The translations under genes and the position numbers were made by a program. A stretch of DNA of 64,000 nt, from the NCBI GenBank assembly GCA_013151645.1, contig JAADHU010000060.1, positions 1-64,000 on the forward strand. The letters are read 5' to 3'. Positions 1 through 64,000 of this stretch are shown here, in pieces. Each line of letters starts with the position of its first letter. Within the stretch, counting starts at the first letter, position 1. The notes under the pieces are model-generated. The model was not told the origin of the DNA and did no database searches. It was given only the letters and a program-made list of their open reading frames with translations. Source of the stretch: Gammaproteobacteria bacterium (GTDB taxonomy: Bacteria > Pseudomonadota > Gammaproteobacteria > Steroidobacterales > Woeseiaceae).

Positions 1-23
1 TAGCAAGCGTATTTACGAAAGGA

Positions 24-347
24 ATGCTCAACCGGGAATCCCTGGCATCGCCAGCAGATCAGTTAATCTTCGGACAACTCTTTGAGGCCGCATTCGCAAT
101 TTACGAGAGCGCCTACTACGCCAGACAAAAGGGCATTCTGGACGAATCAGAATGGAGCCGTTTCGATGCTGCGGTGTGTCGAAACATGCGCAACGGAGCA
201 ATAATCTGGGAACCAAACAGTTCAGTCGTTTTAGGACAAGGCGTTCGCGGCACGCTGACAGGCACTTTCGCCAACTACGTTGAAGAGCATTGTGACTGGG
301 CGTCGATTAAGGCAGGGCTTCGGTCGGGAACCGAACCGAACGAGTAG
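24..347 (+). CDS. Hypothetical protein, probably cut by the left edge
   Basis: The first ATG gives 107 residues, but the frame is open back to the window edge (codons from position 3), so this is more likely the C-terminal part of a longer protein than a complete gene. The visible part is acidic and helix-rich (QLFEAAFAIYESAYYARQKG near residues 18-37, then DESEWSRFDAAV), with no signal peptide or recognisable catalytic motif. Short cytoplasmic or membrane-tail proteins of this look are common and uncharacterised in gammaproteobacteria. I do not recognise the family. No gene follows closely; the next clear start is about 450 bases away. Confidence 0.45.
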   Translation: MLNRESLASPADQLIFGQLFEAAFAIYESAYYARQKGILDESEWSRFDAAVCRNMRNGAIIWEPNSSVVLGQGVRGTLTGTFANYVEEHCDWASIKAGLRSGTEPNE

Positions 348-782
348 CTCATTCGCTACCATTTTCGGTGTATTGCGGTCTAACAATCGTCGAACTTGCC
401 GCCGGGCCGTATCTGTACGCCTCGTAAAGATCAACGCCTTGCATTGGCAGGTTCCGCGCCAGATACTGGGCACAAGTTAGCTAATACGTTCGGTGGGACA
501 ACGAGAATCGCGGCACGATCGAAACACACGTGAACATCAACGTGAACTACCAGATTCCTGTTTACGTCGGGATGGAATCCTGGATCTTCAAAGCGGTATC
601 ACCAGGCTTTTTGATTGTGCTGCTGATTCACATCGGCAGCCGCTCCTACTACGAAGAAGTTCCCGTTACTTAGGCCAGATCGTGGGGGCACTCCGTTTAG
701 AAAAATAGATAGAAGAACTGCTGCCGCCGTTAAGGGAAGACGGGTAAACTACCCCGCAAACTGTACAGGAGAGTTTCCCAAG
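348..782. other. Gene-poor stretch with possible coding remnants
   Basis: No convincing complete gene. A frame without a proper start runs from 485 to the stop at 671-673 on the plus strand. Its translation looks protein-like: it ends in a hydrophobic segment (FLIVLLIHIG) followed by SRSYYEEVPVT, so it may be the tail of a decayed membrane protein. On the minus strand a short frame reading MQGVDLYEAYRYGPAASS ends near 348. Neither has a start with a ribosome binding site. Taken with the TolB-like remnant at 2278, the segment looks like a zone of gene decay. An AGGAG at 767-772 belongs to the next gene. Confidence 0.3.
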
Positions 783-805
783 GTGAACTTGACCGAGAAT
801 ATTCC

Positions 806-1501
806 GTGGCGACGTCTTTCTTTAGAGAGGCTGTTGCGATAGTCATGAGTATTCTTCTGGCTTTTGCCATCGATGCCTGGTGGGACGGAAGAAAGGAAGT
901 TCAGCAGCGGCAACAAATATTACACGCGCTAATTTCTGATTTCGAAACGACAAGAGAACGAGCGATTGCAGGAATTGGTATGGCAGAGGAAGCCATAGAG
1001 CGCACAAGAACGTATCTGGACACCGACCCAACAGACGAATCGAAGCCGGTCAGGGATTTGTGGAAACAATTCCAGGGCGCGTTCGAAAAGATCGAATTTG
1101 AACCGGCGCTCTCTGGTTATCGCGGGGCTGTAGATACGGGCCAGATTTACTTGTTGAGAAGCCCCGAATTGAGCCAGGCGATCGCTGAGATAATGCAGAC
1201 TTTTGACAATTATGAGCTTCACGACCGAATGACTGCAGAACTTATTTTTCTGAATGCCATGTACGATACCAGCCAGACGGTTGGACTCCCTTTGTGGAGA
1301 ACCTTTGACGAACTGCAAGAGGCGCGCTTCCGAAAAGATGAGCGGGAATTAAGAGAAATTCTTGCTAATCCGACCGTCGCTATTGCGGCTGACATTGTGT
1401 TGCTCGCCTATGTAAATACCCTGGATGGATTGACGCACACTGTCGATGCGGCGAATCGAGTGCTTGCTGAGCTAGAGCGCTTACAAAAGCTCGAACGGTA
1501 A
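806..1501 (+). CDS. One-helix membrane protein, paralogue 1, apparent 5' frameshift
   Basis: This 231-residue protein has one N-terminal hydrophobic helix (AVAIVMSILLAFAIDAWW) and a long, mostly helical remainder, so it is probably anchored in the inner membrane with a soluble domain. It is a paralogue of the next gene (ILLAFAIDAWW versus ILFAFAIQAWW, similar length and spacing). The GTG at 806 has no good ribosome binding site, whereas GTG 783 lies about 10 bases after AGGAG (767-772). From 783 the reading begins VNLTENIPWRR, which matches IPWPR of the paralogue, then runs into a stop. Adding one T to the T-rich run at about 816-825 joins the two frames as IPWRRLFFREAVAI. The true gene is therefore probably 783-1501 with a one-base deletion or a sequencing error. 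Function unknown. Confidence 0.6.
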   Translation: MATSFFREAVAIVMSILLAFAIDAWWDGRKEVQQRQQILHALISDFETTRERAIAGIGMAEEAIERTRTYLDTDPTDESKPVRDLWKQFQGAFEKIEFEPALSGYRGAVDTGQIYLLRSPELSQAIAEIMQTFDNYELHDRMTAELIFLNAMYDTSQTVGLPLWRTFDELQEARFRKDERELREILANPTVAIAADIVLLAYVNTLDGLTHTVDAANRVLAELERLQKLER

Positions 1502-1542
1502 CTTTCCCGTCCCAAACAGGGCATTGCAAGAGTGATCGCGAA

Positions 1543-2277
1543 ATGGAAAATACAAAAATAATTCCGTGGCCAAGAATATTTGCGGAAGGCACTGCAATTG
1601 TGGCCAGCATACTCTTTGCATTTGCGATTCAGGCCTGGTGGGAAAACCGGTCTGAGCGGGCCGATGAGTTTGAGGCTCTGTCTGCATTGATCGGAGAGCT
1701 TAAGAACAATATCCAGTCGATCGAATCGTCTCTTGAAATTCGCAAGGGGCTCATTATTCCGATAGAGAAATTGCTACGGGCATCCGCCAATAATTCAACG
1801 TTGGATCAGGCTGAACTGGATCAGCTATTGGGTAGCCTGACATGGGGTAGCAATGCTTATCCTTCAACCGGCGTCTTTCAAAGCCTGGTGCGAGGTGGAG
1901 ATTTAGGGCGAATAGCAAATATAGAGCTTCGCTCAAGAATTTCTTCATTGACTGCAATTTATGAACGTCTTTCGCGGATACAGTCGTACAGCGCTGGTAC
2001 GGGCCGAAACTGGCTCGGGCCGCTTCTCTTCAAGCAAGCTGATCTTGCTCAACTCACTAACGCGCAACCCGGGATGCCAGGTAGTTCCACACGCGCCTAT
2101 CCGCCGATTCCGGTCGGGCCTGAACGAAACCATGCCGCTCTCCTCGATAATCAGGAGTTCAAAGGTATTCTGGTCAACATGCTCTGGGATCACTACGACG
2201 CAATCGAAGTCTTGAATAGCACCAAGTCCGAACTTAACGATCTGATTTTCGATCTTGAAATCGTTGTTTCGCCGTAG
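1543..2277 (+). CDS. One-helix membrane protein, paralogue 2
   Basis: This 244-residue protein has a short N-terminal basic/aromatic lead (IIPWPRIFAEG), one transmembrane helix at about residues 15-30 (AIVASILFAFAIQAWW), and a helical domain that may be coiled-coil (residues 35-100 are rich in E, L and S). It starts at an ATG 41 bases after the stop of its paralogue, so the two probably form one transcript. The AWW-E/D-x-R motif after the helix is shared by both copies. Many marine gammaproteobacteria carry such proteins next to TolB-like or adenylate-cyclase-type regulators (recalled association). A remnant of such a gene follows directly here. Molecular function unknown. Confidence 0.7.
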   Translation: MENTKIIPWPRIFAEGTAIVASILFAFAIQAWWENRSERADEFEALSALIGELKNNIQSIESSLEIRKGLIIPIEKLLRASANNSTLDQAELDQLLGSLTWGSNAYPSTGVFQSLVRGGDLGRIANIELRSRISSLTAIYERLSRIQSYSAGTGRNWLGPLLFKQADLAQLTNAQPGMPGSSTRAYPPIPVGPERNHAALLDNQEFKGILVNMLWDHYDAIEVLNSTKSELNDLIFDLEIVVSP

Positions 2278-2430
2278 ATACTTCTTGCGGTTCGAGTGAC
2301 GGTGCAAGTCCTTGATGTCAACTCTACCGGGCATCTTTGGTCTGAAACGTACGATCGGGAGGCCGCGTTCGGGATGGACGGCTTAGTACCGGAAATCAGT
2401 CGTTCAATTGAAGCGGTTTATCGATATTGA
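2278..2430 (+). pseudogene. Remnant of a TolB-like protein C-terminal region
   Basis: Directly after the stop of the preceding gene the frame stays open to a TGA at 2428-2430. It reads VTVQVLDVNSTGHLW then SETYDRE. This closely resembles the conserved tail of TolB-like/class III cyclase-associated regulators (typically xxQLIDxxTGxHLWSETYDR). There is no start codon or N-terminal part, so this is a leftover fragment of about 50 codons. It suggests that the two upstream membrane proteins once neighboured a TolB-like regulator that was lost by deletion. The following 200 bases to the beta-lactamase start hold no gene. Confidence 0.55.
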
Positions 2431-2633
2431 CCAGTGATTGATCACAGCCCGGGCACTACGAATACTTGTCAGGGATATGGATAACGTGCCATTCGTGCAG
2501 CGAAGAATGTCGCCACACCCCTGTGGGGACGCCACGGTGATTTCCCGGTCATGCGATTGTGCGGACACTCATCTGTTTGGGTAAACTGTTCCCGCAATCA
2601 AGGCTGACCGTACGCGGAAACGGGATGTAAACG

Positions 2634-3515
2634 ATGACGTATCTGCAGGATATTCGCAGGAAACCTATTTCGACCGAGGCATTGTCAGAAAAACGACCGG
2701 AGCGAAACGCGCTTAACCAGACGAGCGTTGTTGGTGGGTTAGTGGCTTGCCTGATCGTGTCTCTGGCATTCGGTGACATGGCTTACTCGCGGAACGATCG
2801 AAGCACTGCCGTGGTTGCCGACCTATTCGAAGCCGAGGGACTCGATGGAACACTGGTTGTTGCATCTTCCAGTGGAGAAATCCTTCATGTGTATAACGAT
2901 GAGAGATCGAAGCGGCGATTCTCGCCCGCCTCGACTTTCAAGATTATGAATACTCTGGTTGCGCTGGAGAGCGCGGTCATTTCATCGCAAGATTCGATAT
3001 TCGAGTGGGATGGCATCGATCGGGGGGTGCCGGCCTGGAACAGAGACCAGACGCTGCAAACGGCGTTCCGGGTATCGTGTGTTTGGTGTTACCAGGAACT
3101 GGCCAGGCGCATTGGCAAAACTCGGTACGTTTCCGCGCTGGCGCATGCTGATTATGGCAATCAACAGGTTGGCCTCGAGGTGGATCAGTTCTGGCTTAAC
3201 GACGTATTGCAGATTTCCGCGATTGAACAAATAGATTTTCTCAGCAGGCTGGTCGACGCTTCAATTCCTTATCGCCGTGAATACGTCGATATCGTGAAGA
3301 ACATCATGTTGGACGAACAATCAACCGACTATATCATCCATGCAAAGACCGGCTGGACAGGCGCAAATCTTCATGTCGGATGGTACGTCGGCTATGTTGA
3401 GACAAAAGAAGATACCTGGTTGTTTGCAATGAATATGCGTATGGACAGAGCAGAACAGGCGGCTTTGAGAAAGGAACTGACTGTGCGTTCACTGCGGGCT
3501 TTGGGGATACTGTAA
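2634..3515 (+). CDS. Class D (OXA-type) beta-lactamase
   Basis: A serine beta-lactamase of class D, hydrolysing beta-lactams in the periplasm by an acyl-enzyme route. All family landmarks are present: S100-T-F-K103 (nucleophile and the lysine carboxylated in this class), S148-C-V, Y174-G-N, W187 after the YGN motif (the usual omega-loop tryptophan region), and K238-T-G. A hydrophobic segment at residues 32-48 is a signal peptide or anchor. The 30-residue polar lead before it is unusual, so an internal start is possible, although the ATG at 2634 follows a GGGA. At 293 residues it is slightly longer than typical OXA enzymes because of this lead. It stands alone, with no mobile element or regulator next to it, in the A+T-richer left segment. 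Its spectrum cannot be judged from sequence; a sensor-type BlaR-like domain is excluded by size. Confidence 0.9.
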   Translation: MTYLQDIRRKPISTEALSEKRPERNALNQTSVVGGLVACLIVSLAFGDMAYSRNDRSTAVVADLFEAEGLDGTLVVASSSGEILHVYNDERSKRRFSPASTFKIMNTLVALESAVISSQDSIFEWDGIDRGVPAWNRDQTLQTAFRVSCVWCYQELARRIGKTRYVSALAHADYGNQQVGLEVDQFWLNDVLQISAIEQIDFLSRLVDASIPYRREYVDIVKNIMLDEQSTDYIIHAKTGWTGANLHVGWYVGYVETKEDTWLFAMNMRMDRAEQAALRKELTVRSLRALGIL

Positions 3516-3720
3516 GTACGCCAACTCCACGCCAGATTCGCTATGCGAAACGGTTGGCCAGCAACCCGCGCAATGCCGCGTTTCCGGCGTCCGCGCTACG
3601 ATAATTGGCGTACACTCGAACCGACCGCACGCACCGATGCGTGGCAACATTTTAGTAACATCGCAGTACCACTTAGATTATCGAGCGTACCTGCGATGCC
3701 ATTGATGGGGATCGAGGCTA

Positions 3721-5811
3721 ATGAAGAAAATCACAGTGGCAACAATTCGTCGATCGATGAATCTACTCGGCGTGATAACACTGGCGCTCGGCGTCGCAGC
3801 GTGTTCGCCCGATAGCACATCAACCAGCGGCACCGACGAAGCAGCGGCAGGGCAACATGTCATCGCACCCGGGCCCGGTACAACTGGTGGTCAATGGGAA
3901 TTCCTGGGCGGCGATGCCGCGCACACTCGTTATTCGCCCGCCGAGCAAATCAATGCCGACAACTTTGAGGACCTCGAAGAGGCCTGGGTCTGGGATGGTG
4001 CGAGCTTCAATGCTCAGAGCGGCCGATCAACACCGAGTTATATCGATGGCACTTTGTATACCGTCGCCGGTGCGCGTCGCTATGTCACGGCAATCGATCC
4101 CGCCACGGGCGAGCTTCTGTGGTCCTATGGCGAACCGAAAACCGGCCGCTATGAATACTCAATGCGCAAGGACTACGGCAAGGGTGTCGCCTACGCGAAC
4201 GTAGATGGACGCGGTGTCATCTACATCTCATCGCCGGCGTTCTTCCTGACGGCACTCGACGCGAAGACCGGACAACCTCTGGAGAACTGGGGCACACCGG
4301 TACCGATCGATGGCTTCCCCGAGAGTGGCGTTGTCGACATGCTGGCGGATCTCGGCCACGAATACGATCCTTACGATGGCCTTCCCCTGGAAACGGGGTA
4401 CATCACGACGTCTTCGCCGCCCATTGTGGTTAACGGTGTCATCATCGTTAGCAATTCACATGAGCAGGGTTACTACCAGTCGCGAATTGAAAATGTGCCC
4501 GGTGACATACTCGCTTATGACGCTCGCACGGGTAAATTCTTGTGGAAGTTTAATGTCATTCCGCAACCCGGTGAGTTTGGTCACGACACCTGGGAAAACG
4601 ACGCCTGGAAGACAACGGGTGACATATCTTCATGGGCGCCCATGTCGGCCGATCTTGAGCGTGGCATCGTTTACATTCCCACCAATGGCGTCACGATCGA
4701 CTACTACGGCGGCTTCAGCCCCGGAGACAATTTGTTCAGCACAAGCCTGATCGCATTGGATGCCAAAACCGGCAAACGCGTCTGGCACTACCAGCTCGTG
4801 CATCACGATATCTGGAATTACGACACGCCAACGGCACCGGTGTTGCTCGATGTCACCATCGACGGCAAAAAAACGCCCATTGTCGTGCAAACGGCCAAAC
4901 AAAACTTCGCCTACACATTCAATCGTGAAACCGGCGAACCCATCTGGCCAATCGAGGAAAAGCCGGTGCCGGCCTCCGATATTCCCGGTGAAAAACTTTC
5001 CGACACGCAGCCCTTCCCGACCCGACCGGCCGCTTACGGCATGCAGGGTCTGGTTGAAGATGACCTGATCGACTACACACCGGAATTGCGCGCAGCCGCG
5101 ATCGAGGCGCTCAAGAATCATAAGATCGGCCCGCTTTTCAACCCGCCATTGCATCGTGACAACGACCAGGGCTACCGCGCGGCGTACTGGTGCCCCGGCG
5201 ATGGCGGCGGCACCAATATTGACGGTCCCACGGTCGCGGATCCGGAAACCGGCATTCTTTATGTTTCCACGAAGAAAGCGTGTTCCTCGCGAATCATCGT
5301 ATCCGGTGCGGAGCGAGACAAGAATATCGAAGCACCGACGGGAATCACGTTCGCCGATTACGCATCGCTTCGCTCGGACCAGGTCCGGGGTCCATTCGAC
5401 CTGCCCCTGTTCAAGCCGCCTTACAGCCACATCACCGCAATCGACATGAACACGGGCGACATCTTGTGGAAGCTGCCGGTTGGTGAGACGCCGGAGCGCT
5501 ATACCGACAACCCGAAACTGAAAGGCGTCAAGCTGCCGGCGACGACCGGTACCGGCCGGAACGCAGTCATGGCGGTCACCAAGACCGTGCTCATGTATGC
5601 CAGCACGGCCGCCGATGGCACGCCCATGCTGTTTTTCGTTAACAAGAAGACCGGTGAGCCATTGGGCGGTGTCGAGGTTGAGAATCGCTCGAACTACGGC
5701 ATGATGACGTACATGCACCAGGGCAAGCAGTACATCGTGTTGCAAACCGGGCCGAAGTTAACGGCGCTGGCGTTGTATGACGAGAGCGAGGGAGCTGCAG
5801 CGGCACACTGA
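3721..5811 (+). CDS. PQQ-dependent (quinoprotein) dehydrogenase lipoprotein
   Basis: A 696-residue eight-bladed propeller quinoprotein that oxidises an alcohol or sugar using pyrroloquinoline quinone and passes electrons to the respiratory chain. The N-terminus is a lipoprotein signal ending LGVAAC28-S, so the enzyme is lipid-anchored, probably facing the periplasm. Tryptophan-docking blade repeats are visible: AIDPATGELLW, AYDARTGKFLW, ALDAKTGKRVW and AIDMNTGDILW. There is no CxxCH, so no fused cytochrome domain, which separates it from quinohaemoproteins. It resembles the glucose/ethanol dehydrogenase-like family, but the substrate cannot be assigned. It is monocistronic: 205 bases from the beta-lactamase, and convergent with the next gene across a REP-like hairpin. 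No pqq biosynthesis genes are in the window. Confidence 0.9.
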   Translation: MKKITVATIRRSMNLLGVITLALGVAACSPDSTSTSGTDEAAAGQHVIAPGPGTTGGQWEFLGGDAAHTRYSPAEQINADNFEDLEEAWVWDGASFNAQSGRSTPSYIDGTLYTVAGARRYVTAIDPATGELLWSYGEPKTGRYEYSMRKDYGKGVAYANVDGRGVIYISSPAFFLTALDAKTGQPLENWGTPVPIDGFPESGVVDMLADLGHEYDPYDGLPLETGYITTSSPPIVVNGVIIVSNSHEQGYYQSRIENVPGDILAYDARTGKFLWKFNVIPQPGEFGHDTWENDAWKTTGDISSWAPMSADLERGIVYIPTNGVTIDYYGGFSPGDNLFSTSLIALDAKTGKRVWHYQLVHHDIWNYDTPTAPVLLDVTIDGKKTPIVVQTAKQNFAYTFNRETGEPIWPIEEKPVPASDIPGEKLSDTQPFPTRPAAYGMQGLVEDDLIDYTPELRAAAIEALKNHKIGPLFNPPLHRDNDQGYRAAYWCPGDGGGTNIDGPTVADPETGILYVSTKKACSSRIIVSGAERDKNIEAPTGITFADYASLRSDQVRGPFDLPLFKPPYSHITAIDMNTGDILWKLPVGETPERYTDNPKLKGVKLPATTGTGRNAVMAVTKTVLMYASTAADGTPMLFFVNKKTGEPLGGVEVENRSNYGMMTYMHQGKQYIVLQTGPKLTALALYDESEGAAAAH

Positions 5812-5859
5812 TCGATGTGATGGGCGACGGTGGTGCTGCGGGCAATAGCGGTCGCGCCT

Positions 5860-5912
5860 CAGGAGACGCTCCTACAGCAGTGCCGATAGAACAAATGCAG
5901 GAGCGTCTCCTG
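5860..5912. repeat. REP-like inverted pair between convergent genes
   Basis: CAGGAGACGCTCCT (5860-5873) and its exact complement AGGAGCGTCTCCTG (5899-5912) flank a 25-base loop. Read on the minus strand, the left arm is preceded by TGT as TGTAGGAGCGTCTCCTG, followed by a GCGCGACC-like tail. This matches the GTAGGAGC-type REP elements known from Pseudomonas and Xanthomonas relatives. The right arm has GCAGGAGC in place of GTAGGAGC. It sits between the 3' ends of the quinoprotein and D-aminoacylase genes, so the hairpin can act as a bidirectional terminator or mRNA stabiliser. Confidence 0.7.
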
Positions 5913-5941
5913 TCGGGTCAGGTTCTCGCTACACTACCGAC

Positions 5942-7555
5942 TTACGTCTCACACTCCAGGTGCTGACGATGAATTACAACGCCGGGCAACTTCCCCGTTT
6001 GTTTACCGTCACTAATTACCGCAATACCGTTTACCAGCGCGTGTACTACGCCGCTCGATAATCGGCCGGGGTTTTCGAAGTCTGCCAGCGGCAAATAGTT
6101 GTTGACGTCCAGAACGACGACGTCGGCTTTCCTTCCTTCTTCGAGGTAGCCTCGATCACAAAGATGAAAAGTGTCTGCGACCAGCCCCGAGCTGCGATGC
6201 ACAAAACGTTCTACCGGAAAGAGTTTCTCCGTCACCACCATATCCTGGAAAGCCTTCGGATAACTTGCGTATTTACGCGGGTGCCCCTCCGAACCATCGG
6301 ATCCGGTCATTACCCATTCCTGTAAAGCAATGGCGTAAATGTCCGGCAATTTCATCACGAAGGACGCAATGGACGGATCACCGGCTCTTACTACTTCGAG
6401 CGCCGCATCCAGTGAATCACGTTGCATGTTTTCGGCAATCTCGGTCAGCGTCATGCCACGCCACGGGCTGTCGGTACCCGTAACAAGCATCGCATCCGGA
6501 CCACCACGACGCCACAGGTTGGTTTCCATCTCTTCGCGGATGCGATCTTTCAGGTCCGCATTGTCCAGGCGCTCGAACATCGCTTCTTTCGAGTCCGCCC
6601 GTACCCAGCCCGGAATCAGCGCTGCACTGAATCGGGTACCCGATGCGCGGTACGGGTATTGATTGGCGGTCACTTTCAGACCTCGTTCGCGCGCCGCATT
6701 CACCATCGAAATCACGTCGCCGCTTTGGCCCCAGACTTCTCGCCCCAGGGCTTTCAGGTGCGATATATGCACGGGGATGTCTGCGTCCTCGGCGATCGTA
6801 ATCGTTTCTTTCACGGAGGCCAGCAAGCCGATTGTGTAAGCACTTTCGTCACGCATGTGTGTGTCATACACGCCGCCGAAATCGGCTGCTACCCTGGCAA
6901 GAGCCACCACTTCGTCCGTCGAAGAAAAGCTCCCGGGCGTGTAATAGAGCCCCGTCGATAACCCTACCGCACCCGCCTGCATTTGTTCTTCGGTCAGCGC
7001 CAGCATTTGCCGGAGTTCGTCTTCCGTCGGCGCGCGATTCTCCAACCCCATCACCTGCTCGCGAATATCGCCGTGACCGGCGAAAAAGGCCACATTGGTC
7101 CCGGTGCCCTGCTGACTGAAAAGTTGCAGTGTCTCGTTCAGGTCGGGAACGCCATCACCGTCATTGCCGATGAAAACGGTGGTCACACCCTGCGTCAGGT
7201 AGTTGGCATTCGTATTTCGCTTTACGTCGATCAGGTCGACACCGGCATGGGTATGCGGATCAATGAAGCCGGGAACCACAAGTCGATCCGATGCGTCAAT
7301 GATTCTGTCTGCCGTCGATTGCAGAGGCGCGTTCATCGAAACAATTCGATCGCCGGAAATGCCGATGATCGTACGGCGCCCCGGTTGCAGACCACCGTCA
7401 TAGACAATCCCACCGGTGATCAGTACATCGTAGTGAGGCACGATCGATGCATCCGGTTTCGAGCAAGCGGCCAAGACAACAGCGCCTGAACAAACGACGA
7501 GGAACCGTACTCGAATTCGCTGGCGAAAGGTCTGACTCTTCTTTGTCACTAACAT
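5942..7555 (-). CDS. D-aminoacylase-like amidohydrolase lipoprotein
   Basis: A 537-residue amidohydrolase of the N-acyl-D-amino-acid deacylase group, expected to remove acyl groups from N-acyl-D-amino acids with a metal-activated water. Visible motifs are H101-T-H103 in GFIDPHTH, a conserved THMRDE and HISHLKALG, and the C-terminal amidohydrolase strand (GRKADVVVLD). The N-terminus is a lipoprotein signal ending VLAAC31, so the enzyme is placed in the cell envelope. It starts 3 bases after the stop of the DadA-like gene and is the last gene of a five-gene operon. An acylase plus a D-amino acid oxidase in one transcript supports a D-amino acid substrate (inference). Alternatives are other dihydroorotase-like envelope hydrolases. 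Confidence 0.85.
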   Translation of the reverse strand: MLVTKKSQTFRQRIRVRFLVVCSGAVVLAACSKPDASIVPHYDVLITGGIVYDGGLQPGRRTIIGISGDRIVSMNAPLQSTADRIIDASDRLVVPGFIDPHTHAGVDLIDVKRNTNANYLTQGVTTVFIGNDGDGVPDLNETLQLFSQQGTGTNVAFFAGHGDIREQVMGLENRAPTEDELRQMLALTEEQMQAGAVGLSTGLYYTPGSFSSTDEVVALARVAADFGGVYDTHMRDESAYTIGLLASVKETITIAEDADIPVHISHLKALGREVWGQSGDVISMVNAARERGLKVTANQYPYRASGTRFSAALIPGWVRADSKEAMFERLDNADLKDRIREEMETNLWRRGGPDAMLVTGTDSPWRGMTLTEIAENMQRDSLDAALEVVRAGDPSIASFVMKLPDIYAIALQEWVMTGSDGSEGHPRKYASYPKAFQDMVVTEKLFPVERFVHRSSGLVADTFHLCDRGYLEEGRKADVVVLDVNNYLPLADFENPGRLSSGVVHALVNGIAVISDGKQTGKLPGVVIHRQHLECET

Positions 7556-7558
7556 TGC

Positions 7559-8773
7559 TTACTCCGAATGCGTTACCGCGCTCGCCGCGGCTTCTGCCGT
7601 TGCGCAGGCCACCGTCCACCCCAGGGACCCGTGACCGGTATTGACGAACAAGCCGGCGATGCCGGTTGCGCCTACGTTGGGCTGACCGGTCGGTGTTACC
7701 GGTCGAAAACCGCCCCACGGCTGGATGTCCTGCACAGTATAGTCCGCCGCATCAGGCGCCGCCCGCTTCGCAATTTCGCACATCAACGAAATCCGTTGTG
7801 CGTCCCGGCTTTCATCGAAACCGGCGAAATCCGCGAAACCGGCTATGCGAATCTTGTTGTCGAACTGACTGTATACAATTCGATTGCGCAGGTTGGTAAT
7901 ACTGACCGTCGGCGCGTAACGCCCCGGCGGCAGGGTAACGCTGTAACCGCGTACCGGATACAGATTCGATCTGACACCGTACGGCGTCAGCAACGGCTCA
8001 CTCCAGGGACCCAGGCAGACGACGGCTGCGTCCGCGCGAATGCTCCCCACGGGCGTCTTCACACCCAGAAACCGGCTCTTTTGAACGTCGAGGCCGAGAA
8101 TCTTCCGGTCAAAGTGAAACCTTACCGGTCGATTGGTTCGCAGCCAGTCGCTTAGGCTCCGGGTGAATGCGAGCGCGTCACCCACGTGATCGTGTTCGGC
8201 GTACATGGCGCCCGCAAAATCCTGCCGCATGAACGCAAGCGCCGGTTCCTTGCCAATAGCATCATCCGGTGCAAGAACCTGAGTCTCACAGCCGTACTCG
8301 CGTTTTAGCGATGAGGTCGCTTCTGCCGTCCGTACGTCGTTTGACGTAGCAAGCAGCACGAGCTTGCCAACTTCTTTGTGCGCGAAATCGAGTGGGGTCT
8401 TTCGCCGAAGTTCTTCCATCAATGTTGCAGAACGCAGGGCGATTTTCAGAACGGCCAGCGTGTTTTCTCTCGCCCTGGCCCGGGTGCACTGCGTGAGGAA
8501 CCGTAGTCCCCAGGGAAACATCGAGAAATTTCTTATAATCCGGACTCGAATTGCTGGATCGAGGCCGAGCAGCAACGACGGAATTTTCGGCAGGAATTCC
8601 GGGTTGGCGAGCGAGTCCGTATAGCTATAGGACAATTGACCACCATTCGCGTGAGACGTCGCCATCGCGACCGCCGATGCGCGCTCGATGACGGTCACAC
8701 GATGGCCGGACTCCGCCAGGTAGTACGCCGTGGTGACCCCGGCAACGCCTGCACCAAGAACGGCGACGTGCAT
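7559..8773 (-). CDS. FAD-dependent D-amino acid dehydrogenase (DadA-like)
   Basis: A 404-residue FAD oxidoreductase of the DAO/DadA family. The N-terminus carries the Rossmann dinucleotide motif VLGAGVAGVTTAYYLAESG and the following acidic strand end (VIER). A C-terminal FAD-binding segment (GGFRPVTPTGQPNVG, then GHGSLGWTVA) matches the DadA signature region. It should deaminate D-amino acids to 2-oxo acids at the cytoplasmic membrane, feeding electrons to quinones. It starts 41 bases after the acylase gene and is followed 3 bases later by the D-aminoacylase, so translation is probably coupled. It is a little shorter than E. coli DadA. Other glycine or proline oxidase-like members cannot be ruled out, but the acylase neighbours fit a D-amino acid substrate. 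Confidence 0.88.
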   Translation of the reverse strand: MHVAVLGAGVAGVTTAYYLAESGHRVTVIERASAVAMATSHANGGQLSYSYTDSLANPEFLPKIPSLLLGLDPAIRVRIIRNFSMFPWGLRFLTQCTRARARENTLAVLKIALRSATLMEELRRKTPLDFAHKEVGKLVLLATSNDVRTAEATSSLKREYGCETQVLAPDDAIGKEPALAFMRQDFAGAMYAEHDHVGDALAFTRSLSDWLRTNRPVRFHFDRKILGLDVQKSRFLGVKTPVGSIRADAAVVCLGPWSEPLLTPYGVRSNLYPVRGYSVTLPPGRYAPTVSITNLRNRIVYSQFDNKIRIAGFADFAGFDESRDAQRISLMCEIAKRAAPDAADYTVQDIQPWGGFRPVTPTGQPNVGATGIAGLFVNTGHGSLGWTVACATAEAAASAVTHSE

Positions 8774-8814
8774 CAGAGAATCCCTTTGTTGGCCTGCAGT
8801 TTCTACCGACTTCT

Positions 8815-11010
8815 TCAGATCTCGCCAGGGTGATAGCGGCGCTCAGCGCGCTTCTCGACATCTTCGCGATAGAAAGCCACGTCCTTGAATTGCCGATCGA
8901 CGTAGCGTTGCGCCTGATCGTCGAAGTGTGGCGAATCCGGATCACCGCTTTGACCACCCGCGAGCATCGTTTTCGCTTTTACTTTGTCACCGAACTCAAC
9001 CACGGCGACGAAACTATTGCCGTTGGACCCGTAAATGCGTTTGGTGCCCGGATACCGTTTCGCGCCGAACGACGCCAGTGCTCCCCAGCGGCCTGAGCCA
9101 AACCCAACCGGTAGACTTGGAGCCTTGTCGTCATGCGGTTGAACGATATCACCCGTCAGTCTCTGGAAACGGTTGATCTCACCCCAGGGTGTGTCCCACT
9201 GGCCGAAATCCGCCTCAAGCGCAACCAGCGTCGCCGCGAATATCCGTAGTCGCTCTGCGTGCGGCGAGCCATTGCCAAAATAGTCGACCAGTTCAATGCC
9301 GCGCAATCCTTGGGGATTCTCTCCATCGACTCCGTAGCGCAAACCATAGAAGTGCGCCAGTGACATAGCGACAGAATCGGACGCAGTCCTGAGGTCCCAG
9401 TGTCTAAGTACGGCCACCGCGTCGGCAAGTTCCGGGTAGTCTTCCCCCGACTCATCGAAGGCCTTGACCAAGCCGGGAATAAGACGCTCGAAGCCCGGCA
9501 GGTAGGAGTCATAGGCAAGATCAAGCAACTTATCGAGCGTCAGTCCGGATTGACGGCTTAGAACTCGCACCGCATGGATTCCTCGAAATGTTTCCGGATC
9601 CGGGGCCATGTACACCGGGTAGTCTTCACGCTTCGGACTGAACTCTGCGGCGGCGGTAAAGGGCGTCGAGTTGCAGTTCTGCAGCCAGCCGTTCGCCGGA
9701 TTGAGCAGCGTTATGGTTTCGTCAACCGAGTGAATTCCCTGCCAATCGGTGTCGGGATTGCTGCCATCGACCGGCTTTGAGAAATCGAAACGAGTATCCC
9801 GGCGCGGTACAAAATTGCCGTGGTAGTAGGCTATGTTGCCCTGAGAATCGGCGTACACCGTATTGTTCGACGAGTTCGTGCGGATATCCATCATTTTACG
9901 AAACTCATCGTGACCACTGAGCTTGGTACGTGTATAGGATTGTCGCAGTGCATTGACCGGATCCCAGTTAATTTTAGTCACCACCCATTTTCCGTCCAGC
10001 ATGTGCGTTACCGGGCCGTGATGCGTGTGATACATCGGGAATGTCCGCTCCGACATTGTCGCGCCATCTTTATATTTGAGCGTTACTTCAGAAACCTCAA
10101 CCGGTCGAATTTCATCGCCATAGCGATATACCAGCTTGCCGTCCTGCTCAAAGACGTCTTCGACGAATTCATCCATAAAGTCCAGGCGGGTCGAGGTGTG
10201 CATCCAACCGGTGTTTTCATTGAATCCCTGGTATACGAAGAACTGACCCCACGTTACGGCACCGTAGGCATTCAGGCCCTCTTCGCTGACCATGTGGACT
10301 TCACCACGAAAATAGAAAGACGTATGAGGATTGATGAGCAACAACGTGTTCCCCGATTCCGTCAAATCGCCCGAGATTGCGAAGCCGTTCGAACCCTTGG
10401 GTTCCGCGAATTCAACCAGCCTCGCCTGTGCCTCGCCCGGCGCTTGCACCGATTTACCCGATCCATAGAAGGCGATAATACCGTCGATATCGATTTGCTC
10501 AATATCACCACCAATCGACCCTTCACTGAAGAACATGGGCATCCAGGGCTCGAAGCGTGTGAGCAAGGCCGGCTTCACATCCGGGTGGGTCGCGAGATAA
10601 TAGTTCAAGCCATCGGCGTAGGCGTCGCAAAGTGCTTTGAGCCAGTCCGGCGCAGCGGCGTACGCCGCTTTCGCCTCATCGACGGTCATGTAAAGACGCG
10701 CTCGCAGATCACTGAAAATAGCGTCTTCTCCATCGACTTCGGCCAAACGGCCCGTGGCCCAGATGTAGTTGCGTTCGACGCGATTGAAGTCATCTTCCGC
10801 CTGTGCGTACAGCAGACCAAACACGGCATCCGCATCCGTCTTGCCGTAGATATGCGGCACACCAAAATCGTCCCGAATAATGGTGATATTCTGCGCCTGT
10901 GCGACCAGTCGTTCGAATTCCGGGTCGATCGCCACCTCGGTCTTTGGTGAACAAGCCGCCAACAGCATCAGTATCGCGGAGAACAGGATGAGCCGATATT
11001 TTTGATTCAT
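8815..11010 (-). CDS. Penicillin acylase family N-terminal-nucleophile hydrolase, lipoprotein
   Basis: A 731-residue precursor of the Ntn-hydrolase class that includes penicillin G acylase, cephalosporin acylase and acyl-homoserine-lactone acylases. It cleaves amide bonds after self-processing into alpha and beta chains. The predicted cleavage site is G206/S207 in PKGSNGFAISG; Ser207 would be the catalytic N-terminus of the beta chain. The lipobox LLAAC20 makes it a lipoprotein, so the active enzyme is exported. The NPHTSFYFRGE segment matches the conserved stretch after the nucleophile. It lies 70 bases downstream of the permease gene and 41 upstream of dadA in the same operon. Its likely role is releasing amino acids from N-acyl compounds. 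Whether the real substrates are lactones, beta-lactams or N-acyl amino acids is unknown. Confidence 0.88.
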   Translation of the reverse strand: MNQKYRLILFSAILMLLAACSPKTEVAIDPEFERLVAQAQNITIIRDDFGVPHIYGKTDADAVFGLLYAQAEDDFNRVERNYIWATGRLAEVDGEDAIFSDLRARLYMTVDEAKAAYAAAPDWLKALCDAYADGLNYYLATHPDVKPALLTRFEPWMPMFFSEGSIGGDIEQIDIDGIIAFYGSGKSVQAPGEAQARLVEFAEPKGSNGFAISGDLTESGNTLLLINPHTSFYFRGEVHMVSEEGLNAYGAVTWGQFFVYQGFNENTGWMHTSTRLDFMDEFVEDVFEQDGKLVYRYGDEIRPVEVSEVTLKYKDGATMSERTFPMYHTHHGPVTHMLDGKWVVTKINWDPVNALRQSYTRTKLSGHDEFRKMMDIRTNSSNNTVYADSQGNIAYYHGNFVPRRDTRFDFSKPVDGSNPDTDWQGIHSVDETITLLNPANGWLQNCNSTPFTAAAEFSPKREDYPVYMAPDPETFRGIHAVRVLSRQSGLTLDKLLDLAYDSYLPGFERLIPGLVKAFDESGEDYPELADAVAVLRHWDLRTASDSVAMSLAHFYGLRYGVDGENPQGLRGIELVDYFGNGSPHAERLRIFAATLVALEADFGQWDTPWGEINRFQRLTGDIVQPHDDKAPSLPVGFGSGRWGALASFGAKRYPGTKRIYGSNGNSFVAVVEFGDKVKAKTMLAGGQSGDPDSPHFDDQAQRYVDRQFKDVAFYREDVEKRAERRYHPGEI

Positions 11011-11080
11011 GAGAGCGAAGCCTTGATTGCTGTTACAGAGGTTATGGCGCGATCGATAGTATCAATTCGACAGACGCACG

Positions 11081-12409
11081 TCAGAGTGGCTGGCGCGCCT
11101 GAAGCAGCGCCGTTGCCCGCCGATTGTGTGGAGAGCGAAAGTGAATATAGGCAATCACCAGCAGGATATAGAGGGTCACCAATACCCAGCCACCACGGTC
11201 GATGTCCGAGAATGACAGCGCGCCCTGGACCAGCAGCACGCCCATCCCGATCACACTGATCGTTCGAACCGTCCGCTCGCTGAATTTCATCGTGGCTTGT
11301 GCGAATGCCTGTGGCAGGCGTTGCGCGAACAGGAAAGCGGCCACCAATGGGATAAGGTCATAGACAAAGACAAGCCCGCCGCCGAGCATGATGATGTAGC
11401 GAAGATCTTTACCGGCGAGAATGGGTATTGAGCCGAAGATCAAGAGAAACGTAAGCAGAATGTGCGGTGTATTGAATCGCCGGTTGACGACCGCGATACC
11501 TTTCGGCAGCCAGCCATCTTCGCAGGCGATCATCACGGATTTCGTCGCCCAGGTGAAAGTCGAGTTAATACTGGTAGCCAGCGCGAACAGGCCGGCGCCG
11601 ATAATGAACGCGGTGTAGATCGGCGCGGGCAGAATCGATTGCGCCACCTCCGCCAGCGATTTTCCCGCTGTTTGCTCAACCGGCAATACACCGACAGCGA
11701 CAATCGATACCAGCGCAAAGAACACGGCCGCCAGGAGTGTGCTGTAAATAATTGCGCGGGGGAGATCGTGTTGCGGGTTTTTCATCTCGCCGCCCAGCTC
11801 CGAAATGTACTGCGCGCCACCCGTCGAGAACGACAGCACGACGCAAGCCAGTCCGAAACCGTACCAGCCGTTCGGGAACAGTTTCTCCGCAGTGGTGAAA
11901 TTGCTGTATTCAACCTCACCGAGACCGAAGAAAATCAACGACGACAAACCGATCAAGAGCAGGACAATCATGATTTTCTGTACGACGGCCGCCTGTTTAA
12001 CGCCGAATAAATTCACCAGGTAGAACAGGAAGAGAATACCCAGGGCGATCACCCGAATATCCAGACCCGGCACCAGGGCGACAGCGTACTGCGCGAAACC
12101 CAGTGCGAACAGTGAGATCAGTACGTGCGTCACCAGCAGAATGGCGAGGTAGAAAAAACCGATCTTAGGACCAAGAATCCGTTTGCAATAGACGTAAAGA
12201 CCACCGGTAGCCGGCATGGCTGAGCCCATGAAAGCGACCGGCAACTGCTTGATGACCGAAAGAGATGCCGACAATACGAAGGCCAGTGGGATCGCATATG
12301 CCGTGAACTCGATACCGATGCCGATCAACACCATGATACCGGAGCCGATCACCTGGCCCAGCGCGATTGCGAAGACGTCCCAGAAACTTAGTGATCGCTT
12401 GAGTTTCAT
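11081..12409 (-). CDS. APC-superfamily amino acid permease
   Basis: A 442-residue integral membrane protein with about 12 hydrophobic helices and the APC hallmark in TM1 (FAIALGQVIGSGIMVLIG). It is expected to import amino acids by proton or sodium symport or by exchange. It starts 31 bases after the lyase gene and is followed by the acylase, so it is the transport step of the operon: envelope hydrolases free amino acids and this carrier brings them in. It is compact, without a long C-terminal domain. Substrate specificity, including whether D-isomers are taken, cannot be read from the sequence. Confidence 0.88.
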   Translation of the reverse strand: MKLKRSLSFWDVFAIALGQVIGSGIMVLIGIGIEFTAYAIPLAFVLSASLSVIKQLPVAFMGSAMPATGGLYVYCKRILGPKIGFFYLAILLVTHVLISLFALGFAQYAVALVPGLDIRVIALGILFLFYLVNLFGVKQAAVVQKIMIVLLLIGLSSLIFFGLGEVEYSNFTTAEKLFPNGWYGFGLACVVLSFSTGGAQYISELGGEMKNPQHDLPRAIIYSTLLAAVFFALVSIVAVGVLPVEQTAGKSLAEVAQSILPAPIYTAFIIGAGLFALATSINSTFTWATKSVMIACEDGWLPKGIAVVNRRFNTPHILLTFLLIFGSIPILAGKDLRYIIMLGGGLVFVYDLIPLVAAFLFAQRLPQAFAQATMKFSERTVRTISVIGMGVLLVQGALSFSDIDRGGWVLVTLYILLVIAYIHFRSPHNRRATALLQARQPL

Positions 12410-12440
12410 CGCTCAAAGTCCCGGCGGGCTGTGGAAAGAA

Positions 12441-13640
12441 TCAGATCAGCGCAAGCGCAGCATCGAAGTCTGACATCAAGTCCTGCGGATCCTCAAGTCC
12501 GCTCGACACGCGGATCATGCCCTGCGTAATTCCCATTTGCAGGCGTTCTTCGTCAGGTATATCCAGAAACGCCATCGATGCGGGAATTTGTGTCGTCGTT
12601 CGAACGCCGCCAAGACTGGCCGCAAAGCAGGCGAGCTGCAGGTTGTCGAGTACCTTGAGTGCCGAATCCACGTCACCCACATCGAAGGTCAGCATGCCAC
12701 CGAATTTTGGCATCTGTTCCTTGGCAAGCGCGTGTTGCGGATGCGACGGCAAACCCGGGTACCAGACTTTATTCACTTTCGGGTGTTGCTCGAAATGCCG
12801 CGCGAGGGTCATGGCCGTCTGGCACTGTCGTTCCACACGCACGGAAAGCGTTTGCAAACTTCGCAGCAACAGCCACGCATTGAACGGTGACAGGGGTGAA
12901 CCCCATTTCACCATCGTGTTCCAGCGAATCTGTTCCATGAAATCTTTCGGCAACAGGTCGGACTTCAGGCAAATCACGCCACCGATCGCATCGCTATGCC
13001 CACCGATAAACTTGGTCGCACTCTCCACGACAATATCGACGCCGAGATCCAGCGGCCGCATGACGTACGGGCTCGCAAACGTATTGTCGCAAACCGCGAC
13101 GACACCGCGCTCGTGCGCGATATCGGCCAGCGCCTGGATGGTAGCCACTTTCATGGTTGGGTTCGCAATCGTTTCAAAATACAGAACCCGGGTATTGTCC
13201 TGAATTGCGGCACGCACGCTGTCGAGATCGGCCGTGTCGACGAACGTGGTCGTGATGCCGTAGTCGGTCAGGCGATGATCCAGCATTTCGTGCGTTGAGC
13301 TGTAGGTGGTCCAGTCACAAACGATATGGTCGCCGCTTTTGAGCAGACCGAACAAGGAGACCGAAATAGCCGCCATGCCAGACGCCGTCGCAAGACAGGC
13401 CTCCGCACCCTCGACCATGCACATCTGTTCTTCAAGCTGATACTCGGTCGGATTGCCGCAGCGGCCGTAAATGTTGACGTCTTTGCGCTCGCCATCGACC
13501 ACGCGGTTGTAGACCTCCGCGCCATACTGAAAACTCGATGACATAAACAGGGGCGCATTGATCGAGCTCGTCCCCTCATCCGGTGGGTAATAGACGGTTT
13601 TGCTATCGAAATGAAGCTTTGCTTTTTGTTCGGGCGTCAC
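12441..13640 (-). CDS. PLP-dependent Cys/Met metabolism lyase (gamma-family)
   Basis: A PLP enzyme of the Cys/Met-metabolism family (methionine gamma-lyase, cystathionine gamma-lyase or synthase). The PLP lysine is K210 in ESATKFIGGHSDAIGG, and YGRCGNPT matches the substrate/phosphate-binding segment. The GTG at 13640 is preferred: GAGAGG lies 7 bases upstream, giving 399 residues. A TTG at 13655 without a site would add five. The residue in the place of the methionine gamma-lyase cysteine appears to be serine (TTYSSTH), so a pure methionine gamma-lyase is not certain. It is the first gene of the minus-strand N-acyl amino acid operon and divergent from psuK, and could break down sulfur amino acids or homoserine derivatives released by the acylases. 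Confidence 0.85.
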   Translation of the reverse strand: MTPEQKAKLHFDSKTVYYPPDEGTSSINAPLFMSSSFQYGAEVYNRVVDGERKDVNIYGRCGNPTEYQLEEQMCMVEGAEACLATASGMAAISVSLFGLLKSGDHIVCDWTTYSSTHEMLDHRLTDYGITTTFVDTADLDSVRAAIQDNTRVLYFETIANPTMKVATIQALADIAHERGVVAVCDNTFASPYVMRPLDLGVDIVVESATKFIGGHSDAIGGVICLKSDLLPKDFMEQIRWNTMVKWGSPLSPFNAWLLLRSLQTLSVRVERQCQTAMTLARHFEQHPKVNKVWYPGLPSHPQHALAKEQMPKFGGMLTFDVGDVDSALKVLDNLQLACFAASLGGVRTTTQIPASMAFLDIPDEERLQMGITQGMIRVSSGLEDPQDLMSDFDAALALI

Positions 13641-13688
13641 GATCCAACCTCTCAACCATTGAATTTTCGGGGTTCTGCGCGTACTGTT

Positions 13689-13716
13689 GCAAACATATCT
13701 TTATAAAGCAAACATA
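13689..13716. promoter_or_regulatory. Divergent promoter region with 9-bp direct repeat, candidate operator
   Basis: GCAAACATA occurs at 13689-13697 and again at 13708-13716, 19 bases apart (about two helical turns). The second copy also forms an inverted repeat, CAAAC-ATAA-GTTTG, ending just before the psuK ATG. The spacer is A+T-rich. This is the only space between the minus-strand lyase operon (start 13640) and psuK (start 13723), so a bound regulator could control both. The winged-helix domain of the PsuK-like protein encoded next door is the obvious candidate, by inference only. Confidence 0.5.
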
Positions 13717-13722
13717 AGTTTG

Positions 13723-14826
13723 ATGTTAACTGATCGAGAACAGCAAGTGCTGGCACTGATTCGCGGCAACCGCCTGATTTCCCAGCGCGCCATTGCGGAA
13801 CAGTTGGGCATCAGCCGTTCCGCCGCCGCCGGGCACGTCATGAACCTGACGGCCAAGGGGATCATAAAGGGACGGGGCTATGTCATCAGCGAGGATCCCT
13901 TTGTCGTTGTCGTTGGTGGTGCCAACATGGACATTCACGGCACCCCGAATGCGGCACTTCGAGCGCACGACTCCAATCCCGGCCGTGTACAAAGTTCACC
14001 CGGTGGCGTGGCCCGCAACATCGCCGAAAACCTGGCGCGACTCGGCGTCGATTGCCGCCTGATCGCGCCGGTGGGTAACGATCATCACGGCGAATTGCTC
14101 ATGCAACAGGGGCGGGCGGCCGGTATCGACATGCGTAACATGCTGCAATTCGACGCGGTAAACACTTCAACCTACTTGTCAGTTCTCGATGATCGTGGCG
14201 ACATGTCGGTGGCCATTTCAGATATGGCGATTCTCGACAGACTCGGCGCAGAGCAACTGCGCGCCCGTGAAAAGATGCTGCGACAGGCCTCAATGATTGT
14301 TGCGGATACGAATCTGACGGACGATGCGCTCGCCTATCTCACCCGCACGTTTACCGATCACACGCTGTTTGTCGATACCGTTTCAACGGCGAAAGCGATC
14401 AGGATCAAACCCTACCTGTCGGCCGTGCACACGCTGAAGCCCGGTCTTATCGAAGCGGAAGCAATAGCGGGCATCAAAGCTCCGACAGACGATCAATTGC
14501 CCGCACTGGCGAACTGGTTTCACGATCACGGCGTGAAACGCCTGTTTATTACGCTTGGGCCTCGCGGCGTTTTTTACAGCACGGGTCAGGAACAAGGCAT
14601 CGAAAAAACGCCGGATGCGTCCGCTCAGCCAGTCAACGCGGGCGGCGCCGGTGACGCATTCGTCGCCGGGCTGGTGCGCGCCTGGCTGCATCAATGGCCA
14701 CTGCTAAAGTCCGTGCGCTTCGCGTTGTCCGTCGCGAAACTGACGCTGGCACATGCAGAAACCAACAATCCGGATTTGTCGAATGCGGCGGTCCAGCGTA
14801 TTTACGAGCAGGACTATGCCGCCTGA
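13723..14826 (+). CDS. psuK: Pseudouridine kinase with N-terminal winged-helix domain
   Basis: A two-domain protein. Residues 1-55 form a winged-helix DNA-binding region (TDREQQVLALI, then RAIAEQLGISRSAAAGHV), and residues 60-360 a PfkB-family sugar kinase. The kinase shows the GGxxMD start (VVVGGANMD), the GG of SSPGGVARN, and the anion-hole/catalytic motif N305-A-G-G-A-G-D311. With psuG directly downstream this is pseudouridine kinase, which phosphorylates pseudouridine to its 5'-phosphate. The ATG at 13723 (MLTDREQQ) is chosen over an upstream TTG because the conserved winged helix begins there. The stop overlaps the psuG start. The HTH suggests that the protein also senses nucleoside and regulates its own locus, as proposed for similar HTH-PfkB fusions. 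Confidence 0.88.
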   Translation: MLTDREQQVLALIRGNRLISQRAIAEQLGISRSAAAGHVMNLTAKGIIKGRGYVISEDPFVVVVGGANMDIHGTPNAALRAHDSNPGRVQSSPGGVARNIAENLARLGVDCRLIAPVGNDHHGELLMQQGRAAGIDMRNMLQFDAVNTSTYLSVLDDRGDMSVAISDMAILDRLGAEQLRAREKMLRQASMIVADTNLTDDALAYLTRTFTDHTLFVDTVSTAKAIRIKPYLSAVHTLKPGLIEAEAIAGIKAPTDDQLPALANWFHDHGVKRLFITLGPRGVFYSTGQEQGIEKTPDASAQPVNAGGAGDAFVAGLVRAWLHQWPLLKSVRFALSVAKLTLAHAETNNPDLSNAAVQRIYEQDYAA

Positions 14827-15757
14827 CGCCGTCAATTCGTTCCTCGATATTCAGCCGGATGTCGAGGCTGCGCTGACCGACAAGCAAGCCGTTGTAGCAC
14901 TTGAGTCAACGATTATCTGCCATGGAATGCCCTACCCACAGAATGTGGAAACTGCGCTGCAGGTCGAGAATATTGTACGAGAAAATGGCGCGACGCCCGC
15001 GACCGTTGCCGTTCTCGATGGCCGTTTGAAAGCGGGCCTCACCGAGGACGAGATCGACTATCTCGGCCAGAAGGGCAAGCGCGTAACGAAAGCGAGCCGA
15101 CGCGATCTGCCGATCATCGTGTCCCGACGGCAGGATGCTGCAACAACGGTCGCATCGACAATGATTATCGCGAACATGGCCGGCATTGACCTGTTCGCGA
15201 CGGGTGGTATTGGTGGTGTGCACCGCGGTGCAGAACAGAGCATGGATATCTCGGCGGATCTTCAGGAACTTGCACAAACCAACGTTGCGGTTGTCTGTGC
15301 CGGCGTCAAGTCTATTCTCGACATCGGCCTGACCCTGGAATATCTGGAAACTCACGGTGTTCCCGTGGTCGGCTATCGAACGGATACATTGCCGGCCTTT
15401 TACTCCCACAGCAGCCGTTTCCCGGTTGATTGCAGGCTGGACAACGCGCGCGATGTCGCCCGCATGTTATGCGTCAAATGGGACATGGGCGTTGGCGGCG
15501 GCGCGGTGATCGCTAACCCGGTACCGAGCGAACATGCGCTGGATCCCGCGGAAATCGATGCGGTAATCAGTGCCGCGCTGCAGACTATGAAGAGCAGCGG
15601 CATCACGGGAAAGAATACGACCCCATATCTACTCGCAAGCATTGCTGAAAAGACCGGCGGACGAAGCCTTGCAGCCAATATTGAGCTTGTCTACAACAAC
15701 GCCAGGCTTGCCGCACAGATTGCGGTTGAATTCTGCCGGGAAAGGTACTCGAGGTGA
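14816..15757 (+). CDS. psuG: Pseudouridine-5'-phosphate glycosidase
   Basis: A 313-residue PsuG/IndA enzyme that splits the C-C glycosidic bond of pseudouridine 5'-phosphate to uracil and ribose 5-phosphate. Conserved positions fit the family: E30 in VVALESTIICHGMPYPQN, K92 in RVTKASRRD, and K165 in CAGVKSILDIG. FATGGIGGVHRG is the family signature. Chosen start: ATG 14816, which overlaps the end of psuK by 11 bases and gives a normal N-terminus; longer readings lie inside psuK. The next gene overlaps its stop by 4 bases. Full length and apparently intact. Confidence 0.93.
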   Translation: MPPDAVNSFLDIQPDVEAALTDKQAVVALESTIICHGMPYPQNVETALQVENIVRENGATPATVAVLDGRLKAGLTEDEIDYLGQKGKRVTKASRRDLPIIVSRRQDAATTVASTMIIANMAGIDLFATGGIGGVHRGAEQSMDISADLQELAQTNVAVVCAGVKSILDIGLTLEYLETHGVPVVGYRTDTLPAFYSHSSRFPVDCRLDNARDVARMLCVKWDMGVGGGAVIANPVPSEHALDPAEIDAVISAALQTMKSSGITGKNTTPYLLASIAEKTGGRSLAANIELVYNNARLAAQIAVEFCRERYSR

Positions 15758-16722
15758 GCGTAGCCATCCCCACTATCGACCTTTCTGCATTTCTCTCCGG
15801 AAACGATGAGGAGCGCAACGTCATCGCCGAACAGGTCGACCAGGTGTGCCGCTCGATTGGTTTCCTGATCGTCGATAATCATGGCGTCGACAGCGCGATA
15901 ATCGCTCGCGCCTGGTCGATGGCCGAGGCATTTTTCGATCTGCCGCTGGACAAGAAACTGCGGGTTTTCCCTGCCGACTCCGCATGTCCTCGAGGCTATT
16001 TTCCACCGCAGACGGAAACCCTGGCCAAATCACGCGGTATTGAGACGCCGCCCGATCGTAAAGAGACTTTCAGCAGCGGTGCGCTTGTTGTGCCGGAGGG
16101 CGCTGGTGCTGACGAAAATTTCGCGTTTTTTTACGGCGCGAATAACTGGCCCGACGAACCCGCTGGATTCCGCGATGCCTGGATCGCTTACTACCGTTCA
16201 ATGGAGCAACTCGGAGCCAACATCATGCGGTTGTTCGCGGCAGCACTGGGTCTGGCCGACAACTATTTCGCCCGATTTCACTCGCACCACATCAGTGCTT
16301 TGCGTGCGAATCATTATCCGCGAGTCACCCAAGACTCACTACCCGGTCAAAATCGCGCCGGCGCACATTCCGATTACGGCAGTGTCACCCTCCTGCGACC
16401 GGACCCGAACGTCGGCGGGCTTGAGATCAAATTGCCGTCAGGCGAGTGGCTTGCTGCCCCGTTGACCAAAGATGCCTTCATTGTCAATATTGGAGATATG
16501 CTGGCGCGATGGACCAACGATCGTTGGGTCTCGACGCTGCACCGCGTTGTGGATCCGGAAACCAGCGATCAACATCGACTTTCAATCGCCTATTTTCAAG
16601 TCCCGGATTTCGATGCGGTCATTCGCTGCATCCCTACCTGCGTTACGGACGATGCCGTTGAAAAGTACGAGCCGATCGACGCCGGACCTTACCTGATGAG
16701 TCGTTTTCGATCGACCATGTAA
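15754..16722 (+). CDS. Isopenicillin N synthase-like 2OG-Fe(II) dioxygenase
   Basis: A 322-residue non-haem iron oxygenase of the isopenicillin N synthase/DIOX family. The facial triad H205-x-D207 (AHSDYGSVTLL) and H263 (STLHRVV), and the 2-oxoglutarate-binding R275-x-S277 (HRLSIAYF), are all present, and the DIOX_N domain covers residues 1-110. The GTG start overlaps the psuG stop (GTGA), indicating tight coupling. Members of this family hydroxylate or oxidise many small molecules, including pyrimidines and xanthine-type substrates. Its place after psuK-psuG suggests action on a modified base or on uracil, but that is inference. No plant-like extension. Confidence 0.88.
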   Translation: MSVAIPTIDLSAFLSGNDEERNVIAEQVDQVCRSIGFLIVDNHGVDSAIIARAWSMAEAFFDLPLDKKLRVFPADSACPRGYFPPQTETLAKSRGIETPPDRKETFSSGALVVPEGAGADENFAFFYGANNWPDEPAGFRDAWIAYYRSMEQLGANIMRLFAAALGLADNYFARFHSHHISALRANHYPRVTQDSLPGQNRAGAHSDYGSVTLLRPDPNVGGLEIKLPSGEWLAAPLTKDAFIVNIGDMLARWTNDRWVSTLHRVVDPETSDQHRLSIAYFQVPDFDAVIRCIPTCVTDDAVEKYEPIDAGPYLMSRFRSTM

Positions 16723-16770
16723 GCGTGTTAATCCAGTAAACTGAGCTCTTCGAAAAAACAAGAGGCGCGT

Positions 16771-17523
16771 ATGTCAGAACTCAATGTTATTTCCTCGAAC
16801 GGGGTGGTTCGACTGCAATTCAATCGCCCCTCCGTTTTGAATGCGCTGTCGCCGGATCTGTTAAACGCGATCATCGATACCTGCACCAACGTCGGCAAGG
16901 ATGATTCGATACGCGTTGTGCTCCTCGAAGGATCGGGCAAACATTTTTCAGCCGGTGCAGACCTGCCGGCGTTTCACAAAGACCTGATCTCCAATCCGCA
17001 AGCAACTGCCGACCTCGGTCGCCGAGCGACCGAAGCCATTGCCGCACTGCCACAAATAGCCGTTGCGGCCATTCGCGGCCACTGCGTTGGCGGGGCTCTC
17101 GTCCTCGCCGCCGCCTGTGACGTACGCATCGCCGCAGACGACAGCCGGTATTTCATTCCGGAACTCGACGCGGGCATTCCGCTGGCCTGGGGCGGTATGG
17201 CGCACATGGTCCGCCTGGTCGGGGAGTCCCTGGCGGCTGATCTGGTGCTGACCTGTCGACGTTTTGATGCGGATGACGCGATTCGCTCTGGATTCGTGAG
17301 TCAGGTTGTGGCCGCTGACAAATTCGACGACGCGGTGACCGAGCTCACTAGAACGATCGCCAGCAAACCCGGCCTCGCATTGCGCATATCGAAACAACAG
17401 CTGATTGCTATTCGTAACGGCAATTTCGACGCGCGAAACGACGCCGGGGCGCTGCTCTCATCGCTGCAGGACGCGGAGGCGAGACAGGCCTCCGACGATT
17501 ATATCGCCAGCCGCCTGAGCTAA
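16771..17523 (+). CDS. Enoyl-CoA hydratase/isomerase family protein
   Basis: A 250-residue crotonase-fold enzyme. The oxyanion-hole segment SAGADLPAF and the second hole strand RGHCVGGALVLAAACDVRIA are clear. The catalytic acid region reads IPELDAGIPLAWGG, with a Glu in the usual position of the family's Glu/Asp site. It should act on an acyl-CoA (hydration, isomerisation or hydrolysis); the substrate is unknown. The ATG follows AGAGGCG. It lies 48 bases after the dioxygenase on the same strand and may share the psu transcript, although its link to pseudouridine breakdown is unclear. It lacks any dehydrogenase domain, so it is not a FadB-type fusion. Confidence 0.85.
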   Translation: MSELNVISSNGVVRLQFNRPSVLNALSPDLLNAIIDTCTNVGKDDSIRVVLLEGSGKHFSAGADLPAFHKDLISNPQATADLGRRATEAIAALPQIAVAAIRGHCVGGALVLAAACDVRIAADDSRYFIPELDAGIPLAWGGMAHMVRLVGESLAADLVLTCRRFDADDAIRSGFVSQVVAADKFDDAVTELTRTIASKPGLALRISKQQLIAIRNGNFDARNDAGALLSSLQDAEARQASDDYIASRLS

Positions 17524-17595
17524 AGTTTTGTCCCTGTCTGCCGATATGCCGGATAGATTCTCCAGCAATATTTCAGGCGTACGAAGGGACAACAC

Positions 17596-18465
17596 ATGGA
17601 ACCGGACAGCACAGAACCTAATGACAAATTCAGCCTCGTCCAGCAGCTCGCCAAAGACCTGTCCGGAGGCGATCTGGAGCTGAGTTCGTTCCCGGATATC
17701 GCGCTGCGGATTCGCAAGGCCCTGAACGACGATATGTGCACGACAGAGCAGATTGTGCAGATTCTGGGGGCCGAGCCGGTACTCGCCGCCAAGATTCTGT
17801 CGATTTCCAACTCGGCCGCACTGCGGCCGTCCACCGACCCGATTACCGACCTGCCCATGGCCGTTAATCGCATTGGCCGAAACATGGTCCGAAATACGGC
17901 AATGTCGTTCGCGATGGTGCAAACGGAAAAAGGCTATAGCCTGAAAGAGGCCAAGGCCCGACTCGACGAATTATGGGACGAATGCGCCCATGTTGCGGCG
18001 CTGTGCTATGTGCTGACCAAGAAGTACACGCCGCTCAACCCGGACGAAGCGCTACTCGTTGGCCTGATGCACGGCGTCGGGAAACTGTATATTCTCGGTC
18101 GCGCCGAAGAACACCCCACTCTGTTCAACGACGAGGAAGAACTCGTCAGCATCATGAACGACTGGCATACCGGCATTGGCAGCGCGATCATCGAGAAATG
18201 GGGTTTCGCCGACTACGTTGCCTCCGCGGTCGCCAATTACAAGGACCTTGATCGGGACAATGGCGATAGCGCTGCGGACTACACCGATATTCTGACGATC
18301 GCCTGCATTCTCTCGGAATTCGTGCGCAGCGAGTCGGACATGGAAGTACAACTCGACAACATTCCCGCGAGCAAACATCTTCGCTTGACGTCCGCGGATA
18401 TCATGCCGACGCTGCAGGCATCCGATCAGCAGATCAGATCGCTGCGACACGCGCTGGGAAAATAG
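17596..18465 (+). CDS. HDOD domain protein
   Basis: A 289-residue cytoplasmic HDOD protein, a catalytically degenerate relative of HD phosphohydrolases used in signalling. The domain spans about residues 30-230, with the typical N-terminal pattern EPVLAAKILSISNSA, and GLMHGVGKLYILG in place of a full HD metal site. The ATG follows AAGGGA. It ends 18 bases before a hairpin element that separates it from a convergent gene. A second HDOD protein is encoded at 20939-21814 beside a GGDEF/EAL receptor, so this region may be linked to c-di-GMP signalling, but no partner is proven. Confidence 0.88.
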   Translation: MEPDSTEPNDKFSLVQQLAKDLSGGDLELSSFPDIALRIRKALNDDMCTTEQIVQILGAEPVLAAKILSISNSAALRPSTDPITDLPMAVNRIGRNMVRNTAMSFAMVQTEKGYSLKEAKARLDELWDECAHVAALCYVLTKKYTPLNPDEALLVGLMHGVGKLYILGRAEEHPTLFNDEEELVSIMNDWHTGIGSAIIEKWGFADYVASAVANYKDLDRDNGDSAADYTDILTIACILSEFVRSESDMEVQLDNIPASKHLRLTSADIMPTLQASDQQIRSLRHALGK

Positions 18466-18482
18466 AACAGACCGGGAATTCC

Positions 18483-18657
18483 CTAGCAGTCTGTTGAAAA
18501 AACCATCCATGGTATTTTCAACACCGCAATTCGAAAAACGTCGTTTTCGAATTGCTCACATTTTCAATGTCAATGGCTTGCAGCCATCGAAAATGACGGT
18601 ACCTCCCTGTACCGTTCGCAACCCGCCGAAAAACGGTGTTTTTCAACAGGCTGCTAG
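18483..18657 (+). repeat. Hairpin-rich MITE-like element, copy A
   Basis: A 175-base element flanked by CTAG on both sides (18483-18486 and 18654-18657), with imperfect terminal inverted repeats CAGTCTGTTGAAAAA / TTTTTCAACAGGCTG. Inside are several short palindromes: AATTCGAAAAACG...CGTTTTCGAATT, ATGGCTTGCAGCCAT, and ACGGTAC...GTACCGT. There is no coding capacity. Copy C (54817-54985, inverted) is nearly identical apart from a 6-base deletion; copy B is a 75-base truncated form. The 4-base YTAR-type duplication fits mobilisation by an IS5-like transposase (known target preference), which is not in the window. The right CTAG provides the TAG stop of the minus-strand amidohydrolase. Lying between convergent genes, it can act as a terminator. 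Confidence 0.8.
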
Positions 18658-19913
18658 TACGTTACGCCGTCCTTCATCACCAGGCGTATCTCTCGCAACA
18701 CCGAAATGTCTTCGGCGGGATCACCATCGACGACGATGATGTCAGCACGAAGCCCCGCCTGTATCCGGCCTACCTTATCGTCAATGTGAAACAATGCGGC
18801 ATTGACGGAAGTCGCCGACTGCAAGGCGGCGAGGTTCTTCATCCCGTAGCTCACCATCAATTCCAGCTCACGAACATTGTCGCCATGTGGATAAACGCCG
18901 ACGTCGCCACCGAAGCAGATCGTCACGCCGGCATCCAGTGCGGCTTTGAAACTCTTTTTCTTCGCTGCAATTCGCTCCGGATCCGGATCAATACCTTTCT
19001 TCCATCCGCCGTACCGGGCAACGGCATCTCCCGCTGCAAGCGTCGGGCAAAGCGCGACGTTTCGTTTGCGCATAAGCGCGTACACCTCTTGCGTCGCTGC
19101 ATCACCATGTTCGATCGTTTCGACGCCGGCGAGAATGGCCCTCTTCATACCTTCCGCAGAAGACGCGTGAGCGACAACGGGTCTGCCGCTGCTCGTCGTA
19201 ATCGCAACGATGGTTTCCAGCTCGGCCTGCGTAAAGGTCGCCGCCGCCGTGTTGTCGACGCCCCAGCGATAATCGGCATAGACCTTGATAAAGTCCACGT
19301 TTCGACCAATCTGGCTTCTCACCACCCTGATGAGATCGTCGTAACCGTCGGCGGTTTCTGCTCCGAGCGGTACTTCGACCCGCTCATGAAACCCCTTCGG
19401 ACCGTAGCTGCCAGTGGCTACAATCGCTCGGCCGGCGACGAGCAATCGCGGTCCGGGGATCAGTCCCTTGTTGATCGAGTCGCGTATGCCGACATCGGCG
19501 TACGCTGCTCCTTCAGAGCCGAGATCGCGCATTGTTGTGATGCCCGCCAGCAATGAGGCACGAACGTGGTTTGTGGCACGGATCACGCGTTCGGACTCCG
19601 GCTCCTTCAGGACCTGATCATTCCATGAAGTCTCGTTATAAGGATGCAGCAGGATGTGCGAATGACCCTCGATGAGTCCCGGCATGAGTGTCTGGCCGGG
19701 AAAATCGACCACAGTGTCAAAATCGAGACCCGGCATGTCGTTCAAGCTGCCAGCGTAGACTATTTGGCGGCCCTTCACCGCAACCACCCAGTCGGCGTGC
19801 ATGCGTTCCCCGTCAAAAACTCGGCCGGCCTTAAGAAGGGTCATCGGTTCCTGTGCAGTAACAGTGTTTGATGAAAAAAGGGCCAGGAGGAAAACGGATA
19901 TGATGAGGTTCAT
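18654..19913 (-). CDS. Exported metal-dependent amidohydrolase (imidazolonepropionase-like)
   Basis: A 419-residue secreted amidohydrolase. The signal peptide is residues 1-20 (MNLIISVFLLALFSSNTVTA); metal ligands are seen in LMPGLIEGHSHILLH, VVAHASSAEGM, TIEHGD and FGGDVGVYPHG, and KVYADYRW probably carries the carbamylated lysine. Members of this periplasmic group include Xaa-Pro and other dipeptidases; the substrate is not assignable. ATG 19913 is preferred because AAAGGAA lies just upstream; a TTG 18 bases earlier lacks one. The stop codon TAG lies inside the CTAG border of the mobile element, so the native stop was probably the insertion target. It is 27 bases downstream of the glycerate kinase gene, likely the same transcript. 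Confidence 0.87.
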   Translation of the reverse strand: MNLIISVFLLALFSSNTVTAQEPMTLLKAGRVFDGERMHADWVVAVKGRQIVYAGSLNDMPGLDFDTVVDFPGQTLMPGLIEGHSHILLHPYNETSWNDQVLKEPESERVIRATNHVRASLLAGITTMRDLGSEGAAYADVGIRDSINKGLIPGPRLLVAGRAIVATGSYGPKGFHERVEVPLGAETADGYDDLIRVVRSQIGRNVDFIKVYADYRWGVDNTAAATFTQAELETIVAITTSSGRPVVAHASSAEGMKRAILAGVETIEHGDAATQEVYALMRKRNVALCPTLAAGDAVARYGGWKKGIDPDPERIAAKKKSFKAALDAGVTICFGGDVGVYPHGDNVRELELMVSYGMKNLAALQSATSVNAALFHIDDKVGRIQAGLRADIIVVDGDPAEDISVLREIRLVMKDGVTY

Positions 19914-19940
19914 GGCGTTCCTTTGGTGCAACTCGTCCGC

Positions 19941-20855
19941 TTATTCGGACCGTGTAGAGTAATAACTTCGCACGCAATCATGATGAGCGTCCAGTTCGAG
20001 CACGACATCGGCCAGCCCGGGCAACAGGGAAAAATTCGCTCGGGTAATTCGCTCGTAGTGCTGAATGAAGTCCGCGATTTGTTCTTTGTTCATGATACCA
20101 GTACGGTCACCCAATGTGACTGCGGCAAGTTTCTCCTCCTGTTCGAGTCGCCACCGGTACACGGCTTCAAAATCGGGCGCCTTGAGATACACCAGCGCGT
20201 CGAGCTGTGAAAAAACATCGGCGTAGCCACCAGCGAGTTGATCGTTTACGAATTGTCGCCATTCGCCCGTTGCATCTTGCTGCGCTTCCAGAGCGTTGAC
20301 CGCTTGCACCAAAGCATCGTTTTCTTGCGGCGTACTGGCGACACACCAGCCTTCGAGAACAATCACGTCAACCGGCCCGGACACAGCAGGCCATACTTCT
20401 GTGTCGGCCCGATCATCTCGCGCTTTGTCGAAAACGGGTGTTCGCAATTCGTCTCCCGCCACCAGATGCCTGAGATTGTCGATGCATGTGGACAACAGCT
20501 TTACATCATGGGTCCCCGGGACACCGCGGATTTCGAGCAGCGGGTGAATGTCAGCGGCCAGCTGTTCGCGTTCCTGGCGAGTCAGATAGAAGTCATCAAT
20601 CGATAACACTGCGACGTTCCATCCCTTACCGCACCGCAGTGCCTCGCGAAAGAATGCTGCCAACGTGGATTTTCCAGTACCCTGCGCGCCGCTGATGCCG
20701 ACCACTAGCGTACGACCGGCAGGCCGTTTTTTTATAATCCAGGCAGTAAGCGGCGAGTAGTGAGCATCAATCAGGTGGCGGCAACGGCCGGGCAGCCGGT
20801 GCTTCGAGATGAACGCATCGATTTGTCGATCGGTCAACAGGGTTTGCTTTCGCAT
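19941..20855 (-). CDS. D-glycerate 3-kinase (GLYK type)
   Basis: A 304-residue P-loop kinase of the plant-type glycerate kinase family, converting D-glycerate to 3-phosphoglycerate. The Walker A is GISGAQGTGKS63. Further family marks are LSIDDFYLTRQER, the IHPLLEIRGVPGTHD segment, FDKARDDR, and VIVLEGWCVAS (Walker B-like). It resembles uridine kinase folds but has the GLYK-specific insert. It starts 83 bases after the HDOD gene and is followed 27 bases later by the amidohydrolase. It would let the cell use glycerate or photorespiratory-type glycolate products. No glycolate genes are adjacent. Confidence 0.88.
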   Translation of the reverse strand: MRKQTLLTDRQIDAFISKHRLPGRCRHLIDAHYSPLTAWIIKKRPAGRTLVVGISGAQGTGKSTLAAFFREALRCGKGWNVAVLSIDDFYLTRQEREQLAADIHPLLEIRGVPGTHDVKLLSTCIDNLRHLVAGDELRTPVFDKARDDRADTEVWPAVSGPVDVIVLEGWCVASTPQENDALVQAVNALEAQQDATGEWRQFVNDQLAGGYADVFSQLDALVYLKAPDFEAVYRWRLEQEEKLAAVTLGDRTGIMNKEQIADFIQHYERITRANFSLLPGLADVVLELDAHHDCVRSYYSTRSE

Positions 20856-20938
20856 TTGTCATGCCCATCAAGCGCTTAGGGGACTGGCGTCGGCGCCGAA
20901 TCCGCACGGCGCTCTGCGCTGATGTGCGTACCGATACG

Positions 20939-21814
20939 CTAACCGCTCATATTACCAACGAGTGATTGTACCTTTTCTTTTTGTTTTTCCCCGAACACGG
21001 CCATCTGTTGCAATTCGTCGGGATTGAGTCCGAAATCATCCGCCCAATGGCGAAGGTCCACTCGATGCTCATCCTCAACCTCGGTGTTACCGACGGCCGT
21101 CGCCGCACTCACAACGATCAGGCCCAGTCTCTCATCGCAAGTCGATTGGGGAAAGGCGCAGTGTTCGTAAGCGGCGATCATCGGACCTGGCAATGACCAG
21201 AATCTCGCCAGTTCTGCTGTCATGATTTTATGGTTCGTTCCCAACTTTGCGACGAACAGGTCACCAAGGTTTTCGGCCTCGGCCGACTCATGGTGAGCGT
21301 GCAGAACAAGCTGTGTGTTCCCGGCGTCCATGTGTGCGAGCGCCATCAACCCAAGGTTGTGACACAAGCCCGTCGTATAGGCCAGATCACGAGTGGCATC
21401 GGATGCCTTTTCGTCGGCCATGACTATTTTCTTGCAGCATTCAGCCGTCAACAAGGATTGCATCCAGAAACGGCGGGCATTAAACGCAGGACATTTTCGT
21501 GTATTAAACGACTGCTGAATCGCCATGGCCAGCACCAGTGAACGCACCGTATCGACACCCAAAACCCGGGAAATGGCCTCACGAATGCTGTGCACCGGTT
21601 CAGACAGACAAAAATAGGCAGAATTCGCGAGACCCAGCAATTTTGCGCAGATACCCGGATCGCCCTCAACGACGTTCGCGACTTTCTCTGCATCGATAAA
21701 CTCGTCACCGAAGCAGGTGAGTATCTCCTGAGCTGTCGCCGGAAGCGGTGGCAATGCTGCGATGGCCTCCGCGATCTTCTTCGCCGATGCCGTTGTGTCC
21801 ATTGATTCGTTCAT
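20939..21814 (-). CDS. HDOD domain protein coupled to a c-di-GMP receptor gene
   Basis: A cytoplasmic HDOD protein of about 291 residues; the domain runs over roughly residues 20-220 (LPPLPATAQEIL, GDPGICAKLLGLANSAYF, and a degenerate GLCHNLGLMAL). The preferred start is ATG 21814 with GAGAAAGG upstream. A TTG at 21826 would overlap the stop of the upstream gene. In either case the gene follows the GGDEF/EAL gene with essentially no gap, so co-translation is likely. HDOD proteins often act downstream of c-di-GMP enzymes as protein-protein signalling modules (family knowledge). Here the genetic coupling supports that role, while the partner remains to be shown. It is only distantly similar to the HDOD protein at 17596. 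Confidence 0.87.
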   Translation of the reverse strand: MNESMDTTASAKKIAEAIAALPPLPATAQEILTCFGDEFIDAEKVANVVEGDPGICAKLLGLANSAYFCLSEPVHSIREAISRVLGVDTVRSLVLAMAIQQSFNTRKCPAFNARRFWMQSLLTAECCKKIVMADEKASDATRDLAYTTGLCHNLGLMALAHMDAGNTQLVLHAHHESAEAENLGDLFVAKLGTNHKIMTAELARFWSLPGPMIAAYEHCAFPQSTCDERLGLIVVSAATAVGNTEVEDEHRVDLRHWADDFGLNPDELQQMAVFGEKQKEKVQSLVGNMSG

Positions 21815-21822
21815 AACCTTTC

Positions 21823-24800
21823 TCAACCTGCTTGCTGAAGTTCTATCACTGCCGCCTGATCGGCTTCAGTGAAACTGGGAAAATGCGGAGCGAGCGCAAA
21901 CGGCCTGCCAACCGCGAAGCCCTGGACATAGTCGGTGCCGAGTTCACGCATGAGCTCATATTGCCCGTGGTTTTCAACGAACTCTGCCACCGTCTTGATA
22001 TTCAACGCGTGTGCGATATCGATGATTGATTTGACGAATATGCGGTCCGTTTCGTCGTGCAGGATATCGCGAATAAACATACCATCGATTTTGAGAATAT
22101 CGATTGGCAATTTTTTCAGGTAGCCGAACGACGATAGCCCGCTGCCGAAATCATCGAGCGCAAACTGACAACCCATTTCGCCTAGTTCGGTCATCAGTTT
22201 ACGAGCCTCCACTACACTTCGAATCACGGCTGTCTCGGTAATCTCGAAATTGATCGTACCGGGTGGCAACGGTGCTCGTTGGACGGCCTCCACCAGGAAG
22301 CGGGCGAATCTTGTGTCACCGATGCTGGTGCCCGAAAGATTGATCCAGTACTTGCGGCGGTCGCTCTGGAACGACTGGTGAATAAACAGCGTATCGAGCA
22401 GCGTTTTTACAACCCATTGATCCAGTTCGATACTCATGCCATAGCGTTCGGCCGCAGGCAGAAATGCGCCCGGAGGAACCAGCTTACGTGTCTCCGGGTC
22501 GCGTAAACGCAGCAGAATCTCGACGTGTTCCAGCTCATCGGTATTTTCTTTTATCGGCTTGATGACCTGGCCGTACATTGCGAAACGACGGCTGTCCATC
22601 GCCTCTCTCAGGCGCTGTACCCAACGTACCTGGCCGCGCCTTTCGCGCGCGGAATCCGTCTCTCCCGAAACCATATGGACTCGATTGCGGCCCGCTTCCT
22701 TGGCGGCGTAGCACGCTGCATCGGCAAGTTGCTGCAACTCGCCCGTATCACCTACGGCAGGGTCTATCGGCAGACCGCCTATGCTCACGCCGATACGGTA
22801 AACCTCGGATTGCCAGCGAAAGCGCAAATCTTCAATTTTGGCGCGAATCGACTCGGCTATTCTCTTGGCGACAGTCGTTGGGCAATTCCAGAGAATGATG
22901 CCGAATTCATCGCCCCCAAGTCGGCAGACCGAATCGTTGGCGCGCACAATATCTTTCAGAATTTCACTCACATCGCGAAGTAACTGGTCACCGGCCTGAT
23001 GTCCCGATGTGTCGTTGACGACCTTGAATTGATCCAGGTCCATGAATATGAGGTAGTTGGGCTGTCCGCCTGTGTTTCCTTTGTCCCACGCCTGCTTCAG
23101 TTTCGCTTCGAACGATCGCCGGTTCAGCAGGCCCGTCAGTTCATCGTAGCTAGCCTGATACTCCAGCAAACCCGTCAGCTTGAGCGACTCGGTAATATCC
23201 TGCACCTGCATGACGGCGTACTGAAATTCGTCGTTATCCGCACGCACCGCCGACAGATGCACAACAATTTGCAAGACTTCACCCGTGGACGTCGTGCAGC
23301 TCAGCCTTTCTTCGAGACTATCGACTTCGTTGCTGAGCAGCTTTTCCAGTTGCAGCAGAAAACGCACGCGATCGTCGCTGTCCATCTGGTCGAGGAAACA
23401 AATGCTGGTCTCTGAACCCGTTGCCGGCCAGAACATATTTCGCATGACCGGATTGGCATCGAACATCCGACCATCGATATCGAGCAATCCCATACCGATC
23501 GGTGCGTTGTCGAAAGCGCGACTGAAGCGCAATTCGATGTCCTCGCGAGCCTTGTCCGCCTTTCGCCGTTCGTTTATCTCGCTCGACAATTGCTGATTGC
23601 TAAGTTCGAGATTCTCCCTGGCCTGTTCAATCGATCGAGTACGTTCTGCCACCTGTCGACGAAGAAACTTGTTCAGGCGTTCCATATTTCCCGTCCGATG
23701 ATTCATTACGGCACGCAAAACGAGCAGAAAAACAAGGATGGCAAACAGCTGGAACCATAGCTGTTGCCAGAAAAAGGGTTTGATCGTGAAGCGGCGACTT
23801 GCAACTTCGTCACTCCATTCTCCACCTGCATAGCGCGCTTTGACGAAAAATTCGTGAGAGCCGGGCGGGATACTCCGATAGTTGACGGTCTGGTTTGAGG
23901 TCGCGGCGCTCCACTGATTTTGCACGCCGATAAGTCTGTAGCTGTATTCCGCAGCGCTCGGGAACAACAGTGACACCGCGGTGAATTCGACATGCACACC
24001 GTGCTGGCCCGGGTCTATCTCGGCGTTTTCGCCGATCGGTAACCCGTCCATCGCGGTATCCATATGAACGATTCGGGGAATCGGCTCTACATAGTCCGGC
24101 AACGGCAGGGAGGTATCCATTCTTGTGGCACCATCCACCGTTCCGATCCAGAGAAAATTCCGCGAGTCGACAAAGGTCGCATGAACGTTCGTTTCCGTGC
24201 CTGTAAATCCAGACAACTGGTTGTAGTGCACTATCCGCGAAGAACCGGGAAGAAACTGGTACAGGCCCTGCTCTCCGCCGACGATTAGCGAACCGTCCCC
24301 GAGCGCTTCGAGCAGGTAAATTGTCTGATCGGCCCAGGGCACCGGCTCTTGCAGTGTGACGAAATGGTCGGTATCGAATCGGTATACGCCGCCCTCTTCC
24401 GTCGCGACCCACAGTTCGTTTTTCGAGATCATGCGTATTTGATTGAACGCTACGCTTAACAATTCGTTCGTAGCTCCGAAAATATCCTGTTTATATTCTC
24501 CGTTTGCTTGTGGGATCAGGTGCACCAAACCAACTTTGTCGGCGCCGTAGTAAACGCTATTGTCATCCCAAAGATCGAGTGTGTAGACAGACGTGTTCCC
24601 GGGCGATGGAAACCGCTCAATGACATCGGTGTTCGGCGAATAACGAAACACCCCGGACGCGAAGGTCGAAAACCAGATCGAAGTATCGTTTGCCACAGCG
24701 ACATCGAGAATTTCGAGACCTTCGGTACCCGCGACTCGTTGGGCCTGCAAACTGCTCGTATTCACGCGGTACAGCCCCTCGCCACGAATACCGGCCCACA

Positions 24801-25959
24801 TTGTTCCGGAGTCATCACGCACAATATCCCGCACAGCGCCGCGCGGGATTCCCTGATCAGGACCGACCAGTGTGAGCGTTTCGTCCGCTTCCCGTCGGAT
24901 CAGCCTGCTCTGTGTCCCGAACCAGATACGACCTTCATCGTCTTCACTGATGGACCACACAGTTTCAGAGTCAGACTCTGTCTTAAGGCGAAAATGTCTA
25001 AACCGGTCACCCATGAATCGGATCAGGCGTGACTCGCTGGCGATCCAGAGTGTATTTTCACGATCGACGAATTGCGATGAAATATTGTCGATGCCGTCGT
25101 ATTTGCGAATCGTATCCGCCGTATGCACGGTATTTGCCTGGCGGCCGTCGAAACTGAACAATTCCCCGGCTGTCGCCGCCCAGACCGTGCCATACGCGCC
25201 GATCGTGATACACACTAAATCATCCGCAGTCTCTATGATCGCCCGAACATCCAGAACCCCGTCTTTCCAGATACCGATACGCTTTTGCCGATCCGCGGCC
25301 CAGACAGCACCGTTCGCGGCAGGGTAAATATGCACGATCTCTTCCGATATTAGCTGCAGTTCGGGTTCGGGATTGAGCAGGAGTCGGTACAGTCCGGACC
25401 GCGACGCGACCCACAGGTCGTTGCCCGAGATCGCGATGTTGGTGGCGCCGATGGACTCTCCGATCAAGGGTTCAAGCCGATAATTCCCGTCGTCCATGAC
25501 GACTTCGAGAATGCCCGCTCCCTCGGCGATGACCAGTACGCGCTCACCGACAATTTCGATGTTAATGATCGGCGTGTCTTCGTCACCGAACGGTTGAATA
25601 ACCTGGTCGACCAGCGCGGAACGAATAACGGAAATCCCACCACCGGTATCGCCCACCCAAACGGTGTTGTCTTCGCCGATCGCGAAGGCTGTCAGGCTAT
25701 TGCTCCGCAGGCCATCCTTGATCGTATAGTGATCGAAATCCTTGCCGTCATAGCGATTCAGACCACGCGCGGTGGTAAACCAAAGATAGCCCGTATCGTC
25801 CTGTTTGATGCCGTAGACATCGGATTGCGTCAAGCCGTCGACGGTCGAATAGAATCGAAACGGCGGCTCAGCCGATCCCTCAGCTGCAAGTGCACCTGCC
25901 GTGGACAACACGCCCAACAGCAGCAGTGCAAGCGAATTTTTGAATGCTCGGCTGGCCAT
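21823..25959 (-). CDS. Periplasmic-propeller sensor with PAS, GGDEF and EAL domains
   Basis: A 1378-residue receptor. It has a signal peptide (ends near 25), then a two-component-regulator-type propeller over about residues 35-650 built of repeats like LWFTTARGLNRYDG, a Y_Y_Y domain (about 660-730), one transmembrane helix (FWQQLWFQLFAILVFLLVL), a coiled coil, and a PAS domain (about 815-925). A diguanylate cyclase domain with intact G1015-G-D-E-F and an upstream inhibitory R-A-N-D site follows, then a C-terminal EAL domain. The EAL motif reads E1147-I-L, with EITET, DDFGSG (1269-1274), LKIDG and EFVEN kept, so both c-di-GMP synthesis and hydrolysis look possible. Such propellers are usually extracytoplasmic ligand sensors, often for carbohydrates in other phyla. 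It is transcribed with the HDOD gene downstream. Confidence 0.92.
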   Translation of the reverse strand: MASRAFKNSLALLLLGVLSTAGALAAEGSAEPPFRFYSTVDGLTQSDVYGIKQDDTGYLWFTTARGLNRYDGKDFDHYTIKDGLRSNSLTAFAIGEDNTVWVGDTGGGISVIRSALVDQVIQPFGDEDTPIINIEIVGERVLVIAEGAGILEVVMDDGNYRLEPLIGESIGATNIAISGNDLWVASRSGLYRLLLNPEPELQLISEEIVHIYPAANGAVWAADRQKRIGIWKDGVLDVRAIIETADDLVCITIGAYGTVWAATAGELFSFDGRQANTVHTADTIRKYDGIDNISSQFVDRENTLWIASESRLIRFMGDRFRHFRLKTESDSETVWSISEDDEGRIWFGTQSRLIRREADETLTLVGPDQGIPRGAVRDIVRDDSGTMWAGIRGEGLYRVNTSSLQAQRVAGTEGLEILDVAVANDTSIWFSTFASGVFRYSPNTDVIERFPSPGNTSVYTLDLWDDNSVYYGADKVGLVHLIPQANGEYKQDIFGATNELLSVAFNQIRMISKNELWVATEEGGVYRFDTDHFVTLQEPVPWADQTIYLLEALGDGSLIVGGEQGLYQFLPGSSRIVHYNQLSGFTGTETNVHATFVDSRNFLWIGTVDGATRMDTSLPLPDYVEPIPRIVHMDTAMDGLPIGENAEIDPGQHGVHVEFTAVSLLFPSAAEYSYRLIGVQNQWSAATSNQTVNYRSIPPGSHEFFVKARYAGGEWSDEVASRRFTIKPFFWQQLWFQLFAILVFLLVLRAVMNHRTGNMERLNKFLRRQVAERTRSIEQARENLELSNQQLSSEINERRKADKAREDIELRFSRAFDNAPIGMGLLDIDGRMFDANPVMRNMFWPATGSETSICFLDQMDSDDRVRFLLQLEKLLSNEVDSLEERLSCTTSTGEVLQIVVHLSAVRADNDEFQYAVMQVQDITESLKLTGLLEYQASYDELTGLLNRRSFEAKLKQAWDKGNTGGQPNYLIFMDLDQFKVVNDTSGHQAGDQLLRDVSEILKDIVRANDSVCRLGGDEFGIILWNCPTTVAKRIAESIRAKIEDLRFRWQSEVYRIGVSIGGLPIDPAVGDTGELQQLADAACYAAKEAGRNRVHMVSGETDSARERRGQVRWVQRLREAMDSRRFAMYGQVIKPIKENTDELEHVEILLRLRDPETRKLVPPGAFLPAAERYGMSIELDQWVVKTLLDTLFIHQSFQSDRRKYWINLSGTSIGDTRFARFLVEAVQRAPLPPGTINFEITETAVIRSVVEARKLMTELGEMGCQFALDDFGSGLSSFGYLKKLPIDILKIDGMFIRDILHDETDRIFVKSIIDIAHALNIKTVAEFVENHGQYELMRELGTDYVQGFAVGRPFALAPHFPSFTEADQAAVIELQQAG

Positions 25960-26194
25960 AAGTGGTCTTTCATCGAAATCAAGGACTTACTTACTGTAAT
26001 AATCGGCGGATTGGCATATTTCTTTAGTCCTGACCGGGGGAGAATGCGACTATCCACGATATACCGGGACCCACACGTCGTTTGCCAATAAGTTGTTTAA
26101 ACACAGCTTGTTAGAGCTATAGCTCGGACGGTCAGGGTCGCGGACGGGAGAGCGTACGAAATCTCAGGCGAAAGATCGCATGTCTCCGGGTCGT

Positions 26195-26941
26195 TCAGAT
26201 CTCGAACTGAGGATACGGGATTTCGCTGTCGCGGTAGTATTCGCGCCATTCCCGACCTGGATTGCCAGCGCCGGACAACACAATATCGGTAAAGATCGAA
26301 TAGGCGGTCGGTGCAATATCCGCCACGTGCGGCTCGAAACAGGATGGCAAGGCCAGGTCCCTGCGGTAAATATGCTCGCGATTGGCGCAGGCCGCGTGCA
26401 TGAATGACCGGTACCAGTCTTCTTCGTCCCGGTCGCCCAGCTCAATGCGTGCCGCGTTGATTGTTTCGAGAAACCAGTAGGTCATCCAGTAGGATTGCTG
26501 CACGAAATTCCAGACCGTGTCCGGTGTTCTTGGCTCCGCGAAATCCCGCAGTTCTGCGCTTAAACTTTCGTTTTTTTCGGCCAGTGAAAAAATATGCTCC
26601 CCCAGTTCTCCCGAAATGCCGGGTTGACCCCGGAGTCCACTGGCGTCGTCTTCCGGGATCGGCGGAATAACCAGAACCTGGTATCGTGCGAAATCGAGCA
26701 TCGTGGCCGCGAGTTTTTCCCGGCAACTGGTCACCGGGTCCGTCGAATTGCATATTTCGTTGATGTCGAGATATAGCTGTCGTGAGAGTTGTTGGCGCTT
26801 CGCCTCGTCAATAAACTCTCGCAAGGGAATTCGGTGGTATATGTGCGACGATTTTTCGACGGTCGCGATCAATAGCGGATTCTGCCGCCCCGTCTGCACG
26901 GCCGTCCGCATGCCAAATAGTTTTCCTAACCATCGCGCCAC
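26195..26941 (-). CDS. Hypothetical cytoplasmic protein
   Basis: A 248-residue soluble protein that I do not recognise. The GTG start at 26941 is well supported by GGGAGG about nine bases upstream. The sequence is rich in aromatic residues and helices (VWNFVQQSYWMTYWFLETI near residues 145-163) and has no signal peptide or known catalytic signature. Charged stretches such as GDRDEEDWYRSF suggest a folded globular protein. It follows the arginase gene by 69 bases on the same strand, so it may be the last gene of the RND-arginase run. 235 bases without a gene separate it from the GGDEF/EAL gene. Confidence 0.7.
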   Translation of the reverse strand: MARWLGKLFGMRTAVQTGRQNPLLIATVEKSSHIYHRIPLREFIDEAKRQQLSRQLYLDINEICNSTDPVTSCREKLAATMLDFARYQVLVIPPIPEDDASGLRGQPGISGELGEHIFSLAEKNESLSAELRDFAEPRTPDTVWNFVQQSYWMTYWFLETINAARIELGDRDEEDWYRSFMHAACANREHIYRRDLALPSCFEPHVADIAPTAYSIFTDIVLSGAGNPGREWREYYRDSEIPYPQFEI

Positions 26942-27010
26942 TTGCTCGTTCCTCCCTATCCGGATTTTGAATCCGGCTTCAGGTGACGGACGACATCCAT
27001 CTCCTGAAAA

Positions 27011-27931
27011 TTACAGAATGCTACTTCCAAAAGCGCTTTGAATTAACGCGACCGCGCGTTCCGCAGAGATATTCGCCTGATCCAGAAACGGGTTGAGTTC
27101 CACAACCTCCATGGAGGTCATGCGACCTGTTTTCGCGCAGTTTTCCAGCAACTGGTGTGCCTCACGGAAGCTGACGCCTCCGGGCACCAGCGTCCCCGAT
27201 CCGGGAATCACTGACGGATCGCATCCATCAACGTCAAAACTGATATGAAACCCGGCCGTATTCGCGGTAACAATCTCCAGGGTTTGGCGACTGACCTCGG
27301 TCATGCCCAGCTCGTCGATATCACTCATCGTGAACACTTTGATACCGGAATCCCTGATAATCTGGCGTTCGTTGTCATCGATGTCCCGAATGCCGAGTAA
27401 AACAACGTTTTCGGGTTTCATTGCAGGACATTGCCCAAGAATGTTTGCCAGCTCCGCGTCGCCATGCCCCAGCAGATGGGCCAGCGGCATGCCGTGAATG
27501 TTGCCGCTCGGCGAGGTCTCGGGCAAATTCATGTCGCCGTGTGCGTCAAACCAGATGAGCCCGATATCCGCTTCTTGCTGTCGAAAATGGGCTGCGACAC
27601 CGGCAACCGTGCCCATGGCGATCGAGTGATCGCCACCGATGACGAGCGGAATCTCGCCTGCGCCCAAGGTATCGCGCGTCACCTCGGCGAGATTGGTGCA
27701 GACTTGCAGGATTTCATTTTTGAACCGGGCCTTGCGACTGTCGGCCTTGCGCGTCTCCAGTGTTGGCACAGGGATATCGCTTTCCACCGTGACTTCGTAG
27801 CCCAGTTTCGTCAGCGATTTGCTCAGACCGGCCACACGGACCGCTGAGGGACCGGCATCGGTCCCTCGTCTTGACGCGCCCAGATCGAGCGGCACGCCGA
27901 TAATATGCACGGGTTTTTTTTGAGTCGTCAT
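27011..27931 (-). CDS. Arginase (ureohydrolase family)
   Basis: A 306-residue binuclear manganese ureohydrolase. Metal ligands are all in place: H102 (VIGGDHS), D129-A-H131-G-D133 (WFDAHGDMN), and D233-V-D235 (SFDVDGCDP). SPSGNIHGMPLAHLLG is the arginase-type substrate loop, which favours arginase over agmatinase, giving ornithine and urea. The C-terminus (SMEVVELNPFLD) is typical of the family. It starts 33 bases after the stop of the RND pump, on the same strand, an unusual setting for arginase. No ornithine or urea genes are nearby. Formiminoglutamase or guanidino-acid hydrolases are alternative specificities. Confidence 0.9.
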   Translation of the reverse strand: MTTQKKPVHIIGVPLDLGASRRGTDAGPSAVRVAGLSKSLTKLGYEVTVESDIPVPTLETRKADSRKARFKNEILQVCTNLAEVTRDTLGAGEIPLVIGGDHSIAMGTVAGVAAHFRQQEADIGLIWFDAHGDMNLPETSPSGNIHGMPLAHLLGHGDAELANILGQCPAMKPENVVLLGIRDIDDNERQIIRDSGIKVFTMSDIDELGMTEVSRQTLEIVTANTAGFHISFDVDGCDPSVIPGSGTLVPGGVSFREAHQLLENCAKTGRMTSMEVVELNPFLDQANISAERAVALIQSAFGSSIL

Positions 27932-27964
27932 TCTCTTGGTCCGGTATCAGTTATTTACATCAGA

Positions 27965-30900
27965 TCACTTGTTGCGTGCCCGTCGTCGAGTTCGGAGAGA
28001 ACCCAATCCTACGACGAAATTGCGAATTCGGTGGTCTCGTAGTCGCATGAACGATCGAAACAATACCGGCAACAAGAACAGGGTCAGGATAGTAGCGACA
28101 AACAGGCCAAACACCATACTCGTCGCGACCGGACCCCATAACAGTGATTTTCCACCGAGGCCTGTCGCCAGAGAGAAGAGCCCGGCAATGGTTGTCATTG
28201 CCGTCATCAAGATGGGTATGACTCTTCGTCGTGCAGCGTACATCACCGCATGCAGTGGCCGCATGCCGGCACTGATACGACTATTTGCCGCGTCGATCAG
28301 CACGATGGCGGCATTGACCGCTATCCCGGTCAGCGCGACGACGCCGTAGAGCGTGTAAAGACTCAATGGATTGCCCGTAGAATACAGACCAAACACTACA
28401 CCGGTGAATGCCATCGGTAGCGTCGTGATAATCAGTATCGGCTGGAAGTAGCTGCGAAACTGGGTAGCAAGAATCAGGTAGATCAGACCAATGCCGAACA
28501 GGAACAGGATCAGCATCGAATCCAGACTTTCCTGTATATCGTCAAACGCACCGGAAAAGTCCAGGTCTGTCTCCGGATATTCAGACTGGATTTTCGCCCA
28601 TTCACTGACGATGTACCGATTCGCCGCCACCGTGTTGATCCTCAACGGGTCCAGGTCCGCCTCGACAGTGATTGAGCGACGATAATTGTAGTGTCTTATG
28701 GTGCCGCTGCTGCGACCGATACGACTGGTCGTCAAAGCACGAAACGTCGTGGTCCCACCCTGGGGCAGCGCGATCGGATCGTCAAGTATGTCCCGGATGT
28801 CCTGCAAAACTCTTCTCGGCCCGCGTACCCGCAATTCAACTTTCTCTCCTCGATCCCGGGTAAACGCGACAATCTCGCCGTCAACATGAAGACGCATCAG
28901 TCGCAATACGGACCCTGGCCTCAATCCGGCCTGGCGTATGGCTCGCTCATCGAGCTCGAGCATCAATTCGTAGCGGCCCAGGATGTCGTTATCAGCAACG
29001 TTCGAGGAACCGTCAATACTTCGCACGATATTCTTGAGGGCATCGGCGGCCGCCCGGAGTTCCCCGGCGTCATCGGCACGAACCTGAACTGCAACGTCTT
29101 TGGCAATCGGCGGACCGTTACTCAATTCGAAAAAGGTAATGATTGAATCGCCTGGCGCCGACATTGCCGTATCGCGAATGGTGTTGACGATATCCGAAAC
29201 GCTGCGGCCGCCATTCGCCTTGGGGTTCAGTGAAATCTGGATCTGACCGTACTGATCGCCGAAAAGCGGCTCGGCATCGGTGAACTTGATGCCGGCCATA
29301 TTCGTTAGTGCGCGTAGCTCACTGTCTTCGATCAACGGTCGCACACGCGCGGCTGTGCGTTCCGTCTGTTCCAGGGTTTCCTCGATCGTCGAGTCTGCGG
29401 GCATATCCACATTGATGTAAAACAGGCGAATCGGATCGAACGTGAAAAACTCCACGCGGACCTGCTCTGTTGCAATGCCGACAACCGAGAGGACAAAAGC
29501 GGCGCCGGCAACAAAGAAGAACCGAACCGGGCGCCGAAAAACATAAGCCAGCGCGCGCGTATATTGGATACGCACGCGATGCGTCCAGCGACCACGCCAG
29601 GTCTTCAACTGGGTGGCGGCGGTCATCGTATTGCCACTTGAAGATACGACGTGCGCGGGCAAGATCCAGAACGCCTCGATCAGACTGACCAATAGGCCCA
29701 CCGTCACGACGAGCGGGATAACGAACATAAAATCGCCGACGATACCCGGCAACAGCATCAACGGCATGAAGGCCGAAATCGTCGTAAACACGGCCGATAC
29801 CACTGGTTGCCCGACTTCCCGCAGAGAATCGATTGCGGCGGATACCGATTCCTGGCCGCGCTGTATCCGATAGTAGAGCGCCTCAACGACCACCACCGCA
29901 TCATCAACCAGCATGCCAAGTACGATAACGATACCGAGGAGCACGGAAACGTTCAGCGTATTTCCGGTTACGTGCAGGACCCAAAACGTACCCGCAATCG
30001 AAAAGACAATGCCCAGGGTGACGAATGCCGCAATCCGGGCGCCCAGAAAAAGCCAGCAGACGCCGAGTACCAACACCAGGCCCACGCCTGCGTTCTTTTG
30101 CATCACGCTGAGTGCCTTGCGTGTTTGCGTGGTCTGGTCGTCCGAAAGAACCAGGCTGATGCCGGATTGCGCCAGGGTTTTGTTCTTGGCGTCAACATAG
30201 GCATTGATTCGATCCACCAGCACGAGCGTGTTGGTGAAACCCACCTTGGAGATTGACATCGTGATTGCCGGCTGGCCCTCAAAGCTGACCACCTGCTGAG
30301 ACTCCTCCTGCCCGCGCCGGACCGTCGCCACGCGATCGAGAGGAATCTTGCTTTGGGGCGCGGTGCGCGGTGCTACCAGGAATTTTGCCAGATCATCAGG
30401 CTCGGTTGTCTTGCCGCGTACACGTATTAACCATGCTTCCTTGCCAACGTCGATTTCGCCAGCCGACATGTCAAGGTAAGACTCTTTTAACTGATCCGCT
30501 ATATCGATGGCAGTGATGCCATTCGCCGCCACCGCCTGGGGATCGATCTCGACCTGCAGCTCGGGTTCGTTGAAACCAAAAGCACTCACCGTGTTAACGC
30601 CGGGAATGCGTTCCAGTTCTTCCTTGATCAGCTTTGCCTGCCGGCGCAGTTTCTCATCGTTCGCCTGACCGGTGACCACGACCATGGCGGTGGGGAACCC
30701 GTTAGACGTCGTGATCTCGAGAATATCCGGATCTTCTACGTCGTCGGGCAACTCATCGTTGGTCTTGCTTTGAATCTCTCGTCGAAGGTCGGTTACGCGC
30801 TTGTCAAATTGCCGATCGGTCAACTCGCGAAACCGTACGCGGATATTCGAAATATTTTGCCGCGACGTACTGGCGATGAATTTGATGTCCTGCACATTCC

Positions 30901-31114
30901 GCAGTGCGTCCTCAAGTGGCCCGGTAACCAACTCTTCCACGTCTGCTGCCGTCGAGCCCGGCAATACCGTCGTGATGACGACGAAATTAAAATTGATCTC
31001 CGGATCCTGTTCCCGCGGCATTTGCAGATAGGACACCATGCCCATAATCAAGACGACGGCAAAGAGAATGTTGACCAGCGGATGGTTGGTCAGGAGTATT
31101 CGATAGAGTTTCAT
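27965..31114 (-). CDS. RND-family efflux pump, inner-membrane subunit
   Basis: A 1049-residue proton-driven RND transporter. It shows the conserved N-terminal helix (residues 1-30), a porter domain beginning LPGSTAADVEELVTGPLEDA, the TM4 proton-relay pair in GMLVDDAVVVVEA, a second porter half, and a 12-helix architecture ending in a basic tail. It is of the multidrug/hydrophobic-compound type rather than the metal CusA type, judging from general sequence character. Its ATG overlaps the stop of the adaptor gene (ATGA). No TolC-like outer-membrane gene is adjacent, so it probably uses one encoded elsewhere. Substrate unknown. Confidence 0.93.
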   Translation of the reverse strand: MKLYRILLTNHPLVNILFAVVLIMGMVSYLQMPREQDPEINFNFVVITTVLPGSTAADVEELVTGPLEDALRNVQDIKFIASTSRQNISNIRVRFRELTDRQFDKRVTDLRREIQSKTNDELPDDVEDPDILEITTSNGFPTAMVVVTGQANDEKLRRQAKLIKEELERIPGVNTVSAFGFNEPELQVEIDPQAVAANGITAIDIADQLKESYLDMSAGEIDVGKEAWLIRVRGKTTEPDDLAKFLVAPRTAPQSKIPLDRVATVRRGQEESQQVVSFEGQPAITMSISKVGFTNTLVLVDRINAYVDAKNKTLAQSGISLVLSDDQTTQTRKALSVMQKNAGVGLVLVLGVCWLFLGARIAAFVTLGIVFSIAGTFWVLHVTGNTLNVSVLLGIVIVLGMLVDDAVVVVEALYYRIQRGQESVSAAIDSLREVGQPVVSAVFTTISAFMPLMLLPGIVGDFMFVIPLVVTVGLLVSLIEAFWILPAHVVSSSGNTMTAATQLKTWRGRWTHRVRIQYTRALAYVFRRPVRFFFVAGAAFVLSVVGIATEQVRVEFFTFDPIRLFYINVDMPADSTIEETLEQTERTAARVRPLIEDSELRALTNMAGIKFTDAEPLFGDQYGQIQISLNPKANGGRSVSDIVNTIRDTAMSAPGDSIITFFELSNGPPIAKDVAVQVRADDAGELRAAADALKNIVRSIDGSSNVADNDILGRYELMLELDERAIRQAGLRPGSVLRLMRLHVDGEIVAFTRDRGEKVELRVRGPRRVLQDIRDILDDPIALPQGGTTTFRALTTSRIGRSSGTIRHYNYRRSITVEADLDPLRINTVAANRYIVSEWAKIQSEYPETDLDFSGAFDDIQESLDSMLILFLFGIGLIYLILATQFRSYFQPILIITTLPMAFTGVVFGLYSTGNPLSLYTLYGVVALTGIAVNAAIVLIDAANSRISAGMRPLHAVMYAARRRVIPILMTAMTTIAGLFSLATGLGGKSLLWGPVATSMVFGLFVATILTLFLLPVLFRSFMRLRDHRIRNFVVGLGSLRTRRRARNK

Positions 31115-32139
31115 TCGCTGGCAATAACCAGGTCATCGCCGTCTTGCAGCCGAATGTGGCCTCTGGACACAATGAGGGTATCGTCCGGCAACTCCAGAGC
31201 GGCCGGACGGCCCTCCTGAGCAGACGAAATCTCAATGAATTTGGCCTTGCGGTTGCTGGCGACGAACACCCCGAAGGCCGCTCCTCGTTGCACGATCAGA
31301 TTCACCGGCACCACGCCCACACTTTCTGTCCAGGCAATCTCGCCCGTCGAGCCGATGGGTGCCGTTTCGCCGCTGAAGCCAAGCCTGACCCTGAGCCTGC
31401 GCGTATTGGTTTCGATGACGTTCGACAAACGCAGCAGTTCGACGGGGAATTCGCGGCCCATACTCAGGTAGCGTAAATCGGACACGCCCGGCAAATCCAT
31501 CGCGTAGCGCGGATCGAGTTCCGCATCCACTTCCGGCTCGTCCGTTTGTACCAAAGTCATCAACTGTGTACCTGGTTGTGCGAAGTTACCGACCTGCGCC
31601 TGACGTTGCACGACTGTCGCATCGAAGGGAGCACGAATGCGAGTCCGCGCGAGCGCCAGTTCAGCGACCTGTATCGCAACCTGCTGACCCTGGCGATTGG
31701 CCTCCAATACCGCCACATCCGTCTGTCGGCCGATCAATTCGTCGTCCGAAACGAAATTCTTCGTCAACAATTCTTCGGCTCTTTGCAACCGGTATTTCGC
31801 CTGCACAATCTGCGCGTCCAGCGACTCGAGAGTAGCGCGTGCCTGGGCCAGAGCGAGGCGAGCATTGTCATCATCCAGCCGAACCACGATCGCGCCTTTC
31901 CTGACCGATGCGCCGACATCGGCAAGGACCTCGTCGATCAACGCCGTTACTTCGGAGGTAACCACGGCACGATTCGCCGGCAGCACTGTCGCAGGTGCAC
32001 GTAACTCTCGTGCCTCTCGCAGGTCACCCAGGCGTTCCACAGAGACCGAGACCGGCTCGGCCAGTCCGGTGCGACAAAACATGAAAAGCACCACCAGCAG
32101 CGTAGCCTTGTATGCCGTACCTGGCTTATATTCCTTCAA
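31111..32139 (-). CDS. RND efflux periplasmic adaptor (membrane fusion protein)
   Basis: A membrane-fusion protein that bridges the RND pump and an outer-membrane channel. After a signal peptide (ATLLVVLFMFCRTGLA) come a barrel-sandwich half (ALIDEVLADVGASVRKGAIVVRLDD), a helical hairpin (about residues 80-160), and beta-barrel segments (RIRAPFDATVVQRQAQVGNFAQPG). The preferred start is TTG 32139, which has GGAG 7 bases upstream and leads straight into the signal peptide, giving about 343 residues. An upstream TTG at 32199 would add a polar lead unlike an exported protein. The stop overlaps the pump start by four bases, so the two are co-translated. 131 bases separate its upstream region from the divergent ABC-F gene. 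Confidence 0.88.
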   Translation of the reverse strand: MKEYKPGTAYKATLLVVLFMFCRTGLAEPVSVSVERLGDLREARELRAPATVLPANRAVVTSEVTALIDEVLADVGASVRKGAIVVRLDDDNARLALAQARATLESLDAQIVQAKYRLQRAEELLTKNFVSDDELIGRQTDVAVLEANRQGQQVAIQVAELALARTRIRAPFDATVVQRQAQVGNFAQPGTQLMTLVQTDEPEVDAELDPRYAMDLPGVSDLRYLSMGREFPVELLRLSNVIETNTRRLRVRLGFSGETAPIGSTGEIAWTESVGVVPVNLIVQRGAAFGVFVASNRKAKFIEISSAQEGRPAALELPDDTLIVSRGHIRLQDGDDLVIASE

Positions 32140-32330
32140 GAATCTTCTCCAGTAAAAACCTTCCCGCCCAATGCTGATTTCATTTTCGAGCAGAGGCAAT
32201 CCACCGCGGTCACGCAGTGCACAATTATACCCATCTTGGAATCAGCGACAGCTATTTAAGTTCAAAGCATTATTTCGCTCCTGAATGGCTATAATCCGGC
32301 TCCATCCCTGCAACCGGTAAGACGGCAAAA

Positions 32331-34250
32331 ATGTTAAGTCTCCACCAGATCAGCCTTCGCCGCGGGCGGAAATTGCTCATGGAAAACGTCAGTTTCCAGG
32401 TCCATGCCGGGCAGCGGATGGGGTTGATTGGCGCCAACGGCAGCGGCAAGACGTCGTTGTTCTTCATGTTGCTGGGCGAGCTTGAGGCAGACGATGGCGA
32501 GCTTGTCATTGATCCGCAGGATGAAATTGCGCACGTTGCACAGGAGAGTCCCAACAGTGCAGGGTCGGCACTCGACTACGTGATGGACGGCGACAACGAA
32601 CTGCGCAAAACCCAGGCCGCCATCGCCGTTGCGGAAGCCAGGCAAGACGACAATGGAGACGATCTCCACGTGCTGTACGAGCGAATGGAGGCGATCGACG
32701 GTTTCACCGCTGAGGCCCGTGCTGCCAGGTTGCTGCACGGACTGGGATTCGCTGCCGACACCAACCACAAACCGGTGCGGGAATTTTCCGGCGGTTGGCG
32801 CATGCGCCTCAATCTCGCCCGCGCCCTGATGTGCCGGTCTGATATTTTGCTGCTCGATGAACCGACCAATCATCTGGATTTGCCAGCCATCCTGTGGCTG
32901 GAGCGCTGGCTGAAACGCTACGATGGCATTCTGCTGGTCATCTCCCACGATCGCGATTTCCTGGATCAGGTCTGCACACGTATAGCTCATATCGAGCACG
33001 AAACCATGCAGATCTTTACGGGCAACTACAGTCAGTTTGAGACACTGCGTGCCGAACAACTGGCACTGCAACATTCCATGTATTCGCGCCAACAAAAAGA
33101 AATAAAGCACATTCAATCGTACGTAGATCGCTTCCGCTATAAAGCATCCAAAGCTCGTCAGGCGCAGAGCCGGCTGAAAATGCTGGAGCGAATGAAAAAG
33201 ATCGCACCGGCACACGTCGATTCACCCTTTCGCTTTCATTTTGCCGAGCCGAAACGACAACCACAGCATTTGCTGGGACTGATGGACGTCGCGGTCGGCT
33301 ATGCCGACAGCGACGATGGAACCGTACTCAGCGACATCAATCTCAGTCTGTCTGCGGGCGACCGGGTCGGACTTCTGGGCGTCAATGGGGCGGGCAAGTC
33401 CACTCTGGTCAAGGCACTCGCGACGGGTAGCACACTGCTAAGTGGTGAGCGTGTCCTGAACAAGGACACAAGAATAGGATATTTCACTCAACACCAGCTG
33501 GACTCGCTGAAACCGGAACAAAGCCCGATCGATCATTTGCGAACGGTTGCGCCCGCTGACCGTGAGCAGGACCTGCGTAACTACCTGGGACGATTCGGTT
33601 TCAGTGGCGAGCGAATTTTCGAACCGGTCGCGCCATTTTCCGGAGGTGAAAAAGCCCGTCTTGCACTGGCATTGATGATTCGCCAGGAGCCTAACCTGTT
33701 GCTACTGGATGAGCCTACCAACCACCTCGATCTCGAGATGCGCCAGGCGTTGAGCGTCGCCCTGATCGAATACAGTGGCGCTTTGATTGTCATCTCTCAT
33801 GATCGCCACCTGTTACGCAGTGTTTGCGACGACCTGCTCATCGTTCACGACGGTATCGTGGATAGATTCGAGCGTAGTCTGGATGAATATCCGGCCTGGT
33901 TAAAAGAAAGACAGAGCGGTGGAAATCCCGCCGTGAGCAGGGAAAATGACAACGAATCGGCCGCCCGGCAACCCAATCGCAAACAAGTTCGGCAACAGGA
34001 AGCGCAGCGGCGTCAAAGGCTTAAGCCGCTTTACGATCAGGTGCGCTCGATCGAAGATCAGTTGACCGCCAGCCGAACCGAGCTTGCCTCGATGGAAGAG
34101 CGACTTGCCGACGAAAATATCTACACGAATCCGGATCGGAAAGCGGAGCTTACTGAACTCGTTCAGGCACAAGCCTCGTTAAAATCGGCGATAGAAACGC
34201 TCGAATGGCGCTGGATAGAAGCCAGCGAAACGCTGGAGCAAGCCACTTGA
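32331..34250 (+). CDS. ABC-F family ATPase (YheS/Uup-like)
   Basis: A 639-residue protein with two ABC cassettes and no membrane segments, typical of ABC-F ribosome-associated ATPases. The first Walker A is GANGSGKTSL and the second GVNGAGKSTL. The signatures are FSGGWRMRLNLA and FSGGEKARLALA, each followed by LLLDEPTNHLDL. Between the cassettes lies the basic helical linker (QQKEIKHIQSYVDRFRYKAS), and the C-terminus is a charged coiled coil (about 545-639). This layout matches YheS more than EttA. The role is probably in translation quality or ribosome rescue. It is monocistronic, and followed within 40 bases by the truncated hairpin element that separates it from a convergent gene. Confidence 0.92.
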   Translation: MLSLHQISLRRGRKLLMENVSFQVHAGQRMGLIGANGSGKTSLFFMLLGELEADDGELVIDPQDEIAHVAQESPNSAGSALDYVMDGDNELRKTQAAIAVAEARQDDNGDDLHVLYERMEAIDGFTAEARAARLLHGLGFAADTNHKPVREFSGGWRMRLNLARALMCRSDILLLDEPTNHLDLPAILWLERWLKRYDGILLVISHDRDFLDQVCTRIAHIEHETMQIFTGNYSQFETLRAEQLALQHSMYSRQQKEIKHIQSYVDRFRYKASKARQAQSRLKMLERMKKIAPAHVDSPFRFHFAEPKRQPQHLLGLMDVAVGYADSDDGTVLSDINLSLSAGDRVGLLGVNGAGKSTLVKALATGSTLLSGERVLNKDTRIGYFTQHQLDSLKPEQSPIDHLRTVAPADREQDLRNYLGRFGFSGERIFEPVAPFSGGEKARLALALMIRQEPNLLLLDEPTNHLDLEMRQALSVALIEYSGALIVISHDRHLLRSVCDDLLIVHDGIVDRFERSLDEYPAWLKERQSGGNPAVSRENDNESAARQPNRKQVRQQEAQRRQRLKPLYDQVRSIEDQLTASRTELASMEERLADENIYTNPDRKAELTELVQAQASLKSAIETLEWRWIEASETLEQAT

Positions 34251-34287
34251 TGCGCGAACGAGGCGGGGACTCCTGGCCCGGACTGAC

Positions 34288-34362
34288 CGCAATTTGAAAA
34301 ACGCCGTTTTTCGAATTGCGGTGTTGAAAATACCATGGATGGTTTTTCCAACAGACTGCTAG
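34288..34362 (-). repeat. MITE-like element, truncated copy B
   Basis: A 75-base piece of the element seen in full at 18483-18657, in opposite orientation. It keeps one terminus (TTTTTCCAACAGACTG then CTAG at 34359-34362) and the first long palindrome (GCAATTTGAAAAACG...CGTTTTTCGAATTGC), then ends abruptly at the hairpin base. Again the bordering CTAG forms the TAG stop codon of the minus-strand gene (DUF2855). With only 108 bases between two convergent genes, the hairpin is well placed as a terminator for both. Confidence 0.75.
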
Positions 34363-35435
34363 AGTGACACGATGATGCCTTTATCCGGCGAGACCTTGCC
34401 GGCCAGGAGCCTGCTATAGACGCGGCCCAACGTGTCCATGCCGTCGTGGCGCTCAATGACCAGCCATTCCCGGCTCTTTATCGACGCGTCATACCAGAAC
34501 CGGTATGCCTTTTTCTCGAACTCACCCGGTCCCCACTCCTTCGTCCTCTTTTGAATATGAGCCGGAGCAAAAAACATCGCGCTACGCTCGCGAATGAAAT
34601 GCGGCCCCATTTTATTCGCGTCGTAGTGTGTCACGCCTACGTTTGACGTGTACTTCATATTGTCACCAAGCAGTGCATGCAGGTCGGATAACAGGGCGCC
34701 GTTGCCGGACATATCCACGATGACAGTCGGTTGCGTCTCATCGATCGCACTTAGCTCATCATAGGTTACGACTTTGTCGTAAAGCTGTAGCTCGGCCACC
34801 CGACTTCGATTTCCCGGTGATGTGAGACCGATGCAGACTCGCGAGCCGACATCCTCTTTTAACGCGTACGCAAGGCCGATAGCAGTCTTGGAAGAAGCGC
34901 TCGGAACGATAATTTGTGAAGCACCGAAATAGTCGTTGTCCTGCAGAAAATCATAGAGGCAAAATGACGTTGCATAAAGCGGCATCAGGAGCATGCGCTC
35001 ATCTTCCATTGACGCATCAAATGCGCTTTCCTCACCGGTTCGCATGTACGCGTTGTATACCAGCGGCAACTCGGCACGATGATCACTTATATCAACGAGA
35101 CGGCTTTCTTTGAGTTTCCCGGGTCGCATGACGAGATGCGTAGCCATCGGAAAATAGCCATATAACCGCTCACCTGTCGCCACATCAGGGTGCCGGCTTG
35201 CAACCACATCGGCAAAGCCCCACGTCGGAATGATGCCCCAACCGCTCTCTACCGGAAAAAACTTCCAATAGCCGAGTTTTTCACCGACGATACCGTAGGT
35301 GATGTTATTCGCGGTCAACGCAAAACGATCGACTCTTGTCAAAATCTCGCCGTCAACAAGGTTTGGCAACCTGGCAGAAACCACGCGTGTCTCCGCCAGA
35401 CTATCCCGCCTTACTTCGAATTGTTCCGATTGCAT
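34359..35435 (-). CDS. DUF2855 family protein
   Basis: A 358-residue protein of the DUF2855 family, which resembles the medium-chain reductase fold. The N-terminal part (RVDRFALTANNITYGIVGEKLGYW) looks like the GroES-like domain of that fold, and a Rossmann-type centre (SQIIVPSASSKTAIGLAYAL) follows. No zinc-binding cysteines of classical alcohol dehydrogenases are visible, so an oxidoreductase role is inferred only. It is translated from an ATG 7 bases after the DJ-1-like gene, so the two form an operon. The TAG stop lies in the border of the hairpin element. The reaction and substrate are unknown. Confidence 0.82.
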   Translation of the reverse strand: MQSEQFEVRRDSLAETRVVSARLPNLVDGEILTRVDRFALTANNITYGIVGEKLGYWKFFPVESGWGIIPTWGFADVVASRHPDVATGERLYGYFPMATHLVMRPGKLKESRLVDISDHRAELPLVYNAYMRTGEESAFDASMEDERMLLMPLYATSFCLYDFLQDNDYFGASQIIVPSASSKTAIGLAYALKEDVGSRVCIGLTSPGNRSRVAELQLYDKVVTYDELSAIDETQPTVIVDMSGNGALLSDLHALLGDNMKYTSNVGVTHYDANKMGPHFIRERSAMFFAPAHIQKRTKEWGPGEFEKKAYRFWYDASIKSREWLVIERHDGMDTLGRVYSRLLAGKVSPDKGIIVSL

Positions 35436-35442
35436 GTAACGT

Positions 35443-36219
35443 TTACTCGAGTTGATCCGGGGATTGCCGGGTTCGCAGCATTTTGACCATTTCTATGGAG
35501 ATACTGTGGGTATCCCCGGGCCAACGGGCGGACAAATAGTTTTCGTCCCTGACGACAAAGCCCCGGTCAAGACGATCCGCACTGTCTCTCAGGAACGGCT
35601 TCGGGCCTCTCAGAAAATTATCGCAACTGGACAGCGCTTTTGTCACCTCGTCTTCGACGGTATTTCCAGGGTAGGTCAGATAGTAATCCTTCAGCCATAG
35701 TTTCGTCAGCTTGTACGCCGCCAGTTCCTGTGTTTTGAGCAGCGCCGTTGTTCTAAGATCGTGAAGAACGGACAAACCCGTTTGTGAGTCAATGCTTCGC
35801 GCCGCCAATACGACACCGTGGCAAATCGCTGCTACCGGTTTTTGAGCCGCAAAGAATTCGGCAACCAGCCTGTGCAGAATATCCGACTCCAGATACTCTC
35901 TGACCGCTTTGTCGTGCCCCCCGGGCAAGAACAGCCCGTCGAAATCCTGTTCACGTGCATCAACGTAGCGTAACGGATTCAGGAATGACGGGTCACGATC
36001 CATTTCATTGTAAGCTGCGACGGCGTCTTTTCTCGCCTTGAGCAGCGACCTCCAGATACCCAGTTTTTCCCCGCTGAGCATAAGCGTGTCGGCACTGGCC
36101 TTGTTGCCGGCCGGTGTCGCGAATACAACGTCAATTTCACGATCCGAGAAAACTTTCCATGGAATTGCCACCTCTGTTGGGTCAAATCCATAACCAGGCA
36201 GCGGTATCAAGACCTTCAT
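35443..36219 (-). CDS. DJ-1/PfpI-like type 1 glutamine amidotransferase domain protein
   Basis: A 258-residue cytoplasmic protein with the DJ-1/PfpI fold. The nucleophile elbow is AIC133HG, and the preceding acidic region GLFLPGGHDKAVREYL is typical. It is longer than PfpI (about 170 residues) and nearer in size to Hsp31-type members. The chosen ATG 36219 begins MKVLIPLPGYGFDPTEV; a GTG nine bases upstream is possible. It is the first gene of a two-gene operon with DUF2855. Likely activities are glyoxalase III, deglycase-type or protein-repair functions, not decidable here. Confidence 0.82.
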   Translation of the reverse strand: MKVLIPLPGYGFDPTEVAIPWKVFSDREIDVVFATPAGNKASADTLMLSGEKLGIWRSLLKARKDAVAAYNEMDRDPSFLNPLRYVDAREQDFDGLFLPGGHDKAVREYLESDILHRLVAEFFAAQKPVAAICHGVVLAARSIDSQTGLSVLHDLRTTALLKTQELAAYKLTKLWLKDYYLTYPGNTVEDEVTKALSSCDNFLRGPKPFLRDSADRLDRGFVVRDENYLSARWPGDTHSISIEMVKMLRTRQSPDQLE

Positions 36220-36435
36220 GCAGCACACCGGACTGAGTACTTCATACGGCCGCGTTCGTTTCTTCTATTTCCAAATTCACCTATACGGCCTCTCACAAGC
36301 AACAGCACGATTCAACACGCCGTTTCCCAGTGTCTGGTACGCGCGTTGCGATTGCAAGGTCGGCGAAACGTTTTCTGAATGGTCCGCCTTCAGAAGGAAC
36401 ATGAAGACGGACCCAAATCTCCTGTGGAGGAACGC

Positions 36436-37002
36436 CTACTGGATTGAAGCTAATTCTCTTTTTATGACGACTGTCTTGTACATACCGTCATCCTTCATTC
36501 CGCCGTCGATAAATTCTACGCCATCATCGTAGCCCGACGACAAAAGGAGCGAACGAATACCTTGCTTAGTCACGTCATCGATGGTCTTGCCGCTGATGAT
36601 CGTCACGCCGTTCGAGTTATCGCTGTCAACAAAGCGGCCCAGGCGGTGAACCTGAATATCAATGTCCTCGAAATTACCGTCATCGATCCATATGACTTCA
36701 CTATCCGGACCGGGCAACGGCATGTTAATCGTCTTGCCGTCGACTTCAAACCTGATGCCATCGGCTTCACGAGTAATCAGAATTGAACGCCCGGTTTCGT
36801 CGACGACCGACTGGATCTCTCCCTCCTGCATATCATGCAGCGCGAAGCCCATGGTATCGCTGTCCAGACTCAGAAATATCGGCTCGTTGCCACTACCATC
36901 GTCGACGCTGATCTCAACTTTCATCTCGATGTTTTCGCCCGCCATTGCTACGGCCGCGAATAGTAGCGACGCCAGCGCAAATGTTCTTTTCGGAATGTTC
37001 AT
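36436..37002 (-). CDS. Secreted hypothetical protein
   Basis: A 188-residue exported protein with a clear signal peptide (RTFALASLLFAAVAMA, cut near residue 21) and an acidic mature part of mostly beta character. No cysteines, lipobox or known motif. The ATG follows GGGGG at nine bases. It is monocistronic; 216 bases before it (36220-36435) hold no gene, and the decarboxylase gene is divergent. Function unknown; a periplasmic binding or structural role is the most one can say. Confidence 0.7.
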   Translation of the reverse strand: MNIPKRTFALASLLFAAVAMAGENIEMKVEISVDDGSGNEPIFLSLDSDTMGFALHDMQEGEIQSVVDETGRSILITREADGIRFEVDGKTINMPLPGPDSEVIWIDDGNFEDIDIQVHRLGRFVDSDNSNGVTIISGKTIDDVTKQGIRSLLLSSGYDDGVEFIDGGMKDDGMYKTVVIKRELASIQ

Positions 37003-37187
37003 CGGTATTGACCCCCTTCATTTTCAGTTTCTGTCGACTCACAGATGCATCGGGCCGGACAATCGTCGCAAGCATGTGACCTTGAATAGACGCGCCCTCG
37101 AATACCCTGCCACGCCCTTTCCATTACAATATCCCGACTCTGCGCGTTCTGCGGCAGGGACTTCCAGACAGTGAGGCACAAATTCCG

Positions 37188-38636
37188 GTGAATGAATCCA
37201 GACTGGGCGAGGAGCTTCGTAAGGAAATGGAAAGTCTGATTGGGCCATTGGCCCAATCGTTGTCCCGTGTAATCCTTGAAACGGACAAACGCATTGCATT
37301 GCCGCCGGGCTCCGAACTGGCGTTGGCGGATTTCGCCGAGGTTTTGCCCGAACGCGGCTGCGGCGCTACAAAGACGATTGAACACCTCCTCGAACTCAAT
37401 ACGGCGGCCGGTGGAAATACGGGTGGACCCCGTTGCTTCCATTTCGTCATTGGTGGCAGTACGCCGGCGGCGATGGCCGCTGATCTGCTGGCAACGGCCT
37501 ACGAAGCGGTGACCTATACCTGGCTACTCTCACCCGTTGGCGTACGCATGGAATTGCAGGCGCTGGACTGGCTCAAAGAGATGTTTGGCCTGCCCCGAGC
37601 CTGGCCTGGCGTCATGGTTACGGGGGCAACGATGGCCAATTTCGTCTGCCTTGCGGCCGCACGGCAGTGGTGGAGCGAACAACACGGTTTCGATGTATCT
37701 GAAACGGGTCTGTCGGGTATGCCGCAAATGCCCGTACTTACATCGGGCTTCGTGCACGCCAGCACACTTAAGGTTATGGCCGTTCAGGGCATCGGCCGGG
37801 CCAACGTACAGCAATACGTACGTGACGATTTTGGTCGTATCGACCTCGACGCGCTGGAAAACGCGCTGGTTGAGCTCAAGGGACAGCCAGCACTTGTAAT
37901 CATCAATGCCGGCGAGGTCAATGCGGGTGAATTTGATCCGCTAAGAGAAATGATCGCGCTCGCCCGCCAGCACAACTGCTGGGTTCACGTGGATGGCGCT
38001 TTCGGTCTGTTCGCCCGGCTCTCGCCGCGTACCGCTCATTTTGTCGACGGCGTCGAAGAAGCCGACTCCGTGACCGTCGATGGGCACAAGTGGTTGAACG
38101 TACCCTATGACTCGGGCTACGCCTTCGTGCGCGACCATGATTTGCTGGCACGGGCGTTTCGCTATTCGGCTGACTACCTGCCAGATGAACACAGCGATCG
38201 TCCGACGCCAGGCGCCATTGGTCCGGAAAGTTCGCGCCGAGCACGAAGTTTTGCAGTATGGGCCACAATCAAAGCCTACGGCCGCGAGGGTCATCAGCGG
38301 ATCGTGGAACATTGCCTGGACCTTGCGCAGTATCTTGCTCAACAGGTCACGGAAGCGCCTGATCTTGAACTGATCAATGACGTGCAATTGAACATCGTTG
38401 CGTTTCGCTACAATCCGGGCAACCTCGGAGAGACCCGATTAAATGATCTGAACGAACAACTTGGCGAAGCCGTGCTCGCAGACGGGCGCTTCTTGGTCGG
38501 CACTTCGAAAATCGGTGCCCGAACCGTATTCAGGCCGGCATTTTCCAACTGGCGTACACGTTTTTCGGACCTCGAAGAATTTACAGAAGTATTGCTGGCT
38601 ATCGCAAAGCGTCTGCCACGCGCGCCAGACCAGTAG
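37188..38636 (+). CDS. PLP-dependent group II decarboxylase family protein
   Basis: A 482-residue fold-type I PLP enzyme of the aromatic-L-amino-acid/glutamate decarboxylase group. The PLP lysine is K301 in TVDGHKWLNVPYDSG; the aspartate that holds the pyridine nitrogen is in WVHVDGAFG (D269); GATMANFVCLAAAR is the phosphate-binding region. It should decarboxylate an amino acid to an amine (tryptophan, tyrosine, DOPA or an acidic amino acid cannot be told apart). The start is GTG, with a weak GAGG about 12 bases upstream. It is divergent from the secreted protein and stands alone. A class V desulfurase activity is less likely given the length and motifs. Confidence 0.86.
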   Translation: MNESRLGEELRKEMESLIGPLAQSLSRVILETDKRIALPPGSELALADFAEVLPERGCGATKTIEHLLELNTAAGGNTGGPRCFHFVIGGSTPAAMAADLLATAYEAVTYTWLLSPVGVRMELQALDWLKEMFGLPRAWPGVMVTGATMANFVCLAAARQWWSEQHGFDVSETGLSGMPQMPVLTSGFVHASTLKVMAVQGIGRANVQQYVRDDFGRIDLDALENALVELKGQPALVIINAGEVNAGEFDPLREMIALARQHNCWVHVDGAFGLFARLSPRTAHFVDGVEEADSVTVDGHKWLNVPYDSGYAFVRDHDLLARAFRYSADYLPDEHSDRPTPGAIGPESSRRARSFAVWATIKAYGREGHQRIVEHCLDLAQYLAQQVTEAPDLELINDVQLNIVAFRYNPGNLGETRLNDLNEQLGEAVLADGRFLVGTSKIGARTVFRPAFSNWRTRFSDLEEFTEVLLAIAKRLPRAPDQ

Positions 38637-38706
38637 TGCAAACGGTTCCCGGAATGAACTGCAATTCAATTTTGTTGTCTCTTCATACCGATAGGAGATC
38701 AAAAAC

Positions 38707-39285
38707 ATGAATAGCAAGAAAAAACTCCGCAGCACTTCGATCATACCGTTACTGCTGATATGCGTGACATCGCTTGCTCAGGATATCGGTCCTGACGGCC
38801 CGGCGCCTGATGATCGGACGAACGACAAAAGCAAAACTCCAATGTCGGCGGAACGACTGGGCGAGCTGGTTCTGAATGTCGATCAGGATGCCCGCTTCAG
38901 TGGCTCAGGTTGGGAATTTCAGGTTGCCGATCTGAAGGTCGGTCTTATCTACGATGTCAATGCCGACCGCATGCGAATTATTATTCCAATCGGGCCGATC
39001 GACGATCTCTCCGAGGATGAGTTGCTGCGAATCATGCGAGCGAATTTTGATTCCGCCCTCGATGCGCGCTATGCCATCGCGCAAGGGAAATTATGGGGTA
39101 CCTTTATTCATCCGCTTAGCGAGCTGTCGGACGAAGAATTCCTGATCGCGCTTGGTGAGACGGCGAATATCGTTCTGTCCTACGGAATCAGCTACTCGTC
39201 CGGGTTATTTATTTTTGGCGGCGGCGACAGCATCGAAATTCAACAACGCGAGTTGATCGAAAGCCTCAGGAAAAAGCGCTCCTGA
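38707..39285 (+). CDS. Exported hypothetical protein
   Basis: A 192-residue protein with a signal peptide (SIIPLLLICVTSLA, cleavage near 24) and a proline/aspartate-rich spacer, then a compact alpha/beta domain (residues 50-185). A segment reading WEFQVADLKVGLIYDVNADRMRI and a helical SEDELLRIMRANFDSALDA recall the CesT/YbjN-like fold, but this is a weak structural guess. AGGAGA lies 8 bases before the ATG. It ends four bases before the convergent recQ stop. Function unknown. Confidence 0.72.
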   Translation: MNSKKKLRSTSIIPLLLICVTSLAQDIGPDGPAPDDRTNDKSKTPMSAERLGELVLNVDQDARFSGSGWEFQVADLKVGLIYDVNADRMRIIIPIGPIDDLSEDELLRIMRANFDSALDARYAIAQGKLWGTFIHPLSELSDEEFLIALGETANIVLSYGISYSSGLFIFGGGDSIEIQQRELIESLRKKRS

Positions 39286-39289
39286 GCCT

Positions 39290-41089
39290 TTATTGCAGGC
39301 GAACGACTTCCAGAAATTCGGGCCCGTAACGATCCAGTTTGGTCTGACCGACACCGGAGATTTCAAGAAGGGCTGCAGACGATTGCGGTTTTTCAGTCGC
39401 CATTTGCATCAATGTTGCATCGTGAAAAATCACGTAGGGCGGCACGTTATTCTCGTCAGCGAGGCGTTTGCGGCAATCTCGTAGTGCTTCCCAAAGATCG
39501 CGGTCTTCTTCGGCAATCGTCAGTAGTTTCGGCTTCGTTTTTGTTTTCGTCGCTTTTCGGCTGAGCAACAGATCCCGCCGCAACGGCAGTTCCACTTCAC
39601 CGCGAAGCAGTGGTCGACTTTTCGCGGTGAGTTGAATCGCGCCGTAGCCGGCCGTGTCTACCGACAGCAGACCAAGAACGACTAACTGGCGCAGAATCGA
39701 GCGCCATTGTTGTTGCCCGAACTCACTGCCAATGCCATATACGCTCAGTTCATTGTGGCGGTGCTGGCGAATCTTGTCGTTATCTTGTCCCAGCAGGACG
39801 TCGATCACATGAACGGCACCGAAACGCTGGCCAGTACGATAAACAGCCGACAGGATTTTCTGTGCCACTTCGACACCGTCGAATACGTCCGGTGGCGTCA
39901 GGCATACATCGCAATTTCCGCAGGCATCGTCCAGCGTATCGCCGAAATAGTCCAGCAGGGAGCGACGGCGACACTCAGTCACTTCGCACCACCCCAGCAA
40001 GGCATCCAGTTTTACGCGCTCATTGCGTTTGTGGGATTCGCTGGCGGTAGATCCGTCGACCATTTGACGCAGACGCACGACGTCCTGCAGTCCGTAAACC
40101 ATCCAGGCAATCGATGGTTCACCATCGCGACCAGCACGGCCGGTTTCCTGGTAGTACGACTCCATGCTCTTGGGCAAATCCAGATGAGCAATGAAACGAA
40201 CATCGGGTTTGTCGATACCCATGCCGAATGCGATGGTTGCAACGATCACCACGCCGTCATCTCGCAGGAAGCGTCGCTGATGCTCGGACCGGATCGCCGC
40301 GCCGAGACCCGCGTGGTAAGGCAATGCATCGTAGCCCGCACTAACCAGCCAGGCAGCGGTGGTCTCTGTTTTCTTGCGCGACATGCAGTAGACAATGCCG
40401 GCATCACCGCGGTGTCCCGAGAGGAATTCGAGCAACTGGCGTTTCGCATCGAGCTTGTTTTGCACCAGGTAGCGAATGTTACTGCGATCGAATCCGGCGA
40501 CGAACCGCGCCGGGTCGACCAGGTTGAGCCGTTCGATGATTTCGGCGCGGACCTGCAATGTTGCCGTTGCCGTCAGCGCCATCCGCGGCACGCGAGGAAA
40601 ATGCTCGCTGAGCTCGCCAAGCCGCAAATAGTCTTCACGGAAATCATGTCCCCACTGCGAAACGCAATGGGCCTCGTCAATGGCAATAAGACCGACCCGG
40701 ACCGCCTGCAGCTGTTCGAGCGTGCGTTCCTGCATCAGCCGTTCGGGTGCGATATACAGGAGCTGCAGCTGGCCGTTCTCAAGGCGCTGCAGAACCTGAC
40801 GCTGCTGAACGATCGTCAGGGTCGAGTTAAGAAATGCCGCATCGATACCCAGTTGTTCGAGCGCCGAAACCTGGTCTTGCATCAGGGCGATGAGCGGCGA
40901 CACGACGAGCGTGACGCCGTCGCTCAACAACGCCGGAATCTGGTAACACAGAGACTTGCCACCGCCGGTCGGCTGCAGGACCAGCGAGTCCCGCCCGTCC
41001 AGCGCGGTCGCGATGGCCTCTTTCTGATGACCGCGAAATTCAGTGTAGCCGAATACGTCGCGTAAAATACTATCTGCCGTTTGCTGCAT
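39290..41089 (-). CDS. recQ: ATP-dependent DNA helicase RecQ
   Basis: A 599-residue 3'-5' DNA helicase. Motif I is LQPTGGGKSLCYQIPAL, motif II DEAHCVSQWGHDFR, motif VI is within ETGRAGRDG, and the RQC zinc cluster includes C-R-R-R-S and CGNCDVC. The C-terminal HRDC domain (about 525-599) contains FHDATLMQMA and GVGQTKLDRYGPEFL. Length and domain order match E. coli RecQ, which acts in recombination and replication-fork repair. It stands alone and is convergent with the preceding exported protein. No frame disruption. Confidence 0.96.
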   Translation of the reverse strand: MQQTADSILRDVFGYTEFRGHQKEAIATALDGRDSLVLQPTGGGKSLCYQIPALLSDGVTLVVSPLIALMQDQVSALEQLGIDAAFLNSTLTIVQQRQVLQRLENGQLQLLYIAPERLMQERTLEQLQAVRVGLIAIDEAHCVSQWGHDFREDYLRLGELSEHFPRVPRMALTATATLQVRAEIIERLNLVDPARFVAGFDRSNIRYLVQNKLDAKRQLLEFLSGHRGDAGIVYCMSRKKTETTAAWLVSAGYDALPYHAGLGAAIRSEHQRRFLRDDGVVIVATIAFGMGIDKPDVRFIAHLDLPKSMESYYQETGRAGRDGEPSIAWMVYGLQDVVRLRQMVDGSTASESHKRNERVKLDALLGWCEVTECRRRSLLDYFGDTLDDACGNCDVCLTPPDVFDGVEVAQKILSAVYRTGQRFGAVHVIDVLLGQDNDKIRQHRHNELSVYGIGSEFGQQQWRSILRQLVVLGLLSVDTAGYGAIQLTAKSRPLLRGEVELPLRRDLLLSRKATKTKTKPKLLTIAEEDRDLWEALRDCRKRLADENNVPPYVIFHDATLMQMATEKPQSSAALLEISGVGQTKLDRYGPEFLEVVRLQ

Positions 41090-41249
41090 TTTTCGAGTAT
41101 ACCGATGACGGCTAATAAAGGCTGACTACTCTAAGTGACCGCCGTACGCACGTGTAGCAATGAATCAGGTCAATGTACGAGTAAAGTGCCGGAGCTGCAT
41201 ACTCCTCAGAGCCCTTCCGGGCTGCTAGACTACGCACATACCCCGATTC

Positions 41250-41525
41250 ATGGACAGTACGATGACGAAGAAGCTCAAGAATGAGCCGGCACTACTGAAA
41301 GAGGCGCTGCGCATGATCATCGATGACGCAGTCAAGCGCGGGGTCGTCGAATTCGAGGCCACCGATTCTCGAAATCTGAAAATAGAGTTTGCCTATCGCT
41401 TGTTGGTACACGACAAGGAAATCGTACCTCTGCAAAACGCCCAGATCTCGTTACCCAGTATGAAACACCGACTTGCGATGTGGGTTTCGCACAAGCTGCC
41501 CGCTGATCATGAATTGCTCAACTAA
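41250..41525 (+). CDS. DUF5062 family protein
   Basis: A 91-residue protein whose sequence (KNEPALLKEALRMIIDDAVKRG, then YRLLVHDKEI, then MKHRLAMWVSHKLP) matches my memory of the DUF5062 family of small, mostly helical gammaproteobacterial proteins. No signal peptide or catalytic motif. Start 41250 or the internal ATG 41262 (MTKKLKNE) are both possible; neither has a strong ribosome binding site. It lies just upstream of an exported hydrolase on the same strand. Function unknown. Confidence 0.75.
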   Translation: MDSTMTKKLKNEPALLKEALRMIIDDAVKRGVVEFEATDSRNLKIEFAYRLLVHDKEIVPLQNAQISLPSMKHRLAMWVSHKLPADHELLN

Positions 41526-41541
41526 GCTCTCCGCGAAGCAT

Positions 41542-42843
41542 ATGAAAAAACTCCTGTTTATTTTGCTTGCGACCGCTACCTCGGCCGTCGCGTTGGCGCA
41601 GACAAATCGAATCAACATCGTTCGGCACGATGCTCCGGAGCTTGCCTATTTCGGGGACTACGCCATCGGTGTGCGCACACTTCGGTTCACGGATAAACAG
41701 CGGGTCGATATCCTCAGTACGGTCAGTGGCGGAGAAACCGCGTTTTATGACCGGGTCCTGACCGTCGAGGTTTGGTATCCGGCGCTACTTGCAGACGATC
41801 AGCAGCCCGGTGGTCAATATACGACGACGACCCGAAACCCTGCGATCACTGCGATTCTGAGCGGCGCCGCGGTCCGGGACGCTGCGCCCATGACGACGGC
41901 GGGACGATTTCCGCTCGTCATACTGTCGCACGGCTATCCTGGCAATCGGTACCTGATGAGCCACCTCGGCGAGAACCTCGCCAGCAAAGGTTACATTGTC
42001 GCCTCAATCGAACATCCTGACAGCACGTACGAGAACCAAAATGCTTTTTCCAGCACGCTGTATAACCGGCCGCTGGATCAACTGTTCGTATTGGAGCAAA
42101 TGGCACAAGTGTCGGCAAAACCGAATGGCTTTTTGAGTGGCATGGTGGATGCGGAAAACACCGGTATTGTTGGCTATTCCATGGGTGGCTACGGGCTGGT
42201 CAACAATCTTGGCGGCGGCTACAGCGACGCGGTCGTCGCTCACGAAATAGCGCCACCCAACAAATTATTACAGCGCCACGCAAGCAGCAACCCGGCCTAT
42301 CGCAGGAATCTGGACGCCCGAATAAAGGCGGGTTTCGCGGTCGCGCCCTGGGGCATGACCGTCGGAGTCTGGCAAGCAAGTGACCTACACGGCATTCGAG
42401 TACCCACCTTCTACCTGGCGGGCAGCGTCGACAGTGTTGCCGGCTACGAAAATGGTACCCGCGCCATATTCAACAATGCGATTAACAGTGATCGATACCT
42501 GCTGACCTTTCGAAACGCAGGCCACAATGCCGGCGCACCGATACCCCTGCCGCTCGAAATAATTGATAGTGATGACAAGACGGGGGCAGGTCACTACACG
42601 GACCCTGTCTGGGACACGGTACGCATGAACAACGTCATGGATCACTTCGCCACAGCCTGGTTCGATTACCATCTGAAAGGCATGCGGGAGAAACAGGCCT
42701 ACCTCGAGCTGGTGCCAAACGCCTGGGACGGCGTTTACTCCATGGAGGACGGGCAAGCCACTGAAAAGCATACTTACTGGAAAGGCTTTGGGCGCGGCAC
42801 AGCGCAAGGCCTGCAGCTGGAGCACTTGCAGGCGGAACGCTGA
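41542..42843 (+). CDS. Exported alpha/beta hydrolase (dienelactone-hydrolase-like)
   Basis: A 433-residue serine hydrolase with a signal peptide (MKKLLFILLATATSAVALA). The nucleophile elbow is GYSMGG in TGIVGYSMGGYGLVNN; HGYPGNRYLMSHLGENLASKG is the oxyanion/HG region, and a His near the end (TFRNAGHNAG) is a plausible triad base. The fold resembles platelet-activating-factor acetylhydrolase or dienelactone hydrolase relatives, so esters or acyl groups are likely substrates. The ATG 41542 is chosen over longer readings because the signal peptide begins there. It starts 16 bases after DUF5062. It ends 40 bases before the convergent M20 peptidase gene. Confidence 0.85.
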   Translation: MKKLLFILLATATSAVALAQTNRINIVRHDAPELAYFGDYAIGVRTLRFTDKQRVDILSTVSGGETAFYDRVLTVEVWYPALLADDQQPGGQYTTTTRNPAITAILSGAAVRDAAPMTTAGRFPLVILSHGYPGNRYLMSHLGENLASKGYIVASIEHPDSTYENQNAFSSTLYNRPLDQLFVLEQMAQVSAKPNGFLSGMVDAENTGIVGYSMGGYGLVNNLGGGYSDAVVAHEIAPPNKLLQRHASSNPAYRRNLDARIKAGFAVAPWGMTVGVWQASDLHGIRVPTFYLAGSVDSVAGYENGTRAIFNNAINSDRYLLTFRNAGHNAGAPIPLPLEIIDSDDKTGAGHYTDPVWDTVRMNNVMDHFATAWFDYHLKGMREKQAYLELVPNAWDGVYSMEDGQATEKHTYWKGFGRGTAQGLQLEHLQAER

Positions 42844-42882
42844 TCGCGGAAGCGTCGGCCCCGGCGGATACCCCGTGACCTG

Positions 42883-44217
42883 CTATTGTTGTTGCGACAA
42901 CCGGTACAACATGACGGCGACGCGTTTGGTTTGCATGCTCAGGGTGCGAAGGTCTGCGGTTTCATCCAGCGAATGACCACCGGCGCCCATCAGGCCGACG
43001 CCATCCATCGCCATTTCGACATAGTCGGCGACGAACGAAATATCGGCGGCACCTGCTTTACGTGGATCCACTGCAGCCACCTCGCCGAATCCCAGGTCCC
43101 GGCTGGTCTGATCGAATAGCTTAAGCAATGCATAATTTCCGTCGCTGGGCGCCATTGGTGGATAGCCGTCCGTGAATTCGATATTGGCGTCGGTCACTGG
43201 CAGATGGTCTGCAACGATCTCCCGCATGCGCTGCTTCACCGTTTCCCGCTGCTCCGGCGAAATCGTTCTCAGATCGCCACGAACGCGCACCACACCGGAG
43301 ACGATATTGGTCTTTCCGAAGGCAGTACCGCTGCTGGTCGCATCGTCATAATCAATGCTTGTACCGCCAATGATCGTGCCCGGATTAAAAGACAGGTTCG
43401 GTTCCGTCGACAATTCCGCACGAAATGCGTTCAGAATTCTGGCCGCTTCGTAAATCGCGCCATCACCGTAGTCCGGCTGAAAAATTTGCGACGAGTGCGC
43501 CCGAGCCCCGCTGGTCGTTAAAGTCCAGCTCGTGGTCCCGCGTCGCGCAATTACCGCGGTCTGCGGGTCACTGTCGCCATCCTCGAAGCCGATGGCATAG
43601 TCCGCCCACTGCGCAGCCTCGAGCAATGCTGCACTGCGTATTGAAAACGGCCTGCCCGGCATTTCTTCGTCACCCGTCATGACGACTTTTACGGAAATGT
43701 CGTCCAACACACCGGCTGCCTGCAATGCCCGCAAAGCATGAACAATGATGACATCGCCACCCTTCATATCCGTGGTGCCGGGCCCCTGTGCGAAATGCTC
43801 GTCGACGACGGCGTAATTCTGCAACGGACTGTCGGCAGCAAAAACCGTGTCAAGATGACCGATCAACAATACTTTCGGTCCTCGGTCTCCCCGATAGGCC
43901 ACGAGGTGTCCGGCTCTGGCGACCGGCGCCCCATCAATCCACTCGGTCGAAAAACCGAGTTCATCGAGCTCTGCGGAAAAAATTGCGCCCACAGCGCGTA
44001 CACCCTGCAGATTCATCGTGCCGCTATTGATGTTAACCGTGGTCTCTAACAGAGAGAGCGCACGTGCCGTCTCTTCATCGACATGGTTCACGATGATTTC
44101 CTCGGTGGAGACGGGCACTGAGGTCTGCGCCACTGCGACCACGGAACTGATGCACACGATCAGTACCGGAAAAATTGATTTGTACAAAGTCCGCACTCCG
44201 GAATGATTCGAATTCAC
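42883..44217 (-). CDS. Exported M20-family metallopeptidase (carboxypeptidase G2-like)
   Basis: A 444-residue zinc peptidase/deacylase. The signal peptide lies at about residues 12-31 (SIFPVLIVCISSVVAVA). Zinc motifs are VLLIGHLDTVF, GTTDMKGGDVIIVH and TGDEEMPG (catalytic E followed by the metal E). The dimerisation domain covers the middle third. CPG2-like enzymes remove C-terminal glutamate or acyl groups; the target here is not known. The start is GTG, 10 bases after the HerA-like gene, so the two genes are translationally close. Full length for the family, with no missing ligands seen. Confidence 0.87.
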   Translation of the reverse strand: MNSNHSGVRTLYKSIFPVLIVCISSVVAVAQTSVPVSTEEIIVNHVDEETARALSLLETTVNINSGTMNLQGVRAVGAIFSAELDELGFSTEWIDGAPVARAGHLVAYRGDRGPKVLLIGHLDTVFAADSPLQNYAVVDEHFAQGPGTTDMKGGDVIIVHALRALQAAGVLDDISVKVVMTGDEEMPGRPFSIRSAALLEAAQWADYAIGFEDGDSDPQTAVIARRGTTSWTLTTSGARAHSSQIFQPDYGDGAIYEAARILNAFRAELSTEPNLSFNPGTIIGGTSIDYDDATSSGTAFGKTNIVSGVVRVRGDLRTISPEQRETVKQRMREIVADHLPVTDANIEFTDGYPPMAPSDGNYALLKLFDQTSRDLGFGEVAAVDPRKAGAADISFVADYVEMAMDGVGLMGAGGHSLDETADLRTLSMQTKRVAVMLYRLSQQQ

Positions 44218-44227
44218 TAATTATCGC

Positions 44228-45721
44228 CTATTTAAGGAGAGAGCCAAGCAGGCCCCTCATCAGTTTTGTCCCCAGCGAGCGGCCAATGCTCCTGGCGGCA
44301 CTTTTCATCATCGCTTCGCCGATACCCTGTCGATTGCTTCTCCTGGGCCTACTGCGTGCAGTTTCCTTCTTGCGCGCCTTCGCCGCCGCTTTGTCTCGAG
44401 CCTGCTGTGCCTTCTCTCTCCGGGCATCCGCCGCCGCCCCGGCCGCTCGTTCCTCCAGCATTTCATACGCGGAACGCCGATCAAGTTTCTGTTCGTAACG
44501 CCCCTTCAGCGGAGAACGCTCCCGCAGCGTATTTCGCTCCTGGGCCGTCGCCGGACCGATCCGTGACTCGGGTGGACGAATCAGTGTCGCCGTGGCGATA
44601 CCGGGTATCCCGCGATCGTCGAGGCACGATACCAACGCCTCCCCCGCGCCCAATTGAGTAATCACATCCTTGATCTTTATCGAACCGTCGCTTCTGAAAC
44701 TCTGGGATATCGCCTTGATCGCCCGTTGATCTCTCGGTGTATAGGCCCGTAACGCGTGCTGAATTTTTAATCCCAACTGACCAAGGACCGGTTCCGGGAT
44801 ATCCAGCGGACTTTGCGTGACAAAGTAGACGCCGACAGCCTTGGATCTGATGAGCCGAACCACTTGTTCGATTTTATCCAGTAGCGCTTTTGGCATACCT
44901 TTGAAGAGCAGATGCGCCTCGTCGAAAAACAGCACCAGTTTTGGCTGCTCCAGATCCCCGGCTTCGGGAAGTTCCTCGAATAACTCTGACAACAACCAAA
45001 GCAGAAAGGTGGCATAGAGCTGTGGAGCTTCACGGGTCAATCGGTCTGCGGACAGCAGACTTATGACACCATTGCCCGAGAAATCCCGCTGCATGAAGTC
45101 CTGGATACTGAGCGCTGGCTCGCCAAAAAAACGTTCCGCGCCCTGTTCTTTCAAAACCAGCAGACGCCTTTGAATGGCCCCGACGGATGCTGCCGTGATG
45201 TTGCCGTATTCACTCCTGAGTGCCTTGTTATTGTCTGCCATCCAGGACAGCAACGCGCGCAGGTCCTTCAGGTCCAGTAACAACATACCCTGATCATCGG
45301 CAACCGCGAAACAGGCATAGAGCACTCCGGTTTGCGTGTCATTCAACTGCAGCAGGTTGGATAGAATCAATGGCCCCATTTCAGAGATCGTTGTTCGCAC
45401 CGGGTGCCCCTTGCGCCCGTAGATATCCCAGAAAAGCGTGGGGTATCCGCGTTGCTGGTAGTCCGGTAGCGGTATCTCCGATAAACGACGATCAATTTCC
45501 TTGTGCGGTTTGCCCGCCTGACTGATGCCTGACAGGTCTCCCTTGATATCCGCCGCGAAAACCGGCACGCCCATACGGGAAAACCCCTCGGCCAGAACTT
45601 GCAAGGTAACGGTTTTTCCGGTGCCCGTAGCACCCGCGATGAGCCCGTGGCGATTGCTTTGACGGCCGAGTTGGACAACCAGATCGCCCTGACCGGCCCC
45701 AACAATCAGTTGTTGCGACAT
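44228..45721 (-). CDS. HerA-like (DUF853, YjgR-type) ATPase
   Basis: A 497-residue RecA-fold ATPase of the FtsK/HerA type (DUF853, as E. coli YjgR). Walker A is GATGTGKTVTLQVLAEG, the Walker B region is KLVLFFDEAHLLF, and YFVTQSPLDIPEPVLGQLGLKIQHALRA is characteristic of the family. The C-terminal 100 residues are very basic and Ala-rich (RREKAQQARDKAAAKARKK), probably disordered or nucleic-acid binding. AGGAGA lies 8 bases upstream of the ATG. No NurA nuclease gene is adjacent, so a DNA-end-resection role is unproven. The M20 peptidase gene follows by 10 bases. Confidence 0.88.
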   Translation of the reverse strand: MSQQLIVGAGQGDLVVQLGRQSNRHGLIAGATGTGKTVTLQVLAEGFSRMGVPVFAADIKGDLSGISQAGKPHKEIDRRLSEIPLPDYQQRGYPTLFWDIYGRKGHPVRTTISEMGPLILSNLLQLNDTQTGVLYACFAVADDQGMLLLDLKDLRALLSWMADNNKALRSEYGNITAASVGAIQRRLLVLKEQGAERFFGEPALSIQDFMQRDFSGNGVISLLSADRLTREAPQLYATFLLWLLSELFEELPEAGDLEQPKLVLFFDEAHLLFKGMPKALLDKIEQVVRLIRSKAVGVYFVTQSPLDIPEPVLGQLGLKIQHALRAYTPRDQRAIKAISQSFRSDGSIKIKDVITQLGAGEALVSCLDDRGIPGIATATLIRPPESRIGPATAQERNTLRERSPLKGRYEQKLDRRSAYEMLEERAAGAAADARREKAQQARDKAAAKARKKETARSRPRRSNRQGIGEAMMKSAARSIGRSLGTKLMRGLLGSLLK

Positions 45722-45801
45722 GTATTCATCTCCTGCTTCTCCACGTTTCCATCATCATGCTCGACCTGCGACCCGGACATCTGATACGACTTCCTGGCTG
45801 T

Positions 45802-45841
45802 CCAGTGTATGCTGCATCGACTCAGGAATCAGCAGCAATAC
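45802..45841 (-). repeat. 40-base direct repeat upstream of the HerA-like gene
   Basis: CCAGTGTATGCTGCATCGAC and the next 20 bases match the stretch at 47604-47643 in 36 of 40 positions, same orientation. Here it lies 81 bases upstream of the HerA-like start. Read on the minus strand it stays open as IPESMQHTLDSQEVV inside a longer startless frame (about 45785-45908), so it could be a decayed coding segment. Repetition before two genes instead suggests a shared promoter or regulator site. Confidence 0.5.
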
Positions 45842-45945
45842 ATGCGCAATTTCGCTAACGAACTGAACCGCCGCAATGTATTTTAGGTAGCACTGGCCTA
45901 CCGGGTCACCGCCCGGCTAAACAAGTACCTGGGTCCACCGAACTG

Positions 45946-47562
45946 TTAGTTTCTTCTCAATACTGAGCGGGCAGGATAGGTCACTGTGTACTGATGTCGA
46001 ATACGCCACGTTGCGCCTGCATCCAGTGTTTTGCGCCACACAATGAGCCCAGGCTTGTCGTCAATATCCCGCTCGTCAGGCGTTGTTGCGGAACGCGGCA
46101 CCGTGACTTCGATCGTTCGATTGCGGGCGACCGGATAAAAGTCGAAAACTTCTACCTCACTTGCCAGTCCACGATGATTGATGATTTCAAACAGGTAATC
46201 GGTCGCTTCCGATTTTCGCTTGTTGACGATTCCCTGCTTTCCTCGTTCGCCACCTTGTGTCTGCACCCGAATTTCCACGCGACGGTCCTGCCCCATGGGC
46301 AACATCAGCTCCGCCTGCGGCAGCGCTGTCGGCATCCTGGTTTCACCCACGTAAGTGCCGTCAACGTACACGGTCATGGTACTGCCATACAAAGGTAGTG
46401 ATGCGTCATAGGTAAATCGCGCTGCGAGATACGCCTGCGTACTCTCTCTGGGTACAACCTGGGTGACCAGGTCAGTCGTGAATTCAAACTGCGTCAAGTC
46501 GATACTTATCGGTTCTTCGCTATCATTGGTAATATCGCTGCGCCCCGGAACCCGGTAGCTCACGGCGAATCCGCCGACATCGGTTTGAGCGCGCTGGCCT
46601 GTGACTACAATTTGTTCAAGTGCCTCATAGTTAGCGAATCCGTCCGCCTCCCTTTTCATCGCACGAAGTCTCGGTTCGGGCGGTCCTGGCTCCTGCAGGT
46701 CGAGGAACTGGCTGTCCAGTTGCGGAGCTATGAGGTCTCCATGCGGTTCGCTGGTCGACAATGTTAATTCAACGCTGCGCCAGTCTTCGTCCGTTTCCTG
46801 AAAGACTTCGGCTTGCTGCAACAATTGTAACCTGCCGCTATCGCTATCCAGCCTGGCTTCGTAGCGCGGTGACCAGGAGGCATCCTCCTGGTTGTAGCGC
46901 AGTCGAACGTCAGTTTGTGTCGCGGTATCGGTATTGAGAGAAAATTCGACGACAGAAGTAGCCAGACTGCGCCCGCGCAACGTCTTCAATCTGCGCATCA
47001 ATACGGAAATATCCTTGCCGAACTCGATGTTTTTCGCATCGTTGGCACGAATCAGCTTATTCGCATCTTCGGAACCGCTTTGCAACAAATCGAGCGCCGC
47101 CTGCCAGGAAGTAACATCGGCTGTTCCGCGCGTTCCTTCCAGCCAGGCTTCCTTGGCATAACCTTCGGCGATGCCCTTCAGGAACTGCAGTCTCAGCCTG
47201 GCGGCATCGCTGCTGTCCTCGACTGTTTTCTTGTCTCGAGTGAGCGCGTCGATTTTCGCTTGCAGTTCATTGATATCAGCATCAAATGACTCTCTCGTTT
47301 GCTCCTCACTCAATTTGATCTGGCCGAGACGGATATTGTTGCCGACAACCTCGACCTGAAGACCTTCGATGTCGATATCGCTTACCAGTCCGACCAGACG
47401 AATAGTATTGTTGCCCCGGGAAAGGTTGACTGTAGCAACGCGAGTTACCCTCGCCCCCTCCGGGTAAACGACCACATTCTCAACACGGGACGGCACGTCT
47501 ACAGCAAATGTATAACCGGCACCGAGTAGACTGAGAAGAGTAACGATCGTTTTGGTGAGCAT
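45946..47562 (-). CDS. DUF4139 (mucoidy inhibitor MuiA-like) exported protein
   Basis: A 538-residue exported protein. The signal peptide is MLTKTIVTLLSLLGAGYTFA; a DUF4140 N-terminal domain (VENVVVYPEGARVTRVATVNLSRG), a central coiled coil (about residues 90-160, LQAKIDALTRDKKTVED), and the DUF4139 beta-rich domain (about 190-535) follow. ATG 47562 has GGAGGA five bases upstream; a longer reading starts inside the upstream repeat. MuiA-like proteins have been linked to mucoid growth in other bacteria, but the mechanism is unknown. Its 203-base upstream region carries one copy of a 40-base repeat. The two-component system lies upstream on the same strand and could control it (inference). Confidence 0.85.
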   Translation of the reverse strand: MLTKTIVTLLSLLGAGYTFAVDVPSRVENVVVYPEGARVTRVATVNLSRGNNTIRLVGLVSDIDIEGLQVEVVGNNIRLGQIKLSEEQTRESFDADINELQAKIDALTRDKKTVEDSSDAARLRLQFLKGIAEGYAKEAWLEGTRGTADVTSWQAALDLLQSGSEDANKLIRANDAKNIEFGKDISVLMRRLKTLRGRSLATSVVEFSLNTDTATQTDVRLRYNQEDASWSPRYEARLDSDSGRLQLLQQAEVFQETDEDWRSVELTLSTSEPHGDLIAPQLDSQFLDLQEPGPPEPRLRAMKREADGFANYEALEQIVVTGQRAQTDVGGFAVSYRVPGRSDITNDSEEPISIDLTQFEFTTDLVTQVVPRESTQAYLAARFTYDASLPLYGSTMTVYVDGTYVGETRMPTALPQAELMLPMGQDRRVEIRVQTQGGERGKQGIVNKRKSEATDYLFEIINHRGLASEVEVFDFYPVARNRTIEVTVPRSATTPDERDIDDKPGLIVWRKTLDAGATWRIRHQYTVTYPARSVLRRN

Positions 47563-47603
47563 GATAGTCCTCCGACGGGGCCGCCGATTAATTGTTCTGA
47601 CAG

Positions 47604-47643
47604 CCAGTGTATGCCGCATCGACTCGGGAATCACCAGAAATAC
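47604..47643 (-). repeat. 40-base direct repeat upstream of the MuiA-like gene
   Basis: Second copy of the repeat at 45802-45841 (CCAGTGTATGCCGCATCGAC at its left end; four differences over 40 bases). It lies about 42 bases before the MuiA-like ATG. It reads IPESMRHTLAV on the minus strand without a good start. The two copies flank the MuiA-like gene, so they may mark an old duplication or insertion of that gene or carry a common regulatory site. Confidence 0.5.
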
Positions 47644-47765
47644 CCACGTAGTTTCGCAGGAGACGGTATTTCCCTTTCACAGTCAATCGCCTCGAACCGT
47701 GGGCAGATACCAGCGTCGCCGCGTTGGCCAGCTTACGCTCCGATTGGGATGGATGGCTGTGAGGT

Positions 47766-49241
47766 TCAGGCGGCCTGGTCGCAAAGCGGCAATTCGAACT
47801 CGAATCGTGTACCCGAATCCACCTTGCTAACAACCGTGATGCGACTCTCGTGCAGATCCAGTATTCGCTTGACGATCGCAAGGCCGAGCCCGCTCGAATC
47901 GGAACGCGCCTCTTCGCCTTGCTCCGAGCGGTAAAATCGATCGAAAATTCGCGGAATATCCTTGTCCGCGATACCGGGCCCCGTATCCGAGACTGCAACA
48001 GCCACGGATTGCGGACGCTCGGAAATACTCAGCGTAACTTCACCATCGTCGGGTGTAAATCGAATCGCGTTCCTGACCAGGTTCTCGAGAACGCGCTGGA
48101 TAAGGCCAATGTCACCAATCGTATAGGCCGAACTGGCATCAAGATCGATCGACAATTTAATTCTCTTTTTTTCTGCTTCGAGTTGAAACTCCTGCGCGAT
48201 ATCCTGCACCAGCTCCGGTATGGAAAACCTCTCCAACTGGGGCGTCACGCTCGCCGAATCCAGTTTCGATAGCTCGAACAGGTCGCCGATGAGTATTCCA
48301 AGTCTCACGGTATTGCGTCGCGCAATTTTGAGGTACTTGTCCCGCTCTTCCTCCGACAGTGTCTTGCCTTTTATAATCAGGGTTTCGATATAGCCCTGCA
48401 TCGCGGACAAAGGCGTTCGCAAGTCATGTGAAATGTTGGTTACCAGCTCACGGCGTAAGTTGTCGTTTTCCTTTAGTTGTGCCAGCTGGTCTTTGATCCT
48501 CGCCGACATCGTTACGAAAGATCGAGCTAGCTGATCGATTTCGTCGCCACCTTGCGCCGCGAGTTCGATTTCCGGTATCGCGTCGAAGCCCGAATCACTC
48601 ACACGGCGCATTTCTTCGCTGAGTTTCTTAAGGCGACGTGTCAGCAGGCCGAAGACCAGGAGGCCTATCGTCGCCGTCGCAACGACAATCGCGATGGTGA
48701 CGAAAAAGCTGGTTTTCCCCACGTAGGAATTGCCAATATCCCGGGAAAGCACATCATAGGTTTTGCCGCCCAGCACAACGTATACGTACCCTTCTAACTG
48801 ACCATCGGTGGCCACTTCGAATGCCGAAAACACTTTTCGACTGGAACCGCTGCGCGGATCGTCGCCACGGATCGGCATCGGTGCGGAACCGCCGATTAGT
48901 GCTTTTAGCGGCGCGAGATCGACGCGGTCCCGCATAACGGTTTCGGGTGGAAGTCCGTGGCCCAGGATGTTGCCGGAGGTATCCAGCAAATAGATTTCGG
49001 CGGTCGGATTTATCACCATCGCGTGACTGGCCAGCTCGCGCAGACTATCGAGATCAGGGGTACCGTTGTTGATCAGTTCGCGTTGCCCCGTGATGTACAT
49101 CGCGATAGGGGCGTTGAGTCGCTGTGTCAGCTCTTCGTAGTAAAGACGCGTATTGATTCGGTCGACAACGAATAATACGGACCCCATGAAAGCCACAATA
49201 ACGAGCAACGCGATCGATAATTTGGCGAACAACGAATTCAA
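47766..49241 (-). CDS. Sensor histidine kinase
   Basis: A 491-residue inner-membrane kinase. TM1 is at about residues 8-26, a periplasmic sensor domain covers about 27-175 (fold resembling a Cache/PAS-like module, QLEGYVYVVLGG), TM2 is at 178-200, and HAMP at 200-255. H272 in NISHDLRTPLSAMQG is the phosphorylated histidine. The ATPase domain contains NLVRNAIRFT (N box), DTGPGIADKDI and SSGLGLAIVKRI. It starts at TTG 49241, overlapping the stop of the response regulator (TTGA). The stimulus is unknown; the neighbouring DUF4139 gene hints at envelope homeostasis. A complete kinase with no receiver domain fused. Confidence 0.93.
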   Translation of the reverse strand: MNSLFAKLSIALLVIVAFMGSVLFVVDRINTRLYYEELTQRLNAPIAMYITGQRELINNGTPDLDSLRELASHAMVINPTAEIYLLDTSGNILGHGLPPETVMRDRVDLAPLKALIGGSAPMPIRGDDPRSGSSRKVFSAFEVATDGQLEGYVYVVLGGKTYDVLSRDIGNSYVGKTSFFVTIAIVVATATIGLLVFGLLTRRLKKLSEEMRRVSDSGFDAIPEIELAAQGGDEIDQLARSFVTMSARIKDQLAQLKENDNLRRELVTNISHDLRTPLSAMQGYIETLIIKGKTLSEEERDKYLKIARRNTVRLGILIGDLFELSKLDSASVTPQLERFSIPELVQDIAQEFQLEAEKKRIKLSIDLDASSAYTIGDIGLIQRVLENLVRNAIRFTPDDGEVTLSISERPQSVAVAVSDTGPGIADKDIPRIFDRFYRSEQGEEARSDSSGLGLAIVKRILDLHESRITVVSKVDSGTRFEFELPLCDQAA

Positions 49242-49978
49242 GTTGCACTGTCCATTGCTGTGATTCGGTCATGACCTGCAAATTTGTAGCCCACGCCCCA
49301 AACGGTCACAATTATTTCCGGCTGCGACGGGTTACTTTCGATCTTGGCGCGCAAGCGGTTGATGTGTGAATTAACCGTGTGCTCATAGCCCTCGTGGCCG
49401 TACCCCCAGACATTGTCTAACAGGTCGGCTCGCCGAAATACACGGCCCGGATTGCGTGCAAAATAGTTCAGGAGATCGAATTCACGTGCGGTCAATTCGA
49501 TTTTCTTGCTGTCCTGTAACACCTCCCTGCGGCCAGGATCGATGGACAGGTTCCCCACACTGACCTTTTCTTTCGAATCCGCCTCCGGTAACGGTGCTTG
49601 CTGCATATTCTCTATGCGCCGGAAAATCGCACGAACCCGCGCAACGAGCTCCAGGACACTGAATGGTTTTGTTAGATAGTCGTCAGCGCCGGTTTCCAAA
49701 CCAAGCACCCGGTCGAGTTCGGCGGACTTTGCCGTTAGCATCAGAATTGGCTGATAAGGTCTCGTGCGTCGAATAGCCCGACATATTTCGAGTCCGTCAG
49801 GACCCGGCAGGCGAAGATCGAGAATCGTCAGATCCCAGGTGCCGGATGTCGCAAGCCGCATCCCTTCATAGCCATCTTGTGCCACGACAAATTCGTCGCA
49901 CAAATCATCCAGGTGAAGCGCAACCAGCTCGGCAATGTCCTGTTCATCCTCAACCAGAAGTATGCGACGCTTGTTCAT
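49238..49978 (-). CDS. OmpR-family response regulator
   Basis: A 246-residue regulator: a receiver domain (residues 4-120) with acidic pocket E10-D11, phospho-acceptor D54 (TILDLRLPGPDG) and a conserved K in the DYLTKPF segment, then a winged-helix output domain (about 145-240, VWGYGHEGYEHTVNSHINRLRAKIE). ATG 49978 (MNKRRILLVEDEQ) is the family start, with GAGGGAA upstream; a longer reading has no support. The stop overlaps the kinase start by four bases, so kinase and regulator are made together. 372 bases upstream of it are without a gene. Target genes are unknown. Confidence 0.93.
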   Translation of the reverse strand: MNKRRILLVEDEQDIAELVALHLDDLCDEFVVAQDGYEGMRLATSGTWDLTILDLRLPGPDGLEICRAIRRTRPYQPILMLTAKSAELDRVLGLETGADDYLTKPFSVLELVARVRAIFRRIENMQQAPLPEADSKEKVSVGNLSIDPGRREVLQDSKKIELTAREFDLLNYFARNPGRVFRRADLLDNVWGYGHEGYEHTVNSHINRLRAKIESNPSQPEIIVTVWGVGYKFAGHDRITAMDSAT

Positions 49979-50350
49979 AGGCACTATTCCCTCGTTCGCC
50001 TCGCTTTTATGCTTCTTTGCGGACGGTTCAGAATAGTAGACTGGAAACCTCACGTAAATATCACAGCGGCTTTAGCTGCCATGGCGCATCCCTGCGCCAG
50101 CAGGGCCGGTCGATTCAGTCGTTCCGGGCTACGTGGATGTGCGCAACAGGATCGTGTGAATTTGACATTTCATTGAGTAAATCTCCTGAATACGAAGCGA
50201 AAGGCATGCAGAACCGAGTATTCGAGAAAATTGTCACACGGAGATCACGTTCTTTTCACCCGTTGGTCATTTTTTTGCACGACTATCGTCACAGGTTGGT
50301 TCGCACACGGCTGGACCCATGAAACTTCAGTCACCAGACCAGCGCGCCGA
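49979..50350. other. Intergenic region, no clear gene
   Basis: A 372-base gap between the regulator promoter side and the end of the cytochrome gene. On the minus strand, AGGAGA at about 50187-50192 precedes an ATG that opens a 14-codon reading (MKCQIHTILLRTST), but it shows no conservation signal that I can judge, and it is probably chance. T-rich and hairpin-forming parts near 50265-50300 could end the cytochrome operon. The promoter of the two-component system should lie in its left half. Confidence 0.35.
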
Positions 50351-50947
50351 CTATTTCAACGGATACCAGAACTGCAGATGGCATCCTTCACAGGCAGCAT
50401 CAATCGTGCCACCAATATCGGATAGTCCGTCGACACTTTTTGCATCGATAATTCGAATCGTTTCCATCGCTTGCGCGTGTACGGCATGCGCGAAGCCAAC
50501 CCAGGCAGCCCGATCAGTTTCCATCATGGCTTGCATCTCATCCGGCGAAAGCTCATGTTCCGGGTCGTCGGCCGGGGCGCCGGGTGAGCCAATACGGCGA
50601 CCCGGGACCACTAAGGCGTTGGCGGCTTCAGCCATTATTACCGCTTGCCAGCGAAGCTTCTGCCAATCTTCTTCGGTCTCCGGTCTCGCGTCGATCGTGT
50701 ATTCCTCGGTCGCAACGAACGCCACCGAATCCCATATGGCTTCGGCTGCCGGCGACATCATCGATTCCATGATTTCGCGAACAGTGGCTTCCGGAAGGAA
50801 TTCGCCGTTGTTTTGCACGGGGTCCGGCTTCGACGGGGCCTCTGTTTCAGTACACGAAACGGCAGCCAGTGCGACTATGATCGTTAAAACCGTTGCGCCA
50901 AATATTTTAGTCTTTTTTTCGTGATTCGAATGTCCGTCGTTGCTCAC
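50351..50947 (-). CDS. Class II-type cytochrome c, probable lipoprotein
   Basis: A 198-residue exported haem protein with a C-terminal haem motif C186-E-G-C-H190, the arrangement of cytochrome c'-type (class II) four-helix proteins. The N-terminus has a hydrophobic signal (ATVLTIIVALAAVSC); Cys32 may be lipidated although the -3 residue is Ala, not the usual Leu. The GTG 50947 start has GGGGGA six bases upstream; longer readings lack a site. It is the last gene of the four-gene operon that starts at the peroxidase, 115 bases after the other cytochrome gene. It probably carries electrons or binds NO/O2-type ligands in the periplasm; the sixth ligand is not visible. Confidence 0.8.
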   Translation of the reverse strand: MSNDGHSNHEKKTKIFGATVLTIIVALAAVSCTETEAPSKPDPVQNNGEFLPEATVREIMESMMSPAAEAIWDSVAFVATEEYTIDARPETEEDWQKLRWQAVIMAEAANALVVPGRRIGSPGAPADDPEHELSPDEMQAMMETDRAAWVGFAHAVHAQAMETIRIIDAKSVDGLSDIGGTIDAACEGCHLQFWYPLK

Positions 50948-51062
50948 TGCGTATCCCCCTGATCGTCTCTGACAATTCTTGATGATTCCCGCCGGGAATC
51001 TACCCCGCCGGGGCCCGCGGAGTATAGTAGATATTGAGTAGAAACGAACTATCGGAAGACGG

Positions 51063-51479
51063 CTAATGCTTTCCTGGCATGAGTTCGACACCCTTGCGTT
51101 CTTCGGTAATGTAAGCCTGTAACGCAATAAGTTTCGGGTCATCAGCCGCCAGTTTTTCGGCCTGCAACGGGTTTTCGATACACCAGTTGATCATTTCCCA
51201 CAGCGTCGCCACCTTGCCCAGTTGTTGCTGAAATTTTGGGTAGGTTTCCGGGTGTGTATTGGCGCCGTTGGGGTGGCATTGGTCACAGGAAACTGTGTTC
51301 TGGTTGCCCAGGCCGCCGTGGAACAGTTTTTCGCCTTCCTCCACGACCACCTCATATTCCATTTCCCACCGGTCGATGTCAGCGTCCGAGAATTCATCGG
51401 CTACAGCGCCCGGACCGTAGAGCCCGAGGAGCATAGACAGGGCACCAATAATGGATGGATATTTTCGGTTCTGATTCAT
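51063..51479 (-). CDS. Small exported c-type cytochrome
   Basis: A 138-residue exported mono-haem protein: signal peptide (IIGALSMLLGLYGPGAVA, cut near 27), then haem motif C65-D-Q-C-H69 in NTVSCDQCHPNGANTHPETYPK. A Met near the end (VELMPGKH) could be the distal ligand. The pattern (CDQCHPNGANTHPETYPKF) looks like SoxX/cytochrome c-type relatives rather than class I. ATG 51479 has GGGGAA seven bases upstream. It lies 16 bases after the phosphoesterase gene and is thus surely co-transcribed. It likely supplies electrons to the di-haem peroxidase encoded two genes upstream (inference). Confidence 0.83.
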   Translation of the reverse strand: MNQNRKYPSIIGALSMLLGLYGPGAVADEFSDADIDRWEMEYEVVVEEGEKLFHGGLGNQNTVSCDQCHPNGANTHPETYPKFQQQLGKVATLWEMINWCIENPLQAEKLAADDPKLIALQAYITEERKGVELMPGKH

Positions 51480-51495
51480 GATTCGTTTCCCCGAT

Positions 51496-52569
51496 TCAAA
51501 AGTGTTTTTGTGGCGGTGATCGATCGTCTGTTTTCCGCGATCCGGTATCCACGGGATGCCCTGCTTTTTCGCTGTACGCAACCGTGCGGTTCTTGTTGTC
51601 CGGCAACAGGTAACTAACGTCGGCCCGTCCGGTGTGCACGTCAATAAACTGCCAACCCGTCGCGTCACGCTCGAAAAACGGGTCTGCGCGGTTCATTTCG
51701 ACGGTCAGCTTGGGTAGATAACTCGCCTTTTGCGTGTAGGTCGAGGGATACGGCCATGGCCATGCGGTCGCCATGGCCGCATGGAAACTGATGTTTCCGA
51801 TCTGATTGGTTTGTATCTGATGCACATGGCCGTACAAGACCGTGACTTTGTCGAACGGCTTGAGCAACGCCTGTACTTCCTCCGCATCGTCCGTCCAGAA
51901 GTTCCAGCTCTTGAAAATTTTCTGTAACGGTGAATGAGACAACACGACGATCGGCGTCTCCTTGCTGATCTTCTTCAGGTCATTTCTGAGCCACTCGCGC
52001 TGTGCCTCCCCAACCATAAACGGCTGACCGTCAGGGTTGTCCAAACGAGCCATCTGTTTCATCCGGTCCATACCGGACTGCCACTTCTGATGCATCCACT
52101 TCTCGTGCGTCAGAATACTGTTAAGCACGACGAAGTGAACGCCTTTGTGGTCAAAACTGTAGTGATCCGGACCAAGCTGCTTTCTCCAGTACTCGCCGAG
52201 GTCAACATAGTAATCGTGCTCCCCCATGACGTAGTGGACGTCACCTCGCAAGGCGCTGAGGATCTCGAGACCGTGATCGATTTCTTCCGGCTTGCCGAGT
52301 TGCGCAATATCGCCACCGTAGAAAACGAAATCGGGTTTGGGGTCGAGCAGATTCGTTTCCGCGACCGCACGAATCAAGCCGCGATCCCAATTGCGAACGA
52401 ACTCATTGCCTTTGATCTGGGTTATGTGTGAATCGGATATGTAGGCAAAGGTGAAGTTCTGGTCGCTGTCGGCACCGAATGCCAGCTCTACCATGCTGAT
52501 CGGAAGACTGCTGGCCGCCAGTACGGCAGCGCCGTTTCTGAGGACATCCCGTCGATTAATTTTACTCAT
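51496..52569 (-). CDS. Tat-exported metallophosphoesterase with an altered motif
   Basis: A 357-residue calcineurin-like phosphoesterase. The Tat signal has R6-R7-D-V-L and a hydrophobic stretch, so it is exported folded. Metal motifs: D46-x-H48 (YISDSHIT), G86-D87 (FYGGDIAQ), then G116-E117-H118-D in place of the usual GNH(D/E), so a Glu replaces the metal-bridging Asn. VVLSHSPL and GHVHQIQ complete the site. Substrate unknown (phosphodiesters, nucleotides or phospholipids are typical). It is translated 12 bases after the peroxidase gene and 16 before the cytochrome gene. A hydrolase embedded between haem proteins is unusual and suggests a shared stress function. Confidence 0.85.
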   Translation of the reverse strand: MSKINRRDVLRNGAAVLAASSLPISMVELAFGADSDQNFTFAYISDSHITQIKGNEFVRNWDRGLIRAVAETNLLDPKPDFVFYGGDIAQLGKPEEIDHGLEILSALRGDVHYVMGEHDYYVDLGEYWRKQLGPDHYSFDHKGVHFVVLNSILTHEKWMHQKWQSGMDRMKQMARLDNPDGQPFMVGEAQREWLRNDLKKISKETPIVVLSHSPLQKIFKSWNFWTDDAEEVQALLKPFDKVTVLYGHVHQIQTNQIGNISFHAAMATAWPWPYPSTYTQKASYLPKLTVEMNRADPFFERDATGWQFIDVHTGRADVSYLLPDNKNRTVAYSEKAGHPVDTGSRKTDDRSPPQKHF

Positions 52570-52581
52570 GCTGGTATCCCC

Positions 52582-53688
52582 TTATCGGTTTGTGAATCGT
52601 TCAAGATCGGGACTTGTCAGTGCCTTCATGAACGCACTAAGTTGCTGCTTTTCGGCGTCCGTCAACTCGAGCGGACGGATACCGCCACTTAGAAATCCAG
52701 AGAGTGGATCCGTTTCCTCTACACGACCACCGTTGTTGTAAAAATCGACAACATCCTCGAGCGTCGCCAGACTGCCGTCGTGCATGTAGGGTGCCGTATG
52801 ATCGATGTTACGCAGAGTAGGCGTTTTGAAAGAACCCACCTCGGTTATATTGTCGGTCACCGCGAATCGACCGAGTTCCGACATGTTTTGTTGCGTCAGT
52901 ACCGTTACATCGACATTAGCCCCGGATCTCTTGGCCATCTGAAACTGCTTTGCCGTCTCAGCTTCCTCACCCTGGATACGCTTGAAACCGATGCCAATGT
53001 TATGAAAACGATTGTCGGTAAACAGCGCCTGCGTTTGCTCAATAGTGTGGCAGGAAACGCAGCGGCCTTTGCCCGTAAAAACAGCAAGCCCCTTGATTTG
53101 TTCCTCCGTCATTGCATCATCGGCATCGGCGTAGTAGTAGCGGTCGAATGGGGAATTACCGGCGACGACCGTGCGCTCAAAACTCGCAATCGCTTTGGCA
53201 ACGTGGTCCATGCTGATGTCATCCGGTCGCACGGCGAATACTTTCCTGAAAGCCCGTGCATAGTCTCGATCGTCACGAACGATTTCGAGAATAGGCTCAT
53301 GATTTGGCAGTCCGCCCTCAACCGGATTAATCGGCGGCTGCTTTGACTGTCCTTCGAGGTCCGGCTCGCGCCCATCCCAGAACAGACTCGTCATGTAGGC
53401 CGAGTTGAGCACCGTGGGCGCGTTACGTGTTCCTGTCAGGCCATTGAAGCCCTCGGAAACCGGCAGATTGTCTGTGAATCCCTTGCTCTGGGCATGACAA
53501 GTCGCACAGCTGACTTTTCCATCGGCGCTAAAGCGCGCATCGTGAAACAACTTGTCTCCGAGCGCTATCTTTTCCGGCGTCTGCGGGTTGTCCACCGGGA
53601 TCGGAACCGGCGGTAGCCCAAGCTCAGATGCGCTTGCCTGGATAGCCGCCAACATTAGCAGCATGAGAATAACTATCTGGTTTTTCAT
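52582..53688 (-). CDS. Di-haem cytochrome c peroxidase (CcpA/MauG family)
   Basis: A 368-residue exported di-haem enzyme. The signal peptide is residues 1-20, haem motif one is C61-A-T-C-H65 and haem motif two C210-V-S-C-H214. YMHDGSLATLEDVVDFYNNGG is the C-terminal family signature, and FWDGREPDLEGQ is also typical. It reduces hydrogen peroxide to water with electrons from small cytochromes, or has a MauG-like oxidation role. ATG 53688 has GAGG eight bases upstream; longer readings lack one. It is the first gene of the operon, divergent from oxyR across 118 bases carrying a candidate OxyR half-site, so peroxide control is likely. Classic peroxidase over MauG is favoured by this context (inference). 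Confidence 0.9.
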   Translation of the reverse strand: MKNQIVILMLLMLAAIQASASELGLPPVPIPVDNPQTPEKIALGDKLFHDARFSADGKVSCATCHAQSKGFTDNLPVSEGFNGLTGTRNAPTVLNSAYMTSLFWDGREPDLEGQSKQPPINPVEGGLPNHEPILEIVRDDRDYARAFRKVFAVRPDDISMDHVAKAIASFERTVVAGNSPFDRYYYADADDAMTEEQIKGLAVFTGKGRCVSCHTIEQTQALFTDNRFHNIGIGFKRIQGEEAETAKQFQMAKRSGANVDVTVLTQQNMSELGRFAVTDNITEVGSFKTPTLRNIDHTAPYMHDGSLATLEDVVDFYNNGGRVEETDPLSGFLSGGIRPLELTDAEKQQLSAFMKALTSPDLERFTNR

Positions 53689-53768
53689 TGGCCCAACCTC
53701 CCCGGAGATACACTGACATCGTAGGGCACAGGTTAGAATGATTCCAATTGATACTGTCAAATGCTGTA

Positions 53769-53783
53769 ATAGATGCAGACTAT
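53769..53783. promoter_or_regulatory. Candidate OxyR half-operator
   Basis: ATAG-ATGCAGA-CTAT, that is ATAG, seven bases, CTAT, with T at the second spacer position, matching the known OxyR half-site (ATAGnTnnnAnCTAT) except for one inner base. It sits 23 bases before the oxyR ATG and 80 bases before the peroxidase ATG, the expected position for autoregulation of oxyR and control of a divergent target. A second half-site seven bases further on either side is only weakly matched. Confidence 0.55.
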
Positions 53784-53806
53784 CGTTGATAATCACCTGG
53801 AAGCCG

Positions 53807-54727
53807 ATGAATCTCCCTGAACTACGGTACATCGTTGCATTGGCCAGCGAGCGTCACTTTGGACGTGCAGCCACTACCTGTCACGTCACACAGCCAACAC
53901 TAAGCGTTGCCGTTAAAAAACTGGAAGCCGATTTAGGTGTGACGCTGTTTGAGCGTTCAAGTCATGACGTACGAGTGACGGAAATCGGTGAGCGGGTGGT
54001 TGCTCAGGCGCAACGCGCGCTAGAGGCCATAGAAACCGTTCGAATAGTCGCGGAATCGGCCAGCGATCAATTGGCGATGCCGCTTCGAATCGGTGCGATT
54101 TTTACGGTAGGCCCATACCTCTATCCCCAATTGATCCGGAATTTACGCGAAAAAGCTCCGAAAATGCCGCTAATCGTCGAAGAAAATCTGACGGCCGTAC
54201 TCGGCGAAAAACTCAAGAGAGGCGAGTTGGATGTCATTGTCATCTCCCTGCCTTATACCGAATCCACCATTCTGACGTTGCCGCTATACGAGGAACAATT
54301 CGTCGTACTCCTTCCCGCAGATCACCCGTTAAAACGAAAAAAAGTATTACGCCCGGAACATCTGGAGGGCGAAAGCATATTGATGCTCGGCGCCGGGCAT
54401 TGCTTCCGCGACCAGGTGGTCGCTGCGTGTCCTGCCTGCGCCGAAAAATCGATTGGTGCAGAGGGTGTCGTGTATACGGCTGAGGGCAGTTCACTGGAAA
54501 CCATTCGGCATATGGTAGCCTCGGGGATGGGCATCACCGTATTGCCAAACACCGCCGCCGAATCCCACCTGTACACGGAAAACCAACTGATTGTGCGGCC
54601 CTTCGTAAAGCCCGCGCCGAGTCGAAAGGTTGCGCTGGCCTGGCGCGCCAGTTTTCCCCGCCCCAAAGTGATTGATGCGATTCGTGAGGCCGCCGCCGCC
54701 TGCACCTTGGGCACCACAGTTTGGTAG
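53807..54727 (+). CDS. oxyR: LysR-family peroxide regulator OxyR
   Basis: A 306-residue LysR-type regulator. The winged-helix N-terminus begins MNLPELRYIVALASERHFGRA. The redox switch is conserved in exact position and spacing: C199 in GAGHCFRDQ and C208 in VVAACPAC, as in E. coli OxyR (C199/C208), and a further C211 is present. Hydrogen peroxide forms the C199-C208 disulfide and activates transcription. ATG 53807 is the family start; a reading 69 bases longer has no support. It is divergent from the cytochrome peroxidase operon, a plausible direct target. No catalase or ahpC is in the window. Confidence 0.92.
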   Translation: MNLPELRYIVALASERHFGRAATTCHVTQPTLSVAVKKLEADLGVTLFERSSHDVRVTEIGERVVAQAQRALEAIETVRIVAESASDQLAMPLRIGAIFTVGPYLYPQLIRNLREKAPKMPLIVEENLTAVLGEKLKRGELDVIVISLPYTESTILTLPLYEEQFVVLLPADHPLKRKKVLRPEHLEGESILMLGAGHCFRDQVVAACPACAEKSIGAEGVVYTAEGSSLETIRHMVASGMGITVLPNTAAESHLYTENQLIVRPFVKPAPSRKVALAWRASFPRPKVIDAIREAAAACTLGTTVW

Positions 54728-54816
54728 CGCAGTTTCGAGTTCACCTTACCGGGTGCTCCGAACGACACGTCAAGCCCGGCAGGCGAAAAATGGGCTTCAA
54801 TTCAGTGCACAGGCGT

Positions 54817-54985
54817 TTAGCAGCCTGTTGAAAAACACCGTTTTTCGGCGAGCTGCGAACGGTACAGGGATGTACCGTCATTTTCGATGGCTGCAAGCCA
54901 TTGAAAATGTGAGTAATTCGAAAACGACGTTTTTCGAATTGCGGTGTTGAAAATACCATGGATGGTTTTTTCAACAGACTGCTAG
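54817..54985 (-). repeat. MITE-like element, copy C
   Basis: A 169-base full copy of the element at 18483-18657, in inverse orientation, identical over most of its length but lacking six bases of a duplicated TCAATG-type piece and with a handful of substitutions. Its borders are TTAG (54817-54820) and CTAG (54982-54985), both YTAR; a second CTAG follows at once (54986-54989). Terminal repeats are CAGCCTGTTGAAAAA / TTTTTTCAACAGACTG. It sits between oxyR and the LtaS-like gene (both plus), 89 bases after the oxyR stop and 27 bases before the next start, so it may influence transcript read-through. Confidence 0.8.
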
Positions 54986-55012
54986 CTAGGGATTCGTTTC
55001 TGAACGGCACCT

Positions 55013-57016
55013 ATGAGCTGTTTTCAAATGGGAAAACATTCGCTGCTTCGCGTAAATCCGGTGGTGGGCCTTTTGCCACTGCTGATGTTCGTCGTATACG
55101 CGCTGTTACTGCTCACGAGCGCACGGATTGCGCTGGTTCTTTGGCAATGGGAAAGGGTCATCGATGCTGGCATGCTGGTGGCTGTCTTCCTGCAGGGGCT
55201 GCGCTTCGACCTGGTCCTGGTTGGAATCGTGCTCGCTGTGCCGGCACTTTGCTTGCCGTTACTTGCCTCGAATCGTCTATTGCGGCCGGGATGGCGTTTT
55301 CTCCTGAGGTTTTACCTGCCGGTTGCGTTGTTGGTTATTCTGTTTATGGAAGTCAGCACGCCTGCGTTCATCGCGCAGTTCGATTCCCGACCTAATATCC
55401 TCTTCGTCGAATACCTCGATCACCCGACCGAAGTTTTCTCGACCCTGTGGGCGGCTTACAAAACACAACTCATCATTGCGGTTACCTTGTGCACCATTCT
55501 TGGACGATACAGTTTCCGCAAATTTGATCGACTCACCACCGGCATGCGGCCCCTGAGTAGCAAGACCATCCTGGCTGTTTCACCGCTACTGCTGTTGCTG
55601 TGTTTCGCGCTAATTCGTTCGACAACCGATCACCGGCCGGTCAACCCCAGTACAGTCGCGCTCTCGAGCGATCCGATGGTGAATGACCTTGCCCTGAATT
55701 CTACGTACACCGTGCTGTACGCCGTCTACGAATTGCGCCACGAACCAGAAGGCGGCTTTCGATATGCCGCAATCGATGACACCACGATTGTCAGTGAGGT
55801 TCGGGCGGCCATGAGCGTCAGCCCGGATGATTTCACATCGACTCAATTGCCCACACTGCATCGTCAGATTGCCACCGCAACCGGCGAAGCACCGCGGAAC
55901 CTGGTCATTATTCTTGAGGAAAGTCTTGGTGCGGAGTTCGTCGGGGCACTGGAAGGTCTGAACCTGACGCCGAATCTGGACAGCCTGGTCGCAGACGGCA
56001 TTTGGCTGGAAAATTTGTACGCCACTGGCACGCGGTCCGTTCGCGGTATTGAAGCGATTGTCAGTGGATTCACACCGACGCCGGCACGCAGCGTGGTCAA
56101 ACTGGGTAAGTCGCAGAAGAACTTTTTTACGCTGGCGCAATTCTTGTCTCGTCACGGCTATGAGACGAGCTTTATTTACGGCGGTGAATCGCAGTTCGAC
56201 AACATGCGTCGTTTTTTTGTCAATAACGGTTTCGATTGGGTAATAGACAAGCATGACATGCGGAACCCGGTATTCATGGGTTCCTGGGGTGTGAGCGACG
56301 AAGATTTGTTTAACCGTGCTCACGCAGAGTTTTCGGCGACCCACACAAGGCCATTTTTCAGTCTCGTTTTTACCTCATCCAATCATTCTCCGTATGGATA
56401 TCCGGATGATCGCATTGTCCTGTACGACGAGGACAAGAATACGGTGAACAATGCCGTGAAATACGCCGACTTCGCGCTCGGTCGCTTTATTCGTGCGGCT
56501 CGGCGATCGTCCTACTGGAAAAACACGGTCTTCCTGATTGTCGCCGACCACAATTCTCGCGTGTACGGCGCAGACCTGGTACCGATCGAGCGATTTCACA
56601 TACCCGGACTGATTCTTGGCGGCTCAATCAAACCTGAGCACTGGTCGGTCGTTGCCAGCCAGATTGACCTGGCGCCAACGTTATTGTCGCTGATCGGCGT
56701 ATCCGGTGAGCATCCAATGATTGGTCATGACCTGACTCGGCCGGAAGCTCGCCTCGATTATGGTCGGGCCATCATGCAATACAACGCCACGCAAGCGTAT
56801 ATGGAAGGAGAGCAGGTCGTCGTTTTGCAAAAGAACCTCCCTGTTCGCGAATACGTTTATCATGATGGCACGCTCATTCCGGAACAAAATCCCGATTCGC
56901 GCCTGGCAAACCGTGCCATCGCACACTCCGCCTGGTCTTCCATGGCGTATGAACGCTCGCTGTACCGGCTTCCTGAAGAGGGGCAAGACACACAAACGGC
57001 AGGCCGCTCACACTAA
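55013..57016 (+). CDS. LtaS-like membrane phosphoglycerol transferase/sulfatase-fold enzyme
   Basis: A 667-residue inner-membrane protein. About five N-terminal transmembrane helices (residues 15-43, 50-83, 98-118, 152-165 and 184-200) precede an extracytoplasmic alkaline-phosphatase-superfamily domain (about 290-650). The nucleophile is T340 in ATGTRSVRG, preceded by a metal Glu in NLVIILEES, with ADHNSR and SNHSPYGYP as further metal/substrate motifs. It is likely to transfer phosphoglycerol or a related head group to a glycan, as in OpgB or LTA synthase relatives; a sulfatase role is less likely because the CxPxR motif is absent. The ATG at 55013 (or 55028) follows directly behind the MITE-like copy C. 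Confidence 0.85.
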   Translation: MSCFQMGKHSLLRVNPVVGLLPLLMFVVYALLLLTSARIALVLWQWERVIDAGMLVAVFLQGLRFDLVLVGIVLAVPALCLPLLASNRLLRPGWRFLLRFYLPVALLVILFMEVSTPAFIAQFDSRPNILFVEYLDHPTEVFSTLWAAYKTQLIIAVTLCTILGRYSFRKFDRLTTGMRPLSSKTILAVSPLLLLLCFALIRSTTDHRPVNPSTVALSSDPMVNDLALNSTYTVLYAVYELRHEPEGGFRYAAIDDTTIVSEVRAAMSVSPDDFTSTQLPTLHRQIATATGEAPRNLVIILEESLGAEFVGALEGLNLTPNLDSLVADGIWLENLYATGTRSVRGIEAIVSGFTPTPARSVVKLGKSQKNFFTLAQFLSRHGYETSFIYGGESQFDNMRRFFVNNGFDWVIDKHDMRNPVFMGSWGVSDEDLFNRAHAEFSATHTRPFFSLVFTSSNHSPYGYPDDRIVLYDEDKNTVNNAVKYADFALGRFIRAARRSSYWKNTVFLIVADHNSRVYGADLVPIERFHIPGLILGGSIKPEHWSVVASQIDLAPTLLSLIGVSGEHPMIGHDLTRPEARLDYGRAIMQYNATQAYMEGEQVVVLQKNLPVREYVYHDGTLIPEQNPDSRLANRAIAHSAWSSMAYERSLYRLPEEGQDTQTAGRSH

Positions 57017-57131
57017 GATCGGAGAGAAAGTCGCTTCCTGCGTACCGTATTCGGATTAACTTCGTGAACGCACGCGCATCAAACCGCGCCTCAGGACTCA
57101 ATCGGACAGAGAATCCATGGCCCGCACGGCA

Positions 57132-58553
57132 TCAATATTTCCGGCTGTCTCGTTTCTTCTCCGGATGTCCTCGCAACAACCTCGACCTGAACGATCGCCC
57201 TTTCAGTTTCCCTTCTGCCAACTTCCTGAGTGCCGACCTGGCGGCGCTGATATGCACTGCGACGTACGATCGCTCGATAAAGATATTTATCCTGCCAACC
57301 TGAGCCCCGGCAATACCACCGGCTCCTGTAAGCGCGCCGAGAATATCGCCGGGGCGGATTTTCTGCTTTTTGCCGGCACTGATCACAATGGTTGCCATGG
57401 CCGGCTTCGGAGGTGTGCCTTTTAGCAGTGCTATCGGTGGCAGGGATTCGCCAACGATGATTTGATCCAGATAATCCTGCAACAAGGCTAACTTGTAGTT
57501 TTCCTTCTCGCTGATGAGCGAGTAGGCCGACCCTTTGCTGCCCGCGCGACCCGTTCGCCCGATGCGATGCAGGTGAACTTCTGCATCGGAGGCGATGTGA
57601 TAGTTGATCACTGCATGCAACGAATCGATGTCCAGACCACGCGCTGCTACATCGGTTGCGACCAGTACAGTGACACTCTTATTGGTAAAGCGCAGCAATG
57701 TCTGGTCCCGATCCCGTTGTTCGAGGTCACCGTGCAATGCGAGAGCGGCGAATCCGTGCTCACGCAGATCGGCCGCAACCTCCTGAGCGTCGCGCTTCGT
57801 ATTGCAAAACACGACCGCAGACTCCGGACGAAATTTCAGCAGCAGCAAGCGTAACGCCGTTAACCGGTCGAAATCGTCCGGCACCTGGAAGAAGCGCTGA
57901 CTGATGGTGTCGCTGTCATGTGTAGAGGCCACTTTCGCCATGACCGGATCAATCATGATTCTCGCTGCGATCGATTGAATTTCGTCCGGGAAGGTCGCAC
58001 TAAAGAGTAACGTCTGGCGCTTCCTGGGTATTTGCTCGATGATGATATCCAGCGTTTCCTGAAAACCCATATCCAGCATACGATCCGCCTCGTCCAGAAC
58101 CAGCGTGGTCAGCCCCTGCAAATTCATCGTGCCCTTGCGCAGATGATCTTCAACTCGCCCCGGCGTCCCCACAAGGATATGTGCGCCGTGACTCAACGAG
58201 TCCGCCTGGATACGAAAAGGCGTGCCGCCGCAAATTGTGGATACCTTTACGTTTTTGGTCGCGCGCGCCAGGCGACGAATCTCTTTGGCAACCTGATCCG
58301 CCAATTCCCGCGTCGGGCAAAGGACGAGGGATTGAATCTCGAAGTTGCTTACGTCCAGCCTGGATAACAATCCGAGACCAAAAGCGGCCGTTTTTCCCGA
58401 CCCCGTCTTGCCCTGGCCGATGACATCCTGCCCGGCGAGAATAGGCGGCAGGCTCTGCGCCTGAATCGGCGTCATGACCTCGTATTCGAGTGACTCGAGA
58501 TTTCTCAATACGTCGGCGTGGAGCTTGAGGGATGAGAATGGTTTCTGGCTCAA
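57132..58553 (-). CDS. dbpA: ATP-dependent RNA helicase DbpA
   Basis: A 473-residue DEAD-box helicase: Q motif (TPIQAQSLPP), motif I GKTGSGKTAAF, Ia PTRELADQVA, motif II VLDEADRMLDMGF (DEAD), III SAT, VI HRIGRTGRAG. The C-terminal part (about 395-473) is the DbpA RNA-binding domain (ATIVISAGKKQKIRPGDILGAL), which targets 23S rRNA hairpin 92. This places the protein as DbpA rather than another DEAD-box helicase. It functions in late 50S subunit assembly. It is convergent with the LtaS-like gene over 115 bases without an evident terminator and upstream of no operon partner. Complete and apparently functional. Confidence 0.95.
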   Translation of the reverse strand: MSQKPFSSLKLHADVLRNLESLEYEVMTPIQAQSLPPILAGQDVIGQGKTGSGKTAAFGLGLLSRLDVSNFEIQSLVLCPTRELADQVAKEIRRLARATKNVKVSTICGGTPFRIQADSLSHGAHILVGTPGRVEDHLRKGTMNLQGLTTLVLDEADRMLDMGFQETLDIIIEQIPRKRQTLLFSATFPDEIQSIAARIMIDPVMAKVASTHDSDTISQRFFQVPDDFDRLTALRLLLLKFRPESAVVFCNTKRDAQEVAADLREHGFAALALHGDLEQRDRDQTLLRFTNKSVTVLVATDVAARGLDIDSLHAVINYHIASDAEVHLHRIGRTGRAGSKGSAYSLISEKENYKLALLQDYLDQIIVGESLPPIALLKGTPPKPAMATIVISAGKKQKIRPGDILGALTGAGGIAGAQVGRINIFIERSYVAVHISAARSALRKLAEGKLKGRSFRSRLLRGHPEKKRDSRKY

Positions 58554-58651
58554 CGAAGTCAGCCTGGATAAAGGGATAAGAAGATCGAATCGGGTGGCTG
58601 GCAGCTTACACGGGTCCCGGCAGATTCAGAAGACAATCAGCATTTCGCCCT

Positions 58652-59221
58652 TCATAACGGATTTTTTCCAGCCGGCGCCAGACACGCCTGCAACAGGGCT
58701 CGTAGCTTGTCTCGTCCAAGCTCGTTCATGAGCTTGATATTGCGCGCCGGAATCTGATCGGCGTGCGGGAACCCTGCGACGGCCCGCTCCAGGCTTTCCT
58801 CACGGATAAGGTGCAACAGCGGATAGGGCGACCGGTTCGTGTAGTTTTCGGCGGCGTCTGGATCGGTGCCATCGAACTGGTAGTTCGGGTGAAAGCTGGC
58901 TATCTGGAAAACACCGTCCAGTCTCATCTGCACCAGCAGACCATCGGCGTAGTTCAGAAACTGATTGTAATCGTCAAAGACCGATAGTACCTGTGGGTGA
59001 ATCAACAACGTAGTTTCGACGGATGCATCGCTGGTCAGCCGCTCCAACTCAGCTTCGAGCGCGACCAGTAGCCGCTCCTCTGTTCTCGCCTCCGTGTGCG
59101 AAAAACGGACCCGGTCAGCCGTCAGCTCGCGTTTAGCGAACGGACAGAGGTTCAGGCCCACCACCATGGAGTCCACCCATTGTTTCACGGCGACGATTAT
59201 CCTGTCGTTTTCCACATTCAC
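58652..59221 (-). CDS. DUF1415 family protein
   Basis: A 189-residue cytoplasmic protein of the DUF1415 family. Characteristic parts are VVGLNLCPFAKRE near the start, HPQVLSVFDDYNQFLN, and QIASFHPNYQFDGTDPDAAENYTNRSPYP. GTG 59221 (VNVENDRI) fits the usual family start; the longer TTG reading at 59269 adds residues not expected. Cysteine and histidines in the family motifs suggest metal or redox chemistry, but there is no known activity. It shares its upstream region with the divergent aminotransferase gene (123 bases). Confidence 0.85.
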   Translation of the reverse strand: MNVENDRIIVAVKQWVDSMVVGLNLCPFAKRELTADRVRFSHTEARTEERLLVALEAELERLTSDASVETTLLIHPQVLSVFDDYNQFLNYADGLLVQMRLDGVFQIASFHPNYQFDGTDPDAAENYTNRSPYPLLHLIREESLERAVAGFPHADQIPARNIKLMNELGRDKLRALLQACLAPAGKNPL

Positions 59222-59344
59222 CTGGCGCTGGCCCAAATTGCACAGATAGCGTGTCACAATAGGTGCCAATCTTTGATATTGTCAACTTCGCCGTTGTACA
59301 TCACGTCGCAGCGATCTGGCGATACAGCAGGAGGAGACCCGTCC

Positions 59345-60607
59345 ATGGACAAACGATCATTTCTAAAGAGTGTTGGCATGATGAGTCTCGCCGCACCCCT
59401 GACTTTCATCCAATTGGAGAAAGCGGTCGCCAGCGTTAAGGGTCTTGATCCGGCGACAGTGGCGAGCGACGAGGATTTCTGGCGGCGCGTGCGTGGTGAT
59501 TACAAGCTCAAACCCGACTACATCAATCTCGAGAACGGTTACTACTGCTTCATGCCGCAGCAGACGATGGAGCATACGATTGAGCATTTGCGCCACATCA
59601 ATTACGAAGGGTCGTATTACTTTCGAACAGTCCAGTGGGAAAACAAGGATAAGGTCGCTAACAAAGTCGCGGAGATTGTCGGCTGCACGGGAGAAGAGGT
59701 CGTCATCACGCGTAATGCCACGGAGTCTCTCGACACCATCATTGGCGGCATACACTGGAACGCGGGTGATGAGGCGGTGATGGCAGAGCAGGATTATGGT
59801 GCCATGCTCAATCATTTTCGATTTGTGGAAAGACGTTTTGGTACCGTGAACAGACTGGTTTCAATCCCCAACCATCCCGGGAATGACCAGGAAATTGTCG
59901 ACATCTATGCCGATGCAATTACTGACAAGACGCGTTTGTTGATGGTCTGCCACATGGTCAACATCACCGGACAGGTACTGCCTGTACGAAAGATTGCGGA
60001 CATGGCCCACGCTCGTGGTGTCGAAGTGATGGTCGATGGTGCTCATGCGTATTCGCACATCGACTTTCAGATGCAAGATCTCGATTGTGATTACTATGGA
60101 GCGAGCCTGCACAAGTGGCTAAGCGCGCCACTGGGGGCGGGCATGCTGTATGTGAAGAAAGAAAAAATTGATGGCGTATGGCCTCTCCAGGCTGAGCGCG
60201 ATCTTGAACCCAATGATATTCACCGCCTGAATCATATCGGTACTCATCCGGTGCATACCGATCTCGGCATTCTCAATGCAATCGAATATCAGGATGCGCT
60301 GGGCCTCAGGCGCAAGGAAGCGCGACTCAAATACCTGCAGAACTACTGGACAAGCCGGTTGCGCGATCTTCCGCGAGTTATAGTGAATACCCCCGTGGAA
60401 ATGAGCCGGCATGGCGGCATTGGCAACGTCGGCATTGAGGGCATAGAGCCGGGCGACCTCGCGAAAACGCTGCTGGACAAATATCGAATCTGGACGGTGG
60501 CGATCAATCGGCCGGGTGTTAGAGGCCTGCGTATAACCCCCAATATTTACACCACGACCGAGGAGCTTGACTCACTGGTCCGCGCGATCAAGAAACTGAG
60601 TAGCTGA
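59345..60607 (+). CDS. Signal-bearing class V aminotransferase-fold PLP enzyme
   Basis: A 420-residue PLP enzyme of the class V aminotransferase/isopenicillin N epimerase-like group. K257 in GASLHKWLSAPLGAGML is the Schiff-base lysine; D231 in VMVDGAHAYSHID and the ITRNATES phosphate loop support this. The N-terminus MDKRSFLKSVGMMSLAAPL has a KR-type twin-arginine-like signal, so export as a folded, cofactor-loaded protein is plausible. AGGAGGAG lies upstream of the ATG. Length and active site look complete. Substrate unknown; epimerisation, desulfuration or lyase chemistry are family options. The convergent small lipoprotein gene follows. Confidence 0.85.
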   Translation: MDKRSFLKSVGMMSLAAPLTFIQLEKAVASVKGLDPATVASDEDFWRRVRGDYKLKPDYINLENGYYCFMPQQTMEHTIEHLRHINYEGSYYFRTVQWENKDKVANKVAEIVGCTGEEVVITRNATESLDTIIGGIHWNAGDEAVMAEQDYGAMLNHFRFVERRFGTVNRLVSIPNHPGNDQEIVDIYADAITDKTRLLMVCHMVNITGQVLPVRKIADMAHARGVEVMVDGAHAYSHIDFQMQDLDCDYYGASLHKWLSAPLGAGMLYVKKEKIDGVWPLQAERDLEPNDIHRLNHIGTHPVHTDLGILNAIEYQDALGLRRKEARLKYLQNYWTSRLRDLPRVIVNTPVEMSRHGGIGNVGIEGIEPGDLAKTLLDKYRIWTVAINRPGVRGLRITPNIYTTTEELDSLVRAIKKLSS

Positions 60608-60659
60608 CAGCCATTCGAGTCAATAGACGCCGCTTAAAGCGTCAATCGAAGTTCTCTCG

Positions 60660-60699
60660 CAACGCGCTGATTTCATTTGCAACGCGCTGATTTCATTTG
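60660..60699. repeat. 20-bp tandem duplication at the 3' end of a lipoprotein gene
   Basis: Two exact, adjacent copies of a 20-base unit beginning CAACGCGCTG (60660-60679 and 60680-60699), followed by two more matching bases. Because 20 is not a multiple of three, the duplication shifts the frame at the end of the small minus-strand lipoprotein gene and makes it stop after QMKSARCK. A single copy would let the frame run on as SARCERTSIDALSGVY before its stop. Confidence 0.8.
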
Positions 60700-60969
60700 C
60701 ACGGTCGTTAATTTTTTCTTTTTGCTGTACCCATTGTAGCGCTCAAAGACCATGACACCGCCGAGGTCGTCGCATTCCATTTGCTTCATCAGGAATTTAT
60801 CCTCCACTTCGATTCTGGCTGTCTCGCGGTCGTAGATTTCCTCTTCCGTCAAAGGTGCAAAAGAACACGAAGACGCCACCAGAAACAGTGCGGGCACGAA
60901 CCGACCGATAACCATCGGACCGGGCACACGGCACCGGCCGGAACTCAGAGTTTCGATAGTTTTTCTCAT
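60673..60969 (-). CDS. Small putative lipoprotein, altered C-terminus
   Basis: A 98-residue protein with a hydrophobic lead ending ALFLVASSC35-S, a plausible lipobox, so lipid-anchored. The mature part is charged (EEEIYDRETARIEVEDKFLMKQMEC) with two further Cys. The family is not recognised. ATG 60969 is taken; an internal ATG at 60915 gives a standard signal length and may be the true start. The C-terminus is changed by the 20-bp tandem duplication, which lets it end earlier than the single-copy frame would. It is convergent with the aminotransferase gene; GACGC-N8-GCGTC at 60626-60643 is a weak hairpin between them. Confidence 0.6.
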   Translation of the reverse strand: MRKTIETLSSGRCRVPGPMVIGRFVPALFLVASSCSFAPLTEEEIYDRETARIEVEDKFLMKQMECDDLGGVMVFERYNGYSKKKKLTTVQMKSARCK

Positions 60970-61100
60970 ATCAATCTCGCTGCATCACTGCGGCAGTTTA
61001 TCTGGATCAAAACACCGGGTCGGAATGACATGTACGGTCATCGTCCAGGCCATGCCGAGTCGCAGGTACTGAGACAAGTTTATCGATAGTTCGTTCCCGG

Positions 61101-62228
61101 TCAGTACCTGTTTGACAGCTCGGTTCCGTTGACTGGAATCATGAGATGAGCGCTTGGTGTACCCTCCCGCATCAGCCATGGCGTGCCTTTTCCAACCTTC
61201 AGGTTGTCTCGCTCGGCGGTCACGGGCATACCCGTTTGCGCGGCCGAAATACCGGGCAGTCTTAGCACCCAAAGCAACTTGAGCTTGTCGTCACCTTCGT
61301 AATACCGGTACGCAAGCCCGCCGAAGGTCCGCATGGGGACTTCACCCGACTCAGTCGCCGCCGACACGGCCGCTGTAACTTCTTCTCTGGACTTGCCCTG
61401 TGCCGCCAGTTTGTTGCGTAAATCCAGTTCCGCCAGGTTGTCCTCATGTGAACACCGTGTAAATCCGGTCTCTTCATCGCGCGGCAAACAGACGATTCCA
61501 TTGGTCCCTTTTCTGAGGGTTTTCCGCTCGCCGGTTTTCTTGTCATAGGATATGACCGTCGCCTCGCGCCTCAGGTCCCGCGGTAAAGCTAACGTGGCAC
61601 GAATAAACGGATGAAACTGGCTGGGGTCCAGCGCTTCATCCGCGCCACCCTGATTGGAAAGGTCGGTGCCGTTGATGGGAATCATCAGGTGCGCCGAAGG
61701 TGTTCCCTCCCGCATCATCCAGGGCGTTCCCTTGCCAGCGACAGCACTCTTGAATCGACCCGCACTCGAAATACCGAGATCCGCCGAAGTCAGATTCGGC
61801 AACATGACGGCCCACAACAAATGAATGCCACCGTCGCTTTCGTCCAGCCTGTAGACGATGGCACCCGGCGGTACCGGATCAATCTTGCCGGCCGCTTCTG
61901 CGGCTGCTTCCGCCGCACGAAGTTCGTCTCCTTCCAGGCCATCCGCCGCCAGTTTCGCGCTAAAATCGCGCCGCGCTGCGGTGGTCTTCGGATAACACCA
62001 CGTGTGTTCTTTCTCGTCTTTAATCCTGCATTCAACAGCGTTTGAACCCTCCCGCAGCATTTGTCGGACACCCGAAGCGTCATAGGTAAATACGGCCGCA
62101 TCGGCACGCATGCTCTCCGGCAGTGGCAGAACCGCTCTTGCGATCGCTTCGTCATCCACATGGGCGGTCACTGGAACTGCACCCAGTAGCCCGAGCAGCA
62201 CAATTGCAGTTGATATCTTGTTCGTCAT
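61101..62228 (-). CDS. Exported protein with two copies of one unit
   Basis: A 375-residue exported protein (signal peptide STAIVLLGLLGAVPVTA; ATG 62228 with GGGAGAGAG upstream). The mature part is an internal duplication of about 165 residues. Unit one (about residues 30-200) and unit two (about 210-375) share the order (T/S)YD-x-G..., (L/R)(R/K)(E/K)G(S/T)N(A/G), a Cys-containing centre, and the near-identical ends GKGTPWMMREGTPSAHLMIP and GKGTPWLMREGTPSAHLMIP followed by (I/V)NGT(D/E)LSN. The family is not recognised and no catalytic residues can be named. It is divergent from the PhoD gene across 252 bases. Confidence 0.78.
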   Translation of the reverse strand: MTNKISTAIVLLGLLGAVPVTAHVDDEAIARAVLPLPESMRADAAVFTYDASGVRQMLREGSNAVECRIKDEKEHTWCYPKTTAARRDFSAKLAADGLEGDELRAAEAAAEAAGKIDPVPPGAIVYRLDESDGGIHLLWAVMLPNLTSADLGISSAGRFKSAVAGKGTPWMMREGTPSAHLMIPINGTDLSNQGGADEALDPSQFHPFIRATLALPRDLRREATVISYDKKTGERKTLRKGTNGIVCLPRDEETGFTRCSHEDNLAELDLRNKLAAQGKSREEVTAAVSAATESGEVPMRTFGGLAYRYYEGDDKLKLLWVLRLPGISAAQTGMPVTAERDNLKVGKGTPWLMREGTPSAHLMIPVNGTELSNRY

Positions 62229-62381
62229 TTCTCTCTCCCGAGATTTTTCCCGGATACGATCGCGCATCCAGGCGATGAAATCTGCAACCATTCAACTACA
62301 GCGGGTCGATTCGGTCAATTCGAGCACGTGCGAGGCGGCTCGCCTGGCGAGGCAAATCTACGCATGCGTTGAAGGACTACC

Positions 62382-62400
62382 TTTGGTACGATTTGGTACG
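62382..62400. promoter_or_regulatory. Direct repeat in a divergent promoter
   Basis: TTTGGTACG at 62382-62390 and again at 62392-62400, exactly one helical turn apart, in the 252-base region between the exported duplicated protein and phoD-like genes. It does not match a Pho box (CTGTCAT-type). A short inverted repeat GGAAC-N8-GTTCC follows at 62433-62450. Possible regulator sites; no experimental support. Confidence 0.35.
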
Positions 62401-62480
62401 GGGCGCTGGAAAGAAAAGCGTTCGTTGCCGATGGAACTTTTTTCGGTTCCGCACACGAAATGCCAGAGAGGCGCGCAATC

Positions 62481-64000
62481 ATGATCAAGAAGTTTACCCG
62501 CCGCGAGACGTTGATCGGTGTCTCGTCCACCCTGCTTCTGCCCGCTTGCAGCCAGATTGGCATCGCACCCGACGCGGCCTCCGATGCAGCGTTCCTGCAC
62601 GGAATCGCCAGTGGTGACCCGGACACGACAAGTGTCGTTATCTGGACTCGAGTCAGCCGTGCGAAAGAGCCGGTGGACGTCGGCTGGCGTATGGCGACCG
62701 ATAGTGATTTTCGGAACGTCGTCGCGCGAGGCGTGTTTACAACGGATGCGAGTCGCGATCACACGGTTAAAGTCGTCGTTGAAGAGCTGCATCCCGGTCG
62801 CGACTATTTCTATCGGTTCGAGGCAGGCGGCGTTCGCTCCTCGGTCGGTCAGACAAAGACGCTGCCCGTCGGTCATGTCGAACGGCTGGTTTTGGCCGTT
62901 GCGACGTGTTCGAACTACGCATTCGGCTATTTCAATGCTTATGAGGTCATCGCGAACGACCCGAGCATTGATCTTGTTGTGCACCTGGGTGACTACATTT
63001 ATGAGCACGGTATCGATGGCTACGGTGGGGAAACCGGCCAGCGAATCGGCCGCAATCACGAACCACCACACGAGGCAATTACCCTGGACGACTATCGCCA
63101 ACGCTTTGCTCAGTACAAAACGGATGTTGGCTCCAAGGTAATGCATGCCCGGCACCCGTTGATCGTGATCTGGGACGATCATGAAACTGCGAACAACCCC
63201 TGGATGGGCGGCGCGCAGAATCATCAGGCCGGCGAGGGGGATTGGGAAACACGGCGCGCGCAGTCGTTGCAAGCTTATTATGAGTGGCTGCCTGTTCGCG
63301 ATCCGCGAGAGGGTGGTACGCGCGAAGAATATTGGCGCCACTACAAGATCGGTGACCTCGCGAGTCTGATTACTCTGGAAACCCGGCACACCGGCCGTAG
63401 CAAACAGATCGAATACGAAGACTACCGGGATGTCATCAAGACCGAGGCCGATGCGAAAGAATTCATCGATACGGTCGTAGGCGCACCGGATCGACACATG
63501 CTTTCCAGCGCGATGAAAAAATTCCTTGCGGACGAACTCGCAGAGTCGGTCCAGGCGAATCGCCGCTGGCGCATTATCGGTAACCAGTCCGTGATGGCAA
63601 AACGCATGGCACCGAACCTGAGCGATCCGTTTTTTGAAAGGCTACGTCCCGATCTGAGTGAAGACGCCGGGAACTTGCTGGATGGTCTGACCTTGCTTGG
63701 CGATCTGGGTCTACCGCTCGATCTGGACTCGTGGAATGGCTACCCTGACGCGCGCGAGAACTTCTATCAAATCAGCAAGAATGCCGGTGCCCGCGATTTG
63801 CTGGTGCTTGCCGGCGACAGCCACAGTTACTGGCAAGATGCATTGTACGATAACGCGGGTGAGTCAATGGGCGTCGAGCTCGGCGCGACCGGTATCACCT
63901 CGCCACGTTCCATGGTGTCATTCGGGCAGGAAGGCCTGCGGCGTTTCGATCAATTAAATGCCGCCAACAACAAGGAAGTTGTATGGACCGACGGCCACTA
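62481..64000 (+). CDS. PhoD-type alkaline phosphatase/phosphodiesterase, cut by the right edge
   Basis: At least 506 codons are visible before the window ends, so the C-terminus is missing. The N-terminus is a Tat-type lipoprotein signal (R7-R8-E-T-L, LLLPAC23). The PhoD fold is shown by HGIASGDPDTTSVVIWTRV, then CSNYAFGYFNAYEVI, VVHLGDYIYEHG (metal ligands), IWDDHETANN, and RWRIIGNQSVM. Such enzymes release phosphate from mono- and diesters, including teichoic acids or phospholipid head groups, in the periplasm. The ATG has GAGAGG about nine bases upstream. No PhoB box was seen in front of it. Confidence 0.92.
   Translation, partial: MIKKFTRRETLIGVSSTLLLPACSQIGIAPDAASDAAFLHGIASGDPDTTSVVIWTRVSRAKEPVDVGWRMATDSDFRNVVARGVFTTDASRDHTVKVVVEELHPGRDYFYRFEAGGVRSSVGQTKTLPVGHVERLVLAVATCSNYAFGYFNAYEVIANDPSIDLVVHLGDYIYEHGIDGYGGETGQRIGRNHEPPHEAITLDDYRQRFAQYKTDVGSKVMHARHPLIVIWDDHETANNPWMGGAQNHQAGEGDWETRRAQSLQAYYEWLPVRDPREGGTREEYWRHYKIGDLASLITLETRHTGRSKQIEYEDYRDVIKTEADAKEFIDTVVGAPDRHMLSSAMKKFLADELAESVQANRRWRIIGNQSVMAKRMAPNLSDPFFERLRPDLSEDAGNLLDGLTLLGDLGLPLDLDSWNGYPDARENFYQISKNAGARDLLVLAGDSHSYWQDALYDNAGESMGVELGATGITSPRSMVSFGQEGLRRFDQLNAANNKEVVWTDGH

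Follow-up and report, generated by a model that had tools for sequence, protein, structure and literature searches.

Organization of the locus

The window, i.e. the entire stretch of 64,000 nucleotides analyzed here, harbors a run of five minus-strand genes between positions 5942 and 13640, in agreement with a preliminary description of this DNA. In transcription order they encode a PLP enzyme of the Cys/Met metabolism (gamma) family, hereafter YSST lyase (12441-13640), an APC-family amino acid permease (11081-12409; PF13520, 129 bits), a penicillin-acylase-family Ntn-hydrolase lipoprotein (8815-11010; PF01804, 393 bits), a DadA-like FAD-dependent D-amino acid dehydrogenase (7559-8773; PF01266, 208 bits) and a D-aminoacylase-like amidohydrolase lipoprotein (5942-7555; PF07969). 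The intergenic gaps amount to 31, 70, 41 and 3 bases, and all five family assignments are backed by Pfam. Co-transcription of the five genes is plausible; scans for a promoter consensus (4 versus 4.5 expected) and for terminators (7 versus 8.4 expected) give no excess over shuffled sequences. A class D beta-lactamase gene, which passes model NF012161, is located at 2634-3515.

Divergently from the lyase, the plus strand carries psuK (13723-14826), encoding a pseudouridine kinase with an N-terminal winged-helix domain, psuG (14753-15757), encoding a pseudouridine-5′-phosphate glycosidase (PF04227, 439 bits) whose true start probably lies downstream of 14753, and the gene of an Fe(II)/2-oxoglutarate oxygenase (15754-16722; PF14226 and PF03171). 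The 82 bases between the GTG of the lyase (13640, minus strand) and the ATG of psuK (13723, plus strand) form a divergent control region (13641-13722). It contains a tandem operator-like site (13691-13721) in which two palindromes resembling AAACAnnTGTTT stand 19 bases apart; the pair scores 34.9, the site itself being part of the training set, versus 20.0 for the best of 79 background loci. In relatives, a comparable site lies upstream of the long psuK. The tandem site is absent at the unlinked lyase operon of genome G066 (L202) and at the unlinked oxygenase loci L275-L279, where the test for a common regulon thus failed.

The lyase and the permease

The lyase open reading frame spans 12441-13655, with GTG 13640 as the best start, preceded by GAGAGG and identical to the start placed earlier. 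The protein scores 426.5 bits against PF01053 (gathering threshold 27). Its best NCBIfam model is that of methionine gamma-lyase (MGL; TIGR01328), for which it reaches 407.4 bits versus a trusted cut-off of 549.7, and for none of the 25 families among the matches listed does it reach the curated cut-off. Aligned over its full length with the Citrobacter enzyme (CfMGL), it is 43% identical (162 of 374 aligned residues).

With the MGLs (megL/mdeA) the lyase shares the fold family, the length, the PLP lysine (Lys215, aligned with CfMGL Lys210) and the equivalents of Tyr58, Arg60, Tyr113, Asp185 and Ser207. It differs in the YGC and KD active-site residues, which serve as a methioninase filter in PMC11568061: YGC is replaced by YSS and KD is missing in all 22 rows of the lyase clade (21 distinct), whereas both motifs are present in the three rows annotated as MGL. 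Furthermore, Glu344 (CfMGL numbering), kept in 9/9 comparators, is an arginine in the lyase clade, which branches separately from the MGLs on a long stem (support 100/100), and the window's lyase lies in a context of nucleoside genes. As judged by these residues the enzyme is probably not a methionine gamma-lyase; it is proposed to take off a 3-amino-3-carboxypropyl (acp) group via gamma-elimination.

Permease orthologs (71-100% identity) occur in 15 of the 107 genomes of the family; a full-length lyase gene adjoins in 14 of them and a lyase remnant in the remaining one (G045). The true megL of Salmonella is also trailed by a gene annotated as a transporter.

The psuK-psuG-oxygenase group

The closest PDB entry to PsuK is the E. 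coli enzyme (7vkp, E = 3e-71), and all 12 substrate-binding or catalytic residues of EcPsuK given in PMC9247573 are retained, while the score against NF007355 is 266.9 versus a cut-off of 540 bits. The window has glycosidase and kinase in common with the E. coli psuK-psuG system, but with a winged helix fused to the latter, a tandem operator-like site and an additional oxygenase; a subset of the window's family adds the lyase and the APC permease as well.

Among proteins of solved structure, the oxygenase is most similar in sequence to fungal thymine-7-hydroxylase (T7H; 5c3p, thymine dioxygenase, E = 3e-46; PMC4787775). The His/Asp/His iron triad of T7H and its base sandwich of Tyr217 and Phe292 are present in 21/21 distinct orthologs, and most 2-oxoglutarate residues are kept; the stacking Phe292 is found in 15/15 distant homologs, too. 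The polar base contacts of T7H (Asn87, Glu122, Asn294), in contrast, are not preserved: the position of Asn87 is a proline in all orthologs, Glu122 is variable, and Asn294, present in 17 of the 21 distinct orthologs, is a valine in the window copy. The genomic link of the enzyme is likewise to pseudouridine and not to thymidine salvage. The oxygenase belongs to a broad family. T7H N-demethylates 1-methyluracil. The window's enzyme is proposed to be an N-demethylase of methylated (pseudo)uridine or uracil.

The acylase, dehydrogenase and D-aminoacylase-like proteins

In the Ntn-hydrolase lipoprotein, Ser207 of a Gly206-Ser207 pair falls, in the alignment, on the first beta-chain residue of acylases, which we take to be the serine nucleophile; the three precursors aligned have an alanine at this position. 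A histidine and an asparagine align with those of glutaryl-7-ACA (GL-7-ACA) acylase. The protein resembles glutaryl-7-ACA acylase, D-succinylase and PvdQ in family, in Gly-Ser at the maturation site and in the aligned His and Asn, but it is a lipoprotein and scores far below the PvdQ cut-off (NF051460, 88 versus 950 bits). Use of N-acyl-homoserine lactones, one of the substrates considered earlier, has nothing beyond this distant PvdQ similarity in its favor and is rejected. In both acylases of the run a lipobox (LAAC) can be read.

The DadA-like protein comes close to, but stays below, the cut-off of NF001933 (356.9 versus 383 bits). The D-aminoacylase-like protein matches Alcaligenes D-aminoacylase (1rjp/1m7j) with E = 1e-61 for 1rjp, and its HxH motif and the later His, His and Asp align with it. 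The metal ligands of D-aminoacylase are presumably HxH, Cys, His, His and Asp; the Cys position is an aspartate here. The pair shares with the Alcaligenes enzyme and DadA an amidohydrolase with HxH, His, His and Asp, followed by putative D-amino acid oxidation, while it differs by the lipid anchor, by the Asp at the Cys ligand and by an M14/AstE-like gene, which lies between or beside dadA and the D-aminoacylase-like gene in the three relatives tested. In 15 of the 17 genomes having both genes, the two share a strand and lie no more than 1.5 kb apart. Searches of the literature on D-amino acid genes yielded no such operon by title among the matches listed.

At 80 acylase loci examined with the stretches around each, neither dadA nor D-aminoacylase homologs were detected (tblastn, E up to 1e-10). 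PLP enzymes matching at 38-40% lie near the acylase at L066, L070-L076, L078 and L079; a general tie of the acylase to methionine-type enzymes was discarded, as the four examined of these ten carry YGG and VES motifs like those of the cystathionine gamma-lyase comparator and group with it. Beta-lactam catabolism, suggested by the beta-lactamase gene near the Ntn acylase and DadA, was discarded as well, with beta-lactamase matches (37% identity) at just 2 of the 80 acylase loci and at none of L189-L208.

Synteny and co-occurrence within the family

Among the 107 family genomes, the complete five-gene order is confined to the window's own. In G002, a member of the same genus, acylase, dadA and D-aminoacylase are kept, and the lyase is reduced to a 31-codon remnant between acylase and psuK (L189:8833-8925). 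G011-G013 possess the lyase-permease pair without the other units, and in G014, G015 and G019, where the acylase also adjoins the permease, the order is acylase-permease-lyase. Because the five-gene order is found once and its units are separable in relatives, the run is a composite of the lyase-permease pair, the penicillin-acylase-family lipoprotein, and dadA with the D-aminoacylase-like lipoprotein.

psuG is present in 41, the oxygenase in 21 and the lyase-permease pair in 15 of the 107 genomes. All 21 oxygenase-positive genomes are psuG-positive (P = 2.7e-11), as are all eight within genus g11 (P = 8e-5), both values ignoring shared descent. The lyase-permease genomes contain psuG in 14/15 and the oxygenase in 12/15 cases, the three misses being located at contig ends. 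No association is seen with dadA (2 of 15, 6.0 expected) or D-aminoacylase (4 of 15, 3.8 expected), and a weak one with the acylase, which is present in 8 of the 15 genomes versus 4.9 expected (P = 0.065, shared descent again ignored).

Lyase and psuK-psuG are arranged divergently or on the same strand (L201; L203 with a lyase remnant). At L280 and L281 the oxygenase adjoins kinase and psuG with the lyase absent, and at L277 and L279 a 5′-nucleotidase-family gene is near the oxygenase. psuK-psuG adjoins other amino-acid transporters at L292 and L294, so a permease at this position need not imply an acp nucleoside.

Plasmid relatives and wider searches

A plasmid collection contains 15 close lyase records, and gene contexts were obtained for eight of them. 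On the Pseudosulfitobacter plasmids (3/3 seen) a 2-oxoglutarate oxygenase, an amino-acid ABC importer and the YSST lyase adjoin a uridine-type nucleoside hydrolase, which is nearest to uridine-preferring models. On plasmids of Shinella, Ensifer and Sinorhizobium (5/5 seen) a sugar ABC importer, the lyase and a PfkB kinase lie together, with a PRAI-like isomerase among the neighbors. An amino-acid importer beside the lyase in one set and a sugar importer in the other fit a substrate containing both parts. The Pseudosulfitobacter oxygenases are just 34-36% identical to the window's, the one searched being nearer to an ethylene/succinate-forming enzyme, and in the two rhizobial kinases compared the match to psuK is confined to a short stretch. 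No psuK, psuG or APC homologs were detected in the eight plasmid stretches (tblastn, E up to 1e-5); the linkage to psuK-psuG is therefore seen in the window's family only.

With at most four candidates per genome scored among the matches listed, searches for the lyase gave 1 positive genome among 398 of the phylum (E up to 1e-108), the window's own, and 0 among 385 of the alphaproteobacterial class (1e-120; run without a positive control). In the genomes of the window's class it was again seen solely in the window's own (1 of 274, E up to 1e-110).

Proposed function and alternative explanations

We tentatively favor, at somewhat short of even chances, that the first two genes of the run belong functionally with the divergent psuK-psuG-oxygenase group in the breakdown of aminocarboxypropyl-bearing (pseudo)uridine, and that the N-acyl-D-amino acid module is separate. 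This reading builds on gene content, synteny, co-occurrence, residues and clade, which are observed directly, and from which reactions and co-transcription are deduced; the substrates are assigned from context. The APC permease would take up a nucleoside bearing an amino acid, the lyase would free the acp side chain of a hypermodified (pseudo)uridine such as m1acp3Psi by gamma-elimination, the oxygenase would strip the remaining N-methyl group, and PsuK and PsuG would convert pseudouridine to uracil and ribose 5-phosphate. Simpler alternative substrates would be acp3Psi and acp3U. To our knowledge, m1acp3Psi of eukaryotic 18S rRNA is the sole natural compound that needs all these steps.

More specifically, though with greater doubt, the lyase-permease pair may open a catabolic route that would be the first known to act on hypermodified pseudouridine (m1acp3Psi or acp3Psi; acp3U in relatives), in which a PLP gamma-lyase with the pyrimidine N3 imide instead of a thiol as leaving group is coupled to an Fe/2-oxoglutarate N-demethylase and psuK-psuG. 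Literature searches on acp or pseudouridine catabolism and on T7H with 1-methyluracil returned no description of such a pathway. Little is known of what becomes of hypermodified RNA nucleosides, and the m1Psi demethylase is still unknown according to PMC9247573. Since m1acp3Psi is present in eukaryotic 18S rRNA (PMC7694415), bacteria living on eukaryotic detritus would encounter it. If correct, the proposal names two assayable candidate genes, for an acp-removing lyase and an N-demethylase, and implies that nucleoside carbon-nitrogen bonds can be attacked by enzymes that now bear the annotation methionine gamma-lyase or aminotransferase class I/II-fold.

Plain sulfur amino acid use is an unlikely alternative to acp-nucleoside breakdown. 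The permease would import methionine (or homocysteine or cystathionine), the lyase would be a divergent methionine or cystathionine gamma-lyase, and its psuK-psuG-oxygenase neighbors would be incidental. The identity to CfMGL, the intact PLP machinery, the best NCBIfam model and the transporter trailing Salmonella megL agree with this, whereas the loss of YGC and KD throughout the clade, the Glu-to-Arg exchange, the scores below every curated cut-off among the matches listed and the repeated company of nucleoside genes in two classes argue against it. Cleavage of the homocysteine gamma-carbon-sulfur bond of S-adenosylhomocysteine or S-ribosylhomocysteine, with sugar kinases processing the remainder, would likewise involve an amino acid joined to a sugar and matches the rhizobial sugar importer, kinase and PRAI-like isomerase; as it leaves psuK, psuG and the oxygenase of the window's family and the uridine-preferring-type nucleoside hydrolase unexplained, we consider it improbable.

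Most improbable is the interpretation given in the preliminary description, a single pathway in which all five genes release, import and degrade N-acyl-(D-)amino acids. The tight spacing speaks for it, and an Ntn acylase with a permease would make such a pathway complete; its dadA/D-aminoacylase-like part does stand as a recurrent module, preceded by the acylase in G002, too. The lyase-permease pair, however, comes apart from this module in relatives and shows no association with it, and homologs of neither partner were detected (tblastn, E up to 1e-10) in the stretches around the 80 acylase loci.

Under the favored reading, the D-aminoacylase-like protein and DadA would separately serve N-acyl-D-amino acids, deacylated outside the inner membrane and oxidized as D-amino acids inside. 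As to the penicillin-acylase-family gene, its union with the lyase-permease pair probably dates to an ancestor of two genera, as indicated with moderate tree support.

Organization of the five-gene unit

The five close-set genes of the preliminary description are borne out: all are read from the minus strand, are separated by 31, 70, 41 and 3 bases, and encode, in order, a lyase (12441-13640; Pfam domain Cys_Met_Meta_PP), an APC permease (11081-12409; AA_permease_2), an acylase (8815-11010; Penicil_amidase), a DadA-like dehydrogenase (dadA, 7559-8773; DAO) and a D-aminoacylase-like protein (5942-7555; Amidohydro_3). GTG 13640 is the most likely start of the lyase, which is parted by 82 bases from the divergent psuK (ATG 13723, to 14826), followed by psuG (14753-15757) and a gene for a DIOX_N/2OG-FeII oxygenase (15754-16722). 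On its other flank the unit is faced by a PQQ dehydrogenase gene (3721-5811) that is transcribed toward it on the plus strand. The genome comprises 83 contigs and 3.96 Mb. Its class D beta-lactamase gene (2634-3515, plus strand) passes model NF012161 (278 versus 250 bits) and falls short of the cut-off in every other subfamily shown; the host looks like an environmental genome.

Gene order in the family

Taken initially as one complete pathway, the five-gene order is a patchwork, all five genes being found together only once in the 107 genomes of the window's family. Orthologs of the permease (71-100% identity) occur in 15 genomes, and a relative of 36-39% identity in two further ones. A full-length lyase adjoins the permease in 14 of the 15; the last, G045, retains beside the intact permease only the C-terminal 42 codons of the lyase (L203:10428-10553), with no run of N. 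The acylase is present in 35 genomes (E up to 1e-150) and dadA in 43 (E up to 1e-60). For the D-aminoacylase, an E threshold of 1e-80 selects 46 genomes, and in 27 of them identity reaches at least 46%.

Between the PQQ dehydrogenase gene and psuK, the window harbors D-aminoacylase, dadA, acylase, permease and lyase; G002, of the same genus, the first three of these; G014, G015 and G019 acylase, permease and lyase; and G011, G012 and G013 permease and lyase. In G002 a stretch of 31 lyase residues (74% identity) survives at L189:8833-8925, between acylase and psuK, and points to a deletion in which lyase and permease were lost. Since the tree joins the acylases from the window, from G002 and from three slots of genus g9 with moderate support (94/92), the acylase-permease-lyase arrangement may be ancestral to genera g1 and g9.

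The N-acyl-D-amino-acid part of the unit looks ordinary. In 15 of the 17 genomes having both, dadA and D-aminoacylase lie on one strand less than 1.5 kb apart (exceptions G050 and G068). An M14/AstE-AspA-like gene, which may provide a third deacylation step, is located between them at L205 and L207 and beside dadA at L208. When 80 acylase loci from named genomes were compared, lyase and permease turned up at a single one (L008), and tblastn (E up to 1e-10) detected no homolog of dadA or of the D-aminoacylase in any of the stretches, some of which are short. At the Oxalobacteraceae loci L070-L076, L078 and L079 a PLP enzyme is encoded on the opposite strand near the acylase homolog, and the three checked are cystathionine gamma-lyase-like. 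Acylase homologs of 66-73% identity are found in MAGs labelled Verrucomicrobia, Acidobacteriota and Klebsiella pneumoniae (L003, L005, L041), labels that look doubtful.

Association of lyase and permease with pseudouridine genes

Among the 15 lyase-permease genomes, psuG is present in 14, the oxygenase in 12, the acylase in 8 (4.9 expected), dadA in 2 (6.0) and the D-aminoacylase in 4 (3.8); in the three without oxygenase (G012, G027, G031) a contig edge falls in psuK or psuG. Family-wide, psuG occurs in 41 of the 107 genomes and the oxygenase in 21, all psuG-positive (8.0 expected, P = 2.7e-11), and within genus g11 psuG is found in 8/8 oxygenase genomes versus 25/73 (P = 8e-5), both P values treating genomes as independent, though they are not.

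The lyase-permease pair is divergent from psuK in g1, g9 and g10. In G094, and with the lyase remnant in G045, lyase, permease and oxygenase precede psuK and psuG on one strand, while G066 shows the order lyase-permease-aminotransferase-oxygenase with psuKG on a separate contig. The oxygenase lies beside kinase and psuG without a lyase in G085 and G098, apart from psuG in G005, G010 and G048, 3.2 kb from a 5'-nucleotidase-family gene in G039 and, in G090, next to a gene belonging to that same cluster. Transporters of amino-acid type recur at pseudouridine loci, psuK-psuG being accompanied by a sodium:alanine symporter in G010 (L292:7303-10745) and by a different amino acid permease in G095 (L294:922-4101).

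Judged from sequence, the genes next to the pair look like genuine pseudouridine genes. Among them, the kinase is nearest to E. coli PsuK (E 3e-71) and retains 12/12 listed residues, with a score under the NCBIfam cut-off. The psuG frame overlaps the end of psuK (14753-14826); the alignment of several homologs begins only at about residue 20-29, and in several others the matched frame is interrupted by stops, so that psuG may truly start near 14820. The oxygenase is nearest to thymine dioxygenase (E 3e-46), and its Fe triad and base-sandwich Tyr and Phe are conserved in all 21 distinct orthologs, the Phe not being diagnostic because 15/15 distant homologs have it too. The position of Asn294 in fungal thymine-7-hydroxylase (residue roles from PMC4787775) is occupied by Asn in 17 of the 21 orthologs and in none of the 15 distant homologs, and by Val in the window.

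Shared control region

Directly 5' of psuK lies a pair of AAACAnnTGTTT-like palindromes at a spacing of 19 bases. With a matrix trained on the window and nine of 24 other loci, this tandem site scores 34.9 in the window and 23.1-45.5 at those 24 (all but one of the 15 loci L189-L203, and L281, L283-L286, L288-L291 and L293), the best value among 79 acylase loci being 20.0. The psuK genes that it precedes are those whose kinase has a winged-helix domain. L291 carries the site, though gene calling marked no kinase there. The site is absent at the short-kinase loci L280, L282, L287, L292 and L294. Neither the unlinked lyase operon (G066) nor the oxygenase loci that are likewise unlinked (L275-L279) yielded it. 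We infer that the winged-helix domain of the kinase binds the tandem palindrome, a candidate pseudouridine regulator site. Because the predicted site takes up 13691-13721 of the sole 82 bases serving both promoters, psuK and the five-gene unit probably share their control.

The lyase and its plasmid relatives

By its residues, the window lyase is not a methionine gamma-lyase (MGL), even though MGL is its best NCBIfam model and Citrobacter MGL is 43% identical to it (162/374), both of which count against this reading. In PMC11568061, YGC and KD serve as a methioninase filter. Within the window's clade, all 22 aligned rows (21 of them distinct; the window, family rows and seven plasmid rows) have YSS in place of YGC, KD is missing at its place, where the alignment sets a four-residue insertion, and Arg is found where 9/9 comparators carry Glu; the PLP-binding residues are retained. 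The tree sets the clade (support 100/100, stem 1.79 changes per column, the program warning of long-branch joins) apart from Salmonella, Ruegeria and Leisingera MGL and cystathionine gamma-lyase-like rows.

Lyases 57-60% identical to that of the window are encoded in 15 plasmid records, eight of which were read for gene context. All three Pseudosulfitobacter loci (L296, L299, L306) contain a 2OG oxygenase, three amino-acid ABC genes and the lyase, with a divergent nucleoside hydrolase that in L296 is nearest to the uridine-preferring UriH and pyrimidine RihA models, under their cut-offs. All five Rhizobiaceae loci (L295, L297, L298, L300 and L305, the last unannotated and judged by tblastn with L297 proteins) combine a sugar ABC importer, the lyase and a PfkB kinase with a divergent RpiR regulator and PRAI-like gene. 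Homologs of psuK, psuG and the window-type permease were not detected in the eight stretches (E up to 1e-5). As amino-acid uptake systems accompany the lyase in two lineages and a sugar system in a third, the substrate should hold both amino-acid and sugar moieties.

Proposed mechanism

PLP enzymes of the gamma family eject a leaving group that an amino acid carries on its gamma carbon. The corresponding carbon of acp nucleosides bears the pyrimidine N3, an imide about as acidic as a thiol, so that the usual gamma-family chemistry would yield 2-oxobutyrate, ammonia and a free base edge. One such nucleoside, m1acp3Psi of eukaryotic 18S rRNA, is Psi with N1-methyl and N3-acp groups (PMC7694415). 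PMC9247573 reports that EcPsuK binds m1Psi but shows on it only about 6.8% of the activity it has on Psi, and calls the m1Psi demethylase unknown. Lyase, oxygenase, PsuK and PsuG together would cover all steps of m1acp3Psi breakdown, in whichever order. The enzyme families are already known; for the lyase subfamily, its signature and the pathway no description was found in open-licence literature, and the proposal offers a candidate, open to direct testing, for a step of RNA nucleoside turnover that has received little study.

On the plasmids, whose stretches lack psuKG, the substrate in Pseudosulfitobacter would have to be an N-nucleoside such as acp3U; in the rhizobia, where no glycosidase was recognised, it would be some other kind of compound.
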